A stretch of DNA of 64,000 nucleotides, from positions 1 through 64,000 of the forward strand of contig JAHHIH010000012.1 of the NCBI GenBank assembly GCA_019358835.1. Reading direction: 5' to 3'. The stretch is from Tildeniella torsiva UHER 1998/13D. GTDB taxonomy: Bacteria > Cyanobacteriota > Cyanobacteriia > Phormidesmidales > Phormidesmidaceae. The translations under genes and the position numbers were made by a program. The notes under the pieces were generated by a model that was not told the origin of the DNA, did not search any database, and saw only the letters and a list, made by a program, of their open reading frames with translations. Of the stretch, positions 1-64,000 are shown piece after piece (position 1 is the first letter of the stretch; each line of letters begins with the position of its first letter).

Positions 1-59
1 GTGTCTTTCAACAACACCTTGAGGCTATCGGTTAACGCTAGAGGGGCAACATCCATCAT
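1..59 (-). CDS. possible start of a truncated ORF running off the left edge
   Basis: On the minus strand two adjacent ATG codons (59 and 56) open a frame that stays open for 19 codons to the window edge. It starts MMDVAPLALTDSLKVLLKD. No Shine-Dalgarno sequence sits at normal spacing; the nearest AGGAG is about 26 bases upstream. Too little is visible to assign a family, and it may be chance. Confidence 0.22.
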   Translation of the reverse strand, partial: MMDVAPLALTDSLKVLLKD

Positions 60-234
60 CGAAGCTCGACAACAACACAGCTCTCTCCTAATCTAATGGA
101 TAGTTATTTGCTTGGGATACTCTAAGGTTTGCGCCCGATGCAACATCTACAGCTTTGTCATAGGGATTTGTGAACCTCACGAACAGTAGGAATTCCGCAT
201 TTGATTACCTCAATCCGGGGTGGCAGACCGGAGC

Positions 235-257
235 GGGCAAATGCCGTTTGCCCCTAC
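235..257. repeat. short palindromic interspersed repeat, copy 1
   Basis: The sequence GGGCAAATGCCGTTTGCCC followed by CTAC folds on itself. A second copy differing by one base lies at 30340-30362. It sits at the 3' end of the adjacent minus-strand gene and supplies that gene's stop codon. It behaves like a small dispersed palindrome of the REP type. Confidence 0.6.
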
Positions 258-958
258 ACACCAGGAGGAGGCAGGGAAGAATTAGCGTTCATCTCTCGTT
301 GGACGGCGAGACCAATATTTAGCGCTTCCTGCAAAAACTGGCGATACTCGCTGGCCTGGTGGTTGACCTGTAGGGTTTGCAGCGTCACCAGGTTGGTCTC
401 AATGGTGGCAAACAAATCCTGCCGTCGCGCCATCAGTGCCCGGTGGCGACGCAAAATTTCTTCGGTCATGAGGGCTGAAATTAGGCTGTCTCGGGTGGCC
501 TGAAGGGCAACCAGAATCTCACTGTTCTGCAATCCTTGACCTGCCCCCTGGGCCTTCTCCAGTTCCTCCATCACCTGTAGCGCCTGAATGATGTCGTTGT
601 GGCGATCGCACTCATCCAGCAGTCGCGCCAGGGTGATGAAGGCTTTCGAACGCTGCCACTGGTAGAGGTGCCAGGCGATGGCTCCGATCGCGATCGCTCC
701 CGCAATCCCCAGCAGCAGCGCGCCAAACTGGCTAAAGCCCTCTTGCTGACTCACCAGCACCAGCCCTAGCCCCAAACAAACCACAAACATCGTCCCTAAC
801 ACCAAGCATTCTGTAATGAAAAGAGAGAGCAGTTGCCGCCGCGATCGCCATACAGAAGGGCGAATCATTCTGCCCATAAAGACCGAGTCAATATCTAGAC
901 CCGTGAGCTGATCGAGTTCAGACCGGGTAATGCGTAGCGCCTGCAAATCAGAGGTCAT
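254..958 (-). CDS. two-TM membrane protein with helical cytoplasmic tail, unknown function
   Basis: About 234 residues from the ATG at 958; a TTG at 985 would add nine residues. A short N-terminal segment is followed by two hydrophobic helices (roughly residues 47-68 and 75-96), then a long charged and glutamine-rich helical region that looks like coiled coil to the C-terminus. It is the last gene of a minus-strand run with the membrane protein at 1064-1744, 105 bases upstream. Its final codons lie in a dispersed palindromic repeat, so its C-terminus may have been altered by repeat insertion. I do not recognise the family. Confidence 0.7.
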   Translation of the reverse strand: MTSDLQALRITRSELDQLTGLDIDSVFMGRMIRPSVWRSRRQLLSLFITECLVLGTMFVVCLGLGLVLVSQQEGFSQFGALLLGIAGAIAIGAIAWHLYQWQRSKAFITLARLLDECDRHNDIIQALQVMEELEKAQGAGQGLQNSEILVALQATRDSLISALMTEEILRRHRALMARRQDLFATIETNLVTLQTLQVNHQASEYRQFLQEALNIGLAVQREMNANSSLPPPGV

Positions 959-1063
959 CGTCTTTGCAAAATCAGGGATTGCCAATTAAACATATGAATC
1001 AGAAATACAGCGTCTCTTTTGGGAAAAGCGGCCATTTGCCCCCGCCTATGTAATAGCGGTTAA

Positions 1064-1744
1064 CTAATTACCAAACAGCAGTGAGACAATGCTGCGAATC
1101 ACCTGGGAGTAAAAATTGCCCTCTACCTCACGAAACAGTTGAAAGGGTTGGCCAGGGGAACCAAAAAAGGGTCTAAGCGTCCACCCCAGCTGGCTGCCCA
1201 CCAGGCCGTAGAGCGTCAGCCAAAACAGCAGCAGCCGGTTGCGAATTTGCGGGGTGTCTTCGGTAAAATCCATCACCGAGCGAATGCCCGAATAAAATAG
1301 CCTCACCCCAATGAAACCGGTGAGACCAAAAATAGCGACATTGAGCAATAAAAAGAAGTGATAGCTGCGAATGGATACTAAAAAGAACAGCGTCACTGGC
1401 GCAAAGCTGAACAGCAGCACGCTAATCACCGAAACGGTGGTGAGGCTGAGTACCGCGTACTGGCGAAAGTCGGCCTTAGACCCAAATAGGATGTCGAAAA
1501 AATATAGCGTTGGCAGGCAAATGAGCAGGGTCAGCAGGTAGAGGGCCGGCAGCTTGACCATCGACACCAGTAGCTGTTGCCAGCCGTTCGACGAGCCAAT
1601 AATGGCTCCATAAATAGCGAAAAATAGCGAGCTGACCACCAACAGCGATAGAATTTTAGACTCAATTTTTTTGCCCTGGCGAACTTCTTCTAGGAAGGTG
1701 GTGCGATCGCGCAGCAACAAAATCAGGGTTGAAAAGTGATCCAT
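1064..1744 (-). CDS. polytopic membrane protein, Yip1-like
   Basis: The start is placed at the ATG at 1744 (MDHFSTLI); a TTG four codons upstream is less likely. The 226 residues hold about five to six hydrophobic segments, beginning near residue 35 (KILSLLVVSSLFFAIYGAII) and ending with a final helix near residues 170-190. The layout of a charged N-terminus and clustered helices resembles the Yip1/YIF1-type fold that cyanobacterial proteins of this size are often assigned to, but no diagnostic motif is visible. It lies 105 bases upstream of the minus-strand protein at 254-958 and may be co-transcribed with it. Confidence 0.65.
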   Translation of the reverse strand: MDHFSTLILLLRDRTTFLEEVRQGKKIESKILSLLVVSSLFFAIYGAIIGSSNGWQQLLVSMVKLPALYLLTLLICLPTLYFFDILFGSKADFRQYAVLSLTTVSVISVLLFSFAPVTLFFLVSIRSYHFFLLLNVAIFGLTGFIGVRLFYSGIRSVMDFTEDTPQIRNRLLLFWLTLYGLVGSQLGWTLRPFFGSPGQPFQLFREVEGNFYSQVIRSIVSLLFGN

Positions 1745-1975
1745 AATCTTACCCAAAGCGACAGCAATAAAGGCTTATCTGGAGCGTAGCCATGTCTCGG
1801 GGTGGAATAGGTCGGAAAAAGTCGGCGCTTCTTTCTTCCCTTAAAAATGGACAGGAAACGCCCGCCAGGGCTAAACAATTCAGCAGTGGCCAAAACACAC
1901 CTACCGCTAACTGCTGATGGGCTAAATCAGCGGCAGGCATGCTGGCCAAGGTCAACGCATTCCTAGGGATACGCT

Positions 1976-2914
1976 TTAGCCATCTGCATTAATCTGAGCA
2001 ATCAGGTCTGCCAAAACTTGCTCGGCCTGCTCGTTCTCGACCTGGCAGGTGCCAGCGGCATCGTGCCCACCTCCCCCATACTTGAGCATGAGTTCGCCAA
2101 TATTGGTTTTAGAGGTGCGCTTGAAAATAGATTTGCCTGTTGCCAGCACGGTGTTTTGCTGCTTTAAACCCCACATCATATGAATCGAGATATTGCATTG
2201 GGGAAATAGGGCATAGACCATAAAGCGATTGCCCGCGTGAATCACGGTTTCTTGCCGTAGATCAAGCACAACTAAGTTGTTGTGAACTGTAGCACAGCGC
2301 AAAATTTGGGCTTTGAACTCAGGCTCCTGAGCGAAATACAGTTCTACCCGCTCTTTCACGTCTGGCAGGGCTAGAATTTCGGCGATCGTGTGATTTTTGC
2401 AGTAGTCAATTAACTGCATCATTAGGTTATAGTTTGAAATCCGAAAATCTTTAAACCGCCCCAGCCCGGTTCTCGCGTCCATTAAAAAATTCAGCAGGGT
2501 CCAGTCTTCAGGTTGCAGCACTTCTTCTTTGGCATACTGCGCTGAATCGGCTTTATCGACCGCCAGCATCATTTCATTTGAAATAGCAGGAAAACGAGGG
2601 GCGCCGCCATAGTAGTTGTAGACGACCCGAGCCGCCGAAGGAGCATGGGGATCGATGATGTGATTGTCTCGCTCGCCCTGATTGCGGAGCATTTCGCTAG
2701 AGTGGTGGTCAAACGCCAGATGCACTCCTTCGACATAGGGCAGGTTAGTGGTGATATCGCTGCTGTTGACGTCAACTTTGCCATCCTGCATGTCTTTAGG
2801 ATGGACAAACATAATGTCATCAATGAGATCCATTTCCTTCATTAAAACAGCGCAGACAAGACCATCAAAATCGCTGCGTGTGACCAACCGGTGCCGAGTT
2901 TTAGTAGCTATCAT
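1976..2914 (-). CDS. DHH-family phosphoesterase (exopolyphosphatase/nanoRNase-like)
   Basis: The start is the ATG at 2914, with AAGGAG seven bases upstream; the longer upstream frame lacks such a signal. The 312-residue product has the DHH metal-binding motifs: RSDFDG at 13-18 and FDHH at 68-71, with a C-terminal DHHA1-type glycine run (GGGGHDAAGT) that binds substrate phosphate. Family members are Mn2+-dependent hydrolases of short oligonucleotides, cyclic dinucleotide products or polyphosphate. Which of these this protein cleaves cannot be read from sequence. It is a stand-alone minus-strand gene followed by the palindrome-bearing membrane gene pair. Confidence 0.85.
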   Translation of the reverse strand: MIATKTRHRLVTRSDFDGLVCAVLMKEMDLIDDIMFVHPKDMQDGKVDVNSSDITTNLPYVEGVHLAFDHHSSEMLRNQGERDNHIIDPHAPSAARVVYNYYGGAPRFPAISNEMMLAVDKADSAQYAKEEVLQPEDWTLLNFLMDARTGLGRFKDFRISNYNLMMQLIDYCKNHTIAEILALPDVKERVELYFAQEPEFKAQILRCATVHNNLVVLDLRQETVIHAGNRFMVYALFPQCNISIHMMWGLKQQNTVLATGKSIFKRTSKTNIGELMLKYGGGGHDAAGTCQVENEQAEQVLADLIAQINADG

Positions 2915-3090
2915 AGGGGCTCCTTGCGATCTAAAATGTTGGGAAAACACTAAGAAATGGTTATTCCAGCCCAGTTTTCCCAAACTCAGTCAACCGCTAC
3001 CAAGGCCTGATAGCTGGCGAATGGGCCGCGATCGCCCGCCTTTACCCCCTCTAGCCCTCGATCTAACCAGAGACATCTCTGATACGTCAA

Positions 3091-3125
3091 AAACCACCAT
3101 AGGCTAGGCCAGCCTATGGTGGTTT
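3091..3125 (-). terminator. perfect hairpin terminator downstream of the dienelactone hydrolase gene
   Basis: A 15-bp perfect inverted repeat (AAACCACCATAGGCT and its complement) with a 5-base loop. It lies 56 bases beyond the stop codon of the minus-strand hydrolase and ends in three T residues on either strand, so it could act in both directions. Confidence 0.75.
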
Positions 3126-3180
3126 GCTAGAAATGCTCTGTCTTGAAGGATGATGCGCGCCTACAGTCCGAACTCCAGGG

Positions 3181-3966
3181 TTAGCCTAGAACTTCCCCTA
3201 GAAAGGTCATGAGGGTCTGCCACGAGCGGCGATCGGCCATGCCATCGTAGCGATTGGCGTCGCTCCACACAGTAAAAGCGTGGTCAACGCCGCCGTAGAT
3301 TTCCATGCCGAAATCAACCTCGGCGGCGTCGAGTTCGGTGGCCAGCTGAGCCACGTCGGCCATGGGGGCAGAGCCGTCGTCAGAGCCGTGCAGAATCAAA
3401 ATTCGCCCCTGGGTTTGGCTGTAGTCTTGCCCCTCGGGGGTTTCAAAACTGCCGTGGAACGACACGAAACCATCCACATCCATACCGGCGCGGGCCATTT
3501 CGAGCACAGCAGCCCCGCCAAAGCAGTAGCCGATCGCCACCACCCGGCTACTGTCTACTCCAGCCTGGGCCTGAGCCTGGGTGAGACCCGCCATCAGCCG
3601 TGTACGCATAGTGGCGCGATCGGCGTAGAGCGCACCGCTTTGGGCTCGCGACTCTTCGGGGGTTGTTGGCTGCACGCTTTGACCGTAGAGGTCAACGGCA
3701 AAGGCGGCGTAGCCCTGCTCGGCCAGCATTTGGGTGCGGCGCTTTTCGTAGTCATCCAGACCGTTCCAGTCGTGGATGAGCAGCACTAGGGGCTGGGTCT
3801 CGCCAAAGTTTTGGTTGAAGGCAAAGTAACCCTCAAAGGGCTGCCCGTCAATGCTGTAAACCACCGGCTCGGCCACAATATTGGCCTTGGCCTCGGGGGA
3901 TAGGCCCACCGCCACCAGCGTGGTCACTACGGCGGCCAATACGATCAGTAAGAATTTCCGTATCAC
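3181..3966 (-). CDS. secreted dienelactone hydrolase family protein
   Basis: A 261-residue alpha/beta hydrolase. Residues 1-29 form a signal peptide with a hydrophobic core and an AKA-type cleavage region, so it is probably exported to the periplasm. The catalytic triad is visible: cysteine 148 in GYCFGG (the dienelactone hydrolase nucleophile elbow), aspartate 196 or 197 in HGSDDGSAP, and histidine 229 in GVDHAF. The family hydrolyses lactones and other carboxylic esters; the natural substrate is unknown. It is flanked by a strong hairpin terminator and stands alone. Confidence 0.88.
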   Translation of the reverse strand: MIRKFLLIVLAAVVTTLVAVGLSPEAKANIVAEPVVYSIDGQPFEGYFAFNQNFGETQPLVLLIHDWNGLDDYEKRRTQMLAEQGYAAFAVDLYGQSVQPTTPEESRAQSGALYADRATMRTRLMAGLTQAQAQAGVDSSRVVAIGYCFGGAAVLEMARAGMDVDGFVSFHGSFETPEGQDYSQTQGRILILHGSDDGSAPMADVAQLATELDAAEVDFGMEIYGGVDHAFTVWSDANRYDGMADRRSWQTLMTFLGEVLG

Positions 3967-4077
3967 TGCGATCTCCTTAATTCAACCAACAGGGTCAGAT
4001 ATCTGAGACCCAAAATATCTCTAGCGAGAGAATTTTAGAGCCTGAAATTCCCTCTGTTCAAGGAAAATTTGCAAAGA

Positions 4078-4347
4078 ATGGGCGTAAATCACGGCCCGAT
4101 CGTTGCGAAATCAAACCTTGGGCTAGAGATATCTCTCACTCCTGATATCGTAAAGAAGTTTGAAGCTCTACGCAAAATTGCGCCTCTACCTATGGAATGG
4201 ACTGCTGACGCCGAAGCCCGCCTTAAAGAGATTCCCTTCTTTGTGCGCCCTGCCGCCCGCAAAAAGATTGAGAAGTTTGCCCAAGAGCAGGGGATGGGTC
4301 AGATCACCGTCGAGGTATACGAAGCGGCCAAGAAGCAGTTTGGCTAG
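4078..4347 (+). CDS. PCP_red (protochlorophyllide reductase C-terminal-like) domain protein
   Basis: The C-terminal half (EWTADAEARLKEIPFFVR, then PAARKKIEKFA) matches the PCP_red domain found at the C-terminus of ChlB and in short stand-alone cyanobacterial proteins. In ChlB it lies near the active site of dark-operative protochlorophyllide reductase; the role of the short stand-alone forms is not established. The start is uncertain: the ATG at 4078 gives 89 residues, a TTG at 4069 gives 92, and the ATG at 4192 leaves only the domain. No strong ribosome-binding site decides between them. A hairpin (AGCGGCAC/GTGCCGCT) follows at 4373-4409. Confidence 0.75.
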   Translation: MGVNHGPIVAKSNLGLEISLTPDIVKKFEALRKIAPLPMEWTADAEARLKEIPFFVRPAARKKIEKFAQEQGMGQITVEVYEAAKKQFG

Positions 4348-4508
4348 GGGCGATCGCACCGACGACAACCTCAGCGGCACCAAATTTCTATTTGTGCCGT
4401 TTGTGCCGCTGAAAAGCATCCGGCTTGAATCCATTTGTCGGCGGTGAATGAGCGAAGTTTTTTACCCATAAATTAGCGATCTGCACAGCCGCAAATATAC
4501 GCAAAAAA

Positions 4509-4536
4509 TTCCTGCCCACTGTTAAGCGGGCAGGAA
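4509..4536 (-). terminator. intrinsic terminator of the 59-aa microprotein gene
   Basis: TTCCTGCCC and its exact complement enclose a 10-base loop. Read on the minus strand the stem is followed directly by a run of T residues. It lies 52 bases beyond the stop codon of the small gene at 4589-4768, which supports that gene being transcribed. Confidence 0.8.
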
Positions 4537-4588
4537 CCATGTCATGTCAAAGGATTAGTCTGAAACATTGGGCTGAGATCGGGTCAAC

Positions 4589-4768
4589 TTATAACCCCAT
4601 ACCAAACCCTTTGCTCATTTCTAGGCCGAAGTTGGTCAGGGTATCTGGGGTCCAGGTGTCTCTGGTAGCGGTAGTTTGAGCGGTGTCGATACCAAACCCA
4701 AAGGCGCTAGCCAGCCAGCGGCCGAGCTTAGCAAATTTTTGAGTTGTCCAGGCTTTAATCAGGGTCAT
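4589..4768 (-). CDS. 59-aa microprotein, unknown function
   Basis: A small gene with complete expression signals: ATG at 4768, a strong GGAGG eight bases upstream, a TAA stop, and an intrinsic terminator 52 bases downstream. The product begins MTLIKAWTTQKFAKLGRWLA and ends with a glycine-rich MSKGFGMGL. The first half can form a basic amphipathic helix (Lys, Arg, Trp and Leu spaced to give a polar and a hydrophobic face); the middle is rich in Thr and Asp. There is no convincing transmembrane helix. I do not recognise a family. Codon use looks like that of the neighbouring genes. It faces away from the 38-aa gene at 5097. Confidence 0.72.
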   Translation of the reverse strand: MTLIKAWTTQKFAKLGRWLASAFGFGIDTAQTTATRDTWTPDTLTNFGLEMSKGFGMGL

Positions 4769-5096
4769 GGTAGAACCTCCAATAGCAGGAGCTCAGCAAG
4801 TTAAATGACAGTCTTGAATCACTTTTTAATAGTAGAAAACCGCGTTACAGGCCACAAAAAGTAGGTTGCATCTCACCATGAGTAGATTAGATAGAGCGGT
4901 AATCCGTAACTATTGAGAAGTGCTACAAACCCTTTCCAATCCTGAGACTCAGGTTAAATTGTAGTAGTGAATCCAGAAGAAAGACGCCGTTCATCCTGTC
5001 TACTGTTTGATATCGCTAGCCTGACGGGACGGAAGTAGAGAACCCCTCTCGAAGGAACGCGCCAACCATTCTCTGCCTTGGGAGGCGAACCTAATT
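4769..5096. other. 328-base divergent intergenic region
   Basis: It lies between two small divergent genes and should hold both promoters. Apart from the ribosome-binding sites at its edges and a fairly AT-rich centre, I see no clear repeat, operator or RNA structure. Confidence 0.4.
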
Positions 5097-5213
5097 ATGA
5101 CCACTGCTCTTGTTGCCGGACTCGAAATCATCGCCGCTGTCACCCTGATGACCGTGGTAGTCTGCCCCATGCTGGTGTGGATACTGCCCGATCGCAGCCA
5201 ACCCGTGGGCTAA
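5097..5213 (+). CDS. 38-aa single-pass membrane microprotein
   Basis: The frame runs from the ATG at 5097 to a TAA at 5211-5213, with GGGAGG about 12 bases upstream (slightly long spacing). The product has a short N-terminus, one hydrophobic helix covering most of residues 4-30 (rich in Val, Leu, Ala, Met) and a short polar tail, PDRSQPVG. Size and shape resemble small photosystem, cytochrome b6f or NDH-1 subunits, but it does not match the Psb, Psa or Pet subunit sequences I know, so no name is given. A large hairpin follows eight bases after the stop codon. Confidence 0.6.
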   Translation: MTTALVAGLEIIAAVTLMTVVVCPMLVWILPDRSQPVG

Positions 5214-5220
5214 AAAACTC

Positions 5221-5285
5221 AGGGGTCGGGAGCCTGACTTTGCCAGCAAGTGTTGCGAACAAAGCCAAACAGGCTCCCGACCCCT
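5221..5285 (+). terminator. long-stem hairpin directly after the 38-aa gene
   Basis: A perfect 16-bp stem (AGGGGTCGGGAGCCTG with its complement at 5270-5285) encloses a 33-base loop that itself contains CTTTG/CAAAG. No U-tract follows, so it may be an mRNA-stabilising hairpin or a small structured RNA rather than a simple terminator. Confidence 0.6.
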
Positions 5286-5302
5286 TGTGCGCTTAACAGA
5301 TC

Positions 5303-5338
5303 AAAAAGGGGATGGGTCATTCGATCCATCCCCTTTTT
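5303..5338. terminator. bidirectional terminator between the 38-aa gene and sir
   Basis: AAAAAGGGGATGG pairs with CCATCCCCTTTTT. Symmetric A and T tracts allow termination from both sides. It lies four bases past the sulfite reductase stop codon. Confidence 0.85.
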
Positions 5339-5341
5339 GGG

Positions 5342-7282
5342 TTAGTTCCTAGCTACCGGCTTTTGCAGGTATACCGCTAGGGCATCGGCCATCACCTGGG
5401 CCATGGGCCGTCCTTCTTTGTCGGCGGTGGCTTGCAGCGTCATAAACAAATCGTGGGAAACGCTCAGCCGGTGCCGCCCTTCCTTGGTATGGCGGGGAGT
5501 GTATTGGTCGGCGTTGTAGGTGGCCGCAAACTGCCGCAGAGCCTCAAAGCCGACGCGATCGCAGAAATCCCCGAAGCTTTCGTCCTTTTTGCGCCCGTCG
5601 CGGAAGAACACAAACAGCGGCTCTAGCGTGGTATCGACATCGTTGTCGTGGAGGCGCTCCAGGTAGGGGCGGGCCAGTCGGGTTTGGTTGGGAGAACCCC
5701 CCAGCCAAACCTGGTACGACTCAGGGGCGCTGCCCACCAGACCCAGCTCGGCCATATAGGGCCGGGCGCAGCCGTTGGGGCAGCCGGTCATGCGCACCAC
5801 AAAGTGCTCATTCTCCAAACCCAGCTTGGTGAGCAGGGCGCGCAGGCGACCCAGCACCGTAGGCATGATACGTTCTGACTCGGTCACTGCCAGACCGCAG
5901 AGGGGTAGAGCGGGGCAGGCCATGGCGTAGCGCACCAGGGGGTCGAGATCGGTTTCTTTCTCGATGCCGCAGCGGGTGAGAATCGCCTGAATTGCCTCTT
6001 TATCTTCGGGCTTGATCTCGTAGAACAGCACGCTCTGGTTGGGGGTAATCAGCATCGGCAAGTTAAACCGCTGCACAATCTCCTTTAGCGCCGTTTTGAG
6101 CTGAATGCCCTCGCGGCGATCGATAATTCGCCCGTTCTCAACGGGGATGCCGACAAACAGATTGCCGTCGCCCTGCTCGTGCCAGCCCAGGTAGTCATAG
6201 AACGTCCACTTGGGCAGTTTTTTGAAGGGCTTGAGGGGCTTGCCCAGGTAGGTTTCTACCTGCTGGCGAAAGCGCTCGACGCCCCAGTCGTTGATCAGGT
6301 ATTTCATGCGGGCGTGGCGGCGATCGTGGCGATCGCCGTAGTCGCGCTGGGTCGCCACGATCGCCTTCATCAGCTCGTAGACATCGGCTTTGTCCACATA
6401 GCCAATCTCATCGGCTACGCGGGCAAAGGTTTCTTCTTTGTTGTGGGTGCGGCCCAGACCGCCGCCAGCCAAAATGTTAAAGCCCTTGAGCTGCCCAGTG
6501 CGATCGGTGATCACCACCAGGGTCACGTCGTGGGTGTAAGCATCGATGGAGTTATCGCCGGGCACTGTGACCGCGCATTTAAACTTGCGGGGCATGTAGT
6601 GGGTGCCGTAGATCGGCTCTTCGTTGTTGTGCACGATGGTGCCGTTGCCGTTGCGCTGGCGGGCCGCCACCACGTCGGGGTGCTCTTCGACGGAGACGGC
6701 CTTCTCGCCATCCAGCCAGATTTCGTAGTAGGCCTCGGTTTGGGGCCGCAGCAGGTCGGCAATGTTGTTGGCATACTCCTGGGCCAGCCGGTACTCGGGC
6801 CGGTTGGTGTAGGGGGCCGGCGGGGCCATGACGTTGCGGTTCAGATCGCCGCAGGCCCCTAGGGTCGAGCCCAAGCTGCGCACGATCGCCCCAATGGTGG
6901 CCTTGAGGTTTTGCTTCAGCACGCCGTGGAGCTGCATACCCTGGCGCGTAGTGGCCCGCAGGGTGCCGTTGCCATACTCATCAGACAGGCGATCGAGGGT
7001 GAGGTAGAGTTCGGGAGAAATGAACCCACCAGGGTTGCGGGTGCGCAACATCATCTGGTAGTCCTTCTCTTGACCCTTGGCGCGGTTGTCGCGGTTGTCT
7101 TGCTGGTACGAGCCGTGGAATTTGAGAATTTGAATGGCCGGTTCAGAGAAGTGCGTGGTGTCTTGCAGCAGCTCGCTGGCCACGGGCTCGCGCAAAAAGT
7201 GGCTGTTCTCTTTAATACCCTCCACTTTGGAGGGGGTAGGCCCAGGGGCGGCGGAGTTGGGTTTGATAGGAGTCTGAACCAT
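5342..7282 (-). CDS. sir: ferredoxin-sulfite reductase
   Basis: This enzyme reduces sulfite to sulfide with six electrons from ferredoxin, in assimilatory sulfur metabolism. The start is the ATG at 7282 ([10 protein letters not shown]), giving 646 residues; the open frame extends 63 codons further but has non-coding character. Two ferredoxin-like repeats and the siroheme/4Fe-4S ligands are visible: C456 and C462 in [11 protein letters not shown]501 and C505 in [10 protein letters not shown]. The NR/SIR N-terminal substrate arginines lie in the TRNPGGF and [10 protein letters not shown] regions. Length and motifs fit the ferredoxin-dependent type rather than the NADPH flavoprotein partner type. 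It is a single gene with a strong terminator. Confidence 0.95.
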
Positions 7283-7611
7283 AGCGGCAGGCAAATAACC
7301 GTTAAAACAGAAAAATCCAGGCAATGGCACCGCAGAGCGGCCTATTCCCGGAAGAGTCGGACAGTGGCAGAACCAAAAATTCACCGGTAATCCGGTCGGG
7401 ATTTCGGTGAATCTCTTGTTTATCCTACCATCGGATCCAAAGATTCGGGCGCTTTGCCCACGGAAGTTCACAGTTTCCTATAGAATTTCTGCTGCGTTGC
7501 TGAAGGGTTGAGGGCGGGCTAGACAAAGGCGCTATAACCACTCTTCCCAATCGCAGTTGCACGGGGGGGCAAGCCGTTTAGGATCAATTCAGATCCCTGA
7601 GGAGCAACATC

Positions 7612-7869
7612 ATGCCCGATGCCATTATGTACCAGGAAGAGATGTTCGTTGTGCTCATGCCCGGTGCCGCCGAAGAATTTCTCTCCTCCGAGGAGCTGCT
7701 AGAGCGGTTGGTGGGGGTGCTGGGCGATCGCCAGCAAGATCTGCCCCGCGATCTCCAGCGCTTCACCACTGTCACCGAGCAGGCCCTGCACCTGCGCGAC
7801 ACCGCCTGCGAGCTAGAGCTCAGCCCCGGCGAAGCCATGCAGTGGTACGTCGTGCGGTTAGAAAAATAG
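7612..7869 (+). CDS. chlororespiratory reduction 7 (CRR7) domain protein
   Basis: An 85-residue protein whose start MPDAIMYQEEMFVVL and end MQWYVVRLEK match the CRR7 family (DUF3571). In plants CRR7 is a chloroplast factor needed to build the NDH-1 complex subcomplex A; the cyanobacterial short homologues are conserved, but their role is less clear. The start is the ATG at 7612, with GAGGAG about seven bases upstream. It is convergent with phoX and they share a hairpin terminator. The assignment rests on recalled family sequence, not a search. Confidence 0.75.
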   Translation: MPDAIMYQEEMFVVLMPGAAEEFLSSEELLERLVGVLGDRQQDLPRDLQRFTTVTEQALHLRDTACELELSPGEAMQWYVVRLEK

Positions 7870-7897
7870 GTGCACCGGGATAACCCCGGTGCACCTA
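7867..7897. terminator. bidirectional hairpin between CRR7 and phoX
   Basis: A 13-bp perfect stem (TAGGTGCACCGGG with its complement) and a 5-base loop. It overlaps the CRR7 stop codon and lies 30 bases beyond the phoX stop. There is no long U-tract. Confidence 0.7.
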
Positions 7898-7926
7898 TAC
7901 ACCCTTAATGGCAAGCGCCAGAACAA

Positions 7927-10158
7927 TTACACGGCAATTTTGCCACCATCGTTGCGGGTAATCACCACCGTCGCCGAGCGGGGGCGAGCGTTGCCGCCAT
8001 CGGGCCAGTGGCTGGTGAACAGCGCCGGATCAGTAACCGACTCACTGTTTTCGCCCGGATGCTGAATGTTGACGAAGATGACCGTGCCGTCGGGCGACTC
8101 GGTAATGCCGGTGATCTCACAGTCGCGGGGGCCGACCAAGAAGCGGCTCAGCACTCCGGGGCTAGCGGCCTGGCCCATGTAGGTTTTAACCTGCTGGTCA
8201 CCGTCGCCGTTGATAGGTACGGCCTTGTTGTTGACCATTTTGGCCTCGCCATCGCCAACGGTTCCTGGCAGAGCAGCTAGCATCATGCAGTTGGTAGTGT
8301 CGGTGTAGTAGCCGTCGTCGGTTTGTAGCCACAGCAGGCCGGGCACCGCCTCGCTAAACTTCAGGCCATCGGGGCTAGAGAAGTCGTTCTCAGCACTTAG
8401 GCCAGACAGGTTGACGTCGGGTGCGGCATCGGCCTGGGCACCAAACAAGTAGACATCCCAGGTGAAGCTGGTGGCAGCGTGGTTGCCCTCGGCTTCACGC
8501 CAGCGAATGACGTGGCCGTTGACATTGCCATTGCTGGTGGTTTCGCCCTTGGCCTCGGCGTAGTAGCGGGGGTTAGCGGCGTTGAGGGGAGTCTTGACGC
8601 CCCGACCACTGCTGCTCGACACGTTGTTGGTCAAGGTGAGGTAAACATCGCCATTCACCGGGTTGACGCCACCCCACTCGGGCCGATCCATCTTGGTGGC
8701 CCCGGCAGCATCAGCGGCGATGCGGGCGTTGATCAACACGTCGGCTTCGTCGGCAAAGTCATAGTCGGCGTAGTTGGCGATCGCGGGGTTAGCCAGGGTC
8801 AGGGGTAGCCATTCGCCGGTGCCGTCGTCGTTAAACTTGGCGGCGTAGAGGGTGCCTGCATCCAGGTACTTGTTTCCGGCGGCCATACCCCGGTTGGCAT
8901 CGCGAGGATCCCAGGTGGCGGCGGAGACAAACTTGTAGGTGTACTCGTTGCGGGAGTCATCGCCGGAGTAGAACACGAGGGGTTGGCCTGCTACGGCGGC
9001 AGCAGGCCAGCACCCTTCGTGGGCAAATCGCCCGATCGCAGTGCGCTTTTGGGGCATGGCATTGGGGTTGAAGGGGTCAATTTCGACCACCCAGCCAAAG
9101 GTGTTGGCAACGTTGCGGTAGTCCTGGTTGGCGCGGCTGGCGGTCTTGCTGGCATCCCAACGTTGATAGAGGTCGGTGTTGCCAGCGGCCTCGGCCCGTG
9201 ACCAGTTGTAGCGACCTGAGGTTTCGTTGCCAACGCCATAGCGCTTAAAGGAGGCCATTTCTTTGGCCGTGCGAGTGCTCTCGTCTTCGCGTCGGTTAAA
9301 GTACCCAGCCCAGTTTTCTTCGCAGGTGAGGTAGGTGCCCCAGGGGGTGTAGCCATTGGCACAGTTGTTGAGGGTGCCGCGGGTTTGCTCGCCGCTGGGC
9401 GAAAAGGCCGTAGCCAGCATCGGGCTGCGGCGGGCGGGGCCGCTGAATTGGCAGCGGGTAGCGGCGGTAACGCGGTGGTTGTAGCGCGAGTCGCGGTTGA
9501 CGACGTAGGTACCGCCCTGTTTGGCCACTTCCACCACGGTGACACCGTGGGCAGCAACTTCTTTGTCGATCTCGATCGCTGGGCGGGCCTCGGTGCTCTC
9601 AGGGCCGTAGTTGGTGGGGCCATTGGGATGGACAAAACCCAGGTCTTCGCAGACCTCGTGGTTGATGCACAACAGGGCGCGATCCGAGCCGTTGGGATCC
9701 CAGCCATTGCCGGCTCGGTTCAGGCCAAAATAGTGCATGGCATCGTGGTGGTCGCCCGCCCGCACCTCAAAGTCGTTGTCGGTACCGTCGTTTTTGTAAG
9801 GAGTGACGTTGCTTTTCAGCGGATCGCCTGTGGCCAGCAGCACGCGGGCGGTGTAGCCCTCGGGCACCACCAGGGTATCGGCAATGCTTTTGGCCACAGG
9901 GTTAAAGCTGAAGCGCAGACCGGTAGAGGCTTTAGCGGCTTTTCCAGCCTGCTTGGTAGAATCGGCGGCAAAGGCTAAACCTGTGCCCAGCATTGCGGCA
10001 GCGGCCAGGGATGAACTGCCCTTCAGAAACCCCCGTCGGCCCAGGCGAGCGCGATCCAAGACTTGATTGAAAGAGTCGTTGTTTGAGGGATTTTGATTTT
10101 CGTCCTCAAGGTTGACCATTTTCTTAAGAACGGTACGAATATCTGGCTTTTTCGCCAT
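7927..10158 (-). CDS. phoX: PhoX family alkaline phosphatase (DUF839), Tat-exported
   Basis: PhoX enzymes are Ca2+/Fe3+-dependent periplasmic phosphomonoesterases that release phosphate from organic esters. The start is the ATG at 10158, with GGGAG upstream; the product is 742 residues. A twin-arginine signal (LGRRGFLKG, arginines 41-42) precedes a hydrophobic stretch ending in AFAA, consistent with export of a folded metalloprotein. The rest carries the DUF839/PhoX pattern, with repeated HEGCW-, CEENW- and SPDG-type motifs. A candidate three-repeat Pho box lies 65 bases upstream, which suggests control by the PhoB-type regulator under phosphate starvation. Confidence 0.9.
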   Translation of the reverse strand: MAKKPDIRTVLKKMVNLEDENQNPSNNDSFNQVLDRARLGRRGFLKGSSSLAAAAMLGTGLAFAADSTKQAGKAAKASTGLRFSFNPVAKSIADTLVVPEGYTARVLLATGDPLKSNVTPYKNDGTDNDFEVRAGDHHDAMHYFGLNRAGNGWDPNGSDRALLCINHEVCEDLGFVHPNGPTNYGPESTEARPAIEIDKEVAAHGVTVVEVAKQGGTYVVNRDSRYNHRVTAATRCQFSGPARRSPMLATAFSPSGEQTRGTLNNCANGYTPWGTYLTCEENWAGYFNRREDESTRTAKEMASFKRYGVGNETSGRYNWSRAEAAGNTDLYQRWDASKTASRANQDYRNVANTFGWVVEIDPFNPNAMPQKRTAIGRFAHEGCWPAAAVAGQPLVFYSGDDSRNEYTYKFVSAATWDPRDANRGMAAGNKYLDAGTLYAAKFNDDGTGEWLPLTLANPAIANYADYDFADEADVLINARIAADAAGATKMDRPEWGGVNPVNGDVYLTLTNNVSSSSGRGVKTPLNAANPRYYAEAKGETTSNGNVNGHVIRWREAEGNHAATSFTWDVYLFGAQADAAPDVNLSGLSAENDFSSPDGLKFSEAVPGLLWLQTDDGYYTDTTNCMMLAALPGTVGDGEAKMVNNKAVPINGDGDQQVKTYMGQAASPGVLSRFLVGPRDCEITGITESPDGTVIFVNIQHPGENSESVTDPALFTSHWPDGGNARPRSATVVITRNDGGKIAV

Positions 10159-10222
10159 GGTGAGGGCTCCCAATCAGCTTTTTTGAGTAACGAAAAAATA
10201 TTATGTGGCTCTGGTAACGACA

Positions 10223-10252
10223 GGTTTAACAGGCGTTTATCGGTTATTTAAG
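10223..10252 (-). promoter_or_regulatory. candidate Pho box upstream of phoX
   Basis: Three 8-base units with 3-base spacers read on the minus strand as CTTAAATA, GATAAACG and GTTAAACC, so the TTAA/ATAA core recurs at exactly 11-base intervals. Cyanobacterial Pho boxes are tandem CTTAACCT-like octamers with this spacing. Match quality falls from the first unit to the second. Position about 65 bases before the phoX start fits an activator site. Confidence 0.5.
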
Positions 10253-10547
10253 AGACTGTGAAGAGAGAGTAATCAAAGGCTAGAACGCCCGCCAACAGCA
10301 GCTAGGGAAAAGCTATGAAAATCTAAAGCTTTTAGCTTGTGCTGCTATCGCTGCGAAAATTGGCGTATCTATGCAGGCGCTCGTGCTCAAAAGGTCGCGC
10401 CTATTGCCTTGATTCTTGTTGGTCAAAGGGTGGGCAATAACATGTATGAAGCTCAGACATCTTGGCCCTCTAGCCCAATACCCTTCCCCACCATTAAGCC
10501 TAAAATTAAAGCATCTGAAATGTGATTATTTGCGGAGCCCCAAGCCG

Positions 10548-11570
10548 ATGACCGATTCAGCCCTGCTGCCAGTGCCCGATTTTTACAATCCCAGCCGGGT
10601 GGGTGAGGTGTGGTCGGTGCCCTACCAGCAGCGCGCCGCCGAGGCCAAAGCCTGGGCTAAAGCCCATCACATTCCCCCCGCTGCCGCAGATAGCCGCCGC
10701 CTCTGCCTGCTGCTAATCGATGTGCAAAACACCTTCTGTATTCCGGGCTTTGAGCTGTTTGTGGGCGGGCGATCGGGCCAGGGAGCGGTGGATGACAACC
10801 GCCGCCTGGGCGAATTTATCTATCGCAACCTAGGGCAGATCACGACCATTACCGCCACCCTCGATACCCATACGGCGATGCAGGTGTTTCACCCCGCTTT
10901 TTGGGTCGATACCGAGGGCGAGAACCCGCCGCCGATGACCATGATTCACTACGACGATGTGGTGCAGGGCAAGTGGCGGGTCAACCCAGCGATGGCCGCC
11001 AACCTCACTTCCTCCCCCGACCTGCAAGAGTACGCCCTGCACTACACCAAAACCCTGGATGACCGGGGCAAGTATCCCCTCACCATCTGGCCCTACCACT
11101 CCATGCTGGGGGGCATTGGCCATGCGCTAGTGCCTGCGATCGAAGAGGCCTGTTTTTTCCACGCTGTGGCCCGCCAGAGTCAGACCCGCTTTGAGCTGAA
11201 AGGCAGCAATCCCCTCACGGAGAATTATTCGGTGCTTAGCCCCGAGGTGATGGAGGATGGCCAGGGACAGGCGATCGCACAAAAAAACACCCCCTTGATC
11301 CAAACCCTGTTGGAATTTGGTGGGGTGATTGTCGCGGGTCAGGCCAAAAGCCACTGCGTCGCCTGGACGGTGGCTGACCTACTGAGCGACATTGAGGCCA
11401 CTGACCCGGCCCTGGCCCAAAAGGTTTATCTCCTTGATGACTGTGCCTCGCCAGTAGTTGTCCCAGACGTGGTCGATTTTACTGACCAGGCAGAGGAGAC
11501 CTATCAGCGCTTTGCAGAGGCTGGTATGCACCGGGTGCAGTCAACGACTGCGATCGCAGACTGGCCCTAG
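10548..11570 (+). CDS. isochorismatase-like cysteine hydrolase
   Basis: A 340-residue member of the cysteine hydrolase superfamily that includes nicotinamidase and isochorismatase. Visible catalytic features are aspartate 58 in LLIDVQNTF and cysteine 270 in KSHCVAW, which fits the Asp-Lys-Cys triad. It is longer than typical nicotinamidases (about 200 residues) because of a long insert between the first strand and the cysteine, so substrate specificity is unclear. The start is the ATG at 10548; the extra upstream open frame has no coding look. A long hairpin follows six bases after the stop. It is divergent from phoX. Confidence 0.85.
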   Translation: MTDSALLPVPDFYNPSRVGEVWSVPYQQRAAEAKAWAKAHHIPPAAADSRRLCLLLIDVQNTFCIPGFELFVGGRSGQGAVDDNRRLGEFIYRNLGQITTITATLDTHTAMQVFHPAFWVDTEGENPPPMTMIHYDDVVQGKWRVNPAMAANLTSSPDLQEYALHYTKTLDDRGKYPLTIWPYHSMLGGIGHALVPAIEEACFFHAVARQSQTRFELKGSNPLTENYSVLSPEVMEDGQGQAIAQKNTPLIQTLLEFGGVIVAGQAKSHCVAWTVADLLSDIEATDPALAQKVYLLDDCASPVVVPDVVDFTDQAEETYQRFAEAGMHRVQSTTAIADWP

Positions 11571-11575
11571 CCTGT

Positions 11576-11612
11576 GCCCCATCACAGCCGTAACTCGAGG
11601 CTGTGATGGGGC
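11576..11612 (+). terminator. hairpin after the cysteine hydrolase gene
   Basis: A 14-bp perfect stem, GCCCCATCACAGCC with its complement, and a 9-base loop. No U-tract follows. Confidence 0.6.
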
Positions 11613-11666
11613 TGTGAATAGTGGCGATCGCTAAATTTGGGCCACTGCTCCATAACTGTGCAGCCC

Positions 11667-11771
11667 CTACAGGTCAGCCAAATAGGTCAACAGCGGCAAA
11701 ACAAATGCGGCAAAAATGCCGCCGATGACTACCCACTCAACCACCTTCAATGGAGCATTGGTTCGTTTCAT
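11667..11771 (-). CDS. 34-aa membrane microprotein behind the cytochrome b561 gene
   Basis: The frame starts at the ATG at 11771, 33 bases past the stop of the cytochrome b561-type gene on the same strand, and ends in TAG. The product has a basic start (MKRTNAPLKVVEW), one hydrophobic helix (roughly residues 13-31) and ends LADL. The positive-inside pattern predicts a single-pass protein with its N-terminus in the cytoplasm. No strong Shine-Dalgarno site is visible, which weakens the call. If real, it may be an accessory subunit of the cytochrome, as small single-helix proteins are for other membrane cytochromes. Confidence 0.45.
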   Translation of the reverse strand: MKRTNAPLKVVEWVVIGGIFAAFVLPLLTYLADL

Positions 11772-11804
11772 AAACGCAGTTTTTCGAAAATTATTGATTA
11801 CAAC

Positions 11805-12413
11805 CTAACGTCCAAATCGCTCGCGAAATTTTTCTCGGAGATAACCTATCCATAGCGATGGCGACTCTTCACGACGATACTTTGTCTGGGCCATTGACAA
11901 CAGTAAGGGCACCCCGCCGACCTTAAGGCCCATGGCAATGTGGCCCAATAACGTTAGTAGTAGCACCAGCCACGCGGTCAGATGTAGCCGGTACCAAATG
12001 TGGTACAACTCGCCAGCGGGCAGCCAGGCCTCTTGCATCATTCTGCCAGTAACTACGGCCAACGTACTGGCTAAGAGCATAGCGGTGTTCAAAAGTCGCT
12101 GAAGATTAACCCACCAGCCGGGTCTACCCACTTGATGGCTGAGTCGAGGCCAAAAGTCAGGAAACAATAATCGCCGATATCCCCAATAAAAACTATAGAT
12201 GGCAAGAGCGGGAAACACCAGCAAAAAGAAAAGACCAAAGGTACCATGAATGCCTTGAATATCTGGCAGTGATGGTAGAGGAATAGAACCAAATCGACCG
12301 TCATAGGTGTTGTACACCAGAAAGCCGGTAATTAGGGCACCAATTGCCAGCAGGCCAGAAACGCTGTGTAAAAGCCTTAAAACCAAAGGCTGATAGGGAA
12401 TTAATTTAGGCAT
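11805..12413 (-). CDS. cytochrome b561-type diheme membrane protein
   Basis: A 202-residue protein with four main hydrophobic helices and histidines placed as heme ligands: H16 (RLLHSVSG), H56 (GIHGTFG), H144 (RLHLTAW) and H158 (GHIAMG). This is the pattern of the cytochrome b561 / Ni-Fe hydrogenase cytochrome b superfamily, which moves electrons across the membrane or from quinol to a periplasmic partner. The start is the ATG at 12413; a GTG at 12446 would add 11 residues and neither has a good ribosome-binding site. A 34-aa membrane ORF lies just downstream on the same strand. Confidence 0.8.
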   Translation of the reverse strand: MPKLIPYQPLVLRLLHSVSGLLAIGALITGFLVYNTYDGRFGSIPLPSLPDIQGIHGTFGLFFLLVFPALAIYSFYWGYRRLLFPDFWPRLSHQVGRPGWWVNLQRLLNTAMLLASTLAVVTGRMMQEAWLPAGELYHIWYRLHLTAWLVLLLTLLGHIAMGLKVGGVPLLLSMAQTKYRREESPSLWIGYLREKFRERFGR

Positions 12414-12615
12414 TTTATTCAGAAATATAAATATTTTGATCACCAAAAAATATCATAAGCCAGGAAATACCTCTATGGCAAACAACAGAAAATGAACAGA
12501 AAATGAAATGATATCAGTTTAAAAATGATTGAATTATGAAATAAAAGGCTGTTGCTTATGGGTTTAATCAGTATTTTTAATTACGCCTAAATCTGCCATC
12601 TATGATATGGTTTAA

Positions 12616-12750
12616 CTCATGAAGGGGAGTAGCTTAGGGCTGCAATGTAGCTCAATTATCTGAGTCAACATACTGGCGATGAGCCTGGTTCAGATGGTGA
12701 ATTAGCACTGTAAATTAAACTGTGCATTCGCAAGCGAGACCTTCACTGAG
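12616..12750 (+). ncRNA. yybP-ykoY manganese riboswitch
   Basis: A long closing helix P1 can be drawn: CTCA-TGAAGG at 12616-12625 pairs with CCTTCA-c-TGAG at 12740-12750. Inside are hallmark conserved segments of the yybP-ykoY family: GGGGAGTAGC after the 5' strand of P1, GTCAACATAC in the middle, and GCAAGCGAGACCTTCA at the 3' side. These riboswitches bind Mn2+ and raise expression of exporters. The next gene is a TMEM165-type Mn exporter, 80 bases downstream, so sequence, structure and context agree. Confidence 0.82.
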
Positions 12751-12801
12751 TTCACAACTGACGTGGGCTTGGTGGAGTTCTTGTGAGCATCCATCATGCC
12801 C

Positions 12802-12829
12802 GCTCAGGTTTACAATCCTGGAGACGAGC
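12802..12829 (+). promoter_or_regulatory. possible Shine-Dalgarno-sequestering hairpin of the Mn riboswitch
   Basis: GCTCAGG (12802-12808) can pair with CCTG (12817-12820) and GAGC (12826-12829), enclosing the GGAG ribosome-binding site just before the exporter start codon. This is a plausible expression platform for translational control. It is inferred from base pairing only. Confidence 0.4.
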
Positions 12830-13453
12830 ATGCACCCCCTGACCGGATTTACTGCTGGCTTATTACTCATTACCCTATCTGAATTAGGGGATAAAACCTT
12901 TTTTATCGGCATGATTTTGGCCACCCGGCATCCCCGCCGCTGGGTGTTTGTCGGGGTCACTGCCGCATTATTTGTAATGACGGTTTTGTCTGTAGGGATT
13001 GGCCAGGTGGCCACGGTGCTGCCCCAGCATTACGTGCAGGCACTGACCGTAGTTCTCTTTTTAGGATTTGGCCTCAAGCTGCTGTACGACGCCAGTCGCA
13101 TGGTAAGGGGCGGCAGCCTGGCCGATGAGCAGGCCGAGGCTCTAGAGGCCGTTGAGGAGAGCGAGGCTGAGGTCAGAAAATGGTCAATCAGAACCGTGCT
13201 CATCCAATCCTTTAGCCTGACCTTTGTGGCGGAATGGGGCGATCGCACGCAGTTTGCCACCATTGCCTTGGCGGCGGCCAACCATCCAGTGGGGGTGGTG
13301 CTGGGGGCAACCCTGGGCCATGCGGTGTGTGCGGCGATCGCCGTCGCCTGCGGCAAACTGATCGCCGGGCGCATTTCAGAACGCTGGCTGACGACCGTTG
13401 GCGGGCTGCTGTTTATTGTCTTTGGCCTGGTTGCCGCCGTGGAAATGGTTTAG
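12830..13453 (+). CDS. mnx: TMEM165/GDT1 family manganese exporter
   Basis: A 207-residue six-helix transporter with the two signature motifs of the family, ELGDKTFF (E18) and EWGDRTQF (E135), one in each half of the protein. Cyanobacterial and plastid members export Mn2+ from the cytoplasm or into the thylakoid lumen. The start is the ATG at 12830, with GGAG eight bases upstream; the longer open frame runs back into the riboswitch and is not coding. A charged loop of about 25 residues rich in Glu and Ala separates the two halves. Regulation by the upstream Mn riboswitch is strongly suggested. Confidence 0.9.
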   Translation: MHPLTGFTAGLLLITLSELGDKTFFIGMILATRHPRRWVFVGVTAALFVMTVLSVGIGQVATVLPQHYVQALTVVLFLGFGLKLLYDASRMVRGGSLADEQAEALEAVEESEAEVRKWSIRTVLIQSFSLTFVAEWGDRTQFATIALAAANHPVGVVLGATLGHAVCAAIAVACGKLIAGRISERWLTTVGGLLFIVFGLVAAVEMV

Positions 13454-13488
13454 GGCAAGGCGGCGGCGGCACCAACTTGCCCAGAGAC

Positions 13489-13929
13489 CTATCGAACCCC
13501 TGTGCCGTAGGCAATCACCTCAAGGGCAACAATGCCTTTGCCGCTGTTGCCGCTGAGTTCAGCAGTTTGAATGCGGATGTTGACCACCTGGTCTGCGCCC
13601 CAGGTCAGGGCCGACTCCTCCATCCGCAAAATGGCCTCGCGGCGGCCCCGCTCTAGCAAACTTTCATAGACCGTGATGCGTCCGCCGAAGACGTTCAATA
13701 CTCCCGCAATAAACGTCTTAAAGAAGTCGGACGATATCACTACGCTGCCGGTGAATAATTGCGCCTGATGGGCCTTGGGCAGAGCCACCTTAGCTCCAGC
13801 CGTGCTGAGCATAAGCCCGTGGATAGCCTGCTCTCGCTGCTGCAACTGACGGAAGTGCTGCTTTTCCGTTCGGGCACCAAAAAAGTAGCCAATCCCTAGC
13901 AAGATTGCAAAAATAATTAGACTATCCAT
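13489..13929 (-). CDS. YbjQ family protein with N-terminal membrane anchor
   Basis: A 146-residue protein with one N-terminal hydrophobic helix (residues 3-17, ending YFFGAR) and a YbjQ/DUF74 domain. That domain shows the usual GGRITVYESLLERGRREAI helix and the ALTWGADQVVNIRIQ strand. YbjQ proteins form pentamers or larger rings; some have been labelled heavy-metal binding, but function is not settled. It follows a second YbjQ gene with only two bases between them, so the pair is co-transcribed. Confidence 0.85.
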   Translation of the reverse strand: MDSLIIFAILLGIGYFFGARTEKQHFRQLQQREQAIHGLMLSTAGAKVALPKAHQAQLFTGSVVISSDFFKTFIAGVLNVFGGRITVYESLLERGRREAILRMEESALTWGADQVVNIRIQTAELSGNSGKGIVALEVIAYGTGVR

Positions 13930-13931
13930 GG

Positions 13932-14279
13932 CTATTCCACCCGCACGGCGGTGCCGTAGGCAAACAGTTCGGCTGCGCCCTGGGTCAGTGACGAGGTGGC
14001 AAAGCGCACGTTGACAATGGCGTTAGCGCCCCGCTTTTGGGCCTCTTGCACCATGCGGCTGGTGGCCTCTTCGCGGGCCTCTTGCAGCAGTTCGGTGTAG
14101 CCCTTGAGTTCGCCACCCACGATGTTTTTAAGGCCAGCGGCAATGTCGCGGCCAATGTGTTTGGCTCGCACCGAGCTGCCCTGTACCAAGCCCATGTGCT
14201 GCGTAACGGTTTTGCCAGGGACAGTTTCGATGTTGGTGAGAATGATATTTGAGGCAGAAGATCGAGGTTGAACGGTCAT
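13932..14279 (-). CDS. YbjQ family protein, soluble
   Basis: A 115-residue YbjQ/DUF74 protein from the ATG at 14279. It has the family pattern: ILTNIETVPGKTV at the start, GLKNIVGGELKGYTELL in the middle and RGANAIVNVRF near the end. Unlike the downstream paralogue it has no membrane helix. It is the first gene of a two-gene unit. The two products could form a mixed, membrane-tethered ring; this is inference. Confidence 0.87.
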   Translation of the reverse strand: MTVQPRSSASNIILTNIETVPGKTVTQHMGLVQGSSVRAKHIGRDIAAGLKNIVGGELKGYTELLQEAREEATSRMVQEAQKRGANAIVNVRFATSSLTQGAAELFAYGTAVRVE

Positions 14280-14314
14280 CTCGCGGCCTGTGGCTCCATA
14301 AAACAACCACAACC

Positions 14315-14503
14315 CTAGCCATTGGGATCATCGGCGTCGATAGTTTCTAACGGTTTGTCTGCCATTGCTTGCAAACCGTTACACAGAGCCTTGATAAAGC
14401 AACAGTTCGGGCTTTTTTCTGAGTAGTCACTGAAACCTTCGATTTCTCGCTGCTTAGCCTCTTCTCGGCAAGAGCTAAAACCGGTATTTTGCCGTTTATC
14501 CAT
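14315..14503 (-). CDS. 62-aa cysteine-containing small protein, third gene of a coupled trio
   Basis: The ATG overlaps the stop codon of the preceding gene (TAATG), so translation is probably coupled. The product is charged and holds three cysteines (C12, and C34-C35 in PNCCFIKALCNG gives further ones), with a short acidic tail. No membrane helix is visible. I recognise no family. It is supported mainly by position as the last member of a tightly packed set. Confidence 0.5.
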   Translation of the reverse strand: MDKRQNTGFSSCREEAKQREIEGFSDYSEKSPNCCFIKALCNGLQAMADKPLETIDADDPNG

Positions 14504-14757
14504 TAGCTCTCTTCTTCATCCGGCAAAGCTAAAATTTCGTCCTCGATTAGCCCTGGCAGATCCTCAGTATGCACATGAAGATGACAGATAGACCCGGTTA
14601 ACTCCGCTAAGATATCGCCCTTTTGGTCATCGGTCAGATTGGCTAGCTTGAGCTGGCTCAGCAAAAAGACAACTTTTTCGCATTCCTCTCCTAGCTCTGT
14701 CAACAAAGTAGATAACGTTGAATTAACCGGTATAGGCTGTTGAATACTAGAAATCAT
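14503..14757 (-). CDS. 84-aa acidic helical protein, second gene of a coupled trio
   Basis: The ATG at 14757 overlaps the previous stop as ATGA and its own stop overlaps the next start. The product is mostly predicted helix (TLLTELGEECEKVVFLLSQL and following) with a His-rich CHLHVHTED segment and an acidic C-terminus. It is strongly acidic, whereas the product of the upstream gene is strongly basic; this could reflect a complex between them. No family is recognised. Confidence 0.6.
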   Translation of the reverse strand: MISSIQQPIPVNSTLSTLLTELGEECEKVVFLLSQLKLANLTDDQKGDILAELTGSICHLHVHTEDLPGLIEDEILALPDEEES

Positions 14758-14945
14758 TTTCCTCGCCTCAATCGTTTTTCTGCTCTAGCTAAACTCTTCT
14801 GCAATCCCGCAATTTCTTTCTGCCAGTACACGATTAACCCTTCATCAGGAATAGTTTTTCGCTGCTCATCGGCAACTTTTTGGTGATGAATTTCTATCTG
14901 GCGCTGGATGCTATTAACTGACTTCTGAAACTTCTTTTTGGACAA
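14754..14945 (-). CDS. 63-aa basic coiled-coil protein, first gene of a coupled trio
   Basis: The start is a TTG at 14945 with GGAG seven bases upstream, which is ideal spacing, so the unusual start is well supported. The product is almost entirely helical and very basic, beginning MSKKKFQKSVNSIQRQIEIH and ending with a Lys/Arg-rich stretch. Together with the acidic partner gene it overlaps by four bases, the set resembles a small two-component module, but no toxin or antitoxin fold is recognised. Confidence 0.6.
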   Translation of the reverse strand: MSKKKFQKSVNSIQRQIEIHHQKVADEQRKTIPDEGLIVYWQKEIAGLQKSLARAEKRLRRGK

Positions 14946-15004
14946 CTATTTTCTCCAGCTTGCCAAACATAGAGATCTTAAGGCTTGCCTCGTTAGTCGC
15001 TAAT

Positions 15005-15035
15005 AAAAAAGGGATGCCCATCTGGACATCCCTTT
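15005..15035 (-). terminator. intrinsic terminator of ftsH
   Basis: On the minus strand AAAGGGATG pairs with CATCCCTTT and is followed by a run of T residues. It begins 35 bases after the ftsH stop codon. Confidence 0.85.
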
Positions 15036-15069
15036 CACTGTATCTGAACAGGTAGACTCTCGCCTACTC

Positions 15070-16911
<1,842 letters not shown>

Positions 16912-17077
16912 CGGGCTAATGCCTCCACTAACGTACTGAGATGAACCGTTACTTAAACCTGTGCCTAAGGAACTGTTCTTTAGGGCTGAATTTTAAATGA
17001 GCCGCAATGCTGAGAAAGTTATTAACTTATGTTAACGTCATCTGTCGGAATGGGCTAATCGAATCTCAGAAGTAGGA

Positions 17078-17878
17078 CTACTTTTCCTCAAAGGCAGCCC
17101 GCAAAGCCGCTAGGGCGGGGTGCTGAGGGTTAGTCTCTAGTCTACTGCGATCGCCCAAAACTGTGTGAATCGGCACTACCTGCACCCCTGAGTTGCTATA
17201 GGCCAACACCTCAAAACGTGGAACCACCCCCGGTGGCCAAGGGGACTGGTTGACCTGTTCCCCTCGCTGCCTCAAATGTTCGATGAGGTGTGAACGAACG
17301 ATTCCTGGCAGTAGGCCTGCCCCAAGGCCGGGAGTATGCCATTGACCGTTGGCCCAGCCCCAGAGGTTACCGGTGCTCGTCTCTAACCATTGGCCCTGGG
17401 CATCCAGCAGAATGGCTTCGCGGGCACCATGCCGCTGGGCGGCCTGTAACGCTAGCCAAGCTCCCAGATAGTTGCCGGTTTTGTAGCCAGGCTGCGATCG
17501 CCCATACAGATCTCCCCGCGCTACCCAGGCGGCGATTCCCTGGGTCTGCATCGCCTCTAAATCTTGGGGTAAAGTCCGCCCGGTCACCAGTTCGCGGCCG
17601 TCGGGTAGACAGGTAATCCGCATAACGGGATAGTCCCCTAACAACGTCTCGGCCCCTTGACGCACCAGCCCCCAGTTGGGGCTGGGCCAGCCAAAAGCAG
17701 TTAGAGCCTGCCCAAGGCGCTGTTGGTGGGCCGTCCAGTGGGTGAGGGGATGGTCAAGGCTAGCGCCATAGACTCGCAGGGTGGTAAACACCGTTGCCCC
17801 GTAGATCAAGGCGGGGTCGTTGACGGCCAGGGCAATCTCAGTGCCCTGGCAGAGCTGCCCGTCAAACCAATAGGCCAC
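17078..17878 (-). CDS. pabC: class IV aminotransferase, 4-amino-4-deoxychorismate lyase-like
   Basis: A 266-residue fold-type IV PLP enzyme. The Schiff-base lysine is K133 in GYKTGNYL, and E166 in LETSTGNLW contacts the cofactor ring. Size and motifs fit 4-amino-4-deoxychorismate lyase, which makes p-aminobenzoate for folate, although branched-chain or D-amino acid aminotransferases share the fold. It begins five bases after the stop of amiC and is therefore co-transcribed with it. Confidence 0.8.
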   Translation of the reverse strand: MAYWFDGQLCQGTEIALAVNDPALIYGATVFTTLRVYGASLDHPLTHWTAHQQRLGQALTAFGWPSPNWGLVRQGAETLLGDYPVMRITCLPDGRELVTGRTLPQDLEAMQTQGIAAWVARGDLYGRSQPGYKTGNYLGAWLALQAAQRHGAREAILLDAQGQWLETSTGNLWGWANGQWHTPGLGAGLLPGIVRSHLIEHLRQRGEQVNQSPWPPGVVPRFEVLAYSNSGVQVVPIHTVLGDRSRLETNPQHPALAALRAAFEEK

Positions 17879-17883
17879 CTGCC

Positions 17884-19407
17884 CTACAGTCCCTGCTGAA
17901 TGTATTGCAGAATGCCGCGGGCGATCGCCTGAGCCATCGTCTCACGCCAAGCGGGGTCGGCCAATTTGGGAGCATCTTGGGCACCCGTCACAAACCCCAC
18001 TTCAAGCAGGGCCGCAGGCATCGTGGTCTGCCGCAGCACGTAGAAGCGGGCCTGCTTAACACCGCGATCGCGCATACCCGTCGCCGCCAGCATGCTGGCC
18101 TGAAGCGTAGCCGCCAGTCTGCGCCCGGTTTCTGAGGAATAGTACGACTCAATGCCGTTGACATCGGGGCGGCTCATGCTGATGGCGTTGGCGTGGATGC
18201 TGACAAATAAATTGGCCTGGGCGCGGTTGGCGGTATCGGCTCGGGCTTGTAAATCGACAGTGACATTGTCGCGCCGGGTCATGACCACCGTCACGCCCTG
18301 GGCTTCGAGCAGCTCGGTGACGCGCAGCGAAATGGGAAAAATCACCTGGATTTCTTGCAGGCTGTTAATGCCTACGGCACCGGGGTCGCGGCCGCCGTGG
18401 CCAGGGTCGATGGCGACGACCACTCGCCCATTGGGCACCGTGGGCAACGCGGGGGGCTCCACCGCCCGGGTGGGGGGCGGCGTGGGGGTTGGGGACGGTG
18501 TTTGGGGTTGGGGTGGAGCCGCCTGGGCGGGCGGTGGGGTGCGCGGAGCGGCGGCTAGGGGAACGGGCTCGTCGGCAATGCTGCTGATTGGTACACCGCT
18601 GGGGGGCAGCACAATCACGCCGCTGTTGTTGCGCAGGGCGCGCCAGTCGGGGCTAGTGGGGCCAAGCCTCAGGGTAATGCGGGTCGAGGGGGGATTGGTG
18701 GGCTGCTGAGCCACATCCCAGGCGAGGATGCTGTAGCGATAGTTGGGTAGGTCGTCGGGGCGCAGGTTGCCTGCTACGGCTGTATTGGGCAGGTCGATAA
18801 TGGCAAAGCGGTTGTCGGCATCGTCACTGGTAATTTGCACCGTGGGGGTGGGCGCAGTGCCGCTGAGCCGAATCAAAAACCCGTCGCCGGTCGTAACCAC
18901 GCCGCTGAGAATGGAGCCCGCCCCGGTACCGGTGTTGCCCTGCACCCGGTTGGCAGTGGCGGTGGGGGCTGGCAGGGCTCCCGAGGCGGGCGCTGTGCCC
19001 TGGCTCAGGGTGGGAAGCTGTACCGCCCACTGGTTTGGGCGAACCCCTTGAACCCTCACATCCTGGGGGTTGAGGCTGTAGCCGGGCGCAAGCTCAATGA
19101 CAAGGCGAGCGGTCTGGCGATCGAACTGTCCGGCCCGCACTTCGCGTACGGCACCCCCCACGGTCTGGCTGGCGTTGGTGTTGCCCAGTTGGGTATTGGG
19201 CAAATCGACCACGATGCGGGTGGGGTTAACTAGCAGCTGTGCCCGGGGCTGCACCTGGCTATCGGTGGTAAACACGAGCTGGTTGGTTTGGGCGTCAAAC
19301 CACCAGTATTGCAGGGTTGCAGCCCTGGCGGGGGCCGCAACAACCAGAGCGCCCAGGGTTGCTAACGCCCCTGAGGTGAACCCTAAGGTGAGCCATCTCG
19401 ACTCCAT
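17884..19407 (-). CDS. amiC: N-acetylmuramoyl-L-alanine amidase, AMIN-domain AmiC type
   Basis: A periplasmic zinc amidase that cuts the peptide from muramic acid, used in cell separation and, in filamentous cyanobacteria, in making septal channels. The start is the ATG at 19407 (507 residues). A signal peptide ends near AARAA. An AMIN domain follows (about residues 30-120), with a possible second AMIN-like region at about 165-275. A Pro-rich linker then leads to the Amidase_3 domain from about residue 330. Zinc ligands are visible: His in DPGHGG, Glu in SLQE, His in SIHAN; the catalytic Glu is in LLEVGF. Confidence 0.93.
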   Translation of the reverse strand: MESRWLTLGFTSGALATLGALVVAAPARAATLQYWWFDAQTNQLVFTTDSQVQPRAQLLVNPTRIVVDLPNTQLGNTNASQTVGGAVREVRAGQFDRQTARLVIELAPGYSLNPQDVRVQGVRPNQWAVQLPTLSQGTAPASGALPAPTATANRVQGNTGTGAGSILSGVVTTGDGFLIRLSGTAPTPTVQITSDDADNRFAIIDLPNTAVAGNLRPDDLPNYRYSILAWDVAQQPTNPPSTRITLRLGPTSPDWRALRNNSGVIVLPPSGVPISSIADEPVPLAAAPRTPPPAQAAPPQPQTPSPTPTPPPTRAVEPPALPTVPNGRVVVAIDPGHGGRDPGAVGINSLQEIQVIFPISLRVTELLEAQGVTVVMTRRDNVTVDLQARADTANRAQANLFVSIHANAISMSRPDVNGIESYYSSETGRRLAATLQASMLAATGMRDRGVKQARFYVLRQTTMPAALLEVGFVTGAQDAPKLADPAWRETMAQAIARGILQYIQQGL

Positions 19408-19671
19408 AAGCACGACCAGAACACGACCAAGACATAAGCCACCCGACAGTATAACGACGGGGGACAAAGTAGCATCCGTAGGGCTAGAATTCTGGGCAAA
19501 TTTTGGGGTGAATTTAGAGTTTGAGCGCAGCCAGAAGGGTGACTATCCGGGGTCTGTTGAAAGGTTAGAAGGTTAGAAGGTCTGATGAGGGTTAATTGGC
19601 CAAGGTTTTGGTTGGGCGTTCTGAGCGGCGGCACCAGAAGTATAGTATTGGTGTACCAAGTGGGTCGTTTT

Positions 19672-20889
19672 ATGCTTGACCTGATGAAGCTGGCCCGGCA
19701 GATGCAGGGCATTAGCCAGCACCTCAGCCAGGAAGCTGCCGCCGCCCAGGAGCGAGTTACAGCGGCCCGCAGTCTGCTGGCGATCGCCGCGACCCGTCAG
19801 ATCGATCTGGTAGATCAGGCGGAAATTTGGGGCGATCGCGCTCCCTTTACCGCCGCCCAGCCCACCGAAGCCCTTACCCTACGCGCTCCGGTCGCCGCTG
19901 CTCCCGAGGCCCACACCGTCATCGCCACCGACGGGTCGCAGATTTCCCCCAGCCACCACGAGATTGCCTACTGCTACTTGATCAACGTGGGCCGAGTGGT
20001 GCTCCACTACGGCCAGAGCCGCTTCCCACTGCTCGACAGCCTGCCGGAGGTGGTGTACCGGGCCGAAGATCTCTACCTGTCGCGTCAGTGGGGCATTAGT
20101 ACCGAAGAATGGATGGGCCACCGCCGCACCGTCGCCGAGGCTGTGGTGCTGGCGGAGCTTGGGGAAGCCGCCCACGACAGCTTGACCGCAGGAGATCCCG
20201 AAGTTGATCGGGTGCCGGTGCTGGCCCTGGTGGATGGGTCGCTGATCTACTGGTTTTTGGAGGCACTGCCGGGGGAGGCGCGCGATCGCATCCTGCCCCC
20301 CATCCTCGACGCGTGGGCGCGGCTGCGACAGCAAAACATTCCCCTGGTGGGCTACCTCAGCGCCAGCCGCAGCGGCGAAGCGATGAACTTTTTGCGGTTT
20401 GCTGCCTGCCCGTTCCTTCAGCCCGACTGCCAGACCCACTGCGGCAGCGACGAGGGCAACCCGGCTGACCGTGCCCCCTGCGGTCGGTTTTTACCCCTGC
20501 GGGATGCGACCTTTTGGGCAACAGAACTAGCCCCTGGGGAGCGCAGTCCTTTCTGGCGCAGCACCGCCAGCATTTTGGATCTGTACGGCGACCATCGGGT
20601 GTACTTCTGCTACCTCAACGTCGGCCCCGAGGTGGCGCGGGTCGAAGTACCCCAGTGGGTGATGGAGGATGAAGCGCTGTGTGAAAGCGCCTTGGAGATG
20701 GTGCTAACTCAGGTTCAAAAGGGCTATGGCTATCCGGTGACGCTGGCGGAAGCCCACAACCAGGCGGTGGTCAAAGGGGGCGATCGCAGCCGCTTTTTTG
20801 CCCTGCTAGAACAAGAAATGATTCGCGCCGGGCTGAAGAATGTCGGCACCTCCTACAAAGAAGCCCGCAAACGCGGCAGTATTGCCTAG
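19672..20889 (+). CDS. NurA-domain nuclease
   Basis: A 405-residue protein with the NurA fold. The first metal-binding aspartate is D87 in ATDGSQI, and the second is in the ALVDGSLIYW strand. NurA is a 5'-3' nuclease for DNA end resection that in archaea works with the HerA helicase; bacterial versions are found both in repair and in defence. No HerA gene is in this window. A cysteine-rich stretch (four cysteines between about residues 246 and 268) may bind zinc or iron-sulfur. The start is the ATG at 19672; the 29 codons upstream are unlikely to be translated. Confidence 0.82.
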   Translation: MLDLMKLARQMQGISQHLSQEAAAAQERVTAARSLLAIAATRQIDLVDQAEIWGDRAPFTAAQPTEALTLRAPVAAAPEAHTVIATDGSQISPSHHEIAYCYLINVGRVVLHYGQSRFPLLDSLPEVVYRAEDLYLSRQWGISTEEWMGHRRTVAEAVVLAELGEAAHDSLTAGDPEVDRVPVLALVDGSLIYWFLEALPGEARDRILPPILDAWARLRQQNIPLVGYLSASRSGEAMNFLRFAACPFLQPDCQTHCGSDEGNPADRAPCGRFLPLRDATFWATELAPGERSPFWRSTASILDLYGDHRVYFCYLNVGPEVARVEVPQWVMEDEALCESALEMVLTQVQKGYGYPVTLAEAHNQAVVKGGDRSRFFALLEQEMIRAGLKNVGTSYKEARKRGSIA

Positions 20890-20915
20890 GCTTAGCTGCT
20901 TGAGTTTTGCCGCAA

Positions 20916-21206
20916 CTAAGATATTGGAGTGGCGTGCAATTGCAGTCCCAAGGCTTTGATGACTTTAATAACCGTGCCAAACTCTGGGTTGCCTTCACTT
21001 GAAAGCGCTTTGTACAGACTCTCACGGCCAAGGCCAGTTTCACGAGCAATGTGGGTCATCCCCTTAGAGCGAGCAATATCGCCTAGAACCGTCACAATAA
21101 GCGCCGGGTCACCCTCTTCTAGAGCAGCTTCGAGATAGGCAGCCATATCTTTGGGAGTTTCTAGATGGTCTGCGGCATCCCAAGGAAACGTTTGGATATG
21201 AGTCAT
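20916..21206 (-). CDS. HigA-like antitoxin (addiction module antidote)
   Basis: A 96-residue protein with a helix-turn-helix in the C-terminal half (MTHIARETGLGRESLYKALS). It matches the addiction-module antidote family typified by HI1420. It would neutralise the toxin encoded ten bases upstream and repress the shared promoter. The toxin-first gene order is typical of the HigBA arrangement. Confidence 0.87.
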   Translation of the reverse strand: MTHIQTFPWDAADHLETPKDMAAYLEAALEEGDPALIVTVLGDIARSKGMTHIARETGLGRESLYKALSSEGNPEFGTVIKVIKALGLQLHATPIS

Positions 21207-21216
21207 GAGAAATTTC

Positions 21217-21507
21217 CTACAGATCTTGGGCTAGCTCAATAGCCGTTTTAATGTCTCGATCTTGCGTACGCTTATCGCCTTCAGCTAGTAAAACAAGCAA
21301 CGTATCGTTTTGCTGAACAAAGTACACTCGGTAACCAGGGCCGTAATCGATCCGCAGCTCTGACACTCCCTTACCCACAGGTTTTACATCACCAGGATTA
21401 CCCATCGACAAACGGCGAATGCGTAGGACAATACGCGCCTTAGCCTGGCGATCTCTGAGGCCGCTGAACCAGCGAGCATAAATGTGAGTCTGGCGAATTT
21501 CGATCAT
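21217..21507 (-). CDS. RelE/HigB-like toxin of a type II TA system
   Basis: A 96-residue RelE/ParE-superfamily protein of the HI1419/Gp49 type, with the ARWFSGLRDRQAKARI helix and the ELRIDYGPGYRVYFVQ strand pair carrying conserved Arg and Tyr. Members are ribosome-dependent mRNA endonucleases. It is the first gene of the pair, with the antitoxin ten bases downstream. Confidence 0.88.
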   Translation of the reverse strand: MIEIRQTHIYARWFSGLRDRQAKARIVLRIRRLSMGNPGDVKPVGKGVSELRIDYGPGYRVYFVQQNDTLLVLLAEGDKRTQDRDIKTAIELAQDL

Positions 21508-21705
21508 GACTCAAATGTATCTCACAGGATACAGCAAGCATGGCTGAGCCATATTTGGTTTGTAGATTCGGATAAAAACATGTGGACAAGCGACCTATGT
21601 TAAGCAGTATTTCGGAATAGGATGCTGGCAGGGTGTAGTCGACGATGAAATTTACAAACTGAGCCAGTCTGTGAAATTCATCGTCGCTAACGACCGATAG
21701 CGCCC

Positions 21706-22752
21706 ATGTCAATGCGAACCCCTGTCATGCTCCCTCAGCCCCCTGACTTTCTCCCCCAGGGCGATGCGGATGGCGATACCGCCGCCTTCGAACTGGTGGA
21801 TATGGCGACCGCCCTCAACTCAGCCGAGGCCGATGCGGTGCCCACGGCCTCCTCGCCGCGCACCGCCAAATGGGCCTGTGCCCAGGTGCTCACGGGCCAC
21901 AGCAGCTGGGTGCGATCGGTGGCCGTGAGCGCCGACGGCAACTTTATCGTCAGCGGCAGCGGCGATAAAACCGTGCGGGTGTGGAATCTAGCCACAGGTC
22001 ACACCATGCAGGTAATCGATGGCCACCGGGCCTGGGTGCGGGCCGTGGCCGTGAGCCCCGATCGCACCTGCTTTGCCAGCGTCAGCAACGACAACACCAT
22101 TCAGCTGTGGGATTTCACCACCGGGGCCGCCCTGGGCCAGCTAGAGGGCCACACCAACTGGGTGCGGGCCTTGGCCTTTAGCCCCAACGGTAAGTACCTG
22201 TTTAGTGGCGGCCAAGACCACAAAATTTGCGTCTGGCGGCTGAGCGATCGCACGCTCATGCATCAGTTCAACGGCCATACCCACTGGGTGCGCTCCATTG
22301 CCGTGAGCCGCGATGGCACCACCCTGATCAGCGGCAGCCAAGACCAAACCATTCGTCTGTATCGCATCAAGGGGAAAGGCCGAAACCACGTGCTGACCGG
22401 CCACCAGGGCGAAGTGCTGGCGGTGGCGGCAAGCCCCAACAACTGGCTGTTGGCCAGCGCCAGCGCCGACTGCACCGTGCGCTTTTGGAAGCTCAACAGC
22501 GGGCGCGAAACCACCTGCTTTAAGGCCCATGGGGCTCCGGTCAATAGCCTGGCCTTTAGCCCCGACGGCAAGCTGCTGGCCACCGCCAGCAACGACAGCA
22601 CCATTCGTCTGTGGGATATGGAGCAAGGCCGCCTGGTGTCGATCTTGCAGGGGCACGAGGGCTGGGTTTGGGGTGTAGACTTTGCCCCTGACGGCAAAAC
22701 CCTAGTCAGTGCGGGCTGGGATGGCACAGTGCGCATTTGGCGAGAGGTGTAG
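21706..22752 (+). CDS. WD40 repeat protein
   Basis: 348 residues. After about 60 variable residues come seven WD40 repeats, each with GH at the start and a WD-like end (VRVWN, IQLWD, ICVWR, IRLYR, VRFWK, IRLWD, VRIWR), which together close one seven-bladed propeller. It has no signal peptide and no enzymatic domain, so it should be a scaffold binding other proteins. Many cyanobacterial WD40 proteins are fused to kinases or NTPases; this one is a lone propeller. The GAF-EAL gene is convergent with it, 44 bases away. Confidence 0.9.
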   Translation: MSMRTPVMLPQPPDFLPQGDADGDTAAFELVDMATALNSAEADAVPTASSPRTAKWACAQVLTGHSSWVRSVAVSADGNFIVSGSGDKTVRVWNLATGHTMQVIDGHRAWVRAVAVSPDRTCFASVSNDNTIQLWDFTTGAALGQLEGHTNWVRALAFSPNGKYLFSGGQDHKICVWRLSDRTLMHQFNGHTHWVRSIAVSRDGTTLISGSQDQTIRLYRIKGKGRNHVLTGHQGEVLAVAASPNNWLLASASADCTVRFWKLNSGRETTCFKAHGAPVNSLAFSPDGKLLATASNDSTIRLWDMEQGRLVSILQGHEGWVWGVDFAPDGKTLVSAGWDGTVRIWREV

Positions 22753-22796
22753 CATTTTGTCCGTATCGAGTGGTTGGCAACAGCGCTGAGGTGGGG

Positions 22797-24053
22797 TTAG
22801 AACAGTGCGGCGACGTCGCCAATTGGCAGAGGATGACCCAGCAGATACCCCTGCGCGGTGTTGACGCCCAGTAGTTTCAGCGCCGTGAGTTCTGAGACAG
22901 TTTCTACCCCTTCGGCCACGAGGCTGCTGCCCGTCTCTTGGGCAAACCCCACTAGGGCCGCCGTGAGTGCCCGACGGGTAAGGTCGGTATCAATGTCGCG
23001 AATTAGGCTGATGTCGAGCTTAATAATTTCTGGCTTGAGTCTAAGAATATGCAGAAAACTCGCATAGCCCGCCCCGGCATCGTCAACGGCTAGGCGGATG
23101 CCGCGATCGCGCAGGGGGGCAAGGCATTGGCCAAATTGCGAATAGTCGGGGATGGCCACGTGCTCGGTTACTTCTAGCACAATGCGATGGAGGGGCACCT
23201 CCTGAAGGGCGCTAGCGATCGCACCACTGAGAATATTTTGGGGCGAGACGTTGATGGATAGGTAAAGATCGTCGGGAATGTCGCTAAGGCTAGCCAGGGC
23301 CTTGGCGATCGCCGCCATCTCCAGCTCTTCGCTGAGGCCCACCTCCGCCGCTTCGCTAAACCACACATCAGGGCTGCGAATGGGCCTAGACCAAAATCGG
23401 GTCAGCGCCTCAACGCCGACGATCTTGTTGTCGATGAGGTGCACAATCGGCTGGTAGACGCTGGTAAACGCTTCAGACTCAAGCACTGAGGAGATGCGCC
23501 AGCGCATCTCTTGGCGGCGACGCTCGGCGGTTAGCTCACGACCCAGCTGTCGAGACGTAAAGTCGGCAAACACGTGCATGATGGCCAGGTCGCGATCGCC
23601 CAGGGTAAAGTCGGGTTGAGTGCTAAAACAGCAGAAGGTGCCATAGAGCTGTCCATCCCCCAGCCGAATAGGCACGCTGAGATGGGCCCCCACGGGCAGG
23701 GCGAGCGTGGCTGGTAACTCTAGAGCCGCCGGAATCAACGAGGCGTCGTGAATGAGCTCGGGCAGTCGGCCATCCACCACGCGCTGGCAGTAGCTCTGTT
23801 CGAGCGGATCTGAGTCACCCACGGCGATGGGCGCATTCTCTAAGGCCGAATCCACATAGCGAAATCGGCGTCTGCCGCCTGAGAACTCAGCGATAAACGC
23901 CACCTCCATATCGAGGTAGAGGCGAATGGCACACAGCGCGTCTAACACGACCTCATCAATTGCCTCCTCCCCAGAACTAGCCGCCGACAAAAAGACATAG
24001 GGAATTAGCGCCAGCTTACTCGCTACCGGGTCTGGAATCAGTTGTCCGTCCAT
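22797..24053 (-). CDS. GAF-EAL c-di-GMP phosphodiesterase-like protein
   Basis: 418 residues. A GAF domain (about 25-170) lacks the Cys-His pair of bilin-binding forms. The EAL domain starts near 185, with EAL at 215-217, asparagine in INVSPQN, DDAGAGYASF in place of the usual DDFGTGYSS, KLD, and AEGVET. The metal and substrate ligands thus appear to be kept, so it is probably an active phosphodiesterase, although the Asp-Asp-Ala-Gly variant may tune activity. No GGDEF domain is present. It is a single minus-strand gene. Confidence 0.87.
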   Translation of the reverse strand: MDGQLIPDPVASKLALIPYVFLSAASSGEEAIDEVVLDALCAIRLYLDMEVAFIAEFSGGRRRFRYVDSALENAPIAVGDSDPLEQSYCQRVVDGRLPELIHDASLIPAALELPATLALPVGAHLSVPIRLGDGQLYGTFCCFSTQPDFTLGDRDLAIMHVFADFTSRQLGRELTAERRRQEMRWRISSVLESEAFTSVYQPIVHLIDNKIVGVEALTRFWSRPIRSPDVWFSEAAEVGLSEELEMAAIAKALASLSDIPDDLYLSINVSPQNILSGAIASALQEVPLHRIVLEVTEHVAIPDYSQFGQCLAPLRDRGIRLAVDDAGAGYASFLHILRLKPEIIKLDISLIRDIDTDLTRRALTAALVGFAQETGSSLVAEGVETVSELTALKLLGVNTAQGYLLGHPLPIGDVAALF

Positions 24054-24382
24054 TTAGCAGTGCTCCAAACCGTACTCCGAAGTAAGATTTCAGACGATTT
24101 CAGATTCAGATGGTTCTAGGCCTGGCCCAACAGCTGAGCCAGGATGGGGGCATAGATGGAGGTGTTCAGTGAATACGAACGATACCAGCCCTACGGATTC
24201 GCCATGCGGATAACCCAAAATCAATCCCCAGGGCAAGGGAATTCAGCCTAAAGTGGCCATCGCATGGGTGGGGCACCCATCATTTTGTATCCTTTCGATA
24301 CCATTATCGGCCCATTTATTGTGCCCAGATTTATATAAAAGGGAAGATATTGGGTCTGCCCCATCGCCCACGGTTGAAACAC
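24054..24382. other. 329-base intergenic region upstream of the GAF-EAL gene
   Basis: Nothing convincing is seen here: no ORF with a ribosome-binding site and no strong hairpin. It should contain the promoter of the GAF-EAL gene and the terminator region of ligA. Confidence 0.4.
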
Positions 24383-26473
<2,091 letters not shown>

Positions 26474-26597
26474 TCAAATCGCCCGGTAGCTAGTGTAGCG
26501 CTGCCGTGGGTTCAGTGCGGTGCTATTCGCCGCCGATGTCTCCGCGCCGGGATGTATATACTTGTAGATACACTATTTCTGCGACGGGAATTTACCT

Positions 26598-26831
26598 ATG
26601 CGCACGCGTGTTTTTCAAAGCGGCAATTCCCAGGCGGTGCGAATTCCGAAAGAACTTCAGTTTGAGCAGCTAGATGTGGAATACGACATTGAACGCCAGG
26701 GCGACACTCTAATTATTCGCCCAGTGGGAGCGCCGTTGATCGATGTTTTAGAACGGTTTGCCGCTTTTTCTGAAGACTTTATGGCTGAGGGACGCCCGGC
26801 GCAATCTGATCAAGATCGAGACCCGCTATGA
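26598..26831 (+). CDS. vapB: VapB-type antitoxin (AbrB/MazE fold)
   Basis: 77 residues with the SpoVT/AbrB swapped-hairpin N-terminus (VFQSGNSQAVRIPKEL) that binds the operator, and a C-terminal tail that should wrap the toxin. Its stop overlaps the start of vapC by four bases (ATGA), so the two are translationally coupled. Confidence 0.9.
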   Translation: MRTRVFQSGNSQAVRIPKELQFEQLDVEYDIERQGDTLIIRPVGAPLIDVLERFAAFSEDFMAEGRPAQSDQDRDPL

Positions 26832-27238
26832 AATATATGCTCGATACTAATATATGCATCTATCTAATGAAGCACCAGCCGCCTTCTGTCGCGAAACGTT
26901 TTGCAGAATGCCGTCGGAGTGATGTGGTGATCTCATCAATCACGCTAGCTGAACTGGAATATGGGGTTTACGTGAGCAGAGCAGCTATGCGATCGCAGAA
27001 CCGTCAGGCGCTCGATGCTCTAGTTGAGTTGATTCCAGTGGTGGCTTTTGACACGGCCGCTGCGACGGCTTATGCAGAGGTGCGCGCGGCTAGCCGCGAT
27101 CGCCGCAGCGATGCCCTCGACAAGCTGATTGCCAGCCATGCCGTTGGCCTCAATCTCACCCTGGTGACCAACAACCTTGAAGATTTTCGTAGCTATCCCA
27201 ATCTTGTTCTAGGAAATTGGGTTGATCGCCAAAACTAG
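26828..27238 (+). CDS. vapC: VapC-type PIN-domain toxin
   Basis: 136 residues. The acidic PIN residues are visible: D in MLDTN, E in LAELEYG, D in SDALDKLIA and the final TNNLEDF block. VapC toxins are Mg2+-dependent ribonucleases that typically cut tRNA or rRNA. The pair fits the standard antitoxin-first layout. Confidence 0.92.
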   Translation: MKYMLDTNICIYLMKHQPPSVAKRFAECRRSDVVISSITLAELEYGVYVSRAAMRSQNRQALDALVELIPVVAFDTAAATAYAEVRAASRDRRSDALDKLIASHAVGLNLTLVTNNLEDFRSYPNLVLGNWVDRQN

Positions 27239-27273
27239 GGAATGGATTCCTGAATGAACGAAGGCATGATTGC

Positions 27274-29400
<2,127 letters not shown>

Positions 29401-29408
29401 ATTACCTT

Positions 29409-29580
29409 TCACCGTTTTGATGGGTTGCATGGATGCAGTTGGTCGTCAGCCCAGGTTAGAGGATTGTTTTTGGTGTAGTGGCGCATGTGCTGGAGCGATC
29501 GCTCGTTTCGAATGATGTGGTCGTAATAGTTGCGCTGCCAAACGGCTGCGCCTGCGGCATCGCACTTGATATAGCTATGG
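29409..29580 (-). pseudogene. C-terminal remnant of a REP-associated tyrosine transposase
   Basis: The minus strand encodes, without a start, VWQRNYYDHIIRNE followed by HMRHYTKNNPLTW and a TGA stop. This is the end of a Y1/RAYT transposase, including the region of the catalytic tyrosine. The N-terminal two thirds, including the HUH motif, are gone; homology stops where a structured element begins. Confidence 0.75.
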
Positions 29581-29587
29581 CCAATTT

Positions 29588-29678
29588 GATTAGGACATAG
29601 ACTAAATGAGGGAGTCTCATTGTGTGCGAGGCTTACGCACGGCTATTGAAGCCGTCCTCAAGCAAGCCGCGTCCTAAC
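29588..29678. mobile_element. 91-base structured element with short inverted ends
   Basis: It is bounded by ATTAGGAC and its inverted counterpart GTCCTAA. It contains several small hairpins: GACT/AGTC, GTGTGCGA with TACGCAC, and ACGGC/GCCGT. It sits exactly between two unrelated transposase remnants. The hairpin-rich makeup is like the ends of IS200/IS605-type elements or a non-autonomous derivative, but identity is unproven. Confidence 0.4.
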
Positions 29679-30213
29679 CTACATGACCACAGCTATACCA
29701 CTGAATCACTTGTAAAGCGTGTTCCAACGTGTTCACGGGATGGGTGGTCAGTAAGCGCCAATGAACGGGAGATTCGCCCTCCGGCGAATTCACCTCTTTG
29801 GCCTCTACGGCATAGAGTGAAACGGTCTCTGGATAATCCTGGGGGCTGACTTTCTTGGGGCGCCAGATGGTAACGGGCGTGAAGCGAACGCTTAACCACG
29901 CCTCACGGGCTTCTCGTCCGGTGCGCGGGTCGGCAAGCACCTCGACGCCGTAGGTGCCCTGAACGGGTTGTTGGCTGAGGGTCTCGTAGAGCATCGTGGG
30001 GCTATTGTGCAATCGGCGGTTACGACAGGCTCGCACCAACAGGTGAGTCCGGCACTCCGGCACCCGAACCCATTCCTCATAAATATCGCTATAAATATCG
30101 CTTTCTCGGTCGCCCACGTAGGTGACTCGCTCTGCTCCCCCAGCCACCAAGACCGGTTGACTGTCTTCGGCAGAGCGCAACCATTTGTACGACTCTTTTT
30201 CCTCAATATGCAT
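29674..30213 (-). pseudogene. IS4/Tn5-like transposase fragment
   Basis: About 180 residues recognisable as the middle of an IS4-family (Tn5-like) DDE transposase: IEEKESYKWL, then VTYVGDRESDIY with the catalytic Asp, LLVRACRNRR, and the WRLLTTHPV strand before VIQWY. Full-length enzymes are about 450 residues. Both the N-terminal DNA-binding part and the C-terminal part after the WY motif, with the catalytic Glu, are missing, so it is inactive. Confidence 0.8.
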
Positions 30214-30339
30214 ATCTCCAGGAATGACTAGCGTTATGCTACTCCACGATGACTTGTGTGTACTTAGTAGCCTCTCTGGGAGAGGGGGTGGGGGAGAGGG
30301 CTGCGGGGACTTTGTGATCTACTGAGCCTCGGTTGGGTT

Positions 30340-30362
30340 GGGCAAACGCCGTTTGCCCCTAC
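30340..30362. repeat. short palindromic interspersed repeat, copy 2
   Basis: GGGCAAACGCCGTTTGCCC plus CTAC, one base different from the copy at 235-257. It lies between the transposase fragment and the next terminator. Confidence 0.6.
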
Positions 30363-30406
30363 GGGAGACATGGCATGGTTGATGCATACCTGTGTTCAAA
30401 AATGCC

Positions 30407-30444
30407 AAAGCCCCCAGGGCGTTTAGAACTCTGGGGGCTTTTTT
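30407..30444. terminator. terminator downstream of the 119-aa gene
   Basis: AAAGCCCCCAG pairs with CTGGGGGCTTTTTT. On the minus strand it follows the basic 119-aa protein gene by 15 bases. T-tracts on either side allow use in both directions. Confidence 0.75.
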
Positions 30445-30458
30445 GCGGTTTGGGTGGG

Positions 30459-30818
30459 CTAGGCGGCGCGGCGGCGGGGGCGCTTGCGATCAGACTTTTT
30501 CTTGTAGCCGATGGCTTGGGCTTCGTGGCTGTCGGGGCCAAATAGGCCGCGCACCGATTCTTTCATGGCGATGACGCTGTTGTGAAAGTCCCACTCGGCC
30601 TGGCGGGCTTCGTCGGCAGCGGCTTTGGCCAGGGCCGCTAGTTCGGTTTCTTTTTGCTGTTTAGCCTGCATGGTGGCCAGGTTGGCTTGCAGCGCCTCGG
30701 GGGTGGCCTCGGGGCGGCGGGCTATATAGTCGTTTACGGCATTAAACCCTTCGTAAGACTCAACATCTTGCAAAATGACGCGGGTTTGGAGACGGCGACT
30801 GGTATCGACAATGGCCAT
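30459..30818 (-). CDS. 119-aa helical protein with basic tail, unknown function
   Basis: The start is the ATG at 30818 (MAIVDTSRRLQ); the 70 codons of open frame upstream lack a good signal. The product is helical and rich in Ala and Gln in its middle, keeps an N-terminal block about a YEGFNAVNDY segment, and ends with a strongly basic KKKSDRKRPRRRAA tail that could bind nucleic acid. I have no family name for it. Its terminator supports expression. Confidence 0.6.
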   Translation of the reverse strand: MAIVDTSRRLQTRVILQDVESYEGFNAVNDYIARRPEATPEALQANLATMQAKQQKETELAALAKAAADEARQAEWDFHNSVIAMKESVRGLFGPDSHEAQAIGYKKKSDRKRPRRRAA

Positions 30819-31099
30819 GGGTGGCACCCTCAATAAGGTTAATAGGTTGGCGGTTTTGGAACGTGGCAGCAACAGGGCAAGATTTTCAGGGGTTGAGTGG
30901 TGCAGGGTGGGGCGTTGGCGCTGCACCGGGTAGAGCGTTGTTTCGCACAAGTTCATACTGCCCCTGGGGTTTAAACTCGCGCTAGGGCAGACAGTTTTGC
31001 GGCAAACATCGGTCAAATGGCGTAGCACGATCGCGATGCAGAAGGTTGCGTCTTGAGCTGACCCGCTACAGAGCCGTACGGTGGGCCTGCAATGCCAAA

Positions 31100-31331
31100 C
31101 TGCTGTGCCACATTGGCGATCTGCTGTGCCACATTGGCGATCGCAGGGTGCAGATCACTAAACTGCTGTGCCAGTTTGGCCAAACTGCTGTGCCACATTG
31201 ACGATCTGCGCCCTCAGATCGCAAAACTGCTGTGCCACATTGACGATCTGCTGTGCCAGTTTGGCGATCGCAGGCTCCAGATCGCTAAACAGCCGTGCCA
31301 GTTTGGCGATCGCAGAGCACAGATTGCAAGT
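31100..31331. repeat. eleven-unit 21-bp tandem array, degenerate, with one frameshift
   Basis: Eleven units of 21 bases (one of 22) alternate between a CTGCTGTGCCACATTGGCGAT type and a CGCAGG(N)TGCAGATC type. Read on the minus strand most units translate to seven-residue blocks such as IANVAQQ, IAKLAQQ and FSDLEPA, a heptad pattern typical of coiled coils. The single 22-base unit breaks the frame, and no start codon or ribosome-binding site fits. It looks like the relic of a heptad-repeat coding region. Confidence 0.7.
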
Positions 31332-31415
31332 AGGGGCGATAAGGTACCAGGTTCCTTTGCTCGTAGCCTGGTTTGGGCAGCAGCAATAGGAATCCGGTAT
31401 GTGTACCGAAGAGAC

Positions 31416-31694
31416 TTACTCAATCAGCACGGTTTTGGTGAGAATGGCCATCCACATCTCGACTCCGCTCGATGACCACGTTTCAGCTGCACTGGGCGGC
31501 ACGGGGATGGGGTCGCTCCAGTCGTTGGGGTCGGCGTAGCCGTGGGCGTGGAGGATTTTGATGGTGCGATCGATGCCTGCAAGGCTGCCGTAGAGCATGT
31601 GGCGCACCCGCTCTGGGCGAGCTGGTGGGGTGCTGCGCGAAGACGGCGGAAGATTGGATGCGCCGTTGGCATCGGGTTCGAGATATTCAAACAT
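31416..31694 (-). CDS. 92-aa conserved cyanobacterial protein, unknown function
   Basis: From the ATG at 31694. The core RVRHMLYGSLAGIDRTIKIL and YADPNDWSDPIPVP resembles a small cyanobacterial family I recall, which also has an N-terminal MFxYLxPD and a C-terminal MAILTK motif; all three are present here. A Pro/Ser-rich stretch near residues 15-30 and an insertion before the end look variable. Function unknown. It lies next to the 21-bp tandem array. Confidence 0.65.
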   Translation of the reverse strand: MFEYLEPDANGASNLPPSSRSTPPARPERVRHMLYGSLAGIDRTIKILHAHGYADPNDWSDPIPVPPSAAETWSSSGVEMWMAILTKTVLIE

Positions 31695-32237
31695 TGGTTC
31701 TGTCTCCAGTTTTGGTTTAGGAAGACAGAACGCGAAAACCCTAGCCACCCGCAGTTGAAGTGCAAACTGAGGGGGCTAGGGTACGATGGGCCTAGCCTCG
31801 CAATCTGCGCGTTAGATTTGCGGGGTTAGCTGTCTGTTGGTGTTACCAGCACCTTCAGGCAGCGCTAAAGTTTTCGAGTTCTGTGTAGCCACCGCTTTGC
31901 TAAACGGCTTAATGGATGAGTGTACTGATGCGGTCGCTTTCCGTCAACCGTAGAGTGGAGCATAGCTAACGGCCAGCATAATTAGATGATTTGAGTGGTC
32001 AAAGCCTTAAGGCTGGCTACTATACCTAACGCTTTGTACCTATTCAGCTTTAAACCAAGATAGTTAAGCAGACTAGATAAAATTTAGATGAGTTAGCAGC
32101 ATAATCTATATTATTTAAGGTTTTAAGATTCTGTGGAGAGACAATGGCATTTTGTTGATGATTGCCTTCACCTGTTTATCAGGCCGAGAGATAAACTTTA
32201 ATTTTGCGATTCAATACTATATCAAAAAGACTTAATA
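31695..32237. other. 543-base region upstream of the Shedu gene, GC-to-AT transition
   Basis: The first 200 bases look like the neighbours in base content; from about 31.97 kb the sequence becomes clearly AT-rich and stays so to the end of the defence gene. No ORF with a ribosome-binding site was found. It probably contains the promoter of the Shedu gene and the left junction of a transferred segment. Confidence 0.5.
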
Positions 32238-33329
32238 ATGAGCAGTTTAAAGAAAGAGATTGTCAATTTTTTACCAAAAGAATCACAGATTTTAGTGGCA
32301 GTAAAGCCCGATAGTGAGTTACCGGAAAACCTTTCAAGACATATCATTTCAAATGTGGATTTCTATAGAAGTAAAAACAGCTATATATCATTTTCTGGTA
32401 AGTTCATACCTTTAAATCTCAAAGAAAATTTGCAGATTACTTTTAGTGTTTCTAGCTCAAGAAAAATCCACAAAAAGCTTAAGCAATGTAAATGCTCTTC
32501 ACCTGCTATACCAGGCGAAGTTTTTTCAAGTCTCAATATTGCGTTATCAAAGATATCGCAAACTTATGAGAAAACAACCCGTAAAACCCCTGGCGGAAGA
32601 GTATACAGTTATCTTTTGTTTCAAGATGAATTAGACAAGATTTGGAAACCCTTAGAAATTCTCCGTGAGCGACTATATTTACCTTTAGCTCCCCACTTAG
32701 AGCCTTTATCCTGGAGCGCTCCCTTAGCTAGTGAAAGTTCTAGTACAGTAAAAGACCTCCTAACCATTTATGATAATTCTTTAAAGGTTTTTGCGGAAAG
32801 ACTAAATCATAAATATTTAGAGACTAGTGGTGATCAACCGTGGCAAACCTGGATACAGGAGAATTTTTGGCTATTTGGGTCAAACTATCGTCAGCCTGTT
32901 CCGAAAGAGAAGGTAGGGTTTAATAGTATTCCTGATTTTCTTTTTGTGACTCTAGATGGTTTCCTAGACTTTCTTGAAATAAAACTACCTCAACATCCCG
33001 TAATTATTGCAAGCAAGTCCCATTCAGGAGCATATCGTTGGTCAGCAGAAGCAAACGAGGCAATCGGACAATCTATTCAGTATTTATCCGAAATAGAGAA
33101 AAATCAATATCAAATTGCTGATAATATTCAACAAAAATATATGCTGACTCTAAGCACTATTAAGCCTCGTGCTTTAATCCTAGTTGGCTCATCAAATGGA
33201 TGGTCATTTCAGGAAAGAACAGCCCTTCGCAAATTAAACAGTTCTTTAAACTCAATTGAAGTTATTACTTATACAGATTTACTTGAACGTGGCCAATGGC
33301 TTCTCAAGATTTTTCGAGATGGCCTCTAA
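32238..33329 (+). CDS. Shedu-type (DUF4263) anti-phage nuclease
   Basis: 363 residues. The C-terminal half carries the Shedu/DUF4263 nuclease signature: PDF at 232-234, FLEIK ending at K249 (a PD-D/ExK arrangement), SGAYRWSAEANEAIGQSIQYL, and a later IKPRALILVG strand. SduA proteins are DNA nucleases that give phage resistance on their own. The N-terminal 190 residues are of a different, variable type that probably senses the phage. Codons are AT-rich, unlike the surroundings, indicating horizontal transfer. A glycine-zipper gene follows on the same strand. Confidence 0.83.
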   Translation: MSSLKKEIVNFLPKESQILVAVKPDSELPENLSRHIISNVDFYRSKNSYISFSGKFIPLNLKENLQITFSVSSSRKIHKKLKQCKCSSPAIPGEVFSSLNIALSKISQTYEKTTRKTPGGRVYSYLLFQDELDKIWKPLEILRERLYLPLAPHLEPLSWSAPLASESSSTVKDLLTIYDNSLKVFAERLNHKYLETSGDQPWQTWIQENFWLFGSNYRQPVPKEKVGFNSIPDFLFVTLDGFLDFLEIKLPQHPVIIASKSHSGAYRWSAEANEAIGQSIQYLSEIEKNQYQIADNIQQKYMLTLSTIKPRALILVGSSNGWSFQERTALRKLNSSLNSIEVITYTDLLERGQWLLKIFRDGL

Positions 33330-33611
33330 TTCGCTTAAATGACAGCAATCGTAGGGTACGTTATCGACTCTAGGGTTGCTGCAATCCTCAGCTCTCTTCC
33401 TGATTGAAACGCACCATTCTATTTGTGGAGAGATCGCCCAACGGTGCGTCAAACAATACTTTTTTGTCAAATCCAGCTTTACGATGTCAACATAGTCTTG
33501 GTGAATTTGAAGAAATATTTGAATTGTTTTGCTTTTCTGTAGCTGCTTCAATTTGAACTAGGTAATAATTTTCTTGACGATAAGCTTTAGTAATTTTCAA
33601 GGAGAGTAATT

Positions 33612-33815
33612 ATGTCCTCAGATAGCAATGCAACGGAAGCTGTGGCATATGCAGCCGGTGGTGCTGCAGCTGGTGCAGGTGTAGCGGCAACCGTTGGTGG
33701 TATGGGTTTGGCTGTTGGCGGGACAGCTGTTGCAATTACTGCTGCACCAGTTGTTGCCGCTGGTGCTGTAGTTGGTTTAGCAGCTTATGGATTGAAGAAA
33801 GCGTTTTTTGGATAA
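33612..33815 (+). CDS. 67-aa glycine-zipper membrane microprotein
   Basis: The ATG at 33612 has GGAGA seven bases upstream. The product is almost entirely Gly, Ala and Val, with dense GxxxG/AxxxA spacing over residues 12-60 and a basic end (YGLKKAFFG). This predicts one or two closely packed helices in a membrane, as in holins and pore-forming peptides. It lies 282 bases after the Shedu gene, same strand, and a terminator hairpin follows. Whether it belongs to the defence unit is inference. Confidence 0.7.
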   Translation: MSSDSNATEAVAYAAGGAAAGAGVAATVGGMGLAVGGTAVAITAAPVVAAGAVVGLAAYGLKKAFFG

Positions 33816-33859
33816 TATTGGGCTTTCTTCGAAAATATACATTTTCTAAACAATTTTTG

Positions 33860-33888
33860 TAGGGAGCGAGTTTTTCTTGCTCCCTACT
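33860..33888 (+). terminator. terminator after the glycine-zipper gene
   Basis: GTAGGGAGC pairs with GCTCCCTAC around an 11-base T-rich loop, 44 bases after the stop codon. Confidence 0.6.
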
Positions 33889-33925
33889 GTCGCTTTAAAT
33901 CAATTAGTGCGATCGCAGATCTCCT

Positions 33926-34097
33926 GTAGGTTGGGTTGACGAAGGAAACCCAACAATCCCAGAAGGATTTTACTCTCACCCACCGTGGTATTGCATAGTG
34001 CTAATTCATGTTGGGCGTTGGGTTACTTTCCTAGAAAGTTGGGCGTTGGGTTACTTTGCTAAAAGACAAAGCCTACGCTAGCGCAATCCAACCTGCT
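33926..34097. mobile_element. foldback (MITE-like) element, copy A
   Basis: About 172 bases. It begins GTAGGTTGGGTTG and ends CCAACCTGC, giving inverted ends. Inside is a tandem duplication of GTTGGGCGTTGGGTTACTTT and a GCCTACGCTAGCGCAA segment. A related copy lies at 34463-34582, with the small acidic gene between them. Confidence 0.6.
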
Positions 34098-34139
34098 ACC
34101 TAACGTTCATCGCCATTAATCTTCAAGACCGCAATAAAA

Positions 34140-34349
34140 TTATTCAGAATCTTGGTCATCGTCTTGACCCATACCTACGCCGTCTTGGTCGCGGCGCTCG
34201 TAAGGCATCTGAGGGGCAACAGCAGGATTCGCAATAATTTCTCGGGGGTCTTTGTCGTAGCCGCCCTTATTGACTAGGTCACGGGAATCAAAGGTCTCCG
34301 CATCAGTGGATTGGGCGTTGTCGGGATTGTTGTGTTGATTCTCAGTCAT
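34140..34349 (-). CDS. 69-aa acidic disordered protein
   Basis: A hydrophilic, Asp/Asn/Gln-rich protein (MTENQHNNPDNAQSTDAETF at the start, QDDDQDSE at the end) with no hydrophobic core, so probably intrinsically disordered. No family recognised. It lies between two foldback elements, within an accessory stretch, and has only a weak ribosome-binding site. Confidence 0.5.
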   Translation of the reverse strand: MTENQHNNPDNAQSTDAETFDSRDLVNKGGYDKDPREIIANPAVAPQMPYERRDQDGVGMGQDDDQDSE

Positions 34350-34462
34350 AAAACCACTTCTTTTACATCGGCTCCTAGGAGCGCTTAACTGCTAGCGTAA
34401 GCAGTAACAGCGATCGCTTCATCCCTCATCCGCTATACATTGAGTGCGATCGCAGATCTTTT

Positions 34463-34582
34463 GTAGGTAGGTTGACGAAAGAAAACCAAAAATCCCAGGT
34501 GGCATTACACAGTGCTAGATTAACGGCGGGTGTTGGGGCACTCTGCGAGAAGGCAAAGCCTACCCTAGCTCAACCAACCTAC
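34463..34582. mobile_element. foldback (MITE-like) element, copy B
   Basis: About 120 bases, starting GTAGGTAGGTTG and ending CAACCAACCTAC (inverted, 11 of 12 matching). Its flank GCGATCGCAGATCT is shared with copy A, as is the inner AAAGCCTAC-CTAGC segment. It lacks the internal duplication of copy A. Confidence 0.58.
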
Positions 34583-34603
34583 TGACTCCTCCTTACCGCC
34601 AGC

Positions 34604-35206
34604 ATGCGCATAGCAATCCTCACATTTCAGGGTTTCAACGAACTGGATTCTCTCGTTGCACTGGGCATACTCAACAGAATCAAGCAGCCAGACTGGCAAG
34701 TGACCCTGTGCTGCCCCGAGCCAACTGTCACATCAATGAACGGAGTCACAATCCAGGCTCAATCCAGCCTCGACGAAGTTGACGCTGCCGACGCCGTCAT
34801 CATTGGCAGTGGCGTCAAAACCCGCGAGGTAGTCGCTGACAAAGACCTTATGTCGCGGCTGCGCCTAGATCCCCAACGCCAATTGATCGGAGCGCAATGC
34901 TCCGGAACGCTCATCTTGGCAAAGCTCGGCATGCTCGGCTCCGTACCCGCCTGCACAGATCTCACAACAAAGCCCTGGGTTCAAGCAGCCGGGGTCGAAG
35001 TTCTCAACCAGCCATTCTTCGCAGCGGGTAACGTCGCCACAGCCGGCGGCTGCTTCGCCTCGCAATACCTGGCAGCCTGGATCATCGCCAAAAGCGAAGG
35101 CGAAGAAGCTGCAAAGGCAGCATTGCACTACGTCGCGCCCGTGGGCGAAAAAGAAGAGTACGTCTCGCGGGCCATGAAAAACATTGCTCCGTATCTTGAG
35201 CGCTGA
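34604..35206 (+). CDS. DJ-1/PfpI family protein
   Basis: 200 residues with the class I glutamine amidotransferase-like fold. The nucleophile-elbow cysteine is C99 in IGAQCSGTLIL, with an acidic residue (E13) of the FNELDS segment near it, as in DJ-1. Members act as glyoxalases, deglycases, chaperones or isonitrile hydratases. None can be chosen here. The upstream edge is the foldback element, which ends 21 bases before the start codon. Confidence 0.85.
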   Translation: MRIAILTFQGFNELDSLVALGILNRIKQPDWQVTLCCPEPTVTSMNGVTIQAQSSLDEVDAADAVIIGSGVKTREVVADKDLMSRLRLDPQRQLIGAQCSGTLILAKLGMLGSVPACTDLTTKPWVQAAGVEVLNQPFFAAGNVATAGGCFASQYLAAWIIAKSEGEEAAKAALHYVAPVGEKEEYVSRAMKNIAPYLER

Positions 35207-35341
35207 CGCCTAACCTCCTCTAAGCCATCACTCGTCACCACCTGCCATCCCCAGTCCGCCGATTTCTTAAGTTGTGTCATGGGTAAGATGTCGCAGTGAC
35301 GCTGGTCTGGTTTAGTTGAGTCAGGCCCTGTGAGGTGCGTG

Positions 35342-35800
35342 ATGTTTCCAGCCTGGTTAGTGATTGCAGTAGTGGGGGTGGCGATCGCCTCTGCCTCCAG
35401 CCTGCTCAGCTCTCGCGACATTAAGTGGTTTAAGCGGCAGCGTCGCCCCGACTGGCTGACCTTTGAGTTCGCCATCCCCATCGTGTGGACGGTAGTATTT
35501 ATCTGCGGAGGCTGGTCGGCCTACATAGTTTGGAGGCAAACCCAGAGCTGGTGGTTCATGGCGGGGTACGTCTTGCTAGAGCTGCTAATTGTCAGTTACA
35601 CCCCAGTGATGTGCAAACTGCAAAATTTGCGCGCGGGCACGGCGATCGGGGCGGCGGGGTTTGTGTTTGGGCTACTGCTGGCCTGGCCGGTGGCGCAGGT
35701 AGACACCAAAGCCTTTCTCTTGCTGCTGCCCTACCTACTGTGGAGCCCAGTGGGAACGCTAATTACCTGGCAGATGGCCCAGCTAAATCCGGGCCAGTAA
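35342..35800 (+). CDS. TspO/MBR family protein
   Basis: 152 residues with five hydrophobic helices, as in the translocator protein TspO: the WLTFEFAIPIVWTVVFICGG block corresponds to the family's PPxWxFPIVW helix. TspO binds and degrades or transports tetrapyrroles in cyanobacteria and other bacteria. The start is the ATG at 35342, with TGAGG seven bases upstream. The conserved Trp pattern is partly altered, so this is a divergent member. Confidence 0.75.
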   Translation: MFPAWLVIAVVGVAIASASSLLSSRDIKWFKRQRRPDWLTFEFAIPIVWTVVFICGGWSAYIVWRQTQSWWFMAGYVLLELLIVSYTPVMCKLQNLRAGTAIGAAGFVFGLLLAWPVAQVDTKAFLLLLPYLLWSPVGTLITWQMAQLNPGQ

Positions 35801-35864
35801 AGCGATCGCGCCATCTGGCACCCGTGCAGTCAGCCAAACATCGCCTCAATCCTGCACGCGCCTG

Positions 35865-36272
35865 CTACTCCGGCTGGCGGGTAGCAATGCCCAGGGTTGC
35901 CCCTTCAATCTCGCGCAGCTGATCCATCACCTCGATCACTCGCCCGTGGTTAACGGCCTCATCGGCGTTAATCACAATTACCGACTCCTGGGTTTCGCCC
36001 ATCAGGTCGCGCACGCCGCTCTGGAGATCTGCAAGGGCGATCGCCTCTCGATTCAGCGCAATTTCACCCGACTCTTCTACCGAGACCGTGATGCGAGTGC
36101 GTTCTTGCTGCTCGGCACTGGCCGCCTGGGGCAAGTTCACGGGCAAAGCCTCCGTCCGGGTGAGAAACAGGCTAGACATAATGAAAAACGTCAAAATCGC
36201 GAAGATGACATCGATCATCGGCACAATGTTGAGCTCAAACTCTTCTTCTGGCTCTTCGGGAAGGTAAGACAT
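35865..36272 (-). CDS. exbD: ExbD/TolR family biopolymer transporter
   Basis: 135 residues: one N-terminal membrane helix (IVPMIDVIFAILTFFIM) with the proton-path aspartate in the PMIDV motif, then a periplasmic domain. Together with ExbB it turns the proton gradient into motion for TonB. It lies 48 bases downstream of exbB in the same orientation. Confidence 0.92.
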   Translation of the reverse strand: MSYLPEEPEEEFELNIVPMIDVIFAILTFFIMSSLFLTRTEALPVNLPQAASAEQQERTRITVSVEESGEIALNREAIALADLQSGVRDLMGETQESVIVINADEAVNHGRVIEVMDQLREIEGATLGIATRQPE

Positions 36273-36320
36273 GGGTGGGTAGGTGAGGGGTGGATGGGTG
36301 AGTAGAGGCGCAGGCCTGCG

Positions 36321-36968
36321 CTACCTCGCGTAGGATTCTGCTTTGAGCTGGCTTTTGCGGTCGTAGTGGGTTTCGTAGAGGATCTCAAGCTGCCCGCTGT
36401 ACTCTTGAATCAGGGCCACCTGTCGCCGGTAGAGGCCCTTGAAAAGATTGGCAAACAGCAGCATAAAAATAGCCACGACCATGCCTGAAGCTGTGGACAC
36501 TAGGGCTTCGGCAATCCCGCCGGTTACGGCAGCCGCATTGGTGCTGATGTCTCCGATCTCTAAAGCCCCGAAGGCTGCAATTAGCCCCAAAACAGTGCCC
36601 AGCAAGCCCAGCAGTGGCGAGAGCGTGACAATCGTGGCAAAAATTGTATTAAATCGGCGCAGATGAGGTAGTTCTGCCTGCATAGCGCTGAGCAGGGCCA
36701 AATGGAACTGGCTAGGCTTAACGTCTTCTAGCTCTAGCGCTTCGAGAAAAATGCGGGCTGTGGGCAGATTTATGTTTTGCCGCAGCTTGGCATAGACATC
36801 CATCGGGGCCTGTCGGTAGGTGCGCAGAATGTCTTGCATGACCGGGCGCTGGCTACGGCTGATGCGAAACCAGAAGATGAAACGCTCAATGATGAGCGCG
36901 ATCGCCAAAATTGAAAACCCCAGCAGCGGCCACATGACGATGCCGCCCGCCGCAAAAATGGTACCCAT
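36321..36968 (-). CDS. exbB: ExbB/MotA/TolQ family proton channel
   Basis: 215 residues with the MotA/TolQ/ExbB three-helix layout: one N-terminal helix (VMWPLLGFSILAIALIIERF), a cytoplasmic segment, and the two C-terminal helices with the LLGLLGTVLGLI and GGIAEALVSTASGMVVAI signatures lining the proton channel. It is the first gene of the exbB-exbD unit and is divergent from the TonB gene. Confidence 0.94.
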   Translation of the reverse strand: MGTIFAAGGIVMWPLLGFSILAIALIIERFIFWFRISRSQRPVMQDILRTYRQAPMDVYAKLRQNINLPTARIFLEALELEDVKPSQFHLALLSAMQAELPHLRRFNTIFATIVTLSPLLGLLGTVLGLIAAFGALEIGDISTNAAAVTGGIAEALVSTASGMVVAIFMLLFANLFKGLYRRQVALIQEYSGQLEILYETHYDRKSQLKAESYAR

Positions 36969-37269
36969 AGGTTTTTGTTGAAAAACAGTGTCAAGAAGTA
37001 TTCACTCCGATTTGCGATCCAATGTCAAGGATTACTTGAGTATATTTCCATTAAACCCTAGATGATTAAGGGCGATCGCGGGGTTAAATCATAGGCAGTC
37101 AGATCCCTGTATTCTCTGGTGAGCATGACTTACAGATCTAGCCTCGAGTCTTGTCTGGGCTTTTCTGCTCAGGCTATGGTCAATTTAAAAGAGCCTCTCT
37201 TAATGAAACTCTTTGCTATTTGTGTAAGATGGCTAAGAAGATTTTTGCCGTTTTCTTGGGCAAGTGCTA
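36969..37269. other. 301-base divergent promoter region of exbB-exbD and tonB
   Basis: It is fairly AT-rich and should hold both promoters. Because such systems are usually iron-controlled, I looked for a Fur box (GATAATGATAATCATTATC-like) and did not find a convincing one. Confidence 0.4.
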
Positions 37270-38742
37270 ATGAGTCTCTCAGAAACTTGTAGTCAACAGC
37301 ACCAGCAGGAGCAAGTGCAGCTCCGCAAGATTGTGCTGTGGGGGCTGTTGGGCTCTGTTGGCGTACATGGAGTAGGGCTCAGCCTCAGCCAGCTCAATAT
37401 TTGGCAGAAGCTGGCTGCTAGCGATGACATTGTGCCAATCGAGCTGGTTGTTACCGAACCCCTGCCCGATACACCTGAGGTCATTCCCGACCCTGCGCTT
37501 CCCGCAGAACTCAGCACCCAAACCAATGACTCCCTGCCAGGGGGCGGGGGGGGTGGCGGGGGCTTTACGGCAGCTCGGGCCGCAGCACCCCCGCCCCCTG
37601 CACCTGTAGCACCTCCCATAGAGCAGGTTGCTCAACCCGAGCCCGAGCCGGTGCCAGACGTACAGGCTGAGCCAGAGGTCGATGAGCCAGCGGTTGAGCC
37701 GGAGGCAGAAGCCATAGACGATCCCTCTGAAATCGCTGAGGAGACACCCTCAGAAGACTTGGAACCCGAGACCGCAACTGCTGAGCCTACCAACTCTCAG
37801 GCGGAGAGCCTGGGCGATTTTTTGCGGCGTCTACGCGACTCCCAGGCCGAAGCTGAATCGGCTACGGCTGGAGAGGGCAATGTGCCCAACGCCCCAGCTG
37901 GTGACGGAGCAGGGCTAGCCACCGCTCCCTCTAACGGCAGTGGAAGCGGGAGTGGAAGCGGCAGCGGGAGCGGCAGTGGCAGTGGTAGCGGGAGCGGCAG
38001 CGGGAGTGGGAGCGGGAGCGGGAGTGGAAGTGGCAACGGGAGCGGTGCAGGACAGGGATCCCGTACCGTTGCCTGTCAAGACTGTGTGCGACCCAATTAT
38101 CCCCGCAGCGCTTTGGATGCCGGGGCTGAGGGGCAGCCTATGGTCAGCGTCGATATCAACCCCGACGGCAGTGTGCGCAGCGTGACGCTAACCCGCTCTA
38201 GCGGCAACCCAGAGATTGACCAAGCGGCGATCGCGGCAGCCCGGCGATCGCGCTTTCAACCTGTCGCTGGTGGAGCCAGTGTGCCCATTGAGTACGACCT
38301 CACCATTGAAGGGTCTCGTCGCAACCGCGAGGCCCAGCAGCGGGGCGAGCGCCGCGCCGTAGATTTGCCGACGACCCCATCCGCCGCTGATGCTGCCCCA
38401 ACGGCCACCGAACCAAACCCAGCTCCCGAGGCCGCTCCAGAAGCTGTGTCAGAAGACAATCCGCCCGCTGAAGCCTCTGAAGCAACACCGGCCCCCGCCG
38501 CAGACTCGGCTCCGCCCTCTGCCAGCCCAGAACCGGCTGCTGAGCCCGAACCTGAGCCTGAGCCCACTACTCCCCCTACCCCAGCAACTCCGCCCCCGGC
38601 CCCCGCTGCTCCACCTCCGGCTCCAGCCGCTCCGCCTCCGGCTCCAGCCGCTCCGCCTCCGGCTCCAGCCGCTCCACTGCCAGCCCCAGCGACTCCGCCC
38701 CCGGCCCCAGCCGAGCCCCCTGCGCCATCGGCTGACTCTTGA
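37270..38742 (+). CDS. tonB: TonB family protein with GS linker and Pro-Ala tail
   Basis: 490 residues from the ATG at 37270. A cytoplasmic N-terminus and one helix (about 21-40) are followed by a long Pro/Glu-rich periplasmic spacer. A run of about 16 Gly-Ser dipeptides follows (roughly 223-255). Next is the TonB C-terminal domain (about 262-350), with CQDC at its start, the NYPRSALDAGAEG block and the ARRSRFQP strand. Unusually, some 140 more residues follow that domain: acidic Ala/Pro/Glu sequence ending in PPPAPAA repeats. It is divergent from exbB-exbD, which should power it. Confidence 0.9.
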   Translation: MSLSETCSQQHQQEQVQLRKIVLWGLLGSVGVHGVGLSLSQLNIWQKLAASDDIVPIELVVTEPLPDTPEVIPDPALPAELSTQTNDSLPGGGGGGGGFTAARAAAPPPPAPVAPPIEQVAQPEPEPVPDVQAEPEVDEPAVEPEAEAIDDPSEIAEETPSEDLEPETATAEPTNSQAESLGDFLRRLRDSQAEAESATAGEGNVPNAPAGDGAGLATAPSNGSGSGSGSGSGSGSGSGSGSGSGSGSGSGSGSGNGSGAGQGSRTVACQDCVRPNYPRSALDAGAEGQPMVSVDINPDGSVRSVTLTRSSGNPEIDQAAIAAARRSRFQPVAGGASVPIEYDLTIEGSRRNREAQQRGERRAVDLPTTPSAADAAPTATEPNPAPEAAPEAVSEDNPPAEASEATPAPAADSAPPSASPEPAAEPEPEPEPTTPPTPATPPPAPAAPPPAPAAPPPAPAAPPPAPAAPLPAPATPPPAPAEPPAPSADS

Positions 38743-38910
38743 ACCGTAGGAAGCCCGTAGCTAGGCTGGCGTGGCGATTTACAGAGAACAACCTTTCGGA
38801 CTTGTCTAAATCTGTCTATTTTGGCGAGAGAGGATTATTTCCCACGATAGAGACTGGCCTCTTGGCTAACCCTATAGGCTGCTGTCAATCACGTTATTGA
38901 GAGAACACCT

Positions 38911-39117
38911 ATGAAAGCATCTCGCTGGATGGCTTTGCCGCTTCTGCTTGGGCTATCTACGCTGGCAGTTGCCTGCGACACTCCCCAGGACACCGAGGCC
39001 GATGAGCAGTTAGAAACCAACCCGACTGGGGCTGAGCCGCTGGAGGGTGAGGCAGTAGAAGGTACTGAAGGGGCTGAAGGTGAAGGTGTTGAAGGCGAAG
39101 GTGCCGAAGCGGATTAA
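38911..39117 (+). CDS. small acidic lipoprotein
   Basis: 68 residues: a signal peptide with lipobox LAVAC (cysteine 22) followed by Asp, which in many Gram-negatives marks retention in the inner membrane. The mature part is very acidic, with Glu-Gly repeats (EGEGVEGEGAEAD) and no hydrophobic core. It lies 168 bases behind tonB on the same strand. The function is unknown; an accessory role in the TonB system is possible. Confidence 0.72.
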   Translation: MKASRWMALPLLLGLSTLAVACDTPQDTEADEQLETNPTGAEPLEGEAVEGTEGAEGEGVEGEGAEAD

Positions 39118-39248
39118 CAGCACCTGCCCCAGAGGACTGTTGAGAAATTTCTAAGGGAGACGCGTTGTAGCCCGGTGGTCTTTGGCCTAGGGCCATACGG
39201 TTGCTCCCTTCAGTAGATCGCAAAATCCCCGCAGCCCTCACCCCCTAG

Positions 39249-39272
39249 CCCCTCTCCTCCCTGGGAGAGGGG
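39249..39272. repeat. CCCCTCTCC/GGGAGAGGGG palindromic repeat
   Basis: A short inverted repeat (CCCCTCTCC ... GGGAGAGGGG) with a related GGGAGAGGG 40 bases on and a relative near 30273-30300. It is a common dispersed intergenic motif. Confidence 0.45.
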
Positions 39273-39419
39273 AGCAGGAAAACCCTTGAAAGTCTCTCTC
39301 TCAGCTTGGGAGAGGGATTTAGGGTGTAGCTTGCTTCCCGCAGGGTGGGCTAGATCTTGTCGGGAGACATTGTTTTCGATCGACTGAGTTTAGCAAGTTA
39401 TACAAGAGTCCTGACGACC

Positions 39420-40313
39420 ATGAGCCCGAAGCAAGCTTTGCGACTGCTTAAGCAGGCATTTCAGGCGTGGAATCGAGATCAGGCCTCGCAGCTCGCGGCG
39501 GCACTGGCCTATTACACGCTGTTTTCTTTAGCGCCGCTGCTGATTTTAGCGATCGCGATCGCCAGCCTCTTCTTTGACAACGCCGCCGTGCGCGACCAGC
39601 TCATGGGCCAGGTAGAGTCGCTAATGGGCGGTGCCAGCGCCGACTTCGTGCGCACCGTCCTCGACAACGCCAATCGTCCTGGCGAAAACACGGGTTGGGT
39701 CGCCTCAGTGATTAGCATTGTGCTGCTGATTGTCGGTGCTACGGGGGTGCTATCGCAGCTCCAGATGGCGCTCAACACGATTTGGAACATTGAGGCTCGC
39801 CCCGGTGTGGGCATTATCGATCAGTTTCGCAAGCGGCTACTGTCGCTGGGGATGATTATTGTTATCGGTTTTTTGCTGCTGGTGTCCCTGGTCGCAACTT
39901 CTGTAATCTCAGGGTTTTCTGGCTATCTTCAGACTCTTATGCCAGGGCTAGATGCGCTGGTGCAGCTGTTCAATATTGTGGTGGGCTTTGGCCTGACAAC
40001 GCTGCTTTTTGCCCTCATGTTTAAGTATCTGCCCGACGCAGTCATTGCCTGGCGCGATGTTTGGTTTGGGGCCGCCGCTACCGCTATTCTATTTTCGGTA
40101 GGCAAATACTTGATTGGTTTGTATTTGGGCAACAGCAGTTTTGCGTCATCCTACGGGGCGGCGGGTTCGGTGATTATTTTGCTGGTCTGGGTGTTTTATT
40201 CAGCCCAGATTTTATTTTACGGAGCCGAACTTACCAAGGTCTACAGCCGTCAGTTTGGCTCACAGATTAGACCTAACAAGTACGCCGTTCAGCGAGAGCC
40301 GTCGCCAGATTAG
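39420..40313 (+). CDS. YihY/UPF0761 (BrkB-like) inner membrane protein
   Basis: 297 residues from the ATG at 39420. Six membrane helices, with the family features AAALAYYTLFSLAPLLIL near the start, GATGVLSQLQMALNTIWNI in the middle and VWVFYSAQILFYGAELTKVY at the end. Once called RNase BN, the family is now regarded as membrane proteins of unknown activity. It is a single gene. Confidence 0.9.
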   Translation: MSPKQALRLLKQAFQAWNRDQASQLAAALAYYTLFSLAPLLILAIAIASLFFDNAAVRDQLMGQVESLMGGASADFVRTVLDNANRPGENTGWVASVISIVLLIVGATGVLSQLQMALNTIWNIEARPGVGIIDQFRKRLLSLGMIIVIGFLLLVSLVATSVISGFSGYLQTLMPGLDALVQLFNIVVGFGLTTLLFALMFKYLPDAVIAWRDVWFGAAATAILFSVGKYLIGLYLGNSSFASSYGAAGSVIILLVWVFYSAQILFYGAELTKVYSRQFGSQIRPNKYAVQREPSPD

Positions 40314-40583
40314 CCATGCCTGCGCTGTTCAGCAACCCTGATTCTTGCTTCACTAAGCTAAGACTTGCTAGGGAGATCGCTGTTTTTTTAGTATTGAGAA
40401 AATAGATTCTCCGGCAAAAATCCATCAATAGGATGATAAGTTTGCGATCGCACCATTGCTACGCTGAACCAATTGCTAAAGTCTAGCGGCAATCGCAGCG
40501 GAGAAGCCTGCAAGTAGGTGTTTTTGCTCTGATGCCATGCGTTAGCACTGCATTTATAACGGTGTGATTCGGCCCGAAGTTCT

Positions 40584-41033
40584 ATGGCTCAAAACAACTC
40601 GATGAACCCTAAAACAACCGATCTCGGTGAGGAAATTCTTCCCCATGAAGTCGATGCGGCACCCCCCCCAGCCAATGAGCCTGTCATTCACCTCCCGGCT
40701 AGTTTGGCGGACGACGTTGAAGAGGCACACATTGGTCAGAGTAACGACAGCGCCAGACTAGGGGCCGAAGAGCAGGGCGATCGCGCTATGGCGACAGACA
40801 GCCCCCTGACGGCGGGCGATCCCGATGCGATCGCTGAGCGAGCCGAAGCGGTCGGTGAAGAGGCCGTTGGCGGCACCACGCCGACCCCCGAACAAAACGA
40901 CGTTGACGCCATTGGTGCCGCTGCGGGGATTGATGTCAAGCCTGAGCATCCTGTGGGCATTCTCAATGAGATGCACCGCCGCGATAACCAGCGATTTGAG
41001 CTTGATCCTGACTCCAAAGAGACTGAATCCTAG
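40584..41033 (+). CDS. DUF6335 family protein
   Basis: 149 residues, acidic and without hydrophobic segments. The conserved end (VGEEAVGGTTPTPEQNDVD, then GIDVKPEHP, then RRDNQRFELDPDS) matches the cyanobacterial DUF6335 family as I recall it. The first 90 residues are variable and likely disordered. The function is unknown. The start is the ATG at 40584; the ribosome-binding site is weak. Confidence 0.75.
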   Translation: MAQNNSMNPKTTDLGEEILPHEVDAAPPPANEPVIHLPASLADDVEEAHIGQSNDSARLGAEEQGDRAMATDSPLTAGDPDAIAERAEAVGEEAVGGTTPTPEQNDVDAIGAAAGIDVKPEHPVGILNEMHRRDNQRFELDPDSKETES

Positions 41034-41078
41034 CCTGCATTAATAATCCAGCCCAGTGTTCTGGCAAAGCTAAAGTGG

Positions 41079-41146
41079 GGGGTCTGTAGGTTGGGTGAAA
41101 CGAAGTGAAACCCAACAGCGGTAAGCCTTCGTTGGGTTTCACTCAA
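41079..41146. repeat. GTAGGTTGGGT-type dispersed repeat
   Basis: It carries GTAGGTTGGGTGAAACGAAG and then GTGAAACCCAAC, with a second inverted GTTGGGTTTCAC. It is related in its outer part to the foldback elements at 33.9 and 34.5 kb, and lies between the DUF6335 and DUF3616 genes. Confidence 0.55.
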
Positions 41147-41219
41147 ATCATTAGGCATTTTCCTAATAATTTATGGCATTGGAGAACGAGGCTGGCTGCC
41201 TACGGCTGACCTAAACGGC

Positions 41220-42305
41220 TCAGGCATCGGCTGGGCGAGGGAAGCGAAATATATCGGCAAATATCGCCCTGGGTTCGGGGCGACGCGCCTCGTCGGGGGC
41301 ATCGTAGATCACCATCAGACCGTCGTCGTAACCCAAACAGGGCACCATAGTTAGCCCCTCAGCGTGGTCAGAGCCGATGATAAACGGTAGGTCAAACAGC
41401 ACCTCAAGGCGACCGGAGTCTTGGCTCCACAGGGTGTCGCTGGTGTGATTGAGCACGTCTTTGAGACGAAACAGCTGCATAGCACCTTCGATTTCCATGG
41501 TGGGGCCAGCGAGCAGCAGCAGGTCACTGTTGTGCATGTACAGCTCGCGAATGCCCTGACCATTGAGGTCGAGAAAGTGCTTGCGGTACATGCAACCCTC
41601 ACCCAGATCTTTCAGCGTGAGCACGCCGGGGTCGGCATCGTCTATTTCAATTTCGAGAATGATGGCCCAGCCGCGCAGCACAGGCCCCCGCAGACCCAAA
41701 AAGATTTTGCTGCCGCTGACGGCAATACCTTCGATATCAAAGCCGTTGTCTTTAGACGGCAGCTGCATCTTTAGAAACAGCCCCAGGTGTTCGTCTTCGG
41801 CAAGGGCTTCGAGCAGCAGGTTTTGGCCATTCACCTGCTTTAAGCTTGCGGCGGTAAGCACATCACCTTCGTGGTCACGGGCATAGGTGGGCACAATTTC
41901 GCCGTTGAGAACCGGCAGCCGGGCCAGCAGCGATCGGTTGGGGTCGTGCTCAATTTCAGAAAGGCGCTGAATGTCTTTGTGGGGCTTTTTGCCCTTGGCG
42001 TTGGGGCGCTTAAAGCTGTGGGAACCGACGACCCAAAGGTAGCCATCGCTGTAGGCAATGCCTTCAATATCGATTTCAGAGGTGTCATCAAATAGATTGA
42101 TAAAGTCTTTGAGATGAAAGGTTTTGTGATTGCCGTAAATGCCATCGCCCATGGGCGTCAATCGTTCTAGGGTGACAAATTCATCTGACCCGAGCCACAG
42201 ATGACCATCTGGAGTGCGGGTGATGGCCGAGAGCTCGGCGATTAAATCATCGAAGTCGGTTTGAAACTTAAGCAGCGCGCGACTGAGCAAAAATCCATTG
42301 GGCAT
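41220..42305 (-). CDS. DUF3616 domain protein
   Basis: 361 residues from the ATG at 42305. Strand-rich, with repeated DIEGIAYSDGYLWVVGSHS and DIEGIAVSGSKIFLGLRGP motifs that suggest a propeller fold, as described for DUF3616. There is no signal peptide. The name indicates only a family of unknown function. It is a single minus-strand gene. Confidence 0.82.
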   Translation of the reverse strand: MPNGFLLSRALLKFQTDFDDLIAELSAITRTPDGHLWLGSDEFVTLERLTPMGDGIYGNHKTFHLKDFINLFDDTSEIDIEGIAYSDGYLWVVGSHSFKRPNAKGKKPHKDIQRLSEIEHDPNRSLLARLPVLNGEIVPTYARDHEGDVLTAASLKQVNGQNLLLEALAEDEHLGLFLKMQLPSKDNGFDIEGIAVSGSKIFLGLRGPVLRGWAIILEIEIDDADPGVLTLKDLGEGCMYRKHFLDLNGQGIRELYMHNSDLLLLAGPTMEIEGAMQLFRLKDVLNHTSDTLWSQDSGRLEVLFDLPFIIGSDHAEGLTMVPCLGYDDGLMVIYDAPDEARRPEPRAIFADIFRFPRPADA

Positions 42306-42621
42306 GGCGACTGACAAACGCGGTTATTTTAAGACTACCACTCTAGATAAGGTGGCTGATTGCAACCTCTTTCAAAGGAAAGAAATTTCTCCGCCATAGC
42401 TAATACTCTACAGAGAGATAGAAGATTAACAAAACGGCTCAGCGTAGATTTGGAAGGACGTAATGTTTTGAGCCCTTGAGGCGCTGCATGGAGAGCCCTG
42501 TTTTGCCAACCGGATAAAAGCTTATGTAGAAGAGTTCGAGGCATCCCCGTCAGCTCACCCCTCAATCCAAAGCTTCTTCCCTTCTCCCTCTTCTATCTTC
42601 CCTTTTCCCCAATCCCCTCCC

Positions 42622-43227
42622 ATGTTCAACTGGATCACTACCTGGATCGAATCCCTCGGCTATGTCGGCATCTTTGGCCTAATGGTGCTAGAGCATTTGT
42701 TTCCGCCCATCCCCTCAGAGCTGGTGATGCCCCTGGCCGGGTTTGTCAGCAGCAGCAGCTCCGACATGACCCTGGTGGGGGTGATCTTAGCCGGGTCGCT
42801 GGGGTCGCTGATTGGGGCCTCGGCCTGGTACGTGTTGGGCCTGCTGATTACCCACGAACAGCTGATGGGCTGGGTCGAACGCCATGGCCGCTGGCTGACG
42901 CTGAAGCCTAAGGATATTGTCAAAGCGATCGCATTCTTTCAGCAAAGCGGCGGCAGCTGGGTGGTGGGCGCGGGTCGCCTGGTGCCGGGGGTGCGTACCT
43001 ACGTGTCGGTGCCAGCGGGGCTCAGCCACATGCCGCTGCTGCCCTACCTGGCCTACTCTGCCCTGGGCACGGTGCTGTGGACGGGGGCGCTGGCGGTGAC
43101 GGGTTATATTTTAGGTGACCAGTTTGATCGGGTGCAGGTGTTGCTGGGGCCAGTCAGCAAAATTGTGCTGATTAGCTGTGCGATCGCCGCTGTGATTTGG
43201 GTTGCCATGCGCCGTCGTCGGTTTTAG
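42622..43227 (+). CDS. DedA family membrane protein
   Basis: 201 residues with the SNARE-associated/DedA signature: the FPPIPSELVMPLAGF segment near the start and the GRLVPGVRTYVSVPAG arginine-containing motif in the centre, plus four or five helices. DedA proteins act in lipid scrambling, membrane homeostasis and tolerance to acid or antibiotics. It is convergent with the next gene and shares its hairpin region. Confidence 0.92.
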   Translation: MFNWITTWIESLGYVGIFGLMVLEHLFPPIPSELVMPLAGFVSSSSSDMTLVGVILAGSLGSLIGASAWYVLGLLITHEQLMGWVERHGRWLTLKPKDIVKAIAFFQQSGGSWVVGAGRLVPGVRTYVSVPAGLSHMPLLPYLAYSALGTVLWTGALAVTGYILGDQFDRVQVLLGPVSKIVLISCAIAAVIWVAMRRRRF

Positions 43228-43256
43228 CCAGTCACTGGCATCAAGACCATAAAAAA

Positions 43257-43287
43257 TTTGGGCATTCTGCTTTGAAGAATGCCCAAA
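43257..43287 (-). terminator. terminator of the 163-aa membrane protein gene
   Basis: TTTGGGCATTC pairs with GAATGCCCAAA; on the minus strand the hairpin is followed by a T-run. Confidence 0.85.
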
Positions 43288-43323
43288 CCCTGAGTTTATT
43301 GAGTTAAAGAGATATCGCTGCCG

Positions 43324-43815
43324 CTACATGGCGGCGGGGTTCATGCCAAAGACAATGACTGCCGCCATTGCCCCAGCCAAAACGCCATAGCAGCAGGCGA
43401 TCAAGGCCTGAAACTGGCCGCGATATTTGTAGCGCCAGAGCATGGCAGATAGCGTTAGGGAGTAGAGCAATTCTTCAATGGGAAAGTAGGCGGTCTCGTT
43501 GGTGATGTCAATGCCGAGTACCAGCATCGTCCAAAACAGGAAGATGATGAAGCTGTTAATAACTGGGGCGCGGCTTTCTCGGGTGGGAATTTGCAGCCGG
43601 GCAATAAACCCCAGATAGATTAAAACCGTCAGCGGGAACAGTGCCGCCGCCAGGCTGCGGGCCCCGGCCCCGGAGGAATAGCTGAGGGCAAATAGTACGC
43701 TGGTGAATAGCTGGTACAGCAAAAAGCCGACCGCCAAAAACAGCACAAAGAAGCTAACGATGCCCTTGGAGCCCTTAGTCCAGTCGTTGGAAGGCTGCCT
43801 TCGACGAGTTTGCAT
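43324..43815 (-). CDS. 163-aa membrane protein, unknown function
   Basis: From the ATG at 43815 (MQTRRRQPSNDW). A basic N-terminus is followed by about five hydrophobic helices, with a single charged loop ARLQIPTRES between helices 2 and 3. Family unknown. A well-formed terminator follows the stop, so it is an expressed, self-contained gene. Confidence 0.7.
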   Translation of the reverse strand: MQTRRRQPSNDWTKGSKGIVSFFVLFLAVGFLLYQLFTSVLFALSYSSGAGARSLAAALFPLTVLIYLGFIARLQIPTRESRAPVINSFIIFLFWTMLVLGIDITNETAYFPIEELLYSLTLSAMLWRYKYRGQFQALIACCYGVLAGAMAAVIVFGMNPAAM

Positions 43816-44162
43816 GGTGAACCCCAAACGTAAAGTGGTAGAAGATGCCGTCGCTGCGGGCCTCACAACTGTTTGGCACTGCGTCTAGGGCAGATTTAGG
43901 TGATGGAAAGCGGTGAAACGGGGTGCGTTGACCCTTAAGGGTCGGGCTTTGCCCATCGCCCCACCCCAGCATCAAAACACTTTGCCGTGGACATCCCCAA
44001 GTCTCCGACGCCAGCCAATCGGAACCAGTGGGAATAGCCCATATTACCTAAATTGATTGCTCAAGACTACCAACAGGCCAGTTTAAACCCATCACTCTAG
44101 GGATGGGTCTTACCTCTCTACCGCTCAATCGTAAGAGTGAATTTTGGGGTGGGGAGAGAGCG
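43816..44162. other. 347-base intergenic region
   Basis: A perfect 14-base palindrome GACCCTTAAGGGTC lies at 43930-43943, large enough for a dimeric regulator or a restriction-type site. No gene with a convincing ribosome-binding site was found. Confidence 0.4.
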
Positions 44163-44543
44163 TCAATCTTGGGTATACCAGTAGGCCCAGACAATCAGCA
44201 CGAGCTGAAACGGCAGCCGAATTGCCTGAAACCACCAGGCATCAGGAATCCCCGCAATTTGAATGTGGTTGATAGCCATATTCAAATTGGCCGGAAACAC
44301 CGCAATAAACAGCGCCACCAGACCCCATGCGGCGATTTGGCGAGCGGCAGGTACCAGCAGGCCAATTCCCAGCGCAATCTCAATAACGCCGCTGATATAG
44401 ACTAAGGCCGCCGGGGCAGGCAAAAAGCCCGGCACAATGCGAATAAACGGCTCTGGCTGAGCAAAATGCAGCACGCCAGCCACCACCATGCAGACGGCTA
44501 GAATGCCCCGCAGGTTGGTTTTGCTGCGTTCAATGCGGTGCAT
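44163..44543 (-). CDS. DoxX family membrane protein
   Basis: 126 residues from the ATG at 44543, with four hydrophobic helices. The N-terminal GILAVCMVVAGVLHFAQPEP helix and the YISGVIEIALGIGLLVP helix are typical of DoxX-like proteins, a family linked to quinol oxidases and redox stress. A TTG at 44573 could add ten residues. The function is not further defined. Confidence 0.78.
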   Translation of the reverse strand: MHRIERSKTNLRGILAVCMVVAGVLHFAQPEPFIRIVPGFLPAPAALVYISGVIEIALGIGLLVPAARQIAAWGLVALFIAVFPANLNMAINHIQIAGIPDAWWFQAIRLPFQLVLIVWAYWYTQD

Positions 44544-44680
44544 GAGTTGGGGAGTAGAGACTGCTCCGGGCAAGGGTGAATGTGGCCGCTGTACGGGGTG
44601 AAAACACTTAGATGCCCTGTGCTGCGATCGCCCCGTCTTAGATTCGGATTAGATCGCAGCGTAGTAGGCTGAGTCGTGGC

Positions 44681-44905
44681 CTAGGGTGTGGGGCTCTGCT
44701 GAAGTTTGTAGTCGGGGTTGATCCAGCATTCGGGCAGGGCTTCGCCAGAGGGAAACTGAAGGCGCGATTTTTCGTAGGCCTGGGGGGGCTGCTCTTCTTC
44801 GCCAGCCTGCTGTCGCCCCTGGATTTGGTCGCTTTGGGGGTCAATTAAGTCGGTGACATCCAGCACTTTGATCAGCGTCTGGTCTTGGGTGTCTTTAACA
44901 AACAT
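44681..44905 (-). CDS. 74-aa conserved cyanobacterial small protein
   Basis: It matches a small cyanobacterial family I recall: MFVKDTQDQTLIKVLDV at the start, DLIDPQSDQIQGRQQAGEEE in the middle, and LQFPSGEALPECWINPDY near the end. Homologues are sometimes labelled acetyltransferase without support. The length is near complete for the family. The function is unknown. Confidence 0.7.
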   Translation of the reverse strand: MFVKDTQDQTLIKVLDVTDLIDPQSDQIQGRQQAGEEEQPPQAYEKSRLQFPSGEALPECWINPDYKLQQSPTP

Positions 44906-45177
44906 GGTTTTTTGGGGTTGGGTAGGTAGGGCCGACTGGTCAAGCCGATGCCGTTTATAGCTTTAAGCTATCTAATTAGAGGGGCCAGGTCTTCTGTCTA
45001 AATAGATAACTACTGCACGACTCCGACTCTTAAGCAGCTCGCCCAAATCTGCTGGGGCTGTTAGAACAAAGCTGTTAGGCCCGATGGTTCGTTTGCAAAG
45101 ACTTGGATGGGGCTCACTGTTCGTTAGGCTATGGCTCCATCGTGGGCGGAAAGCCACCGGGTTAAAAGGAGATATCT

Positions 45178-46161
45178 ATGGCACGGCTGGACGGAAAAAT
45201 TGCGCTAGTCACTGGAGCCACGCGGGGGTTGGGCAAAGGGATTGCCATTGGTTTAGGGGAAGCCGGGGCGGTGGTTTACATCACGGGGCGCACCCTCACC
45301 GCCGCACCCGCCTCGATGGGGTCGCTAGAAGAAACCGCCGCTGCGGTGACCCAGGCGGGCGGAACCGCGATTCCGGTACAGGTAGACCACGGGGACGATG
45401 ACCAGGTCAAGGCTCTCTTCGATCGCATTCAAACCGAGCAAAAGGGCCAGCTCGACCTGCTGGTGAACAACGCCTACGCCGGGGTGCCAGCGCTTAAAGC
45501 CGCCTATGGCAAGCCCTTTTGGGAGACTGAACCTGCCGATTTTTGGGATGCGTGCAATGCCGTGGGGCTGCGGAGCCACTACCTGGCCAGCGTCTATGCC
45601 GCTCGCCTCATGGTGCCGCGTCGGCAGGGGCTAATCTGCACGCTGTCGTCGTGGGGTGGGCTGTCTTACATTTTTGGGGTGCCCTACGGCGTGGGCAAGG
45701 CGGCCTGCGATCGCCTGGCGGCAGACATGGCGGTCGAACTAAAGCCCCACGGGGTGACCTCCCTCTCGATTTGGCCGGGCATTGTCGGCACCGAGCTAAT
45801 GACCGAGTTTGCCGCCGAGATGGGTCTGGGGGATGGTCAATCCGCTGATGCGGCGGCAGATACCGCCGCGCCAGATCACTACAACTGGGAAACACCCCTG
45901 CTCACCGGGCGGGTAATTGCAGCCCTAGCGAGCGATCGCCACCTGCTGCGCCGCACGGGCCAGGTGCAGATTGTAGCCGAGCTGGCCAAAACCTTTGGCG
46001 CGGTGGATGTCGAGGGCAATCGGCCAGCCTCGCTCAGGTCGCTGCGGTTTGTGCTGCCCTACGCGGTGCCTGGGCTGCGGCCCTACGCCGAGCTAGTGCC
46101 CGATCTAGAGCTGCCCTGGCCGTTTTTGCTGCTGGGGCCTTTGGGTTCCCCCAAGGCCTAA
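45178..46161 (+). CDS. short-chain dehydrogenase/reductase (DHRS1-like)
   Basis: 327 residues. The NAD(P)-binding motif TGATRGLGKG is near residue 12, NNAYAG near 97, and the catalytic Ser157/158, Tyr170 and Lys174 (YxxxK in PYGVGK) are in place. The C-terminal extension of about 70 residues, longer than in classical SDRs, resembles DHRS1-type enzymes. A ribosome-binding site (AGGAG) is at 45165-45170. The substrate is unknown. The transketolase-like gene lies 217 bases downstream. Confidence 0.88.
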   Translation: MARLDGKIALVTGATRGLGKGIAIGLGEAGAVVYITGRTLTAAPASMGSLEETAAAVTQAGGTAIPVQVDHGDDDQVKALFDRIQTEQKGQLDLLVNNAYAGVPALKAAYGKPFWETEPADFWDACNAVGLRSHYLASVYAARLMVPRRQGLICTLSSWGGLSYIFGVPYGVGKAACDRLAADMAVELKPHGVTSLSIWPGIVGTELMTEFAAEMGLGDGQSADAAADTAAPDHYNWETPLLTGRVIAALASDRHLLRRTGQVQIVAELAKTFGAVDVEGNRPASLRSLRFVLPYAVPGLRPYAELVPDLELPWPFLLLGPLGSPKA

Positions 46162-46378
46162 ACTGCGACTTCACCACCTCAAGTTCGGTGATGGGCCCAC
46201 TCAAACAATAATTCACACTGAATTCAGCAACGCCGAATAACTTCACAGCCTTGCCAGAGTATTGAATGATGGAGGTAGTGGATTTTTGCTATCCAAACTT
46301 GAGCGGTGGACTTGCTCTATATGAAAAACCTCACCTCGCTCCACGCTTCTCTGTAACCAGCCTATAGGACGAAACACT

Positions 46379-48280
46379 ATGACAAGCTTTCCCATTGACC
46401 TGGGCGCATACCAGCGAATTTCCCTCGATGCGTCTAACCCCACCCTCACCGACGAGCAGCGTAGCGCCCTCAAGGCCAACATTCAGCTGTGTCGGGATGC
46501 GATCGTGTTCTTCACTGCGACTGGCGCAGCGCGGGGCGTGGGCGGTCATACCGGCGGCCCCTACGACACCGTGCCCGAGGTGATGATTCTCGATGCGCTG
46601 TTTCGCGGCGCGGGCGACAAGTATGTACCAATTTTCTTTGACGAAGCGGGCCACCGGGTGGCGACCCAGTACCTCATGTCGGTGCTCAACGGCGACATGC
46701 CCGCCGAGCAGCTGATGCAGTACCGCGCCGCCAACGAAAAGCTGCCCGGTCACCCCGAGCTGGGGCTGACCCCCGGCGTCAAGTTTAGCTCTGGCCGTTT
46801 GGGCCACATGTGGCCCTACGTCAACGGTGTGGTCCTGGCCAACCCTGGCAAAGTTGCCTTCTGCCTGGGTTCTGACGGTGCCCAGCAGGAAGGCGACGAC
46901 GCTGAGGCAGCCCGCTTTGCCGTGGCCCACCACGTCAATGTCAAGATTTTAGTGGATGACAACGACGTCACGATCGCAGGTCACCCCTCCCAGTACATGG
47001 GCGGCTACAGCGTCAAGAAAACCCTAGAGGGCCACGGCCTGACGGTGCTCGAAGGTGACGGCGAAGACCTCGACGGCCTCTACGCCAACATCTGCAAGGC
47101 GATCAACACCCCCGGCCCGGTGGCGGTGATCAACAAGCGGGCGATGGCGGTGGGCATTGAGGGCATTGAGGGCAGCACCCACGGCCACGATGTGATCTCG
47201 GTGAAAGCGGCGATCGCATACCTCACCGCCAAGGGCCACACCGCTGCGGTCGAAATTCTCGAAGGCATCGAGACCCCCAAGAACACCTACGAGTTCATGG
47301 GCTCTAGCAAGAACGTGGGCGCAAACCGCAACGTGTTTGGCGACGCCATGGTCGAAGTGCTGGGCGAGCTGGATGAAATGGCCCGCAAAGAAAGCGTGCT
47401 GGTGGTCGATAGCGACCTGGAAGGCTCCTGCGGCCTGGCCCAGATTCGTAAGGCCTACCCTGAGATCTTCATCAGCGGCGGCATTATGGAGCGGGGCAAC
47501 CTGTCGGCGGCGGCGGGCTTTGGCATGGCCGAGGGCAAGCAGGGCGTGTTCGCCACCTTCGCTGCCTTTTTGGAGATGTGCATTTCTGAAATCACTATGG
47601 CGCGGTTGAACTACTCCAACCTGCTGTGCCACTTCTCCCACTCGGGCATCGACGATATGGCCGACAACACCTGCCACTTCGGCCTCAACAACTTCTTTGC
47701 CGACAATGGTTTGGATGACGGCTACGACACCAAGCTCTACTTTCCCGCCGACCCCAACCAGATGAAGGCCTGCGTGAAGAAGGTGTTCCACGACCCCGGT
47801 CTGCGCTTTATCTTCTCGACCCGCTCGAAGGTGCCGATGATTCTGGATGCTGACGGCAACGAGATGTTTGGCGGCGACTATACCTTTACCCCCGGTAAAG
47901 ATGAGGTCATTCGCGAAGGCACGGCGGGCTACATCGTCACCTTTGGCGACTCGGTCTATCGCGCCCTGGATGCGGTGGAGCGGCTGAAGCAGGAGGGCAT
48001 TGACGTGGGCCTGATCAACAAGTCCACCCTCAACGTGGTCGATGAGGAGACCATGGCCAAGGTGGGCAAGGCTCCCTTTGTGCTGGTGACCGAGGCCTTT
48101 AACCGCAAGACGGGCCTGGGCAGCCGCTTTGGCTCCTGGCTGCTGGAGCGGGGCTACACGCCCAAGTTTGCCTTCATCGGCACCCACCACGAGGGCAGCG
48201 GTGGCCTGTGGGAGCAGTTCATTCATCAGGGCATTGACCCCGATGGCATCATGGCTAAGGTGAAAGAACTGGTGGGCTAA
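46379..48280 (+). CDS. transketolase-like TPP enzyme
   Basis: 633 residues. The order of domains is that of transketolase: N-terminal TPP-binding (GSDGAQQEGDDAE at about 164-176, then VDDNDV), a Pyr domain with the catalytic-type glutamate in IMERGN, and a C-terminal domain. The GDG motif is changed to GSDGA, and overall sequence differs from the main Calvin-cycle transketolase. It is therefore probably a second, specialised member with an unknown ketose donor. Start: ATG at 46379. A terminator hairpin follows. Confidence 0.8.
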   Translation: MTSFPIDLGAYQRISLDASNPTLTDEQRSALKANIQLCRDAIVFFTATGAARGVGGHTGGPYDTVPEVMILDALFRGAGDKYVPIFFDEAGHRVATQYLMSVLNGDMPAEQLMQYRAANEKLPGHPELGLTPGVKFSSGRLGHMWPYVNGVVLANPGKVAFCLGSDGAQQEGDDAEAARFAVAHHVNVKILVDDNDVTIAGHPSQYMGGYSVKKTLEGHGLTVLEGDGEDLDGLYANICKAINTPGPVAVINKRAMAVGIEGIEGSTHGHDVISVKAAIAYLTAKGHTAAVEILEGIETPKNTYEFMGSSKNVGANRNVFGDAMVEVLGELDEMARKESVLVVDSDLEGSCGLAQIRKAYPEIFISGGIMERGNLSAAAGFGMAEGKQGVFATFAAFLEMCISEITMARLNYSNLLCHFSHSGIDDMADNTCHFGLNNFFADNGLDDGYDTKLYFPADPNQMKACVKKVFHDPGLRFIFSTRSKVPMILDADGNEMFGGDYTFTPGKDEVIREGTAGYIVTFGDSVYRALDAVERLKQEGIDVGLINKSTLNVVDEETMAKVGKAPFVLVTEAFNRKTGLGSRFGSWLLERGYTPKFAFIGTHHEGSGGLWEQFIHQGIDPDGIMAKVKELVG

Positions 48281-48304
48281 GAAATTAGATCATCCGTAGA
48301 CCTT

Positions 48305-48345
48305 AAGAAGCTCCCCAAGGTTTTAAAGACCTTAGGGAGCTTCTT
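48305..48345 (+). terminator. hairpin after the transketolase-like gene
   Basis: AAGAAGCTCCCCAAGG pairs with CCTTAGGGAGCTTCTT (one mismatch) around a 9-base loop; it lies 24 bases after the stop. Confidence 0.7.
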
Positions 48346-48470
48346 GATCTGAATTCGGGTTGTAGGAGAATTGAGCGGCTGAATAAGGGGTGGCGTTTGA
48401 ACGCCAGAAAAGGCTTCGGGGGCGCTTTGGGTTAATCAGACTACAGAAATTCAGGAAACAGGGCTTCGGG

Positions 48471-49892
48471 CTAGACGTCGGCCAACTCTGGGTCTGCTGC
48501 ACCGCCAGATTGTGGGCCTTGGGGCAATAGCCAGCTCAGTAGAATAGCCGTTAGGCCACCGGTTGAGGTGGCTGAGGCAAACATATTTTTAATGACGGCG
48601 GGCTGGTTGGCAAACAGCTCTGGTACAAATACGACCCCTAGGCCCGCCGCCAGGGAGCCCGCAATGATGATGGTGGCCCGCCGATCTAAATGCTCAGAGG
48701 CGACAATCTTGACGCCCGCAACAGCGATCGACCCAAACATGACCGTTGTTGCACCGCCCAAAACCGGCTGAGGAATAGATTGAAACGCACCACTGACGAT
48801 GGGCAACAGCCCTAGCAGCGCTAGAATGGCAGCGACGAAAAACCCGACGTAGCGGCTGCCTACCCCCGTCATTTGAATGACACCTGTGTTTTGGCTAAAG
48901 GTGGTAATCGGAAAGGTGTTGAGCAATGCCGCCAAAGACGAGTTTAGGCCATCGGCCAGTACCCCAGCCTTGATACGGCGAATGTAGACAGGACCGGTGA
49001 TGGGTTCTTTAGAGACTAGGGAGGTGGCGGTTAAATCGCCCACCGATTCGATCGCCGTCAGCGGAAAAAGAATTAGAAACGGAATTAAAGCACCAAAGTC
49101 AAAACTCATGCCGTAGCGGAACGGTACTGGCAGGCTAATTAAAGGCAGTTCCTGGAAAATGCTGAAATTGACCATGCCCATAAAGGCAGAGACAATATAG
49201 CCTGCGATAAGACCAATAGCGATCGCCCCCATGCGCACATACTGGTTCTTAGATAAGGTCAAAACAATCACGATTAAGAATACGCCCACTCCCAGAGCCA
49301 TATTCTGAGTGTTGGCAAAAGTGCCATTGTTGAGGGCTGCGGGGCCACCGGCCATGCTTGTCACCCCCGTCTTAAGCAGGCTTAACCCAATTAACATCAC
49401 TAGGGTGCCAGACACAATTGGTGTGACGATCTTACTGAGCAAATGCAAAAATCGGCTCAGAATGACATTGGTGAATGCGCCAAAAAAGCAAACACCAAAA
49501 ATAAGCGACAGAGCCTGCTCTGGGGTTCTGCCAGCATCAATGGCGGTGCCTGCTACGCCCAATATAGATCCCAAAAATGCAAAGCTAGTGCCCTGTAAAC
49601 TCAGCAAACCAGACCCCACTGGGCCAAAAGTTTTGCATTGAATAAACGTGCAAATTCCGGAGGCTAGCAGCGACATGCTGATAATAAAACTAGTATTAGC
49701 TGCATCGAGGCCCAGGCTAGTGCTAATAATTAGCGGCGGCGTTACAATACCAACGAATGCTGCCAAAACATGCTGAACCGCGACGAAAACAGACTCAAAA
49801 AACGGTGGCCTATCGTAAAGCCGATAGAGAAGCTCTGAACCGCTTGCATTTGAATCTGTCGATAGTTCGGGGAAAGATTGAACGTCAGACAA
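48471..49892 (-). CDS. NCS2 family nucleobase permease (xanthine/uracil type)
   Basis: About 473 residues with twelve or more helices. Family motifs are AIESVGDLTATS (TM8) and NTFPITTFSQNTGVIQMTGV (TM10, with the NTG motif), typical of UraA/XanP/UacT-type cation symporters. Start choice: the open frame reaches a GTG at 49931, but a TTG at 49892 is preceded by a perfect GGAGG with eight bases of spacing, so TTG is preferred. It probably imports xanthine, urate or uracil; which one cannot be told. Confidence 0.9.
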   Translation of the reverse strand: MSDVQSFPELSTDSNASGSELLYRLYDRPPFFESVFVAVQHVLAAFVGIVTPPLIISTSLGLDAANTSFIISMSLLASGICTFIQCKTFGPVGSGLLSLQGTSFAFLGSILGVAGTAIDAGRTPEQALSLIFGVCFFGAFTNVILSRFLHLLSKIVTPIVSGTLVMLIGLSLLKTGVTSMAGGPAALNNGTFANTQNMALGVGVFLIVIVLTLSKNQYVRMGAIAIGLIAGYIVSAFMGMVNFSIFQELPLISLPVPFRYGMSFDFGALIPFLILFPLTAIESVGDLTATSLVSKEPITGPVYIRRIKAGVLADGLNSSLAALLNTFPITTFSQNTGVIQMTGVGSRYVGFFVAAILALLGLLPIVSGAFQSIPQPVLGGATTVMFGSIAVAGVKIVASEHLDRRATIIIAGSLAAGLGVVFVPELFANQPAVIKNMFASATSTGGLTAILLSWLLPQGPQSGGAADPELADV

Positions 49893-50390
49893 TTTAGGAT
49901 CCTCCGGAGGAGAAATATCTTCTTGGCGCACAAAAAACTTGATGAAAAGCTAATGCTGCCATTTTTCATTAAGCTGAGCCATTACATTATAGGTTCGAAC
50001 AATCAGTCCAAAAAGTAGCAAGGTTTACAAACATTTGCCAGAATTTTTCTGTTGAGAGCAAGGAAAAAACAACTCCTTTAAATAAAGGTCTCTCAAACCT
50101 CGCAATAACTTGAGTAGGCGACAGCAGTTACAGCAGTTCTTGATGGAGTGAGGTACACAACTGCTGAGTTCTAGATCCCCCCAGTACTTTTGTGTCTAAG
50201 TTTCACTCTGTTTCCCCCTTGTCAAGGGAGCAGGGGGATGATCGCAACTTACTTGGCCCGAGTGAAATCCGCTATAAAACTAGCAGTGTAATTTCTATAG
50301 CGACAAACGCAGGAATTAGCTCAGGTACGACATGGAGGATAATGCCTGTATCATCAGCAAGATGTTTCCTCCAATGGGGAGAAATGCTAT
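49893..50390. other. 498-base intergenic region between permease and acetyltransferase genes
   Basis: It holds the divergent promoters. A CCCCCTTGTCAAGGGAGCAG region near 50216-50240 may form a hairpin. No small gene with good expression signals was found. Confidence 0.4.
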
Positions 50391-50948
50391 ATGGCGCAGA
50401 CCGAGCGAGAGAAGATGCTGGCGGGCCAACTGTACCTGGGATTCGATCCGGAGCTGGTGGCGCGGCGACGACAGGCCCAGGAGCAGCTATACGAGTTCAA
50501 CCATGCTCGGCCTGGGGAGATTGAGGTGCGGCGGTCGGTGGTGCGATCGCTCTTCCACACCATTGGCCCCAACTTCGAGATCACGCCGCCCTTTTTCTGC
50601 GACTACGGCAGCCACATTCGCGCCGGCAAAAACCTCTACATCAACGCTTACTGCACCATTCTCGACTGCAACTGGGTGACCATTGGCGACAATGTGCTGA
50701 TCGCGCCGAATGTGCAGATCTACACCGCCTATCACCCCACCGACCCCACCGTGCGGCTGACCGGGCTAGAGCTGGCGGCCCCCATTACCATCGGCAACAA
50801 TGTGTGGCTAGGCGGCGGCGTCATTGTCTGCCCAGGGGTGACCATTGGCGATAACACAACCATCGGTGCGGGCAGCGTGGTGAGCAAGTCGATTCCGGCC
50901 AACGTGGTCGCCGTGGGCAACCCCTGCCGGGTGGTGCGCGAGGTTTAA
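50391..50948 (+). CDS. maltose/galactoside O-acetyltransferase-like protein
   Basis: 185 residues. An N-terminal MacA-type helix region (EREKMLAGQLYLGFDPELV) is followed by a left-handed beta-helix of hexapeptide repeats (ITIGNNVWLGGGVIVCPG, VTIGDNTTIGAGSVV). The catalytic histidine is in TAYHPTDP. Related enzymes move acetyl from acetyl-CoA to maltose, galactosides or Nod factors. A GGGGAG precedes the ATG at 50391. Confidence 0.9.
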   Translation: MAQTEREKMLAGQLYLGFDPELVARRRQAQEQLYEFNHARPGEIEVRRSVVRSLFHTIGPNFEITPPFFCDYGSHIRAGKNLYINAYCTILDCNWVTIGDNVLIAPNVQIYTAYHPTDPTVRLTGLELAAPITIGNNVWLGGGVIVCPGVTIGDNTTIGAGSVVSKSIPANVVAVGNPCRVVREV

Positions 50949-51141
50949 AGGAGCTGAAAAATTACGCCATATTATCGTTGCCTTTTGAACCATTTTGGCC
51001 TTCTGCGATCGGCCTGCCGATGGATTTTCTATGGATAACGTATCGAGTAAAAATCTGCCTCTTGATTTGGCCTCCTAATGACACGCCTTAGAGCAGATTG
51101 GGAACACTAAACTCAAATTTAGTTATCTACGGATCCGAGTT

Positions 51142-53367
51142 ATGGCAATGTCTACTTCTAAAACATGTGCTTGTCATACTATTGGTCGATGTCCGGTTGG
51201 ACAGGCCGGTAGGCTTTTTCTCTGGTTTCCAGTACCCCACACCCTTGCAAAAGTCATTCCTTTTCTGAAAAAGGAGTCGTTAGAGTTTGAACTTATGCAG
51301 GAACGACCAGGGTTGAGTTTAGCCTGCAAATCTGGCCAAGCCCAAGACATTGCCCGTAACTTAGGTCAACTTGTAGCGCCGAGAGAGTTAAAAGAAACCC
51401 AAGTTTTGTTTGTTCGAGGTGTCGTTCAGCCGCAATTACAAGATTTTAGCGACATGGCCTCACTTCAGCAGTTTATCAAGTTCAGCCAGGCTGATTGGCT
51501 GATAGATATGTTGGCAGCCAATCGCTTTACCAGCCATTTTCAGCCGATTGTTTCGATTCAAGACACCTCTGAAATTTATGGGTATGAATCTCTTTTTCGA
51601 GGGCTAGACGAGCAGGGTAACGTCGTCATGCCCGGCCCCATCTTTGAACTGGCAACGGAAGCTGGATTGCTGCCGCAGCTGGATCGGGCGGCACGCCTGA
51701 GCACAATTGCCCAGGCCCGTCAGCATGACTTGACAGGACGTATTTTCATCAATTTTTCCCCCACCGCTCTGTACGATCCGGTGTCTTGTCTGCGGAGCAC
51801 CGTAGATGCCATTGATAAAGCCGGAATTCGTCATGAGCAGGTTGTATTTGAAGTAGTAGAGTCAGATAACCCTCAGGATTTGGTCCACCTTAGAACCGTG
51901 CTGAGATATTATCGAGATGCCGGTTTTGGGGTGGCTCTGGATGATTTAGGGTCTGGCTATTCTGGCCTAAACTTACTGCATCAGCTGCGACCCGATTTCA
52001 TTAAATTGGATATGGAGCTGGTTCGCGATGTTCATCAGGATCTCTACAAAGCTTCCATCACTGAAAAACTTTTAGAAATTGCTCAGAAGCTCAACATTCA
52101 AACGGTTGCGGAAGGCATTGAATGCGTTGAAGAGCTGAACTGGCTTCAGGAGCGGGGTGCAAACTTTGCCCAAGGCTATTTGATTGCGAAACCGGGTGCG
52201 GTGCCGATTAAGACGACTCCCCATTTTGACCCCACGCCAGTGATTCGAGAGGAGGGTCGAGAGGCTGTGACGTTGAGGCAGCCCTCGGTGCAGCATCAAA
52301 GCGAGTCTGAGCGCATTGTGGCGGCAGTCACCCAGCGCATTCGGCAGTCGCTGGATCTAACCGAAATTCTTCAGACTACCGCCGATGAAGTGCGGCAGCT
52401 GTTTGAGGTAGACCGAGTGGTGATTTATCGCTTTGAACCCGATTGGAGCGGGCTGGTGGCGGTGGAGTCTCTAGCGGCAGGGAGTCCATCTATTTTGGGC
52501 TTCCACGTGATGGATACCTGCTTTCAGACGACCCACGCAGCTTTCTACCAAGAGGGCAACACCAGAGCCATTGAAAATATTGAAACCGCCGGGCTGCAAC
52601 CCTGCCATGTAGAACTGCTGCAGAGCTTAAAAATTCGAGCCAATTTGATCGTGCCCATTTTGCAAAAGGAGCGGTTGTGGGGACTTTTAATTGCGCACCA
52701 GTGCACCCATCCCCGGCGGTGGCAGCAGTCTGAGGTAAATTTGTTTTACCAGCTGGCCAGTCAGGCTGCGATCGCCATTCAGCAGTCGGAGCTTTACCAC
52801 CAGCTGCAAACCGCCAACCAAGAGCTACAGCGCCTGGCTTCGGTGGATGGGTTGACCCAGGTGGCCAATCGCCGCTGTTTTGACGACCGGCTCAATGCCG
52901 AGTGGCAGCGGCTGGCCCGAGAGCAAGCCCCCCTATCGCTGATTTTGTGCGATGTAGACTGCTTCAAACTTTACAACGATACCTACGGCCACCTGGGGGG
53001 CGATGATGCGCTGCGGCAGGTGGCTAGTGCTATTGCTCAAACCGCTAAACGCCCGTCCGATTTGGTGGCCCGCTACGGGGGCGAAGAGTTTGCGGTTATT
53101 TTGCCAAATACCACTGCCGAGGGGGCGATCGCTACTGTCAAAGCCATTCAGGCTAATTTGGCGGCATTACAACTGCCCCACCCCCAATCTCAGTCCAGCG
53201 ACCTGATGACACTGAGCTTTGGCGTCGCAACGGTCGTGCCCCAGGGCCAGTTGTCTTCGGCAACGTTGATCGCCACCGCTGATCAAGGCCTTTACCAAGC
53301 AAAAGCCCGAGGAAAAAACTGTGCGGTGCAGATGAGCTACGGAGAAATAGCGGCGTCATCTCGATGA
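51142..53367 (+). CDS. EAL-cyanobacteriochrome GAF-GGDEF light-sensing c-di-GMP protein
   Basis: 741 residues. Order: an N-terminal Cys-containing segment (CACHTIGRC), EAL domain (about 120-350; the EAL position reads ESL at 149-151, LDDLGSGYSG and AEGIE kept), GAF (about 395-550) and GGDEF (about 565-735; GGEEF 646-650, with an RPSD inhibitory site five residues before it). The GAF has the DXCF motif DTCF (C460) and the Cys-His pair at C488-H489, 28 residues apart. This is the hallmark of DXCF cyanobacteriochromes, which bind a bilin and respond to blue/green light. It should be a light-controlled c-di-GMP switch. Confidence 0.9.
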   Translation: MAMSTSKTCACHTIGRCPVGQAGRLFLWFPVPHTLAKVIPFLKKESLEFELMQERPGLSLACKSGQAQDIARNLGQLVAPRELKETQVLFVRGVVQPQLQDFSDMASLQQFIKFSQADWLIDMLAANRFTSHFQPIVSIQDTSEIYGYESLFRGLDEQGNVVMPGPIFELATEAGLLPQLDRAARLSTIAQARQHDLTGRIFINFSPTALYDPVSCLRSTVDAIDKAGIRHEQVVFEVVESDNPQDLVHLRTVLRYYRDAGFGVALDDLGSGYSGLNLLHQLRPDFIKLDMELVRDVHQDLYKASITEKLLEIAQKLNIQTVAEGIECVEELNWLQERGANFAQGYLIAKPGAVPIKTTPHFDPTPVIREEGREAVTLRQPSVQHQSESERIVAAVTQRIRQSLDLTEILQTTADEVRQLFEVDRVVIYRFEPDWSGLVAVESLAAGSPSILGFHVMDTCFQTTHAAFYQEGNTRAIENIETAGLQPCHVELLQSLKIRANLIVPILQKERLWGLLIAHQCTHPRRWQQSEVNLFYQLASQAAIAIQQSELYHQLQTANQELQRLASVDGLTQVANRRCFDDRLNAEWQRLAREQAPLSLILCDVDCFKLYNDTYGHLGGDDALRQVASAIAQTAKRPSDLVARYGGEEFAVILPNTTAEGAIATVKAIQANLAALQLPHPQSQSSDLMTLSFGVATVVPQGQLSSATLIATADQGLYQAKARGKNCAVQMSYGEIAASSR

Positions 53368-53542
53368 TTTGCCCTGGTGATGGACTTGACCCTGAGATTT
53401 TGAAGTTGTCCACAGGCAGGGTTTTCAACCATCTATCACCGGTCCGCAGACCAATGCCGAAGCTGCAACAACTTAGCCTGCGCCTTGGGAACTCGGGAGG
53501 CGATCGCGGGTCAGAGAAACTGCGCAGCACGGTGAACCGTTG

Positions 53543-54148
53543 ATGAGATTAGTTTTACGCCGTTCTATCGAGGAGGCTAGAGGGATCGCCAGACTGCTCT
53601 TTGCGGTGGCCACCGCTGGCCTAGCGGTGGGAGTTTGGGGGCTTTGGCATGGAGACAACTGGGGCCTAACACCAGCGCGCGCCGCTCAGCGAGACGGGTT
53701 TTGTGAAAACGCCCCAGTCATCAAAGCCCAGCGGCAAACCGCCACCACGGCGATTGTTGTCTGTCAGGGGTTGCCAGGTGCCTTAGATGGTGGGCATGTG
53801 GTGGTTTCGCGGTTGCCTTGGGGACTGTGGTGGGCCTCTCCCCAGGGGGCAAACTTTAGCTACCGCTCTCCCGATGCCGTTTCAACCGAGTGGGTAGACT
53901 ACGTTCACTATGGCCCCACTCAAAGTGCACAAACGTCGCTGATTTTGCTGGGCCGCAGCCTTTCTGCGGACGTGGCTGCTGTAGAAGCCCGCTTGAGCGA
54001 TGGTGGAACGCTAAAAAATGAGGTCACCGACGGCTTGTTTGTCTTTGATGCGCCCATTCGGGCTGTCGGGGTCAAGGTCGATGAGCTCAGGCTCATTGGG
54101 CACGATAACCAGGTTATGCAGCACATTGAGGTGAAGCCAGGTTACTGA
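53543..54148 (+). CDS. 201-aa protein with N-terminal membrane anchor, unknown function
   Basis: From the ATG at 53543. One hydrophobic segment (about residues 19-37) may be an anchor or signal peptide ending near ARAAQ. The rest is a soluble beta-rich domain holding two cysteines (DGFCENAP and VVCQGLPG) that may form a disulfide in the periplasm. No family was recognised. It is convergent with the TIGR02588 gene. Confidence 0.65.
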   Translation: MRLVLRRSIEEARGIARLLFAVATAGLAVGVWGLWHGDNWGLTPARAAQRDGFCENAPVIKAQRQTATTAIVVCQGLPGALDGGHVVVSRLPWGLWWASPQGANFSYRSPDAVSTEWVDYVHYGPTQSAQTSLILLGRSLSADVAAVEARLSDGGTLKNEVTDGLFVFDAPIRAVGVKVDELRLIGHDNQVMQHIEVKPGY

Positions 54149-54187
54149 GCTTCGACAACCGTAGAAAATGCCCAACCTCCAAAAAAC

Positions 54188-54565
54188 TCAGGGTTTTTGG
54201 TAACTGATTACGCGCACGGATGCGGTCGAAGGCTCTTCGCTGAAGATCAAGAACCCTTCGGCTTCGGAGTGGGCGGGAATGAAGTCAAAGGTGGTGGAGG
54301 CCACTTCTTCAGGGCTGGTCGTTTCGAGGGTACCTTCGACGGTAACTTCGGCGGCGGTGGCATCGCCTTCGTTCTTGATGGTAATGGGGAGGTAATAGTG
54401 ATCCTGGGCGGGCCGCACTTCACCTGGTTCCACCGTAAATTCGGCGGGTTTAAGCGATGGGTTAAGCCACAGCGAAGCCACCGTAGCAACCACAGCCGAC
54501 AACAGCGTCAGAGAAATACCGAGGGAAAACCATTCAGCTCGATTGCGGATGGGCTTTTCAGACAT
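54188..54565 (-). CDS. TIGR02588 family protein
   Basis: 125 residues: an N-terminal membrane helix (about 12-33), then a beta-rich periplasmic domain with the ITIKNEGDATAAEVTVEG strand pair, typical of the TIGR02588 family. Members occur next to TIGR02587 proteins, as here. No activity is known. The pair is co-oriented with 14 bases between them. Confidence 0.85.
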   Translation of the reverse strand: MSEKPIRNRAEWFSLGISLTLLSAVVATVASLWLNPSLKPAEFTVEPGEVRPAQDHYYLPITIKNEGDATAAEVTVEGTLETTSPEEVASTTFDFIPAHSEAEGFLIFSEEPSTASVRVISYQKP

Positions 54566-54579
54566 GGGAGTTTAGGAAT

Positions 54580-55431
54580 TTATACAGCTAGGCGGCCGGC
54601 CGCACCGCCGATGGTGCAGGGCAGGGCCAATACGATGATATAGCTCACCCACTGGTTAATTGGGTCGCCCACGCGAACGACCTGGAACAGCCATAGCATG
54701 AGTGCTGACGCAGCTAGGGCAATCAGGTAAGCGGCCACGGTCTCGCTGAGTGGGCTTTGGAACAAGCCAGACTGCGCTCGGCGCTGTCGCTGAGCGCCAA
54801 AATTGGCCTCAAACACAATGATGTACGACAGCAGCAGCGAACTAGCCATCAGCAGCAGCAGGCGTGTGGGATCGAGTGAGCTGGAAATCAATGGGATTTC
54901 GTCGGTAGGCGCGATGGTGGAGCCAATGATGATCGCGCCCAGGAGGGCAGCCCCGGCATCCGACAGCGTGCTCCTCAAGGGGTGTTTACGCTGGGCGGAG
55001 TCGGCCTCCTCGTCATCGGTTTTCAGCAACAGGTTGTTGGCAATGCCAACCCCAATCGCAAAGGGCAGCGACAGGGTAATCAGCCGACCCATGATGGCGT
55101 CTATGCCGGTCTCAACGTGAAGGATGTCGAGCAATGTGAGGCTAAGGGTGGCGCTGAAGAGGGCGATCGCCAGCCCCTCGGCACTTTCGACGAGAATCTG
55201 GGTGCGGGTGCGAGGCTGCTCGGCGCGAAACCCACCTTTGATATTCAGCAGCACCAGGGCCAGGTAGGCCATGCCCAAAATCAGCATCATGCGCGGCGGC
55301 GAGGTGAAATTGCCCTTCCACCAGACCTCCATGGTGTAGAGAAAGGGGGCCCCAAACATAAACGCTCCGGCGATGCCGCGCATCAAATCGCTAAATTCGG
55401 TCTGCCAGTCCTGGACTTTAATTCGTACCAT
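54580..55431 (-). CDS. TIGR02587 family membrane protein
   Basis: 283 residues from the ATG at 55431 with seven or so membrane helices, among them RGIAGAFMFGAPFLYTMEVW. This is the putative integral membrane protein family TIGR02587, found mainly in cyanobacteria and some proteobacteria beside TIGR02588. The function is unknown. It is the upstream gene of the pair and begins 68 bases after the ribokinase stop codon on the same strand. Confidence 0.87.
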   Translation of the reverse strand: MVRIKVQDWQTEFSDLMRGIAGAFMFGAPFLYTMEVWWKGNFTSPPRMMLILGMAYLALVLLNIKGGFRAEQPRTRTQILVESAEGLAIALFSATLSLTLLDILHVETGIDAIMGRLITLSLPFAIGVGIANNLLLKTDDEEADSAQRKHPLRSTLSDAGAALLGAIIIGSTIAPTDEIPLISSSLDPTRLLLLMASSLLLSYIIVFEANFGAQRQRRAQSGLFQSPLSETVAAYLIALAASALMLWLFQVVRVGDPINQWVSYIIVLALPCTIGGAAGRLAV

Positions 55432-55499
55432 GCCATCAATTGCTGAGGTTGCCTCTAAGTTTGGCAGATTCCGAGCACAGCGGCGTACCAAATCCGAGG

Positions 55500-56447
55500 T
55501 TAGAGGTGCTTGGGGCCGCTGCGCAGAGCCGCTACTCGCGATCGCTCGGGCATAGACGACTGTGCCCCCGGCACCATCACCGACGCGGCGGCGACGGCAC
55601 TGGCAAACTCCACCGCCGCCTCTAGATCCATCGCTTCGGCGAGGGCCACGGCCAGGCCACCGTTAAAGGCATCCCCGGCGGCCACGGTGTCCACAGCCTT
55701 GACCGGCAGCGCTGGCTGATGGAAGGTGCGATGGTTTTCGGCGACCACAGCGCCCAGCTCCCCCAGCTTGACGATGGCGATCGCAACCCCGCGCTGCACC
55801 AGCTGCTGAGCGGCGGCGGTGGCGGTGGCAACATCGGTCACCGCTAGCCCGGTGAGCTGACTGGCTTCGACCTGGTTGGGGGTGAGAATATCTACGGTTC
55901 TGAAGAACTCGGGCGGCAGGTCAGTGCGGGCGGGGGCCGGATCGACAATCACCGTTGCCCCCTGGGCCTTGGCGGCCTTGGCAGCGACCATAACCAGCGG
56001 CAGCGGCACCTCAAACTGAAGCAGCACCAGGTCGCCGTGCCGCAGCCGAGCCGTAAGGCGATCGACATCTCCATCGCTGATTTGGCCGTTGGCACCGGGG
56101 ACGACCACGATGGTGTTTTGGCCCGCGCTATCGACGGCGATCGCCGCCACCCCCGTCGATACCTCCCCGTCCGTTGCCACCCCGCTGGCATCGACCCCCG
56201 CTCCCTGCAACCCCTCAATGAGCTGGCGGCCAAAGTCATCCTCGCCGACTCGACCGATCATGGTTGTGGGTGCCCCCAGCCGTGCCGCCGCCACTGCCTG
56301 GTTGCCCCCCTTGCCGCCGGGCAGCGTTGCAAAATGGGTGCCTAAAATGGTTTCCCCCGGCTGGGGCAGGCGGGGCGTCTGACAGACCAGATCCATATTG
56401 AGGCTGCCAAAAACGTGAATGGTCTTGGGCAATGGGTTAGGGGTCAT
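55500..56447 (-). CDS. rbsK: ribokinase
   Basis: 315 residues of the PfkB/ribokinase family, phosphorylating D-ribose to ribose 5-phosphate. The substrate-binding GSLNMD and LPGGKGGNQA motifs and the signature DTVAAGDAFNGG with catalytic Asp259 are present. It starts at ATG 56447. With the CNT transporter downstream on the other strand it fits use of ribose from nucleosides. TIGR02587/TIGR02588 follow on the same strand. Confidence 0.92.
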   Translation of the reverse strand: MTPNPLPKTIHVFGSLNMDLVCQTPRLPQPGETILGTHFATLPGGKGGNQAVAAARLGAPTTMIGRVGEDDFGRQLIEGLQGAGVDASGVATDGEVSTGVAAIAVDSAGQNTIVVVPGANGQISDGDVDRLTARLRHGDLVLLQFEVPLPLVMVAAKAAKAQGATVIVDPAPARTDLPPEFFRTVDILTPNQVEASQLTGLAVTDVATATAAAQQLVQRGVAIAIVKLGELGAVVAENHRTFHQPALPVKAVDTVAAGDAFNGGLAVALAEAMDLEAAVEFASAVAAASVMVPGAQSSMPERSRVAALRSGPKHL

Positions 56448-56536
56448 CGGTAAAGGGCGTTTGCAGGTTTGAGCGTTTGAACGTTCGAGGGTTTGGGCGT
56501 TGGCGCAAAAGGGGGATCGACTGCGCTCAACGTCGC

Positions 56537-56809
56537 TTAAAACAGCTCTCGGTCGTCGTCATCGTCGAGGGTGCTGTAGGGCGATGGGGGGCGATCGCTG
56601 CTCCAGGCCCACCAGGGCGTTTCACATTCGCCGCAGTGGTAAAACTCCTGCCACTTGCGGCGGTGGTCGGTGCCGTAGACAGGCGATCGCCGGTTGATCC
56701 AAACGGCTTTGGCTTGGCGGCTCTCGGCCCCGCACTGGGGGCAGCAAAACTCGGTGGCGTGGGTGGCAGACTCAGCCCAATCGGGCGGAAAAGGGGAAAA
56801 AGCTTCCAT
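56537..56809 (-). CDS. 90-aa zinc-ribbon protein
   Basis: From the ATG at 56809 (MEAFSPFPPDW). Two CxxC pairs (CCPQCG near residues 22-26 and YHCGECE near 58-62) form a probable zinc ribbon. It ends with a strongly acidic DDDDDRELF tail. No enzymatic domain. The function is unknown; it may bind nucleic acid or protein. Confidence 0.68.
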   Translation of the reverse strand: MEAFSPFPPDWAESATHATEFCCPQCGAESRQAKAVWINRRSPVYGTDHRRKWQEFYHCGECETPWWAWSSDRPPSPYSTLDDDDDRELF

Positions 56810-56948
56810 AGTTTGGAGCGGTGGGTCAGTTCTATTATGGGCCAGGGGCGAAGTCTGAGGTATCAAACTTCGGAGGGTCACGCTGTAAAGGGAGGCTGGG
56901 GCAAAGGCAGGTTTTGGGAGGGATGGTTAGAGCGTTGAAAGGTTTGAA

Positions 56949-56990
56949 GGTTTTGAGGTCGAAAGGTTTTGAGGTCGAAAGGTTTTGAGC
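56949..56990. repeat. 16-bp tandem repeat
   Basis: Two full copies of GGTTTTGAGGTCGAAA and a partial third. The flanking 56.94-57.05 kb stretch contains more short CCAAC/GTTGG-like runs (GCCAACCTGCCAACC), giving a low-complexity spacer before the transporter gene. Confidence 0.7.
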
Positions 56991-57142
56991 AGAGTTAACA
57001 GGCCAACTTGCCAACCTGCCAACCTTCAAACTTGCCAACCCCATTAGTTAAATTCTGCGGCGGTTCGGTTTGTGATCGGCGTTCTTCGGCATAATCGGTG
57101 GCAGGCTCGCCAATTTTGGGCCAAAAGGAGAATGAGCACCGC

Positions 57143-58558
57143 ATGGCACTGCGTTTAATTTCGCTGCTGGGTATGTTTGGCCTTTGCTTTATCGCCTGGC
57201 TGGGGTCAGAAGATCGGCGGCGGGTGCCGTGGAAGGTGATTCAGTGGGGCATTGGCATTCAGCTGGTGGTGGGAATGCTGGTATTTTTGCTGCCCTTTAC
57301 CCGCGAGTTTGTGGTGTGGCTCAGCTCTCTGCTCAACGCTCTGATCGATGCCTCAGATGCGGGAGCGCGGTTTTTGTTTGGGCCTATTTTTGTGCCAGTC
57401 CTTAACCAGCCCGTAGGGCCAGCTGGGGCTGGCCGGTGGATTGCCCGCGCCCTGACACCGCCCTTTACCGCCGTGCCGGGCGATCGCCTGGGGGCCGATA
57501 ATCTCAATCTGGGCTACATCTTTGCCTTTCGGTCGCTGCCCCAGGTGGTGTTTTTTGCCTCCATTTTTGCGCTGCTCTACAACCTGGGGGTGGTGCAGCC
57601 GATTGTGCGGGTGTTTGCCCGCTTCTTTCGCTGGGCGATGAACATCAGCGGGGCCGAGGCCCTGGCGGGGGCGGCAAATATTTTTGTCGGCATTGAGTCG
57701 GCGATCGCGATCAAACCCTTCCTAGAGCGCATGACCCGCAGCGAGCTGTGTGCAGTGCTGGCGGGCTGCTTTGGCTCCATCGCCTCCACGGTGCTAGGCC
57801 TCTACGCCGGGTACCTGCGGCCCATCTTCCCATCGATCGCGGGCCACCTGATGTCGGCCTCGGTGCTGACGATTCCGGCCTGCTTTGTGATGGCCAAAAT
57901 CTTGGTGCCCGAGCGCGAGGTGCCCGATACCCTCGGCAAGGTGCCCGCTGTTGAGCTGGCCGATGACGAGCAGCAAAGCCCGATGGATAGCCTGATTTTG
58001 GGTGCCCTAGACGGCATCAAAATGGCGGTGGGTATTGTCGCGGCGCTGATCGCCATTCTGGGCCTGATTGCCCTACTTGACCTGCTGTTTGCCCAGCTGG
58101 CCTTGCTAGCCACCAGCAGCGTTGGGCCGCTGCGGCTGATTGGCCAAGTCTTTAGCGTTGTCACTCTGCGAAACATTATGGGAGTGCTGTTTTTGCCCCT
58201 GACATTCCTCACCGGGGTTTCGTTGGATTGGCAAGAGCTATGGCTGTCGTCGCAGCTGATTGGGCGGCGGTTTTTAGAGACAGCGATTCCGCCCTATATC
58301 AGCCTGGCTAACGCGGCGGCAGAGGGGACGTTGAGCGATCGCGCCCTGGTGATTGTCAGCTATGCGCTCTGCGGCTTTGCCCACCTGCCCTCGGTGGGCA
58401 TCTTTGTCGGAGGGCTCTCGACCCTGGTGCCCTCCCGCCGCAAAGACATCAGCGAAGTCGCCTGGAAGGCGCTGTGGGCGGGCACCCTGGCTACTTTGAT
58501 GACCGGCTGCGTGGCGGGCATCTTTTTCTACGAAGGCGCAGCAGTACTGGGCCGGTAA
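57143..58558 (+). CDS. CNT family nucleoside transporter (NupC-like)
   Basis: 471 residues from the ATG at 57143, with AAGGAG 13 bases upstream (long spacing). Helices include GIESAIAIKPFLERMTRSEL, which carries the CNT substrate-binding region, and GCFGSIASTVLGLYAGY. CNTs bring nucleosides into the cell with H+ or Na+. With ribokinase nearby it suggests nucleoside salvage. Confidence 0.88.
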   Translation: MALRLISLLGMFGLCFIAWLGSEDRRRVPWKVIQWGIGIQLVVGMLVFLLPFTREFVVWLSSLLNALIDASDAGARFLFGPIFVPVLNQPVGPAGAGRWIARALTPPFTAVPGDRLGADNLNLGYIFAFRSLPQVVFFASIFALLYNLGVVQPIVRVFARFFRWAMNISGAEALAGAANIFVGIESAIAIKPFLERMTRSELCAVLAGCFGSIASTVLGLYAGYLRPIFPSIAGHLMSASVLTIPACFVMAKILVPEREVPDTLGKVPAVELADDEQQSPMDSLILGALDGIKMAVGIVAALIAILGLIALLDLLFAQLALLATSSVGPLRLIGQVFSVVTLRNIMGVLFLPLTFLTGVSLDWQELWLSSQLIGRRFLETAIPPYISLANAAAEGTLSDRALVIVSYALCGFAHLPSVGIFVGGLSTLVPSRRKDISEVAWKALWAGTLATLMTGCVAGIFFYEGAAVLGR

Positions 58559-58706
58559 GGGGCTCTAGTTTTCAGCAGACGACCGTCGCCCTGTTCAGTC
58601 ACCAGAACAAAAATGTCTGCGGCTAGACTATAGACATCTGCATTGCGTTCCACTACACAGAAGAGGTAGGGCAGGTTCCAGCAGGTTCTAAACAAAGGGT
58701 AAATCG

Positions 58707-58910
58707 ATGACCTTAAAGGAATTGCTCATTCAAGAACTCGACAATGCCTCCGATCCGGTATTGGTTGAGTTGCTCGACTTTCTGCAATTTCTCAAGGCTA
58801 AACAAGTAGAAGATACTGCCGATGTATTGGAGGCCCGACAGGCTTTAGCATCTGTTGCCACTGAAGGCACTATTGCTTGGGAAGACCTCAAGGCCGACGT
58901 GGGGCTATGA
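58707..58910 (+). CDS. antitoxin of a RelE-type TA pair (DUF2281-like)
   Basis: 67 residues of helical, acidic sequence. Start MTLKELLIQELD, then EARQALASVATEGTIAWEDL, which resembles cyanobacterial DUF2281-like antitoxins. Its stop codon overlaps the toxin start (ATGA). Confidence 0.78.
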   Translation: MTLKELLIQELDNASDPVLVELLDFLQFLKAKQVEDTADVLEARQALASVATEGTIAWEDLKADVGL

Positions 58911-59164
58911 CCTATCGCATTGAGTTTGCAAAGCCTGCGGTCAAGCAATTCAAGGCATTACCACCCCAAGACCAGCAGCGACTAAAGCCCAAAATCGACG
59001 CTTTGGCCCAAGAACCTCGCCCGGCAGGGATGGTTAAGCTCTTAGGGGAAGACGAACTCTATCGCATTCGAGTCGGAGACTATCGCATCGTTTACGCCAT
59101 CAAAGATGCCCAGCTCTTGATTTTGGTCGTTAAAGTCAGACATCGGCGGGAGGTTTATCGCTAA
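58907..59164 (+). CDS. RelE/ParE family toxin
   Basis: 85 residues from the ATG at 58907: IEFAKPAVKQFKALP, GMVKLLGEDELYRIRVGDY and LLILVVKVRHRREVYR are the RelE/mRNA interferase hallmarks (Arg-rich strand and C-terminal Arg/Tyr). Four bases overlap with the antitoxin. A third TA pair in this window. Confidence 0.9.
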   Translation: MTYRIEFAKPAVKQFKALPPQDQQRLKPKIDALAQEPRPAGMVKLLGEDELYRIRVGDYRIVYAIKDAQLLILVVKVRHRREVYR

Positions 59165-59200
59165 ATTCTAAATCCCCACTGGGTTAGTCTTGGCCAAGCT

Positions 59201-60793
59201 TTACAGACAGGCGATCGCGCCCTCACTGCGGCGATCGCAGCCGCCCACCAGCCCGTCTGAGTTCACCTGAATGGCGTGGGCGTGGCCCATTTGCTCCGCC
59301 CAGGCGGGGGCCTCGGTGACCTGGTGCCCCCGGCGTTCTAGAGCTTGGCGAACTTCAGTGGGAATCCGGTTCTCCATCGCCAGTCGGGTAGAGGCCTCGC
59401 CCCAGGTGCGGCCCCACAGCCAGCGGGGCAGATCGATCGCCATCTGGGGCGAAAAGCCAAAGTCGAGCATTCTGGTCAGCATGGCCAGCTGGGTCTGGGG
59501 CTGGCCCTCGCCGCCCATGGTGCCCAGCACCAGATGAGGCTTGCCGTCGTTGAGCACCAGACCGGGCATGAGGGTATGAAAGGGACGCTTGCCGGGTTCT
59601 AGGGCATTGGCATGGCTGGGGTCGAGGGAAAACAGTGAGCCCCGGTTTTGCAGCGGAAAGCCCAGCTCGGGCGGCACCACCGCCGATCCAAAGTCGAAGT
59701 AGAGGCTTTGAATGGTGGATACGGCATTGCCCTCGCCATCGACTACCGCGATGTAGACGGTGTCGCCGCTGCTAGCTGGGGTGGAATAACCCTGGGCTAC
59801 GGCCATGCTCAGCCGGGCGCGGCGGCGATCGCCGTAGGGTTTTGAGATTAGCTCAGCCAGCGGAATATCGGTAAAGTCGGGGTCGCCCAGCCAGCGATCG
59901 CGATCGGCAAAGGCTAGCTTAGTGGCCTCCACCAGCAGGTGATAGTAGTCGGCGGTGCCGTGGCCCACGGTGTGCAGGTTAAACCCCTCCAGCACATTCA
60001 GCATTTGCAGTACCGTAAACCCCTGGGTGTTGGGGGGCAGCTGGCACACCTGGTGGCCCCGGTAGGTGGTGCTGATCGGCTCTACCCAGGTGGCGCTGTG
60101 GCGGGCAAAGTCGTCGCGGGTGAGCCAGCCTCCCAGATCGCCTAGGTAGTCCACGATCTGCTCAGCGATCTGGCCCTGATAGAAATCCTGGAAACCCGCG
60201 CTGGCGAGACGGCGGAGGGTCTCCCCCAGCGGTACGTTGGCCACCCTTGATCCAGCGGTAGGCACATCTCTCCCTGGTAAAAAGGGATTGTTCTCGCCGC
60301 CGTAGGCCCGCAGAAAGTCAGCGTTGACCCGCGTCCAGTGGGCCTGGGATTTGGAGCAGGGGTAGCCCCGCTCGGCCAGGGCGATCGCAGGCATCAGCAG
60401 ATCTGCCCAGGGCAAGCGGCCAAACCGCTGGTGCACCTCGCCCCAGGCCGAGACACCCCCCGGCACCGTAATCACCGCTTGGGGGCCGCGCTGGGGAATG
60501 GCCCCTAGCCCCAGGGAGGTGAAGCGATCGCGATCGCAGCTCGCCCCCGCCCGGCCCGAGCCGTTGAGGCCGTAGAGCTGGCTCGAGCTGGCCTGGTAAC
60601 TCAGCCAAAAGCCATCGCCGCCCAGCCCGGTCATGGCGGGGTAAACCACCGCTAGGGCGGCCTGGGTGGCGATCGCCGCATCGACCGCATTGCCCCCCTG
60701 ACTCAGCACGTTAAGCCCGGCGGTGGAGGCCAGGTAGTGGGGGCAGACCACCATGCCAGTTGGTGAGGAGGGGGGGGCAGAGACTAGAGCCAT
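59201..60793 (-). CDS. gamma-glutamyltransferase family Ntn hydrolase
   Basis: 530 residues. The Ntn nucleophile is T345 in SSGDTVYIAVVD, with the family motifs AVVYPAMTGLGGDGFWL and PHTLMPGLV-type segments. In standard GGTs the site reads TTHxSVVD; here it is DTVYxAVVD, as in HpxW-type oxamate amidohydrolases, so it may not be a glutathione-processing enzyme. No signal peptide is visible, which also speaks against a periplasmic GGT. It is a stand-alone gene. Confidence 0.85.
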   Translation of the reverse strand: MALVSAPPSSPTGMVVCPHYLASTAGLNVLSQGGNAVDAAIATQAALAVVYPAMTGLGGDGFWLSYQASSSQLYGLNGSGRAGASCDRDRFTSLGLGAIPQRGPQAVITVPGGVSAWGEVHQRFGRLPWADLLMPAIALAERGYPCSKSQAHWTRVNADFLRAYGGENNPFLPGRDVPTAGSRVANVPLGETLRRLASAGFQDFYQGQIAEQIVDYLGDLGGWLTRDDFARHSATWVEPISTTYRGHQVCQLPPNTQGFTVLQMLNVLEGFNLHTVGHGTADYYHLLVEATKLAFADRDRWLGDPDFTDIPLAELISKPYGDRRRARLSMAVAQGYSTPASSGDTVYIAVVDGEGNAVSTIQSLYFDFGSAVVPPELGFPLQNRGSLFSLDPSHANALEPGKRPFHTLMPGLVLNDGKPHLVLGTMGGEGQPQTQLAMLTRMLDFGFSPQMAIDLPRWLWGRTWGEASTRLAMENRIPTEVRQALERRGHQVTEAPAWAEQMGHAHAIQVNSDGLVGGCDRRSEGAIACL

Positions 60794-61024
60794 AGCTAAC
60801 TCAGGACTACATTAGCGGGGGGCTAGAACCTTAGCATTTTTGGGGGTGGGCGGCGCTAGGCTGCGATCGGCTAGGATCCAGCTCTGTTAAGAAATGCCTC
60901 AGATGGTGGGGCGATCGGGGGGCAGATCTTTTGCCCCCAAAGTTCCTGTGAGAGAATACAGCCTAATGCCAGCGGGTTGTGCCTACGGCTGTCCCTTCAG
61001 TCCTGTCATTAAGGAGATTCACCG

Positions 61025-61402
61025 ATGCTGCTTTACCTGCTCAGTATTTTGGCTACGGCGCTGTCGCTGCTGTTGGTAGACGCCATTTTCCCCGGCGTGG
61101 TGCTGGCCAATTTCCCAGCGGCGATGGTGGCGGCGATCGCCATTGGCATCGTCAACGGCATCATTAAACCGGTGCTGTTTATTCTGTCGCTGCCGATCAC
61201 CATCTTGACCCTGGGCCTCTTTTCGCTGGTGGTCAACGGCATTTGCTTTTGGCTGGCGTCGCTGGTGACCCCAGGCTTTGCGGTGCACGGGTTCTGGGCA
61301 TTTATCGTCGGCCCCATCGTGCTGTCGATCGTATCCACTGCGCTCAACAACTTTTTTGTGGGCCAGGCCATCAAGCCTCAGGCCAAAGAGATCGAAGGAT
61401 AG
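61025..61402 (+). CDS. phage holin family (DUF, YvlD-like) membrane protein
   Basis: 125 residues with four hydrophobic helices: LLVDAIFPGVVL, IVNGIIKPVLFILSLPITIL, LGLFSLVVNGICFWLASLV and a C-terminal one. This is the YvlD/phage_holin_4 family, small membrane proteins of unknown role despite the holin name. AAGGAG lies before the ATG. Its last 32 bases overlap, convergently, the 3' end of the next gene. Confidence 0.85.
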   Translation: MLLYLLSILATALSLLLVDAIFPGVVLANFPAAMVAAIAIGIVNGIIKPVLFILSLPITILTLGLFSLVVNGICFWLASLVTPGFAVHGFWAFIVGPIVLSIVSTALNNFFVGQAIKPQAKEIEG

Positions 61403-62387
61403 GCGTAGCGCTAGCCGCCCCTGGGAGAATCGACTGCTCAGCGGCGGGGGGAATTACGTAGATGGCCTGGTACTGGTTACGGCCCTGGGCCTTAGCCTTA
61501 TATAGAGCCTGGTCGGCGGTAAACACCAGGTCAGAGGGCAGGTAATCGGCCATGGGTAGCACACTGGCCACGCCGCAGCTAACGGTGACGATGGCCTCGG
61601 GCGCTGTGTCGTGGGATAACCCCCGCTGCTGAATGCCTTCCACCAGCCGTTGGCTGACGATGGTGGCCCCCGCCATTGTGGTGTTGGGCAGAATTACCGC
61701 AAACTCTTCGCCGCCGTAGCGGGTGACCAGGTCGGCGGGGCGACTGATGCACTGGTTCAGGGTTTTGGCCACCTCCTGAAGGCAGCGATCGCCCGCCTGG
61801 TGACCGTAGTGGTCGTTGTAGTTTTTGAAATTGTCAATATCGCAGATCACCAGCGACAGGGACAGGCGCTCGCGCACGCCCCGGCCCCACTCTTGCAGCA
61901 GGTACTCATCGAAGCGGCGACGGTTGGCGACCTGGGTGAGGCTGTCGATCATGGTCAGCCTTTGGAGGTGATGGTTGGCTTCTCGCAGCTGAATCTCAAG
62001 CCGGTGCTGCCAGATCAGCCGCCGCACCCGCTGGCGCAGCACGGCCCAGTTAATCGGTTTAGTGACATAGTCCACTACCCCAATTTCAAAGGCCTGATCC
62101 ACAGATTTTTCGTCTTCTAGACCGGTGATCATCAGCACCGGGGCCAGGTTGCCCTGGGTTAGAGACTGCAACCGACGGCACACCTCAAAACCGTCTACCA
62201 CCGGCATCAGCGCATCGAGCAGCACCAGATCGGGCAGGTGGTCAAAGTACAGGTTGAGGGCCGCTTCGCCGTGGGGCGCTTCGATGACCTGATAGCCCTC
62301 GCGCTCAAGGTAGCGGGTTAGCATGTGGCGAATGAAGGGGTCATCGTCGGCCACCAAAATTACCGCTGAATCAGCGTTGACTGACAT
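61371..62387 (-). CDS. response regulator with GGDEF output domain
   Basis: 338 residues: REC (about 8-125, phospho-acceptor D58 in LVLLDALMP) and GGDEF (about 140-320; GGEEF 225-229 with the RPAD inhibitory site five residues upstream). Phosphorylation should activate c-di-GMP synthesis. It starts inside the last 17 bases of the hybrid kinase gene, so the two are co-transcribed and the kinase is its likely partner. Confidence 0.92.
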   Translation of the reverse strand: MSVNADSAVILVADDDPFIRHMLTRYLEREGYQVIEAPHGEAALNLYFDHLPDLVLLDALMPVVDGFEVCRRLQSLTQGNLAPVLMITGLEDEKSVDQAFEIGVVDYVTKPINWAVLRQRVRRLIWQHRLEIQLREANHHLQRLTMIDSLTQVANRRRFDEYLLQEWGRGVRERLSLSLVICDIDNFKNYNDHYGHQAGDRCLQEVAKTLNQCISRPADLVTRYGGEEFAVILPNTTMAGATIVSQRLVEGIQQRGLSHDTAPEAIVTVSCGVASVLPMADYLPSDLVFTADQALYKAKAQGRNQYQAIYVIPPAAEQSILPGAASATPILRSLWPEA

Positions 62388-64000
62388 AGTTGGTTACCTC
62401 CTGGGAAACCAAGACAGATTTTAGGGCCGTTTTAACGTCGGTTAGGGCGTAGCGAATGGCCTCCACTCGGTCGGCGACGGCCGGATTGGGATCTTGGCGC
62501 AGCACCGCCTCCAGATCGCGGCAGAGGTCGGAGAGGGCCTCTGCACTGACGGAAGCGCTGCTCGACTTGAGGGTATGGGCCGCCCGCTGGAGGGCGGGCC
62601 AGTCGTGCTGCTCCAGGGCGGTGCCCATGTCAGCTACGAGCTGCTCGGCACTCTCCAGGTAACTGGCAATCAGGTCGGCCATAAACTGAGCATCGCCGCC
62701 GCCTATGGTGGTTGCAAAGGTGTGCAGTGCCGCCAAATTGACGGCGGGGGCGGGGGGCCGCTGACCGGCCTCTAGAACCCGAATTAATTCCTTCAGGCGA
62801 ATAGGTTTGCTGATGTAGTCATCCATGCCGGCCCGGAGGCACTGTTCGCGATCGCCCTGCATGGCGTTGGCGGTAACGGCAACCAGGCGAGGGCGGCGGC
62901 TGGGCCAACGCTGAACGATCTGCCGGGCGGCGGCCAGGCCGTCCATTTCAGGCATTTGCACATCCATCAGCACCAGGTCGTAGGGCCGCTGGTCGAGGGC
63001 GGCCAGCACCTCGTAGCCGTTGGCGGCCACATCGGCCCGATAGCCCAGGCGCTGCAAAATCTGGAGGGCCACCTTTTGATTGACCACGTTGTCTTCGGCC
63101 AGCAAAATGCGCTGGGGACACCGCCGCCCCAGGTCGGTATCGACCGGCGTAGGGCGAGGCCGAGGCGACACCCGCACGGCCTCAGGTCGATCGGCCAGGG
63201 CGTTGGCCAGGGCATCTATCAGCTGGGCTTGCTTCACGGGCTTGGTCAGGTAGGCCGCAAACAGGCCCTGTTGGGCAATGCTGTGGTGCCAGCCGAGGGA
63301 GGTCAGCATGACTAGGGGCAGCAATCGCTCCGCGAACCGTCGGTGCAGAGCCTGGGCTAGGGCCAGGCCGTCCATACCTGGCATTTGCATATCCAAAATG
63401 GCCAGGTCAAAGCGCTGGGTTTCAATCGCCTCTAAGGCCGCCAAGCCGGAATCTACGGTCACTACCGCCATCCCCCACCCCTGGAGCTGGAGCTGAAGAA
63501 TCTTGCGGTTGGTGGCGTTGTCATCGACCACCAGCAGGCGACGGCCCTGGAGCATGGTGGTAGGGGCCAGCGCGGCGGGCGGCGGCGGCTGGGGGTCGAG
63601 GGTGGCCTGCAGGGTGAAGTAAAAGGTTGATCCCTGGCCCTCGGTGCTCTCTACCCAGAGGCTGCCGCCCATCAGTTTGCACAGGCGCTGGCTAATGGCT
63701 AGGCCCAACCCGGTGCCGCCAAACTGCCGGGTGGTTGAGGCATCCACCTGGCAAAAGGGCTGAAACAGCCGGTGCAGCCGATCGGCTGGAATGCCAATCC
63801 CCGTGTCTTTGATCGCCACCTGAAGGACAATCTGCCCGGCTGTAGTCTGGGGCTGGGCCTGCACCGAGACAATCACTTCCCCTGCGGGGGTGAATTTGAT
63901 GGCATTGCTGACCAGGTTGACGAGCACCTGGCGCAGGCGGCTGACATCGCCCAGCAGGTACTGGGGCACCTGGGTCGGCAGCAGGTAGGCCAGCTCTAGC
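62371..64000 (-). CDS. hybrid histidine kinase, 3' part (HATPase-REC-REC-HPt)
   Basis: At least 542 residues; the frame is open through the right edge, so the N-terminal sensor and the phospho-accepting HisKA domain lie outside. Visible are the HATPase domain (LVNLVSNAIKFTPAGE; GTGLGLAIS), a first REC (VVDDNATNRK, LAILDMQMPGMDG), a second REC (LAEDNVVNQK, LVLMDVQMPEMDG) and an HPt domain with phospho-His in AAHTLKSSSAS. The HPt would pass phosphate to the adjacent REC-GGDEF regulator, with which the gene overlaps by 17 bases. Confidence 0.93.
   Translation of the reverse strand, partial: LELAYLLPTQVPQYLLGDVSRLRQVLVNLVSNAIKFTPAGEVIVSVQAQPQTTAGQIVLQVAIKDTGIGIPADRLHRLFQPFCQVDASTTRQFGGTGLGLAISQRLCKLMGGSLWVESTEGQGSTFYFTLQATLDPQPPPPAALAPTTMLQGRRLLVVDDNATNRKILQLQLQGWGMAVVTVDSGLAALEAIETQRFDLAILDMQMPGMDGLALAQALHRRFAERLLPLVMLTSLGWHHSIAQQGLFAAYLTKPVKQAQLIDALANALADRPEAVRVSPRPRPTPVDTDLGRRCPQRILLAEDNVVNQKVALQILQRLGYRADVAANGYEVLAALDQRPYDLVLMDVQMPEMDGLAAARQIVQRWPSRRPRLVAVTANAMQGDREQCLRAGMDDYISKPIRLKELIRVLEAGQRPPAPAVNLAALHTFATTIGGGDAQFMADLIASYLESAEQLVADMGTALEQHDWPALQRAAHTLKSSSASVSAEALSDLCRDLEAVLRQDPNPAVADRVEAIRYALTDVKTALKSVLVSQEVTNYVSQR

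Follow-up and report, generated by a model that had tools for sequence, protein, structure and literature searches.

Light-controlled enzymes of c-di-GMP metabolism built on cyanobacteriochrome (CBCR) GAF domains are known from several proteins, and the accessible parts of the literature describe SesA and Cph2 as CBCR-GGDEF proteins that make c-di-GMP in blue light (PMC5812497, PMC8846402, PMC5871770), and SesC as a two-way protein, in which the diguanylate cyclase (DGC) goes up in blue and the phosphodiesterase (PDE) goes up in green light (PMC8846402, PMC5871770, PMC9090330). Additionally, the C-terminal part of Cph2 from Synechocystis PCC 6803 is reported as EAL-CBCR-GGDEF, which is a precedent for an order with the EAL domain first (PMC5812497), and a literature search that covered mostly titles and abstracts and few subscription papers returned this architecture for Cph2 only. 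The GAF domains of typical DXCF proteins are stated to isomerise phycocyanobilin (PCB) to phycoviolobilin and to be blue/green photoreceptors (PMC11284453). For the phytochrome cyclases, the sensor-cyclase connector lengths are reported to follow a multiples-of-seven pattern in 54% and a -4 pattern in 38%, and a cyclase that is off register to be barely light-activated (PMC9587094).

The gene analysed here (51142..53367; this and all features below on the forward strand unless stated) lies in a window, the whole stretch of DNA under study, of 64,000 nucleotides, and encodes from an ATG start a 741-aa protein composed of an N-terminal domain (N-domain, NTD), an EAL, a CBCR GAF and a GGDEF domain. 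The order given in the initial annotation, EAL before the GAF and GGDEF after it, was borne out by the Pfam domain positions, which place the EAL phosphodiesterase domain at residues 120-351 (51499..52194; PF00563, 4.7e-56), the GAF at residues 405-546 (52354..52779; PF01590, 5.1e-24) and the GGDEF diguanylate cyclase domain at residues 569-727 (52846..53322; PF00990 over 566-726, 2.3e-50). A variable EAL-GAF connector (residues 352-386, 52195..52299) and a helical GAF-GGDEF connector (residues 547-568, 52780..52845) join these domains. The Pfam scan of the 741-aa protein found no PHY domain, one GAF stretch and no family upstream of residue 120, and the score against RimA (NCBIfam NF052265) was 186.2 bits, below the curated cut-off of 430.

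An alignment of residues 1-360 was used to scan the genome contigs of GTDB for relatives, and the best 80 of the 218 found were kept; 50 of these best 80 loci carry NTD-EAL-GAF-GGDEF in a single frame, with Nostoc, Nodosilinea and Leptolyngbya accounting for many of them. These 50 scan loci, the window and five further genomes make up the conservation set of 56 fused proteins (mean pairwise identity 0.78, with a few near-copies), which includes L084 with its N-terminus missing, and in which the pairs L085/L028 and L081/L025 are identical over the tree region, so that 56 rows do not equal 56 independent cases. In an even draw of the phylum the N-domain occurs in 14 of 194 genomes, six times in frames of 743-761 aa, and within the genus of the window it occurs in 12 of 23 genomes, 10 times in frames of 739-761 aa. 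With residues 121-741 as the query, at least 11 of 386 genomes give a match that spans the EAL to the GGDEF, in one case interrupted by an internal TGA, and a further genome gives a partial match, these counts being lower bounds with three candidates scored per genome at E 1e-120.

No conserved operon partner was found within flanks of up to 6 kb at the 56 loci: the commonest neighbour cluster is present at 14 of them, and the window's own neighbours at no more than nine, the window included. Given this weak conservation, no pathway was inferred from the context. The 5.8-Mb source genome (G000) gives 91 matches to the domains of the protein, a rich c-di-GMP/GAF repertoire. It includes a 1152-aa protein (L131:1356-4811, contig C44) with PAS-like sequence in front, recognized by eye, followed by a DXCF-type GAF (DTCF ... 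PCY), then GAF, GGDEF and EAL, so that one cell holds both placements of the EAL. On contig C24, a protein of CBS repeats, GAF and GGDEF that lacks both bilin cysteines (L032:3810-5867), a build that we take to be also that of SesA, adjoins a PAS/GAF-GGDEF gene whose last GAF keeps the CH cysteine only (L032:12-3743). Within the window itself, the reverse strand encodes a 418-aa EAL protein (22797-24053) with GAF-like sequence ahead of the EAL, again by eye.

The GAF sequence supports a DXCF-type cyanobacteriochrome domain, namely a CBCR-type GAF without PHY and with both bilin cysteines. The initial annotation had pointed to a DTCF motif and a Cys-His pair 28 residues apart, and both were found as stated: D458-T459-C460-F461 (52513..52524) contains the second cysteine, C460, and the canonical bilin cysteine C488 with H489 (52603..52608) follows at this spacing. 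When the domain was searched with phmmer against the PDB, DTCF fell on DPCF and CH on CH of PDB 3vv4, presumably TePixJ, gap-free and at 4.7e-33, and thus both cysteines match the bilin positions. Across the fused architecture, D458, F461 and C488 are present in 56/56, C460 in 55/56 and H489 in 54/56; the D-x-C-F...C-H motif as a whole is found in 53/56, with a spacing of 28 every time, and the remaining three are each altered in one residue. These are L064, from the Nostoc cyanobiont of a Peltigera, which has DTGF for DTCF in an otherwise intact-looking fused protein and so is a natural second-Cys variant, and L078 and L083, in which Tyr replaces H489; they suggest that some members may do without the complete photochemistry. 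In the source genome, one gene matches the bilin reductase family and two match the heme oxygenase family, which makes a bilin supply likely.

By analogy with typical DXCF domains, blue/green would be the outcome for the bilin type and colour of this GAF. An alternative, a serious possibility even though we lean against it, is that the GAF binds a bilin but is not blue/green, either since PCB is kept, giving a blue/orange pair, or since the cysteine adduct is irreversible. One source lists the DXCF protein NpF4973 as carrying PCB, at 435/600 nm (PMC4469895), and the nearest solved bilin-GAF, 6oap (1.8e-51), which is closer than 3vv4, has a Tyr at the second-Cys position; however, D458, C460 and F461 are all kept in the protein of the window, and the typical members of its class make phycoviolobilin.

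Both output domains keep their catalytic residues, which supports the prediction that they are of the active type. Scored on lists of catalytic, metal-binding and substrate residues for EAL and GGDEF that we take to be the accepted ones, 13 of the 16 EAL positions are invariant in the 56 proteins, with E308 in 55, Y273 in 55 and S150 in 49, and all 13 catalytic or metal positions scored in the window EAL are as expected. The EAL motif does read ESL, as previously remarked (E149-S150-L151, 51586..51594; E and L in 56/56), and ExLxR is intact, with R153. A degenerate EAL, considered on account of this motif, was ruled out, because Ser is the family norm (49/56) and ExLxR is intact; judged from the alignment, ESL in place of EAL is predicted to carry no functional weight. 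In the cyclase, the GGEEF active-site motif (53077..53091) is invariant (56/56), and the RxxD inhibitory-site motif, here RPSD (53050..53061), has R637 in 24/56 and D640 in 50/56, so that product inhibition probably varies.

The best reading of two trees is that an older stand-alone N-domain-EAL protein was fused once to a CBCR-GGDEF half and that this half was then lost about five times. In the NTD-EAL tree of 83 rows, whose 56 fused rows differ from the conservation set in that L084 is out and L128 is in, the fused rows fall into a single group together with seven that lack GAF-GGDEF (support 100/100), and the older stand-alone proteins fall outside it under a midpoint root, with Gemmatimonadota on the far side. 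L084, L102, L104, L106, L107, L113 and L115, which are broken or truncated, have a different build or lack an N-domain match, were left out of this tree, as was L034. The distribution of GAF-GGDEF on it needs six changes, five of which are forced by well-supported branches, and in the second tree the 13 fused GAF-GGDEF halves form one clade (100/99), which fits one fusion. The EAL of the window is 59-64% identical to those of 12 stand-alone NTD-EAL proteins of the Microcoleaceae/Oscillatoriaceae type, and the outgroup NTD-EAL proteins in the tree lack both GAF and GGDEF in their reading frame.

The nested short proteins show what remains after such a loss: six of the seven keep all 13 scored EAL residues, and the remaining one, L103, breaks off within the EAL. 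At L043, a 21-residue GAF remnant (81% identity) lies about 50 bases past the stop, which shows loss, not ancestry, at that locus; at L132, from the same genus and on a 5.46 Mb contig, no GAF remnant was found within the 19.9 kb examined, and L074 stops 313 bases short of its contig end. The EAL dN/dS among the short L043, L074 and L127 is about 0.07-0.10, close to the 0.06 of the fused pair of the window and L036; with high dS values, these ratios are rough. For the short L071, a near-copy of the fused L070, it is about 0.5, which points to weaker constraint, so that strong constraint is shown for some of the short copies and not for all. No donor of the GAF-GGDEF half emerged: the CBS-GAF-GGDEF protein of the same genome is without both cysteines, and the deep forks of the GAF-GGDEF tree lack resolution. 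In Rubrobacter marinus, a GGDEF lies ahead of N-domain-EAL in one frame (L107:3985-7071), and so the NTD-EAL unit was combined with a GGDEF on at least one further occasion, at its opposite end.

On the evidence of the connectors, the photosensor is tied more closely to the GGDEF than to the EAL. The connector between GAF and GGDEF is 22 aa long in 56/56 and has a modal identity of 0.93, whereas the EAL-GAF connector has 28-36 aa, 33 aa being the length in 42/56, and a modal identity of 0.65. The stretch from W513 to D569 is 57 residues long in all 13 fused rows used, and among 17 distinct relatives, drawn from the own genome, the best GAF-GGDEF matches and the Cph2-like proteins, it is 57 in 12, 50 in three and 71 in two, namely differences of 0, -7 and +14, a count whose weight is lowered by the shared ancestry of the relatives. 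It was made on 35 aligned rows, 13 of them fused, with the duplicates L032/L002 and L139/L148 merged; L134 and L135 were excluded because their GAF aligned poorly (48 residues), and L131 because a GGDEF does not come directly after its GAF (56 residues). These steps of seven support a coiled-coil relay from GAF to GGDEF, for which the EAL side offers nothing comparable, although the multiples-of-seven pattern is not strict even in the phytochrome cyclases (PMC9587094). A full-length structure prediction with six orthologs had a mean pLDDT of 41.8, and its geometry speaks neither for nor against an EAL-GAF contact.

The connector evidence and the intact EAL after loss of GAF-GGDEF argue that light most likely gates the cyclase, and we propose, with moderate confidence, that the protein is a two-enzyme regulator in which the EAL acts as an eraser, either constitutively or under regulation of its own. 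First, the DXCF GAF would bind a phycocyanobilin-derived bilin through C488, and C460, as in the family, would form a second, reversible bond, leading to a dark state that absorbs blue light. Upon illumination, the GAF would change, and the change would pass through the heptad-phased helical connector to the GGDEF, which would become active, most likely under blue light by analogy with SesA and Cph2. The EAL, of the older stand-alone type with its own N-domain, may meanwhile remove c-di-GMP independently, so that light would decide whether net c-di-GMP is made against this eraser background. Against an independent eraser it counts that a variable connector is compatible with allostery, and that three quarters of the fused proteins (those 42 of 56) do share one EAL-GAF length; the loose multiples-of-seven pattern, the altered bilin residues of L064, L078 and L083 and the weaker constraint on L071 also weigh against the proposal.

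The initial annotation had gone further in suggesting that light may choose between making and destroying c-di-GMP; a sensor fused to EAL and GGDEF domains with kept catalytic residues stands, but the choice between them does not follow, as the GAF-GGDEF connector is fixed, the EAL-GAF connector varies and the EAL outlives the light half. A switch like that of SesC, in which one GAF drives the GGDEF in one colour and the EAL in the other, has a described model in SesC itself and would agree with the intact look of both enzymes. We nevertheless consider it unlikely here, in view of the variable EAL-GAF connector, the intact motifs and purifying selection that the EAL shows after GAF-GGDEF loss, and the outgroup proteins that have neither GAF nor GGDEF in frame.

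Residues 1-118 hold a further conserved domain that the initial annotation had overlooked. Residues 1-128 of the window protein match no Pfam family, and among the 53 members scanned the N-domain gave stray matches alone, at E 0.059 or worse. AlphaFold2, run with 53 sequences, predicted a confident beta-alpha-beta-beta-alpha-beta domain at about residues 19-96 (51196..51429), with the 10-residue blocks of 21-90 at pLDDT 88-93 and the first 14 residues below 50. This ferredoxin-like domain has no Pfam name, and the fold search gave nothing more specific than a widespread ferredoxin-like arrangement, from which no function can be read: the best Foldseek E was 1.5e-2, and at the best VIA-align Z of 7.6 there was a tie between mitoribosomal, PII-like and designed proteins. 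BLUF was neither among the Pfam matches nor in the 50 fold matches listed, a distant kinship being beyond the reach of the fold comparison. The N-terminal tail in front of the domain carries a C-x-C-x5-C motif (C9, C11 and C17; 51166..51192), and in the fused proteins C9, C11 and C62 are each kept in 55/56 and C17 in 53/56. At the tail site, the stand-alone relatives of the Microcoleaceae type and of Chloroflexota have CxxC, and those of Gemmatimonadota have no Cys; the C9/C11/C17/C62 set marks the fusion clade, and all four are kept in six of the seven members without the light half. A two-input device, in which the N-domain would sense redox or a metal through these cysteines and set the EAL, and light on the GAF would set the GGDEF, is a speculative reading that we hold to be quite improbable; if true, c-di-GMP would report light colour against the redox state of the cell.

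For the comparison with Cph2, L134, L135, L136, L137 and L139 were gathered via the PHY family, and L142 and L144 were added as strong GAF-GGDEF matches whose domains follow one another in the same way; L138 was set aside for want of an EAL match and L140 because it has a single GAF match. Domain assignment relied on BLAST with the domains of the window protein as queries. L136 (1242 aa) and L137 (1246 aa) are the most Cph2-like, in L139, L142 and L144 (1596-1603 aa) the EAL and the last GAF lie some 400 residues apart, and in L134 and L135 the last GAF is degenerate. The last GAF and the GGDEF are 47-57% identical to the window's in five of these proteins, versus 28% for the last GAF and 37-39% for the GGDEF of L134/L135. 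In all seven, the EAL shares no more than 26-28% identity with that of the window protein, and therefore the EAL-CBCR-GGDEF order probably arose separately, assembled twice from what appear to be different EAL lineages. Descent from Cph2, by shortening after loss of its GAF-PHY-GGDEF part, is very improbable: it could draw on the common order (PMC5812497), on the DPCF and CH of L137 that are also 28 apart and on the connector length that L136 and L137 share with the window, but the EAL is far closer to the 12 stand-alone proteins (59-64%) than to the Cph2-like ones, the latter have no N-domain match at E 1e-3, and the fused GAF-GGDEF clade (100/99) holds no Cph2-like row, the deeper forks of that tree lacking resolution.

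If one fusion was indeed followed by repeated loss of the light half, the family would represent a natural domain-deletion experiment and a comparative series on how opposed enzymes are coupled, a general question for GGDEF-EAL proteins. Similarly, a heptad-phased connector would be a link between cyclases of the cyanobacteriochrome and the phytochrome type, and could help in designing c-di-GMP tools that work with blue light.

Compared with the described systems, the protein shares with SesA a CBCR GAF joined to a GGDEF, reported there as a blue-light cyclase (PMC5812497), and differs from it in carrying an EAL. With the PadC-type phytochrome cyclases it shares sensor-GGDEF connector lengths that are often multiples of seven apart (PMC9587094); however, the PadC sensor is described as a PAS-GAF-PHY unit with biliverdin (PMC8846402), and no EAL leads it. 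The stand-alone NTD-EAL proteins of Microcoleaceae, Chloroflexota and Gemmatimonadota share the N-domain and the EAL, but have no GAF-GGDEF in frame and have their N-terminal cysteines as CxxC or not at all. With Cph2 it has in common the EAL-CBCR-GGDEF order, the CBCR before the GGDEF being blue/green in Cph2 as far as that source describes it (PMC5812497); Cph2 has in addition an N-terminal unknotted GAF-PHY-GGDEF, whereas the window protein is without a PHY module and has the ferredoxin-like N-domain as an extra. Among the systems as described in the accessible sources, SesC of Thermosynechococcus is the nearest in function, a CBCR, a cyclase and a phosphodiesterase being combined in one protein, with two-way control reported for SesC and the likeness drawn from its description. 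The type is known in outline, but this version seems to have an origin of its own and, on the best reading of the trees, has shed its light-sensing half repeatedly.
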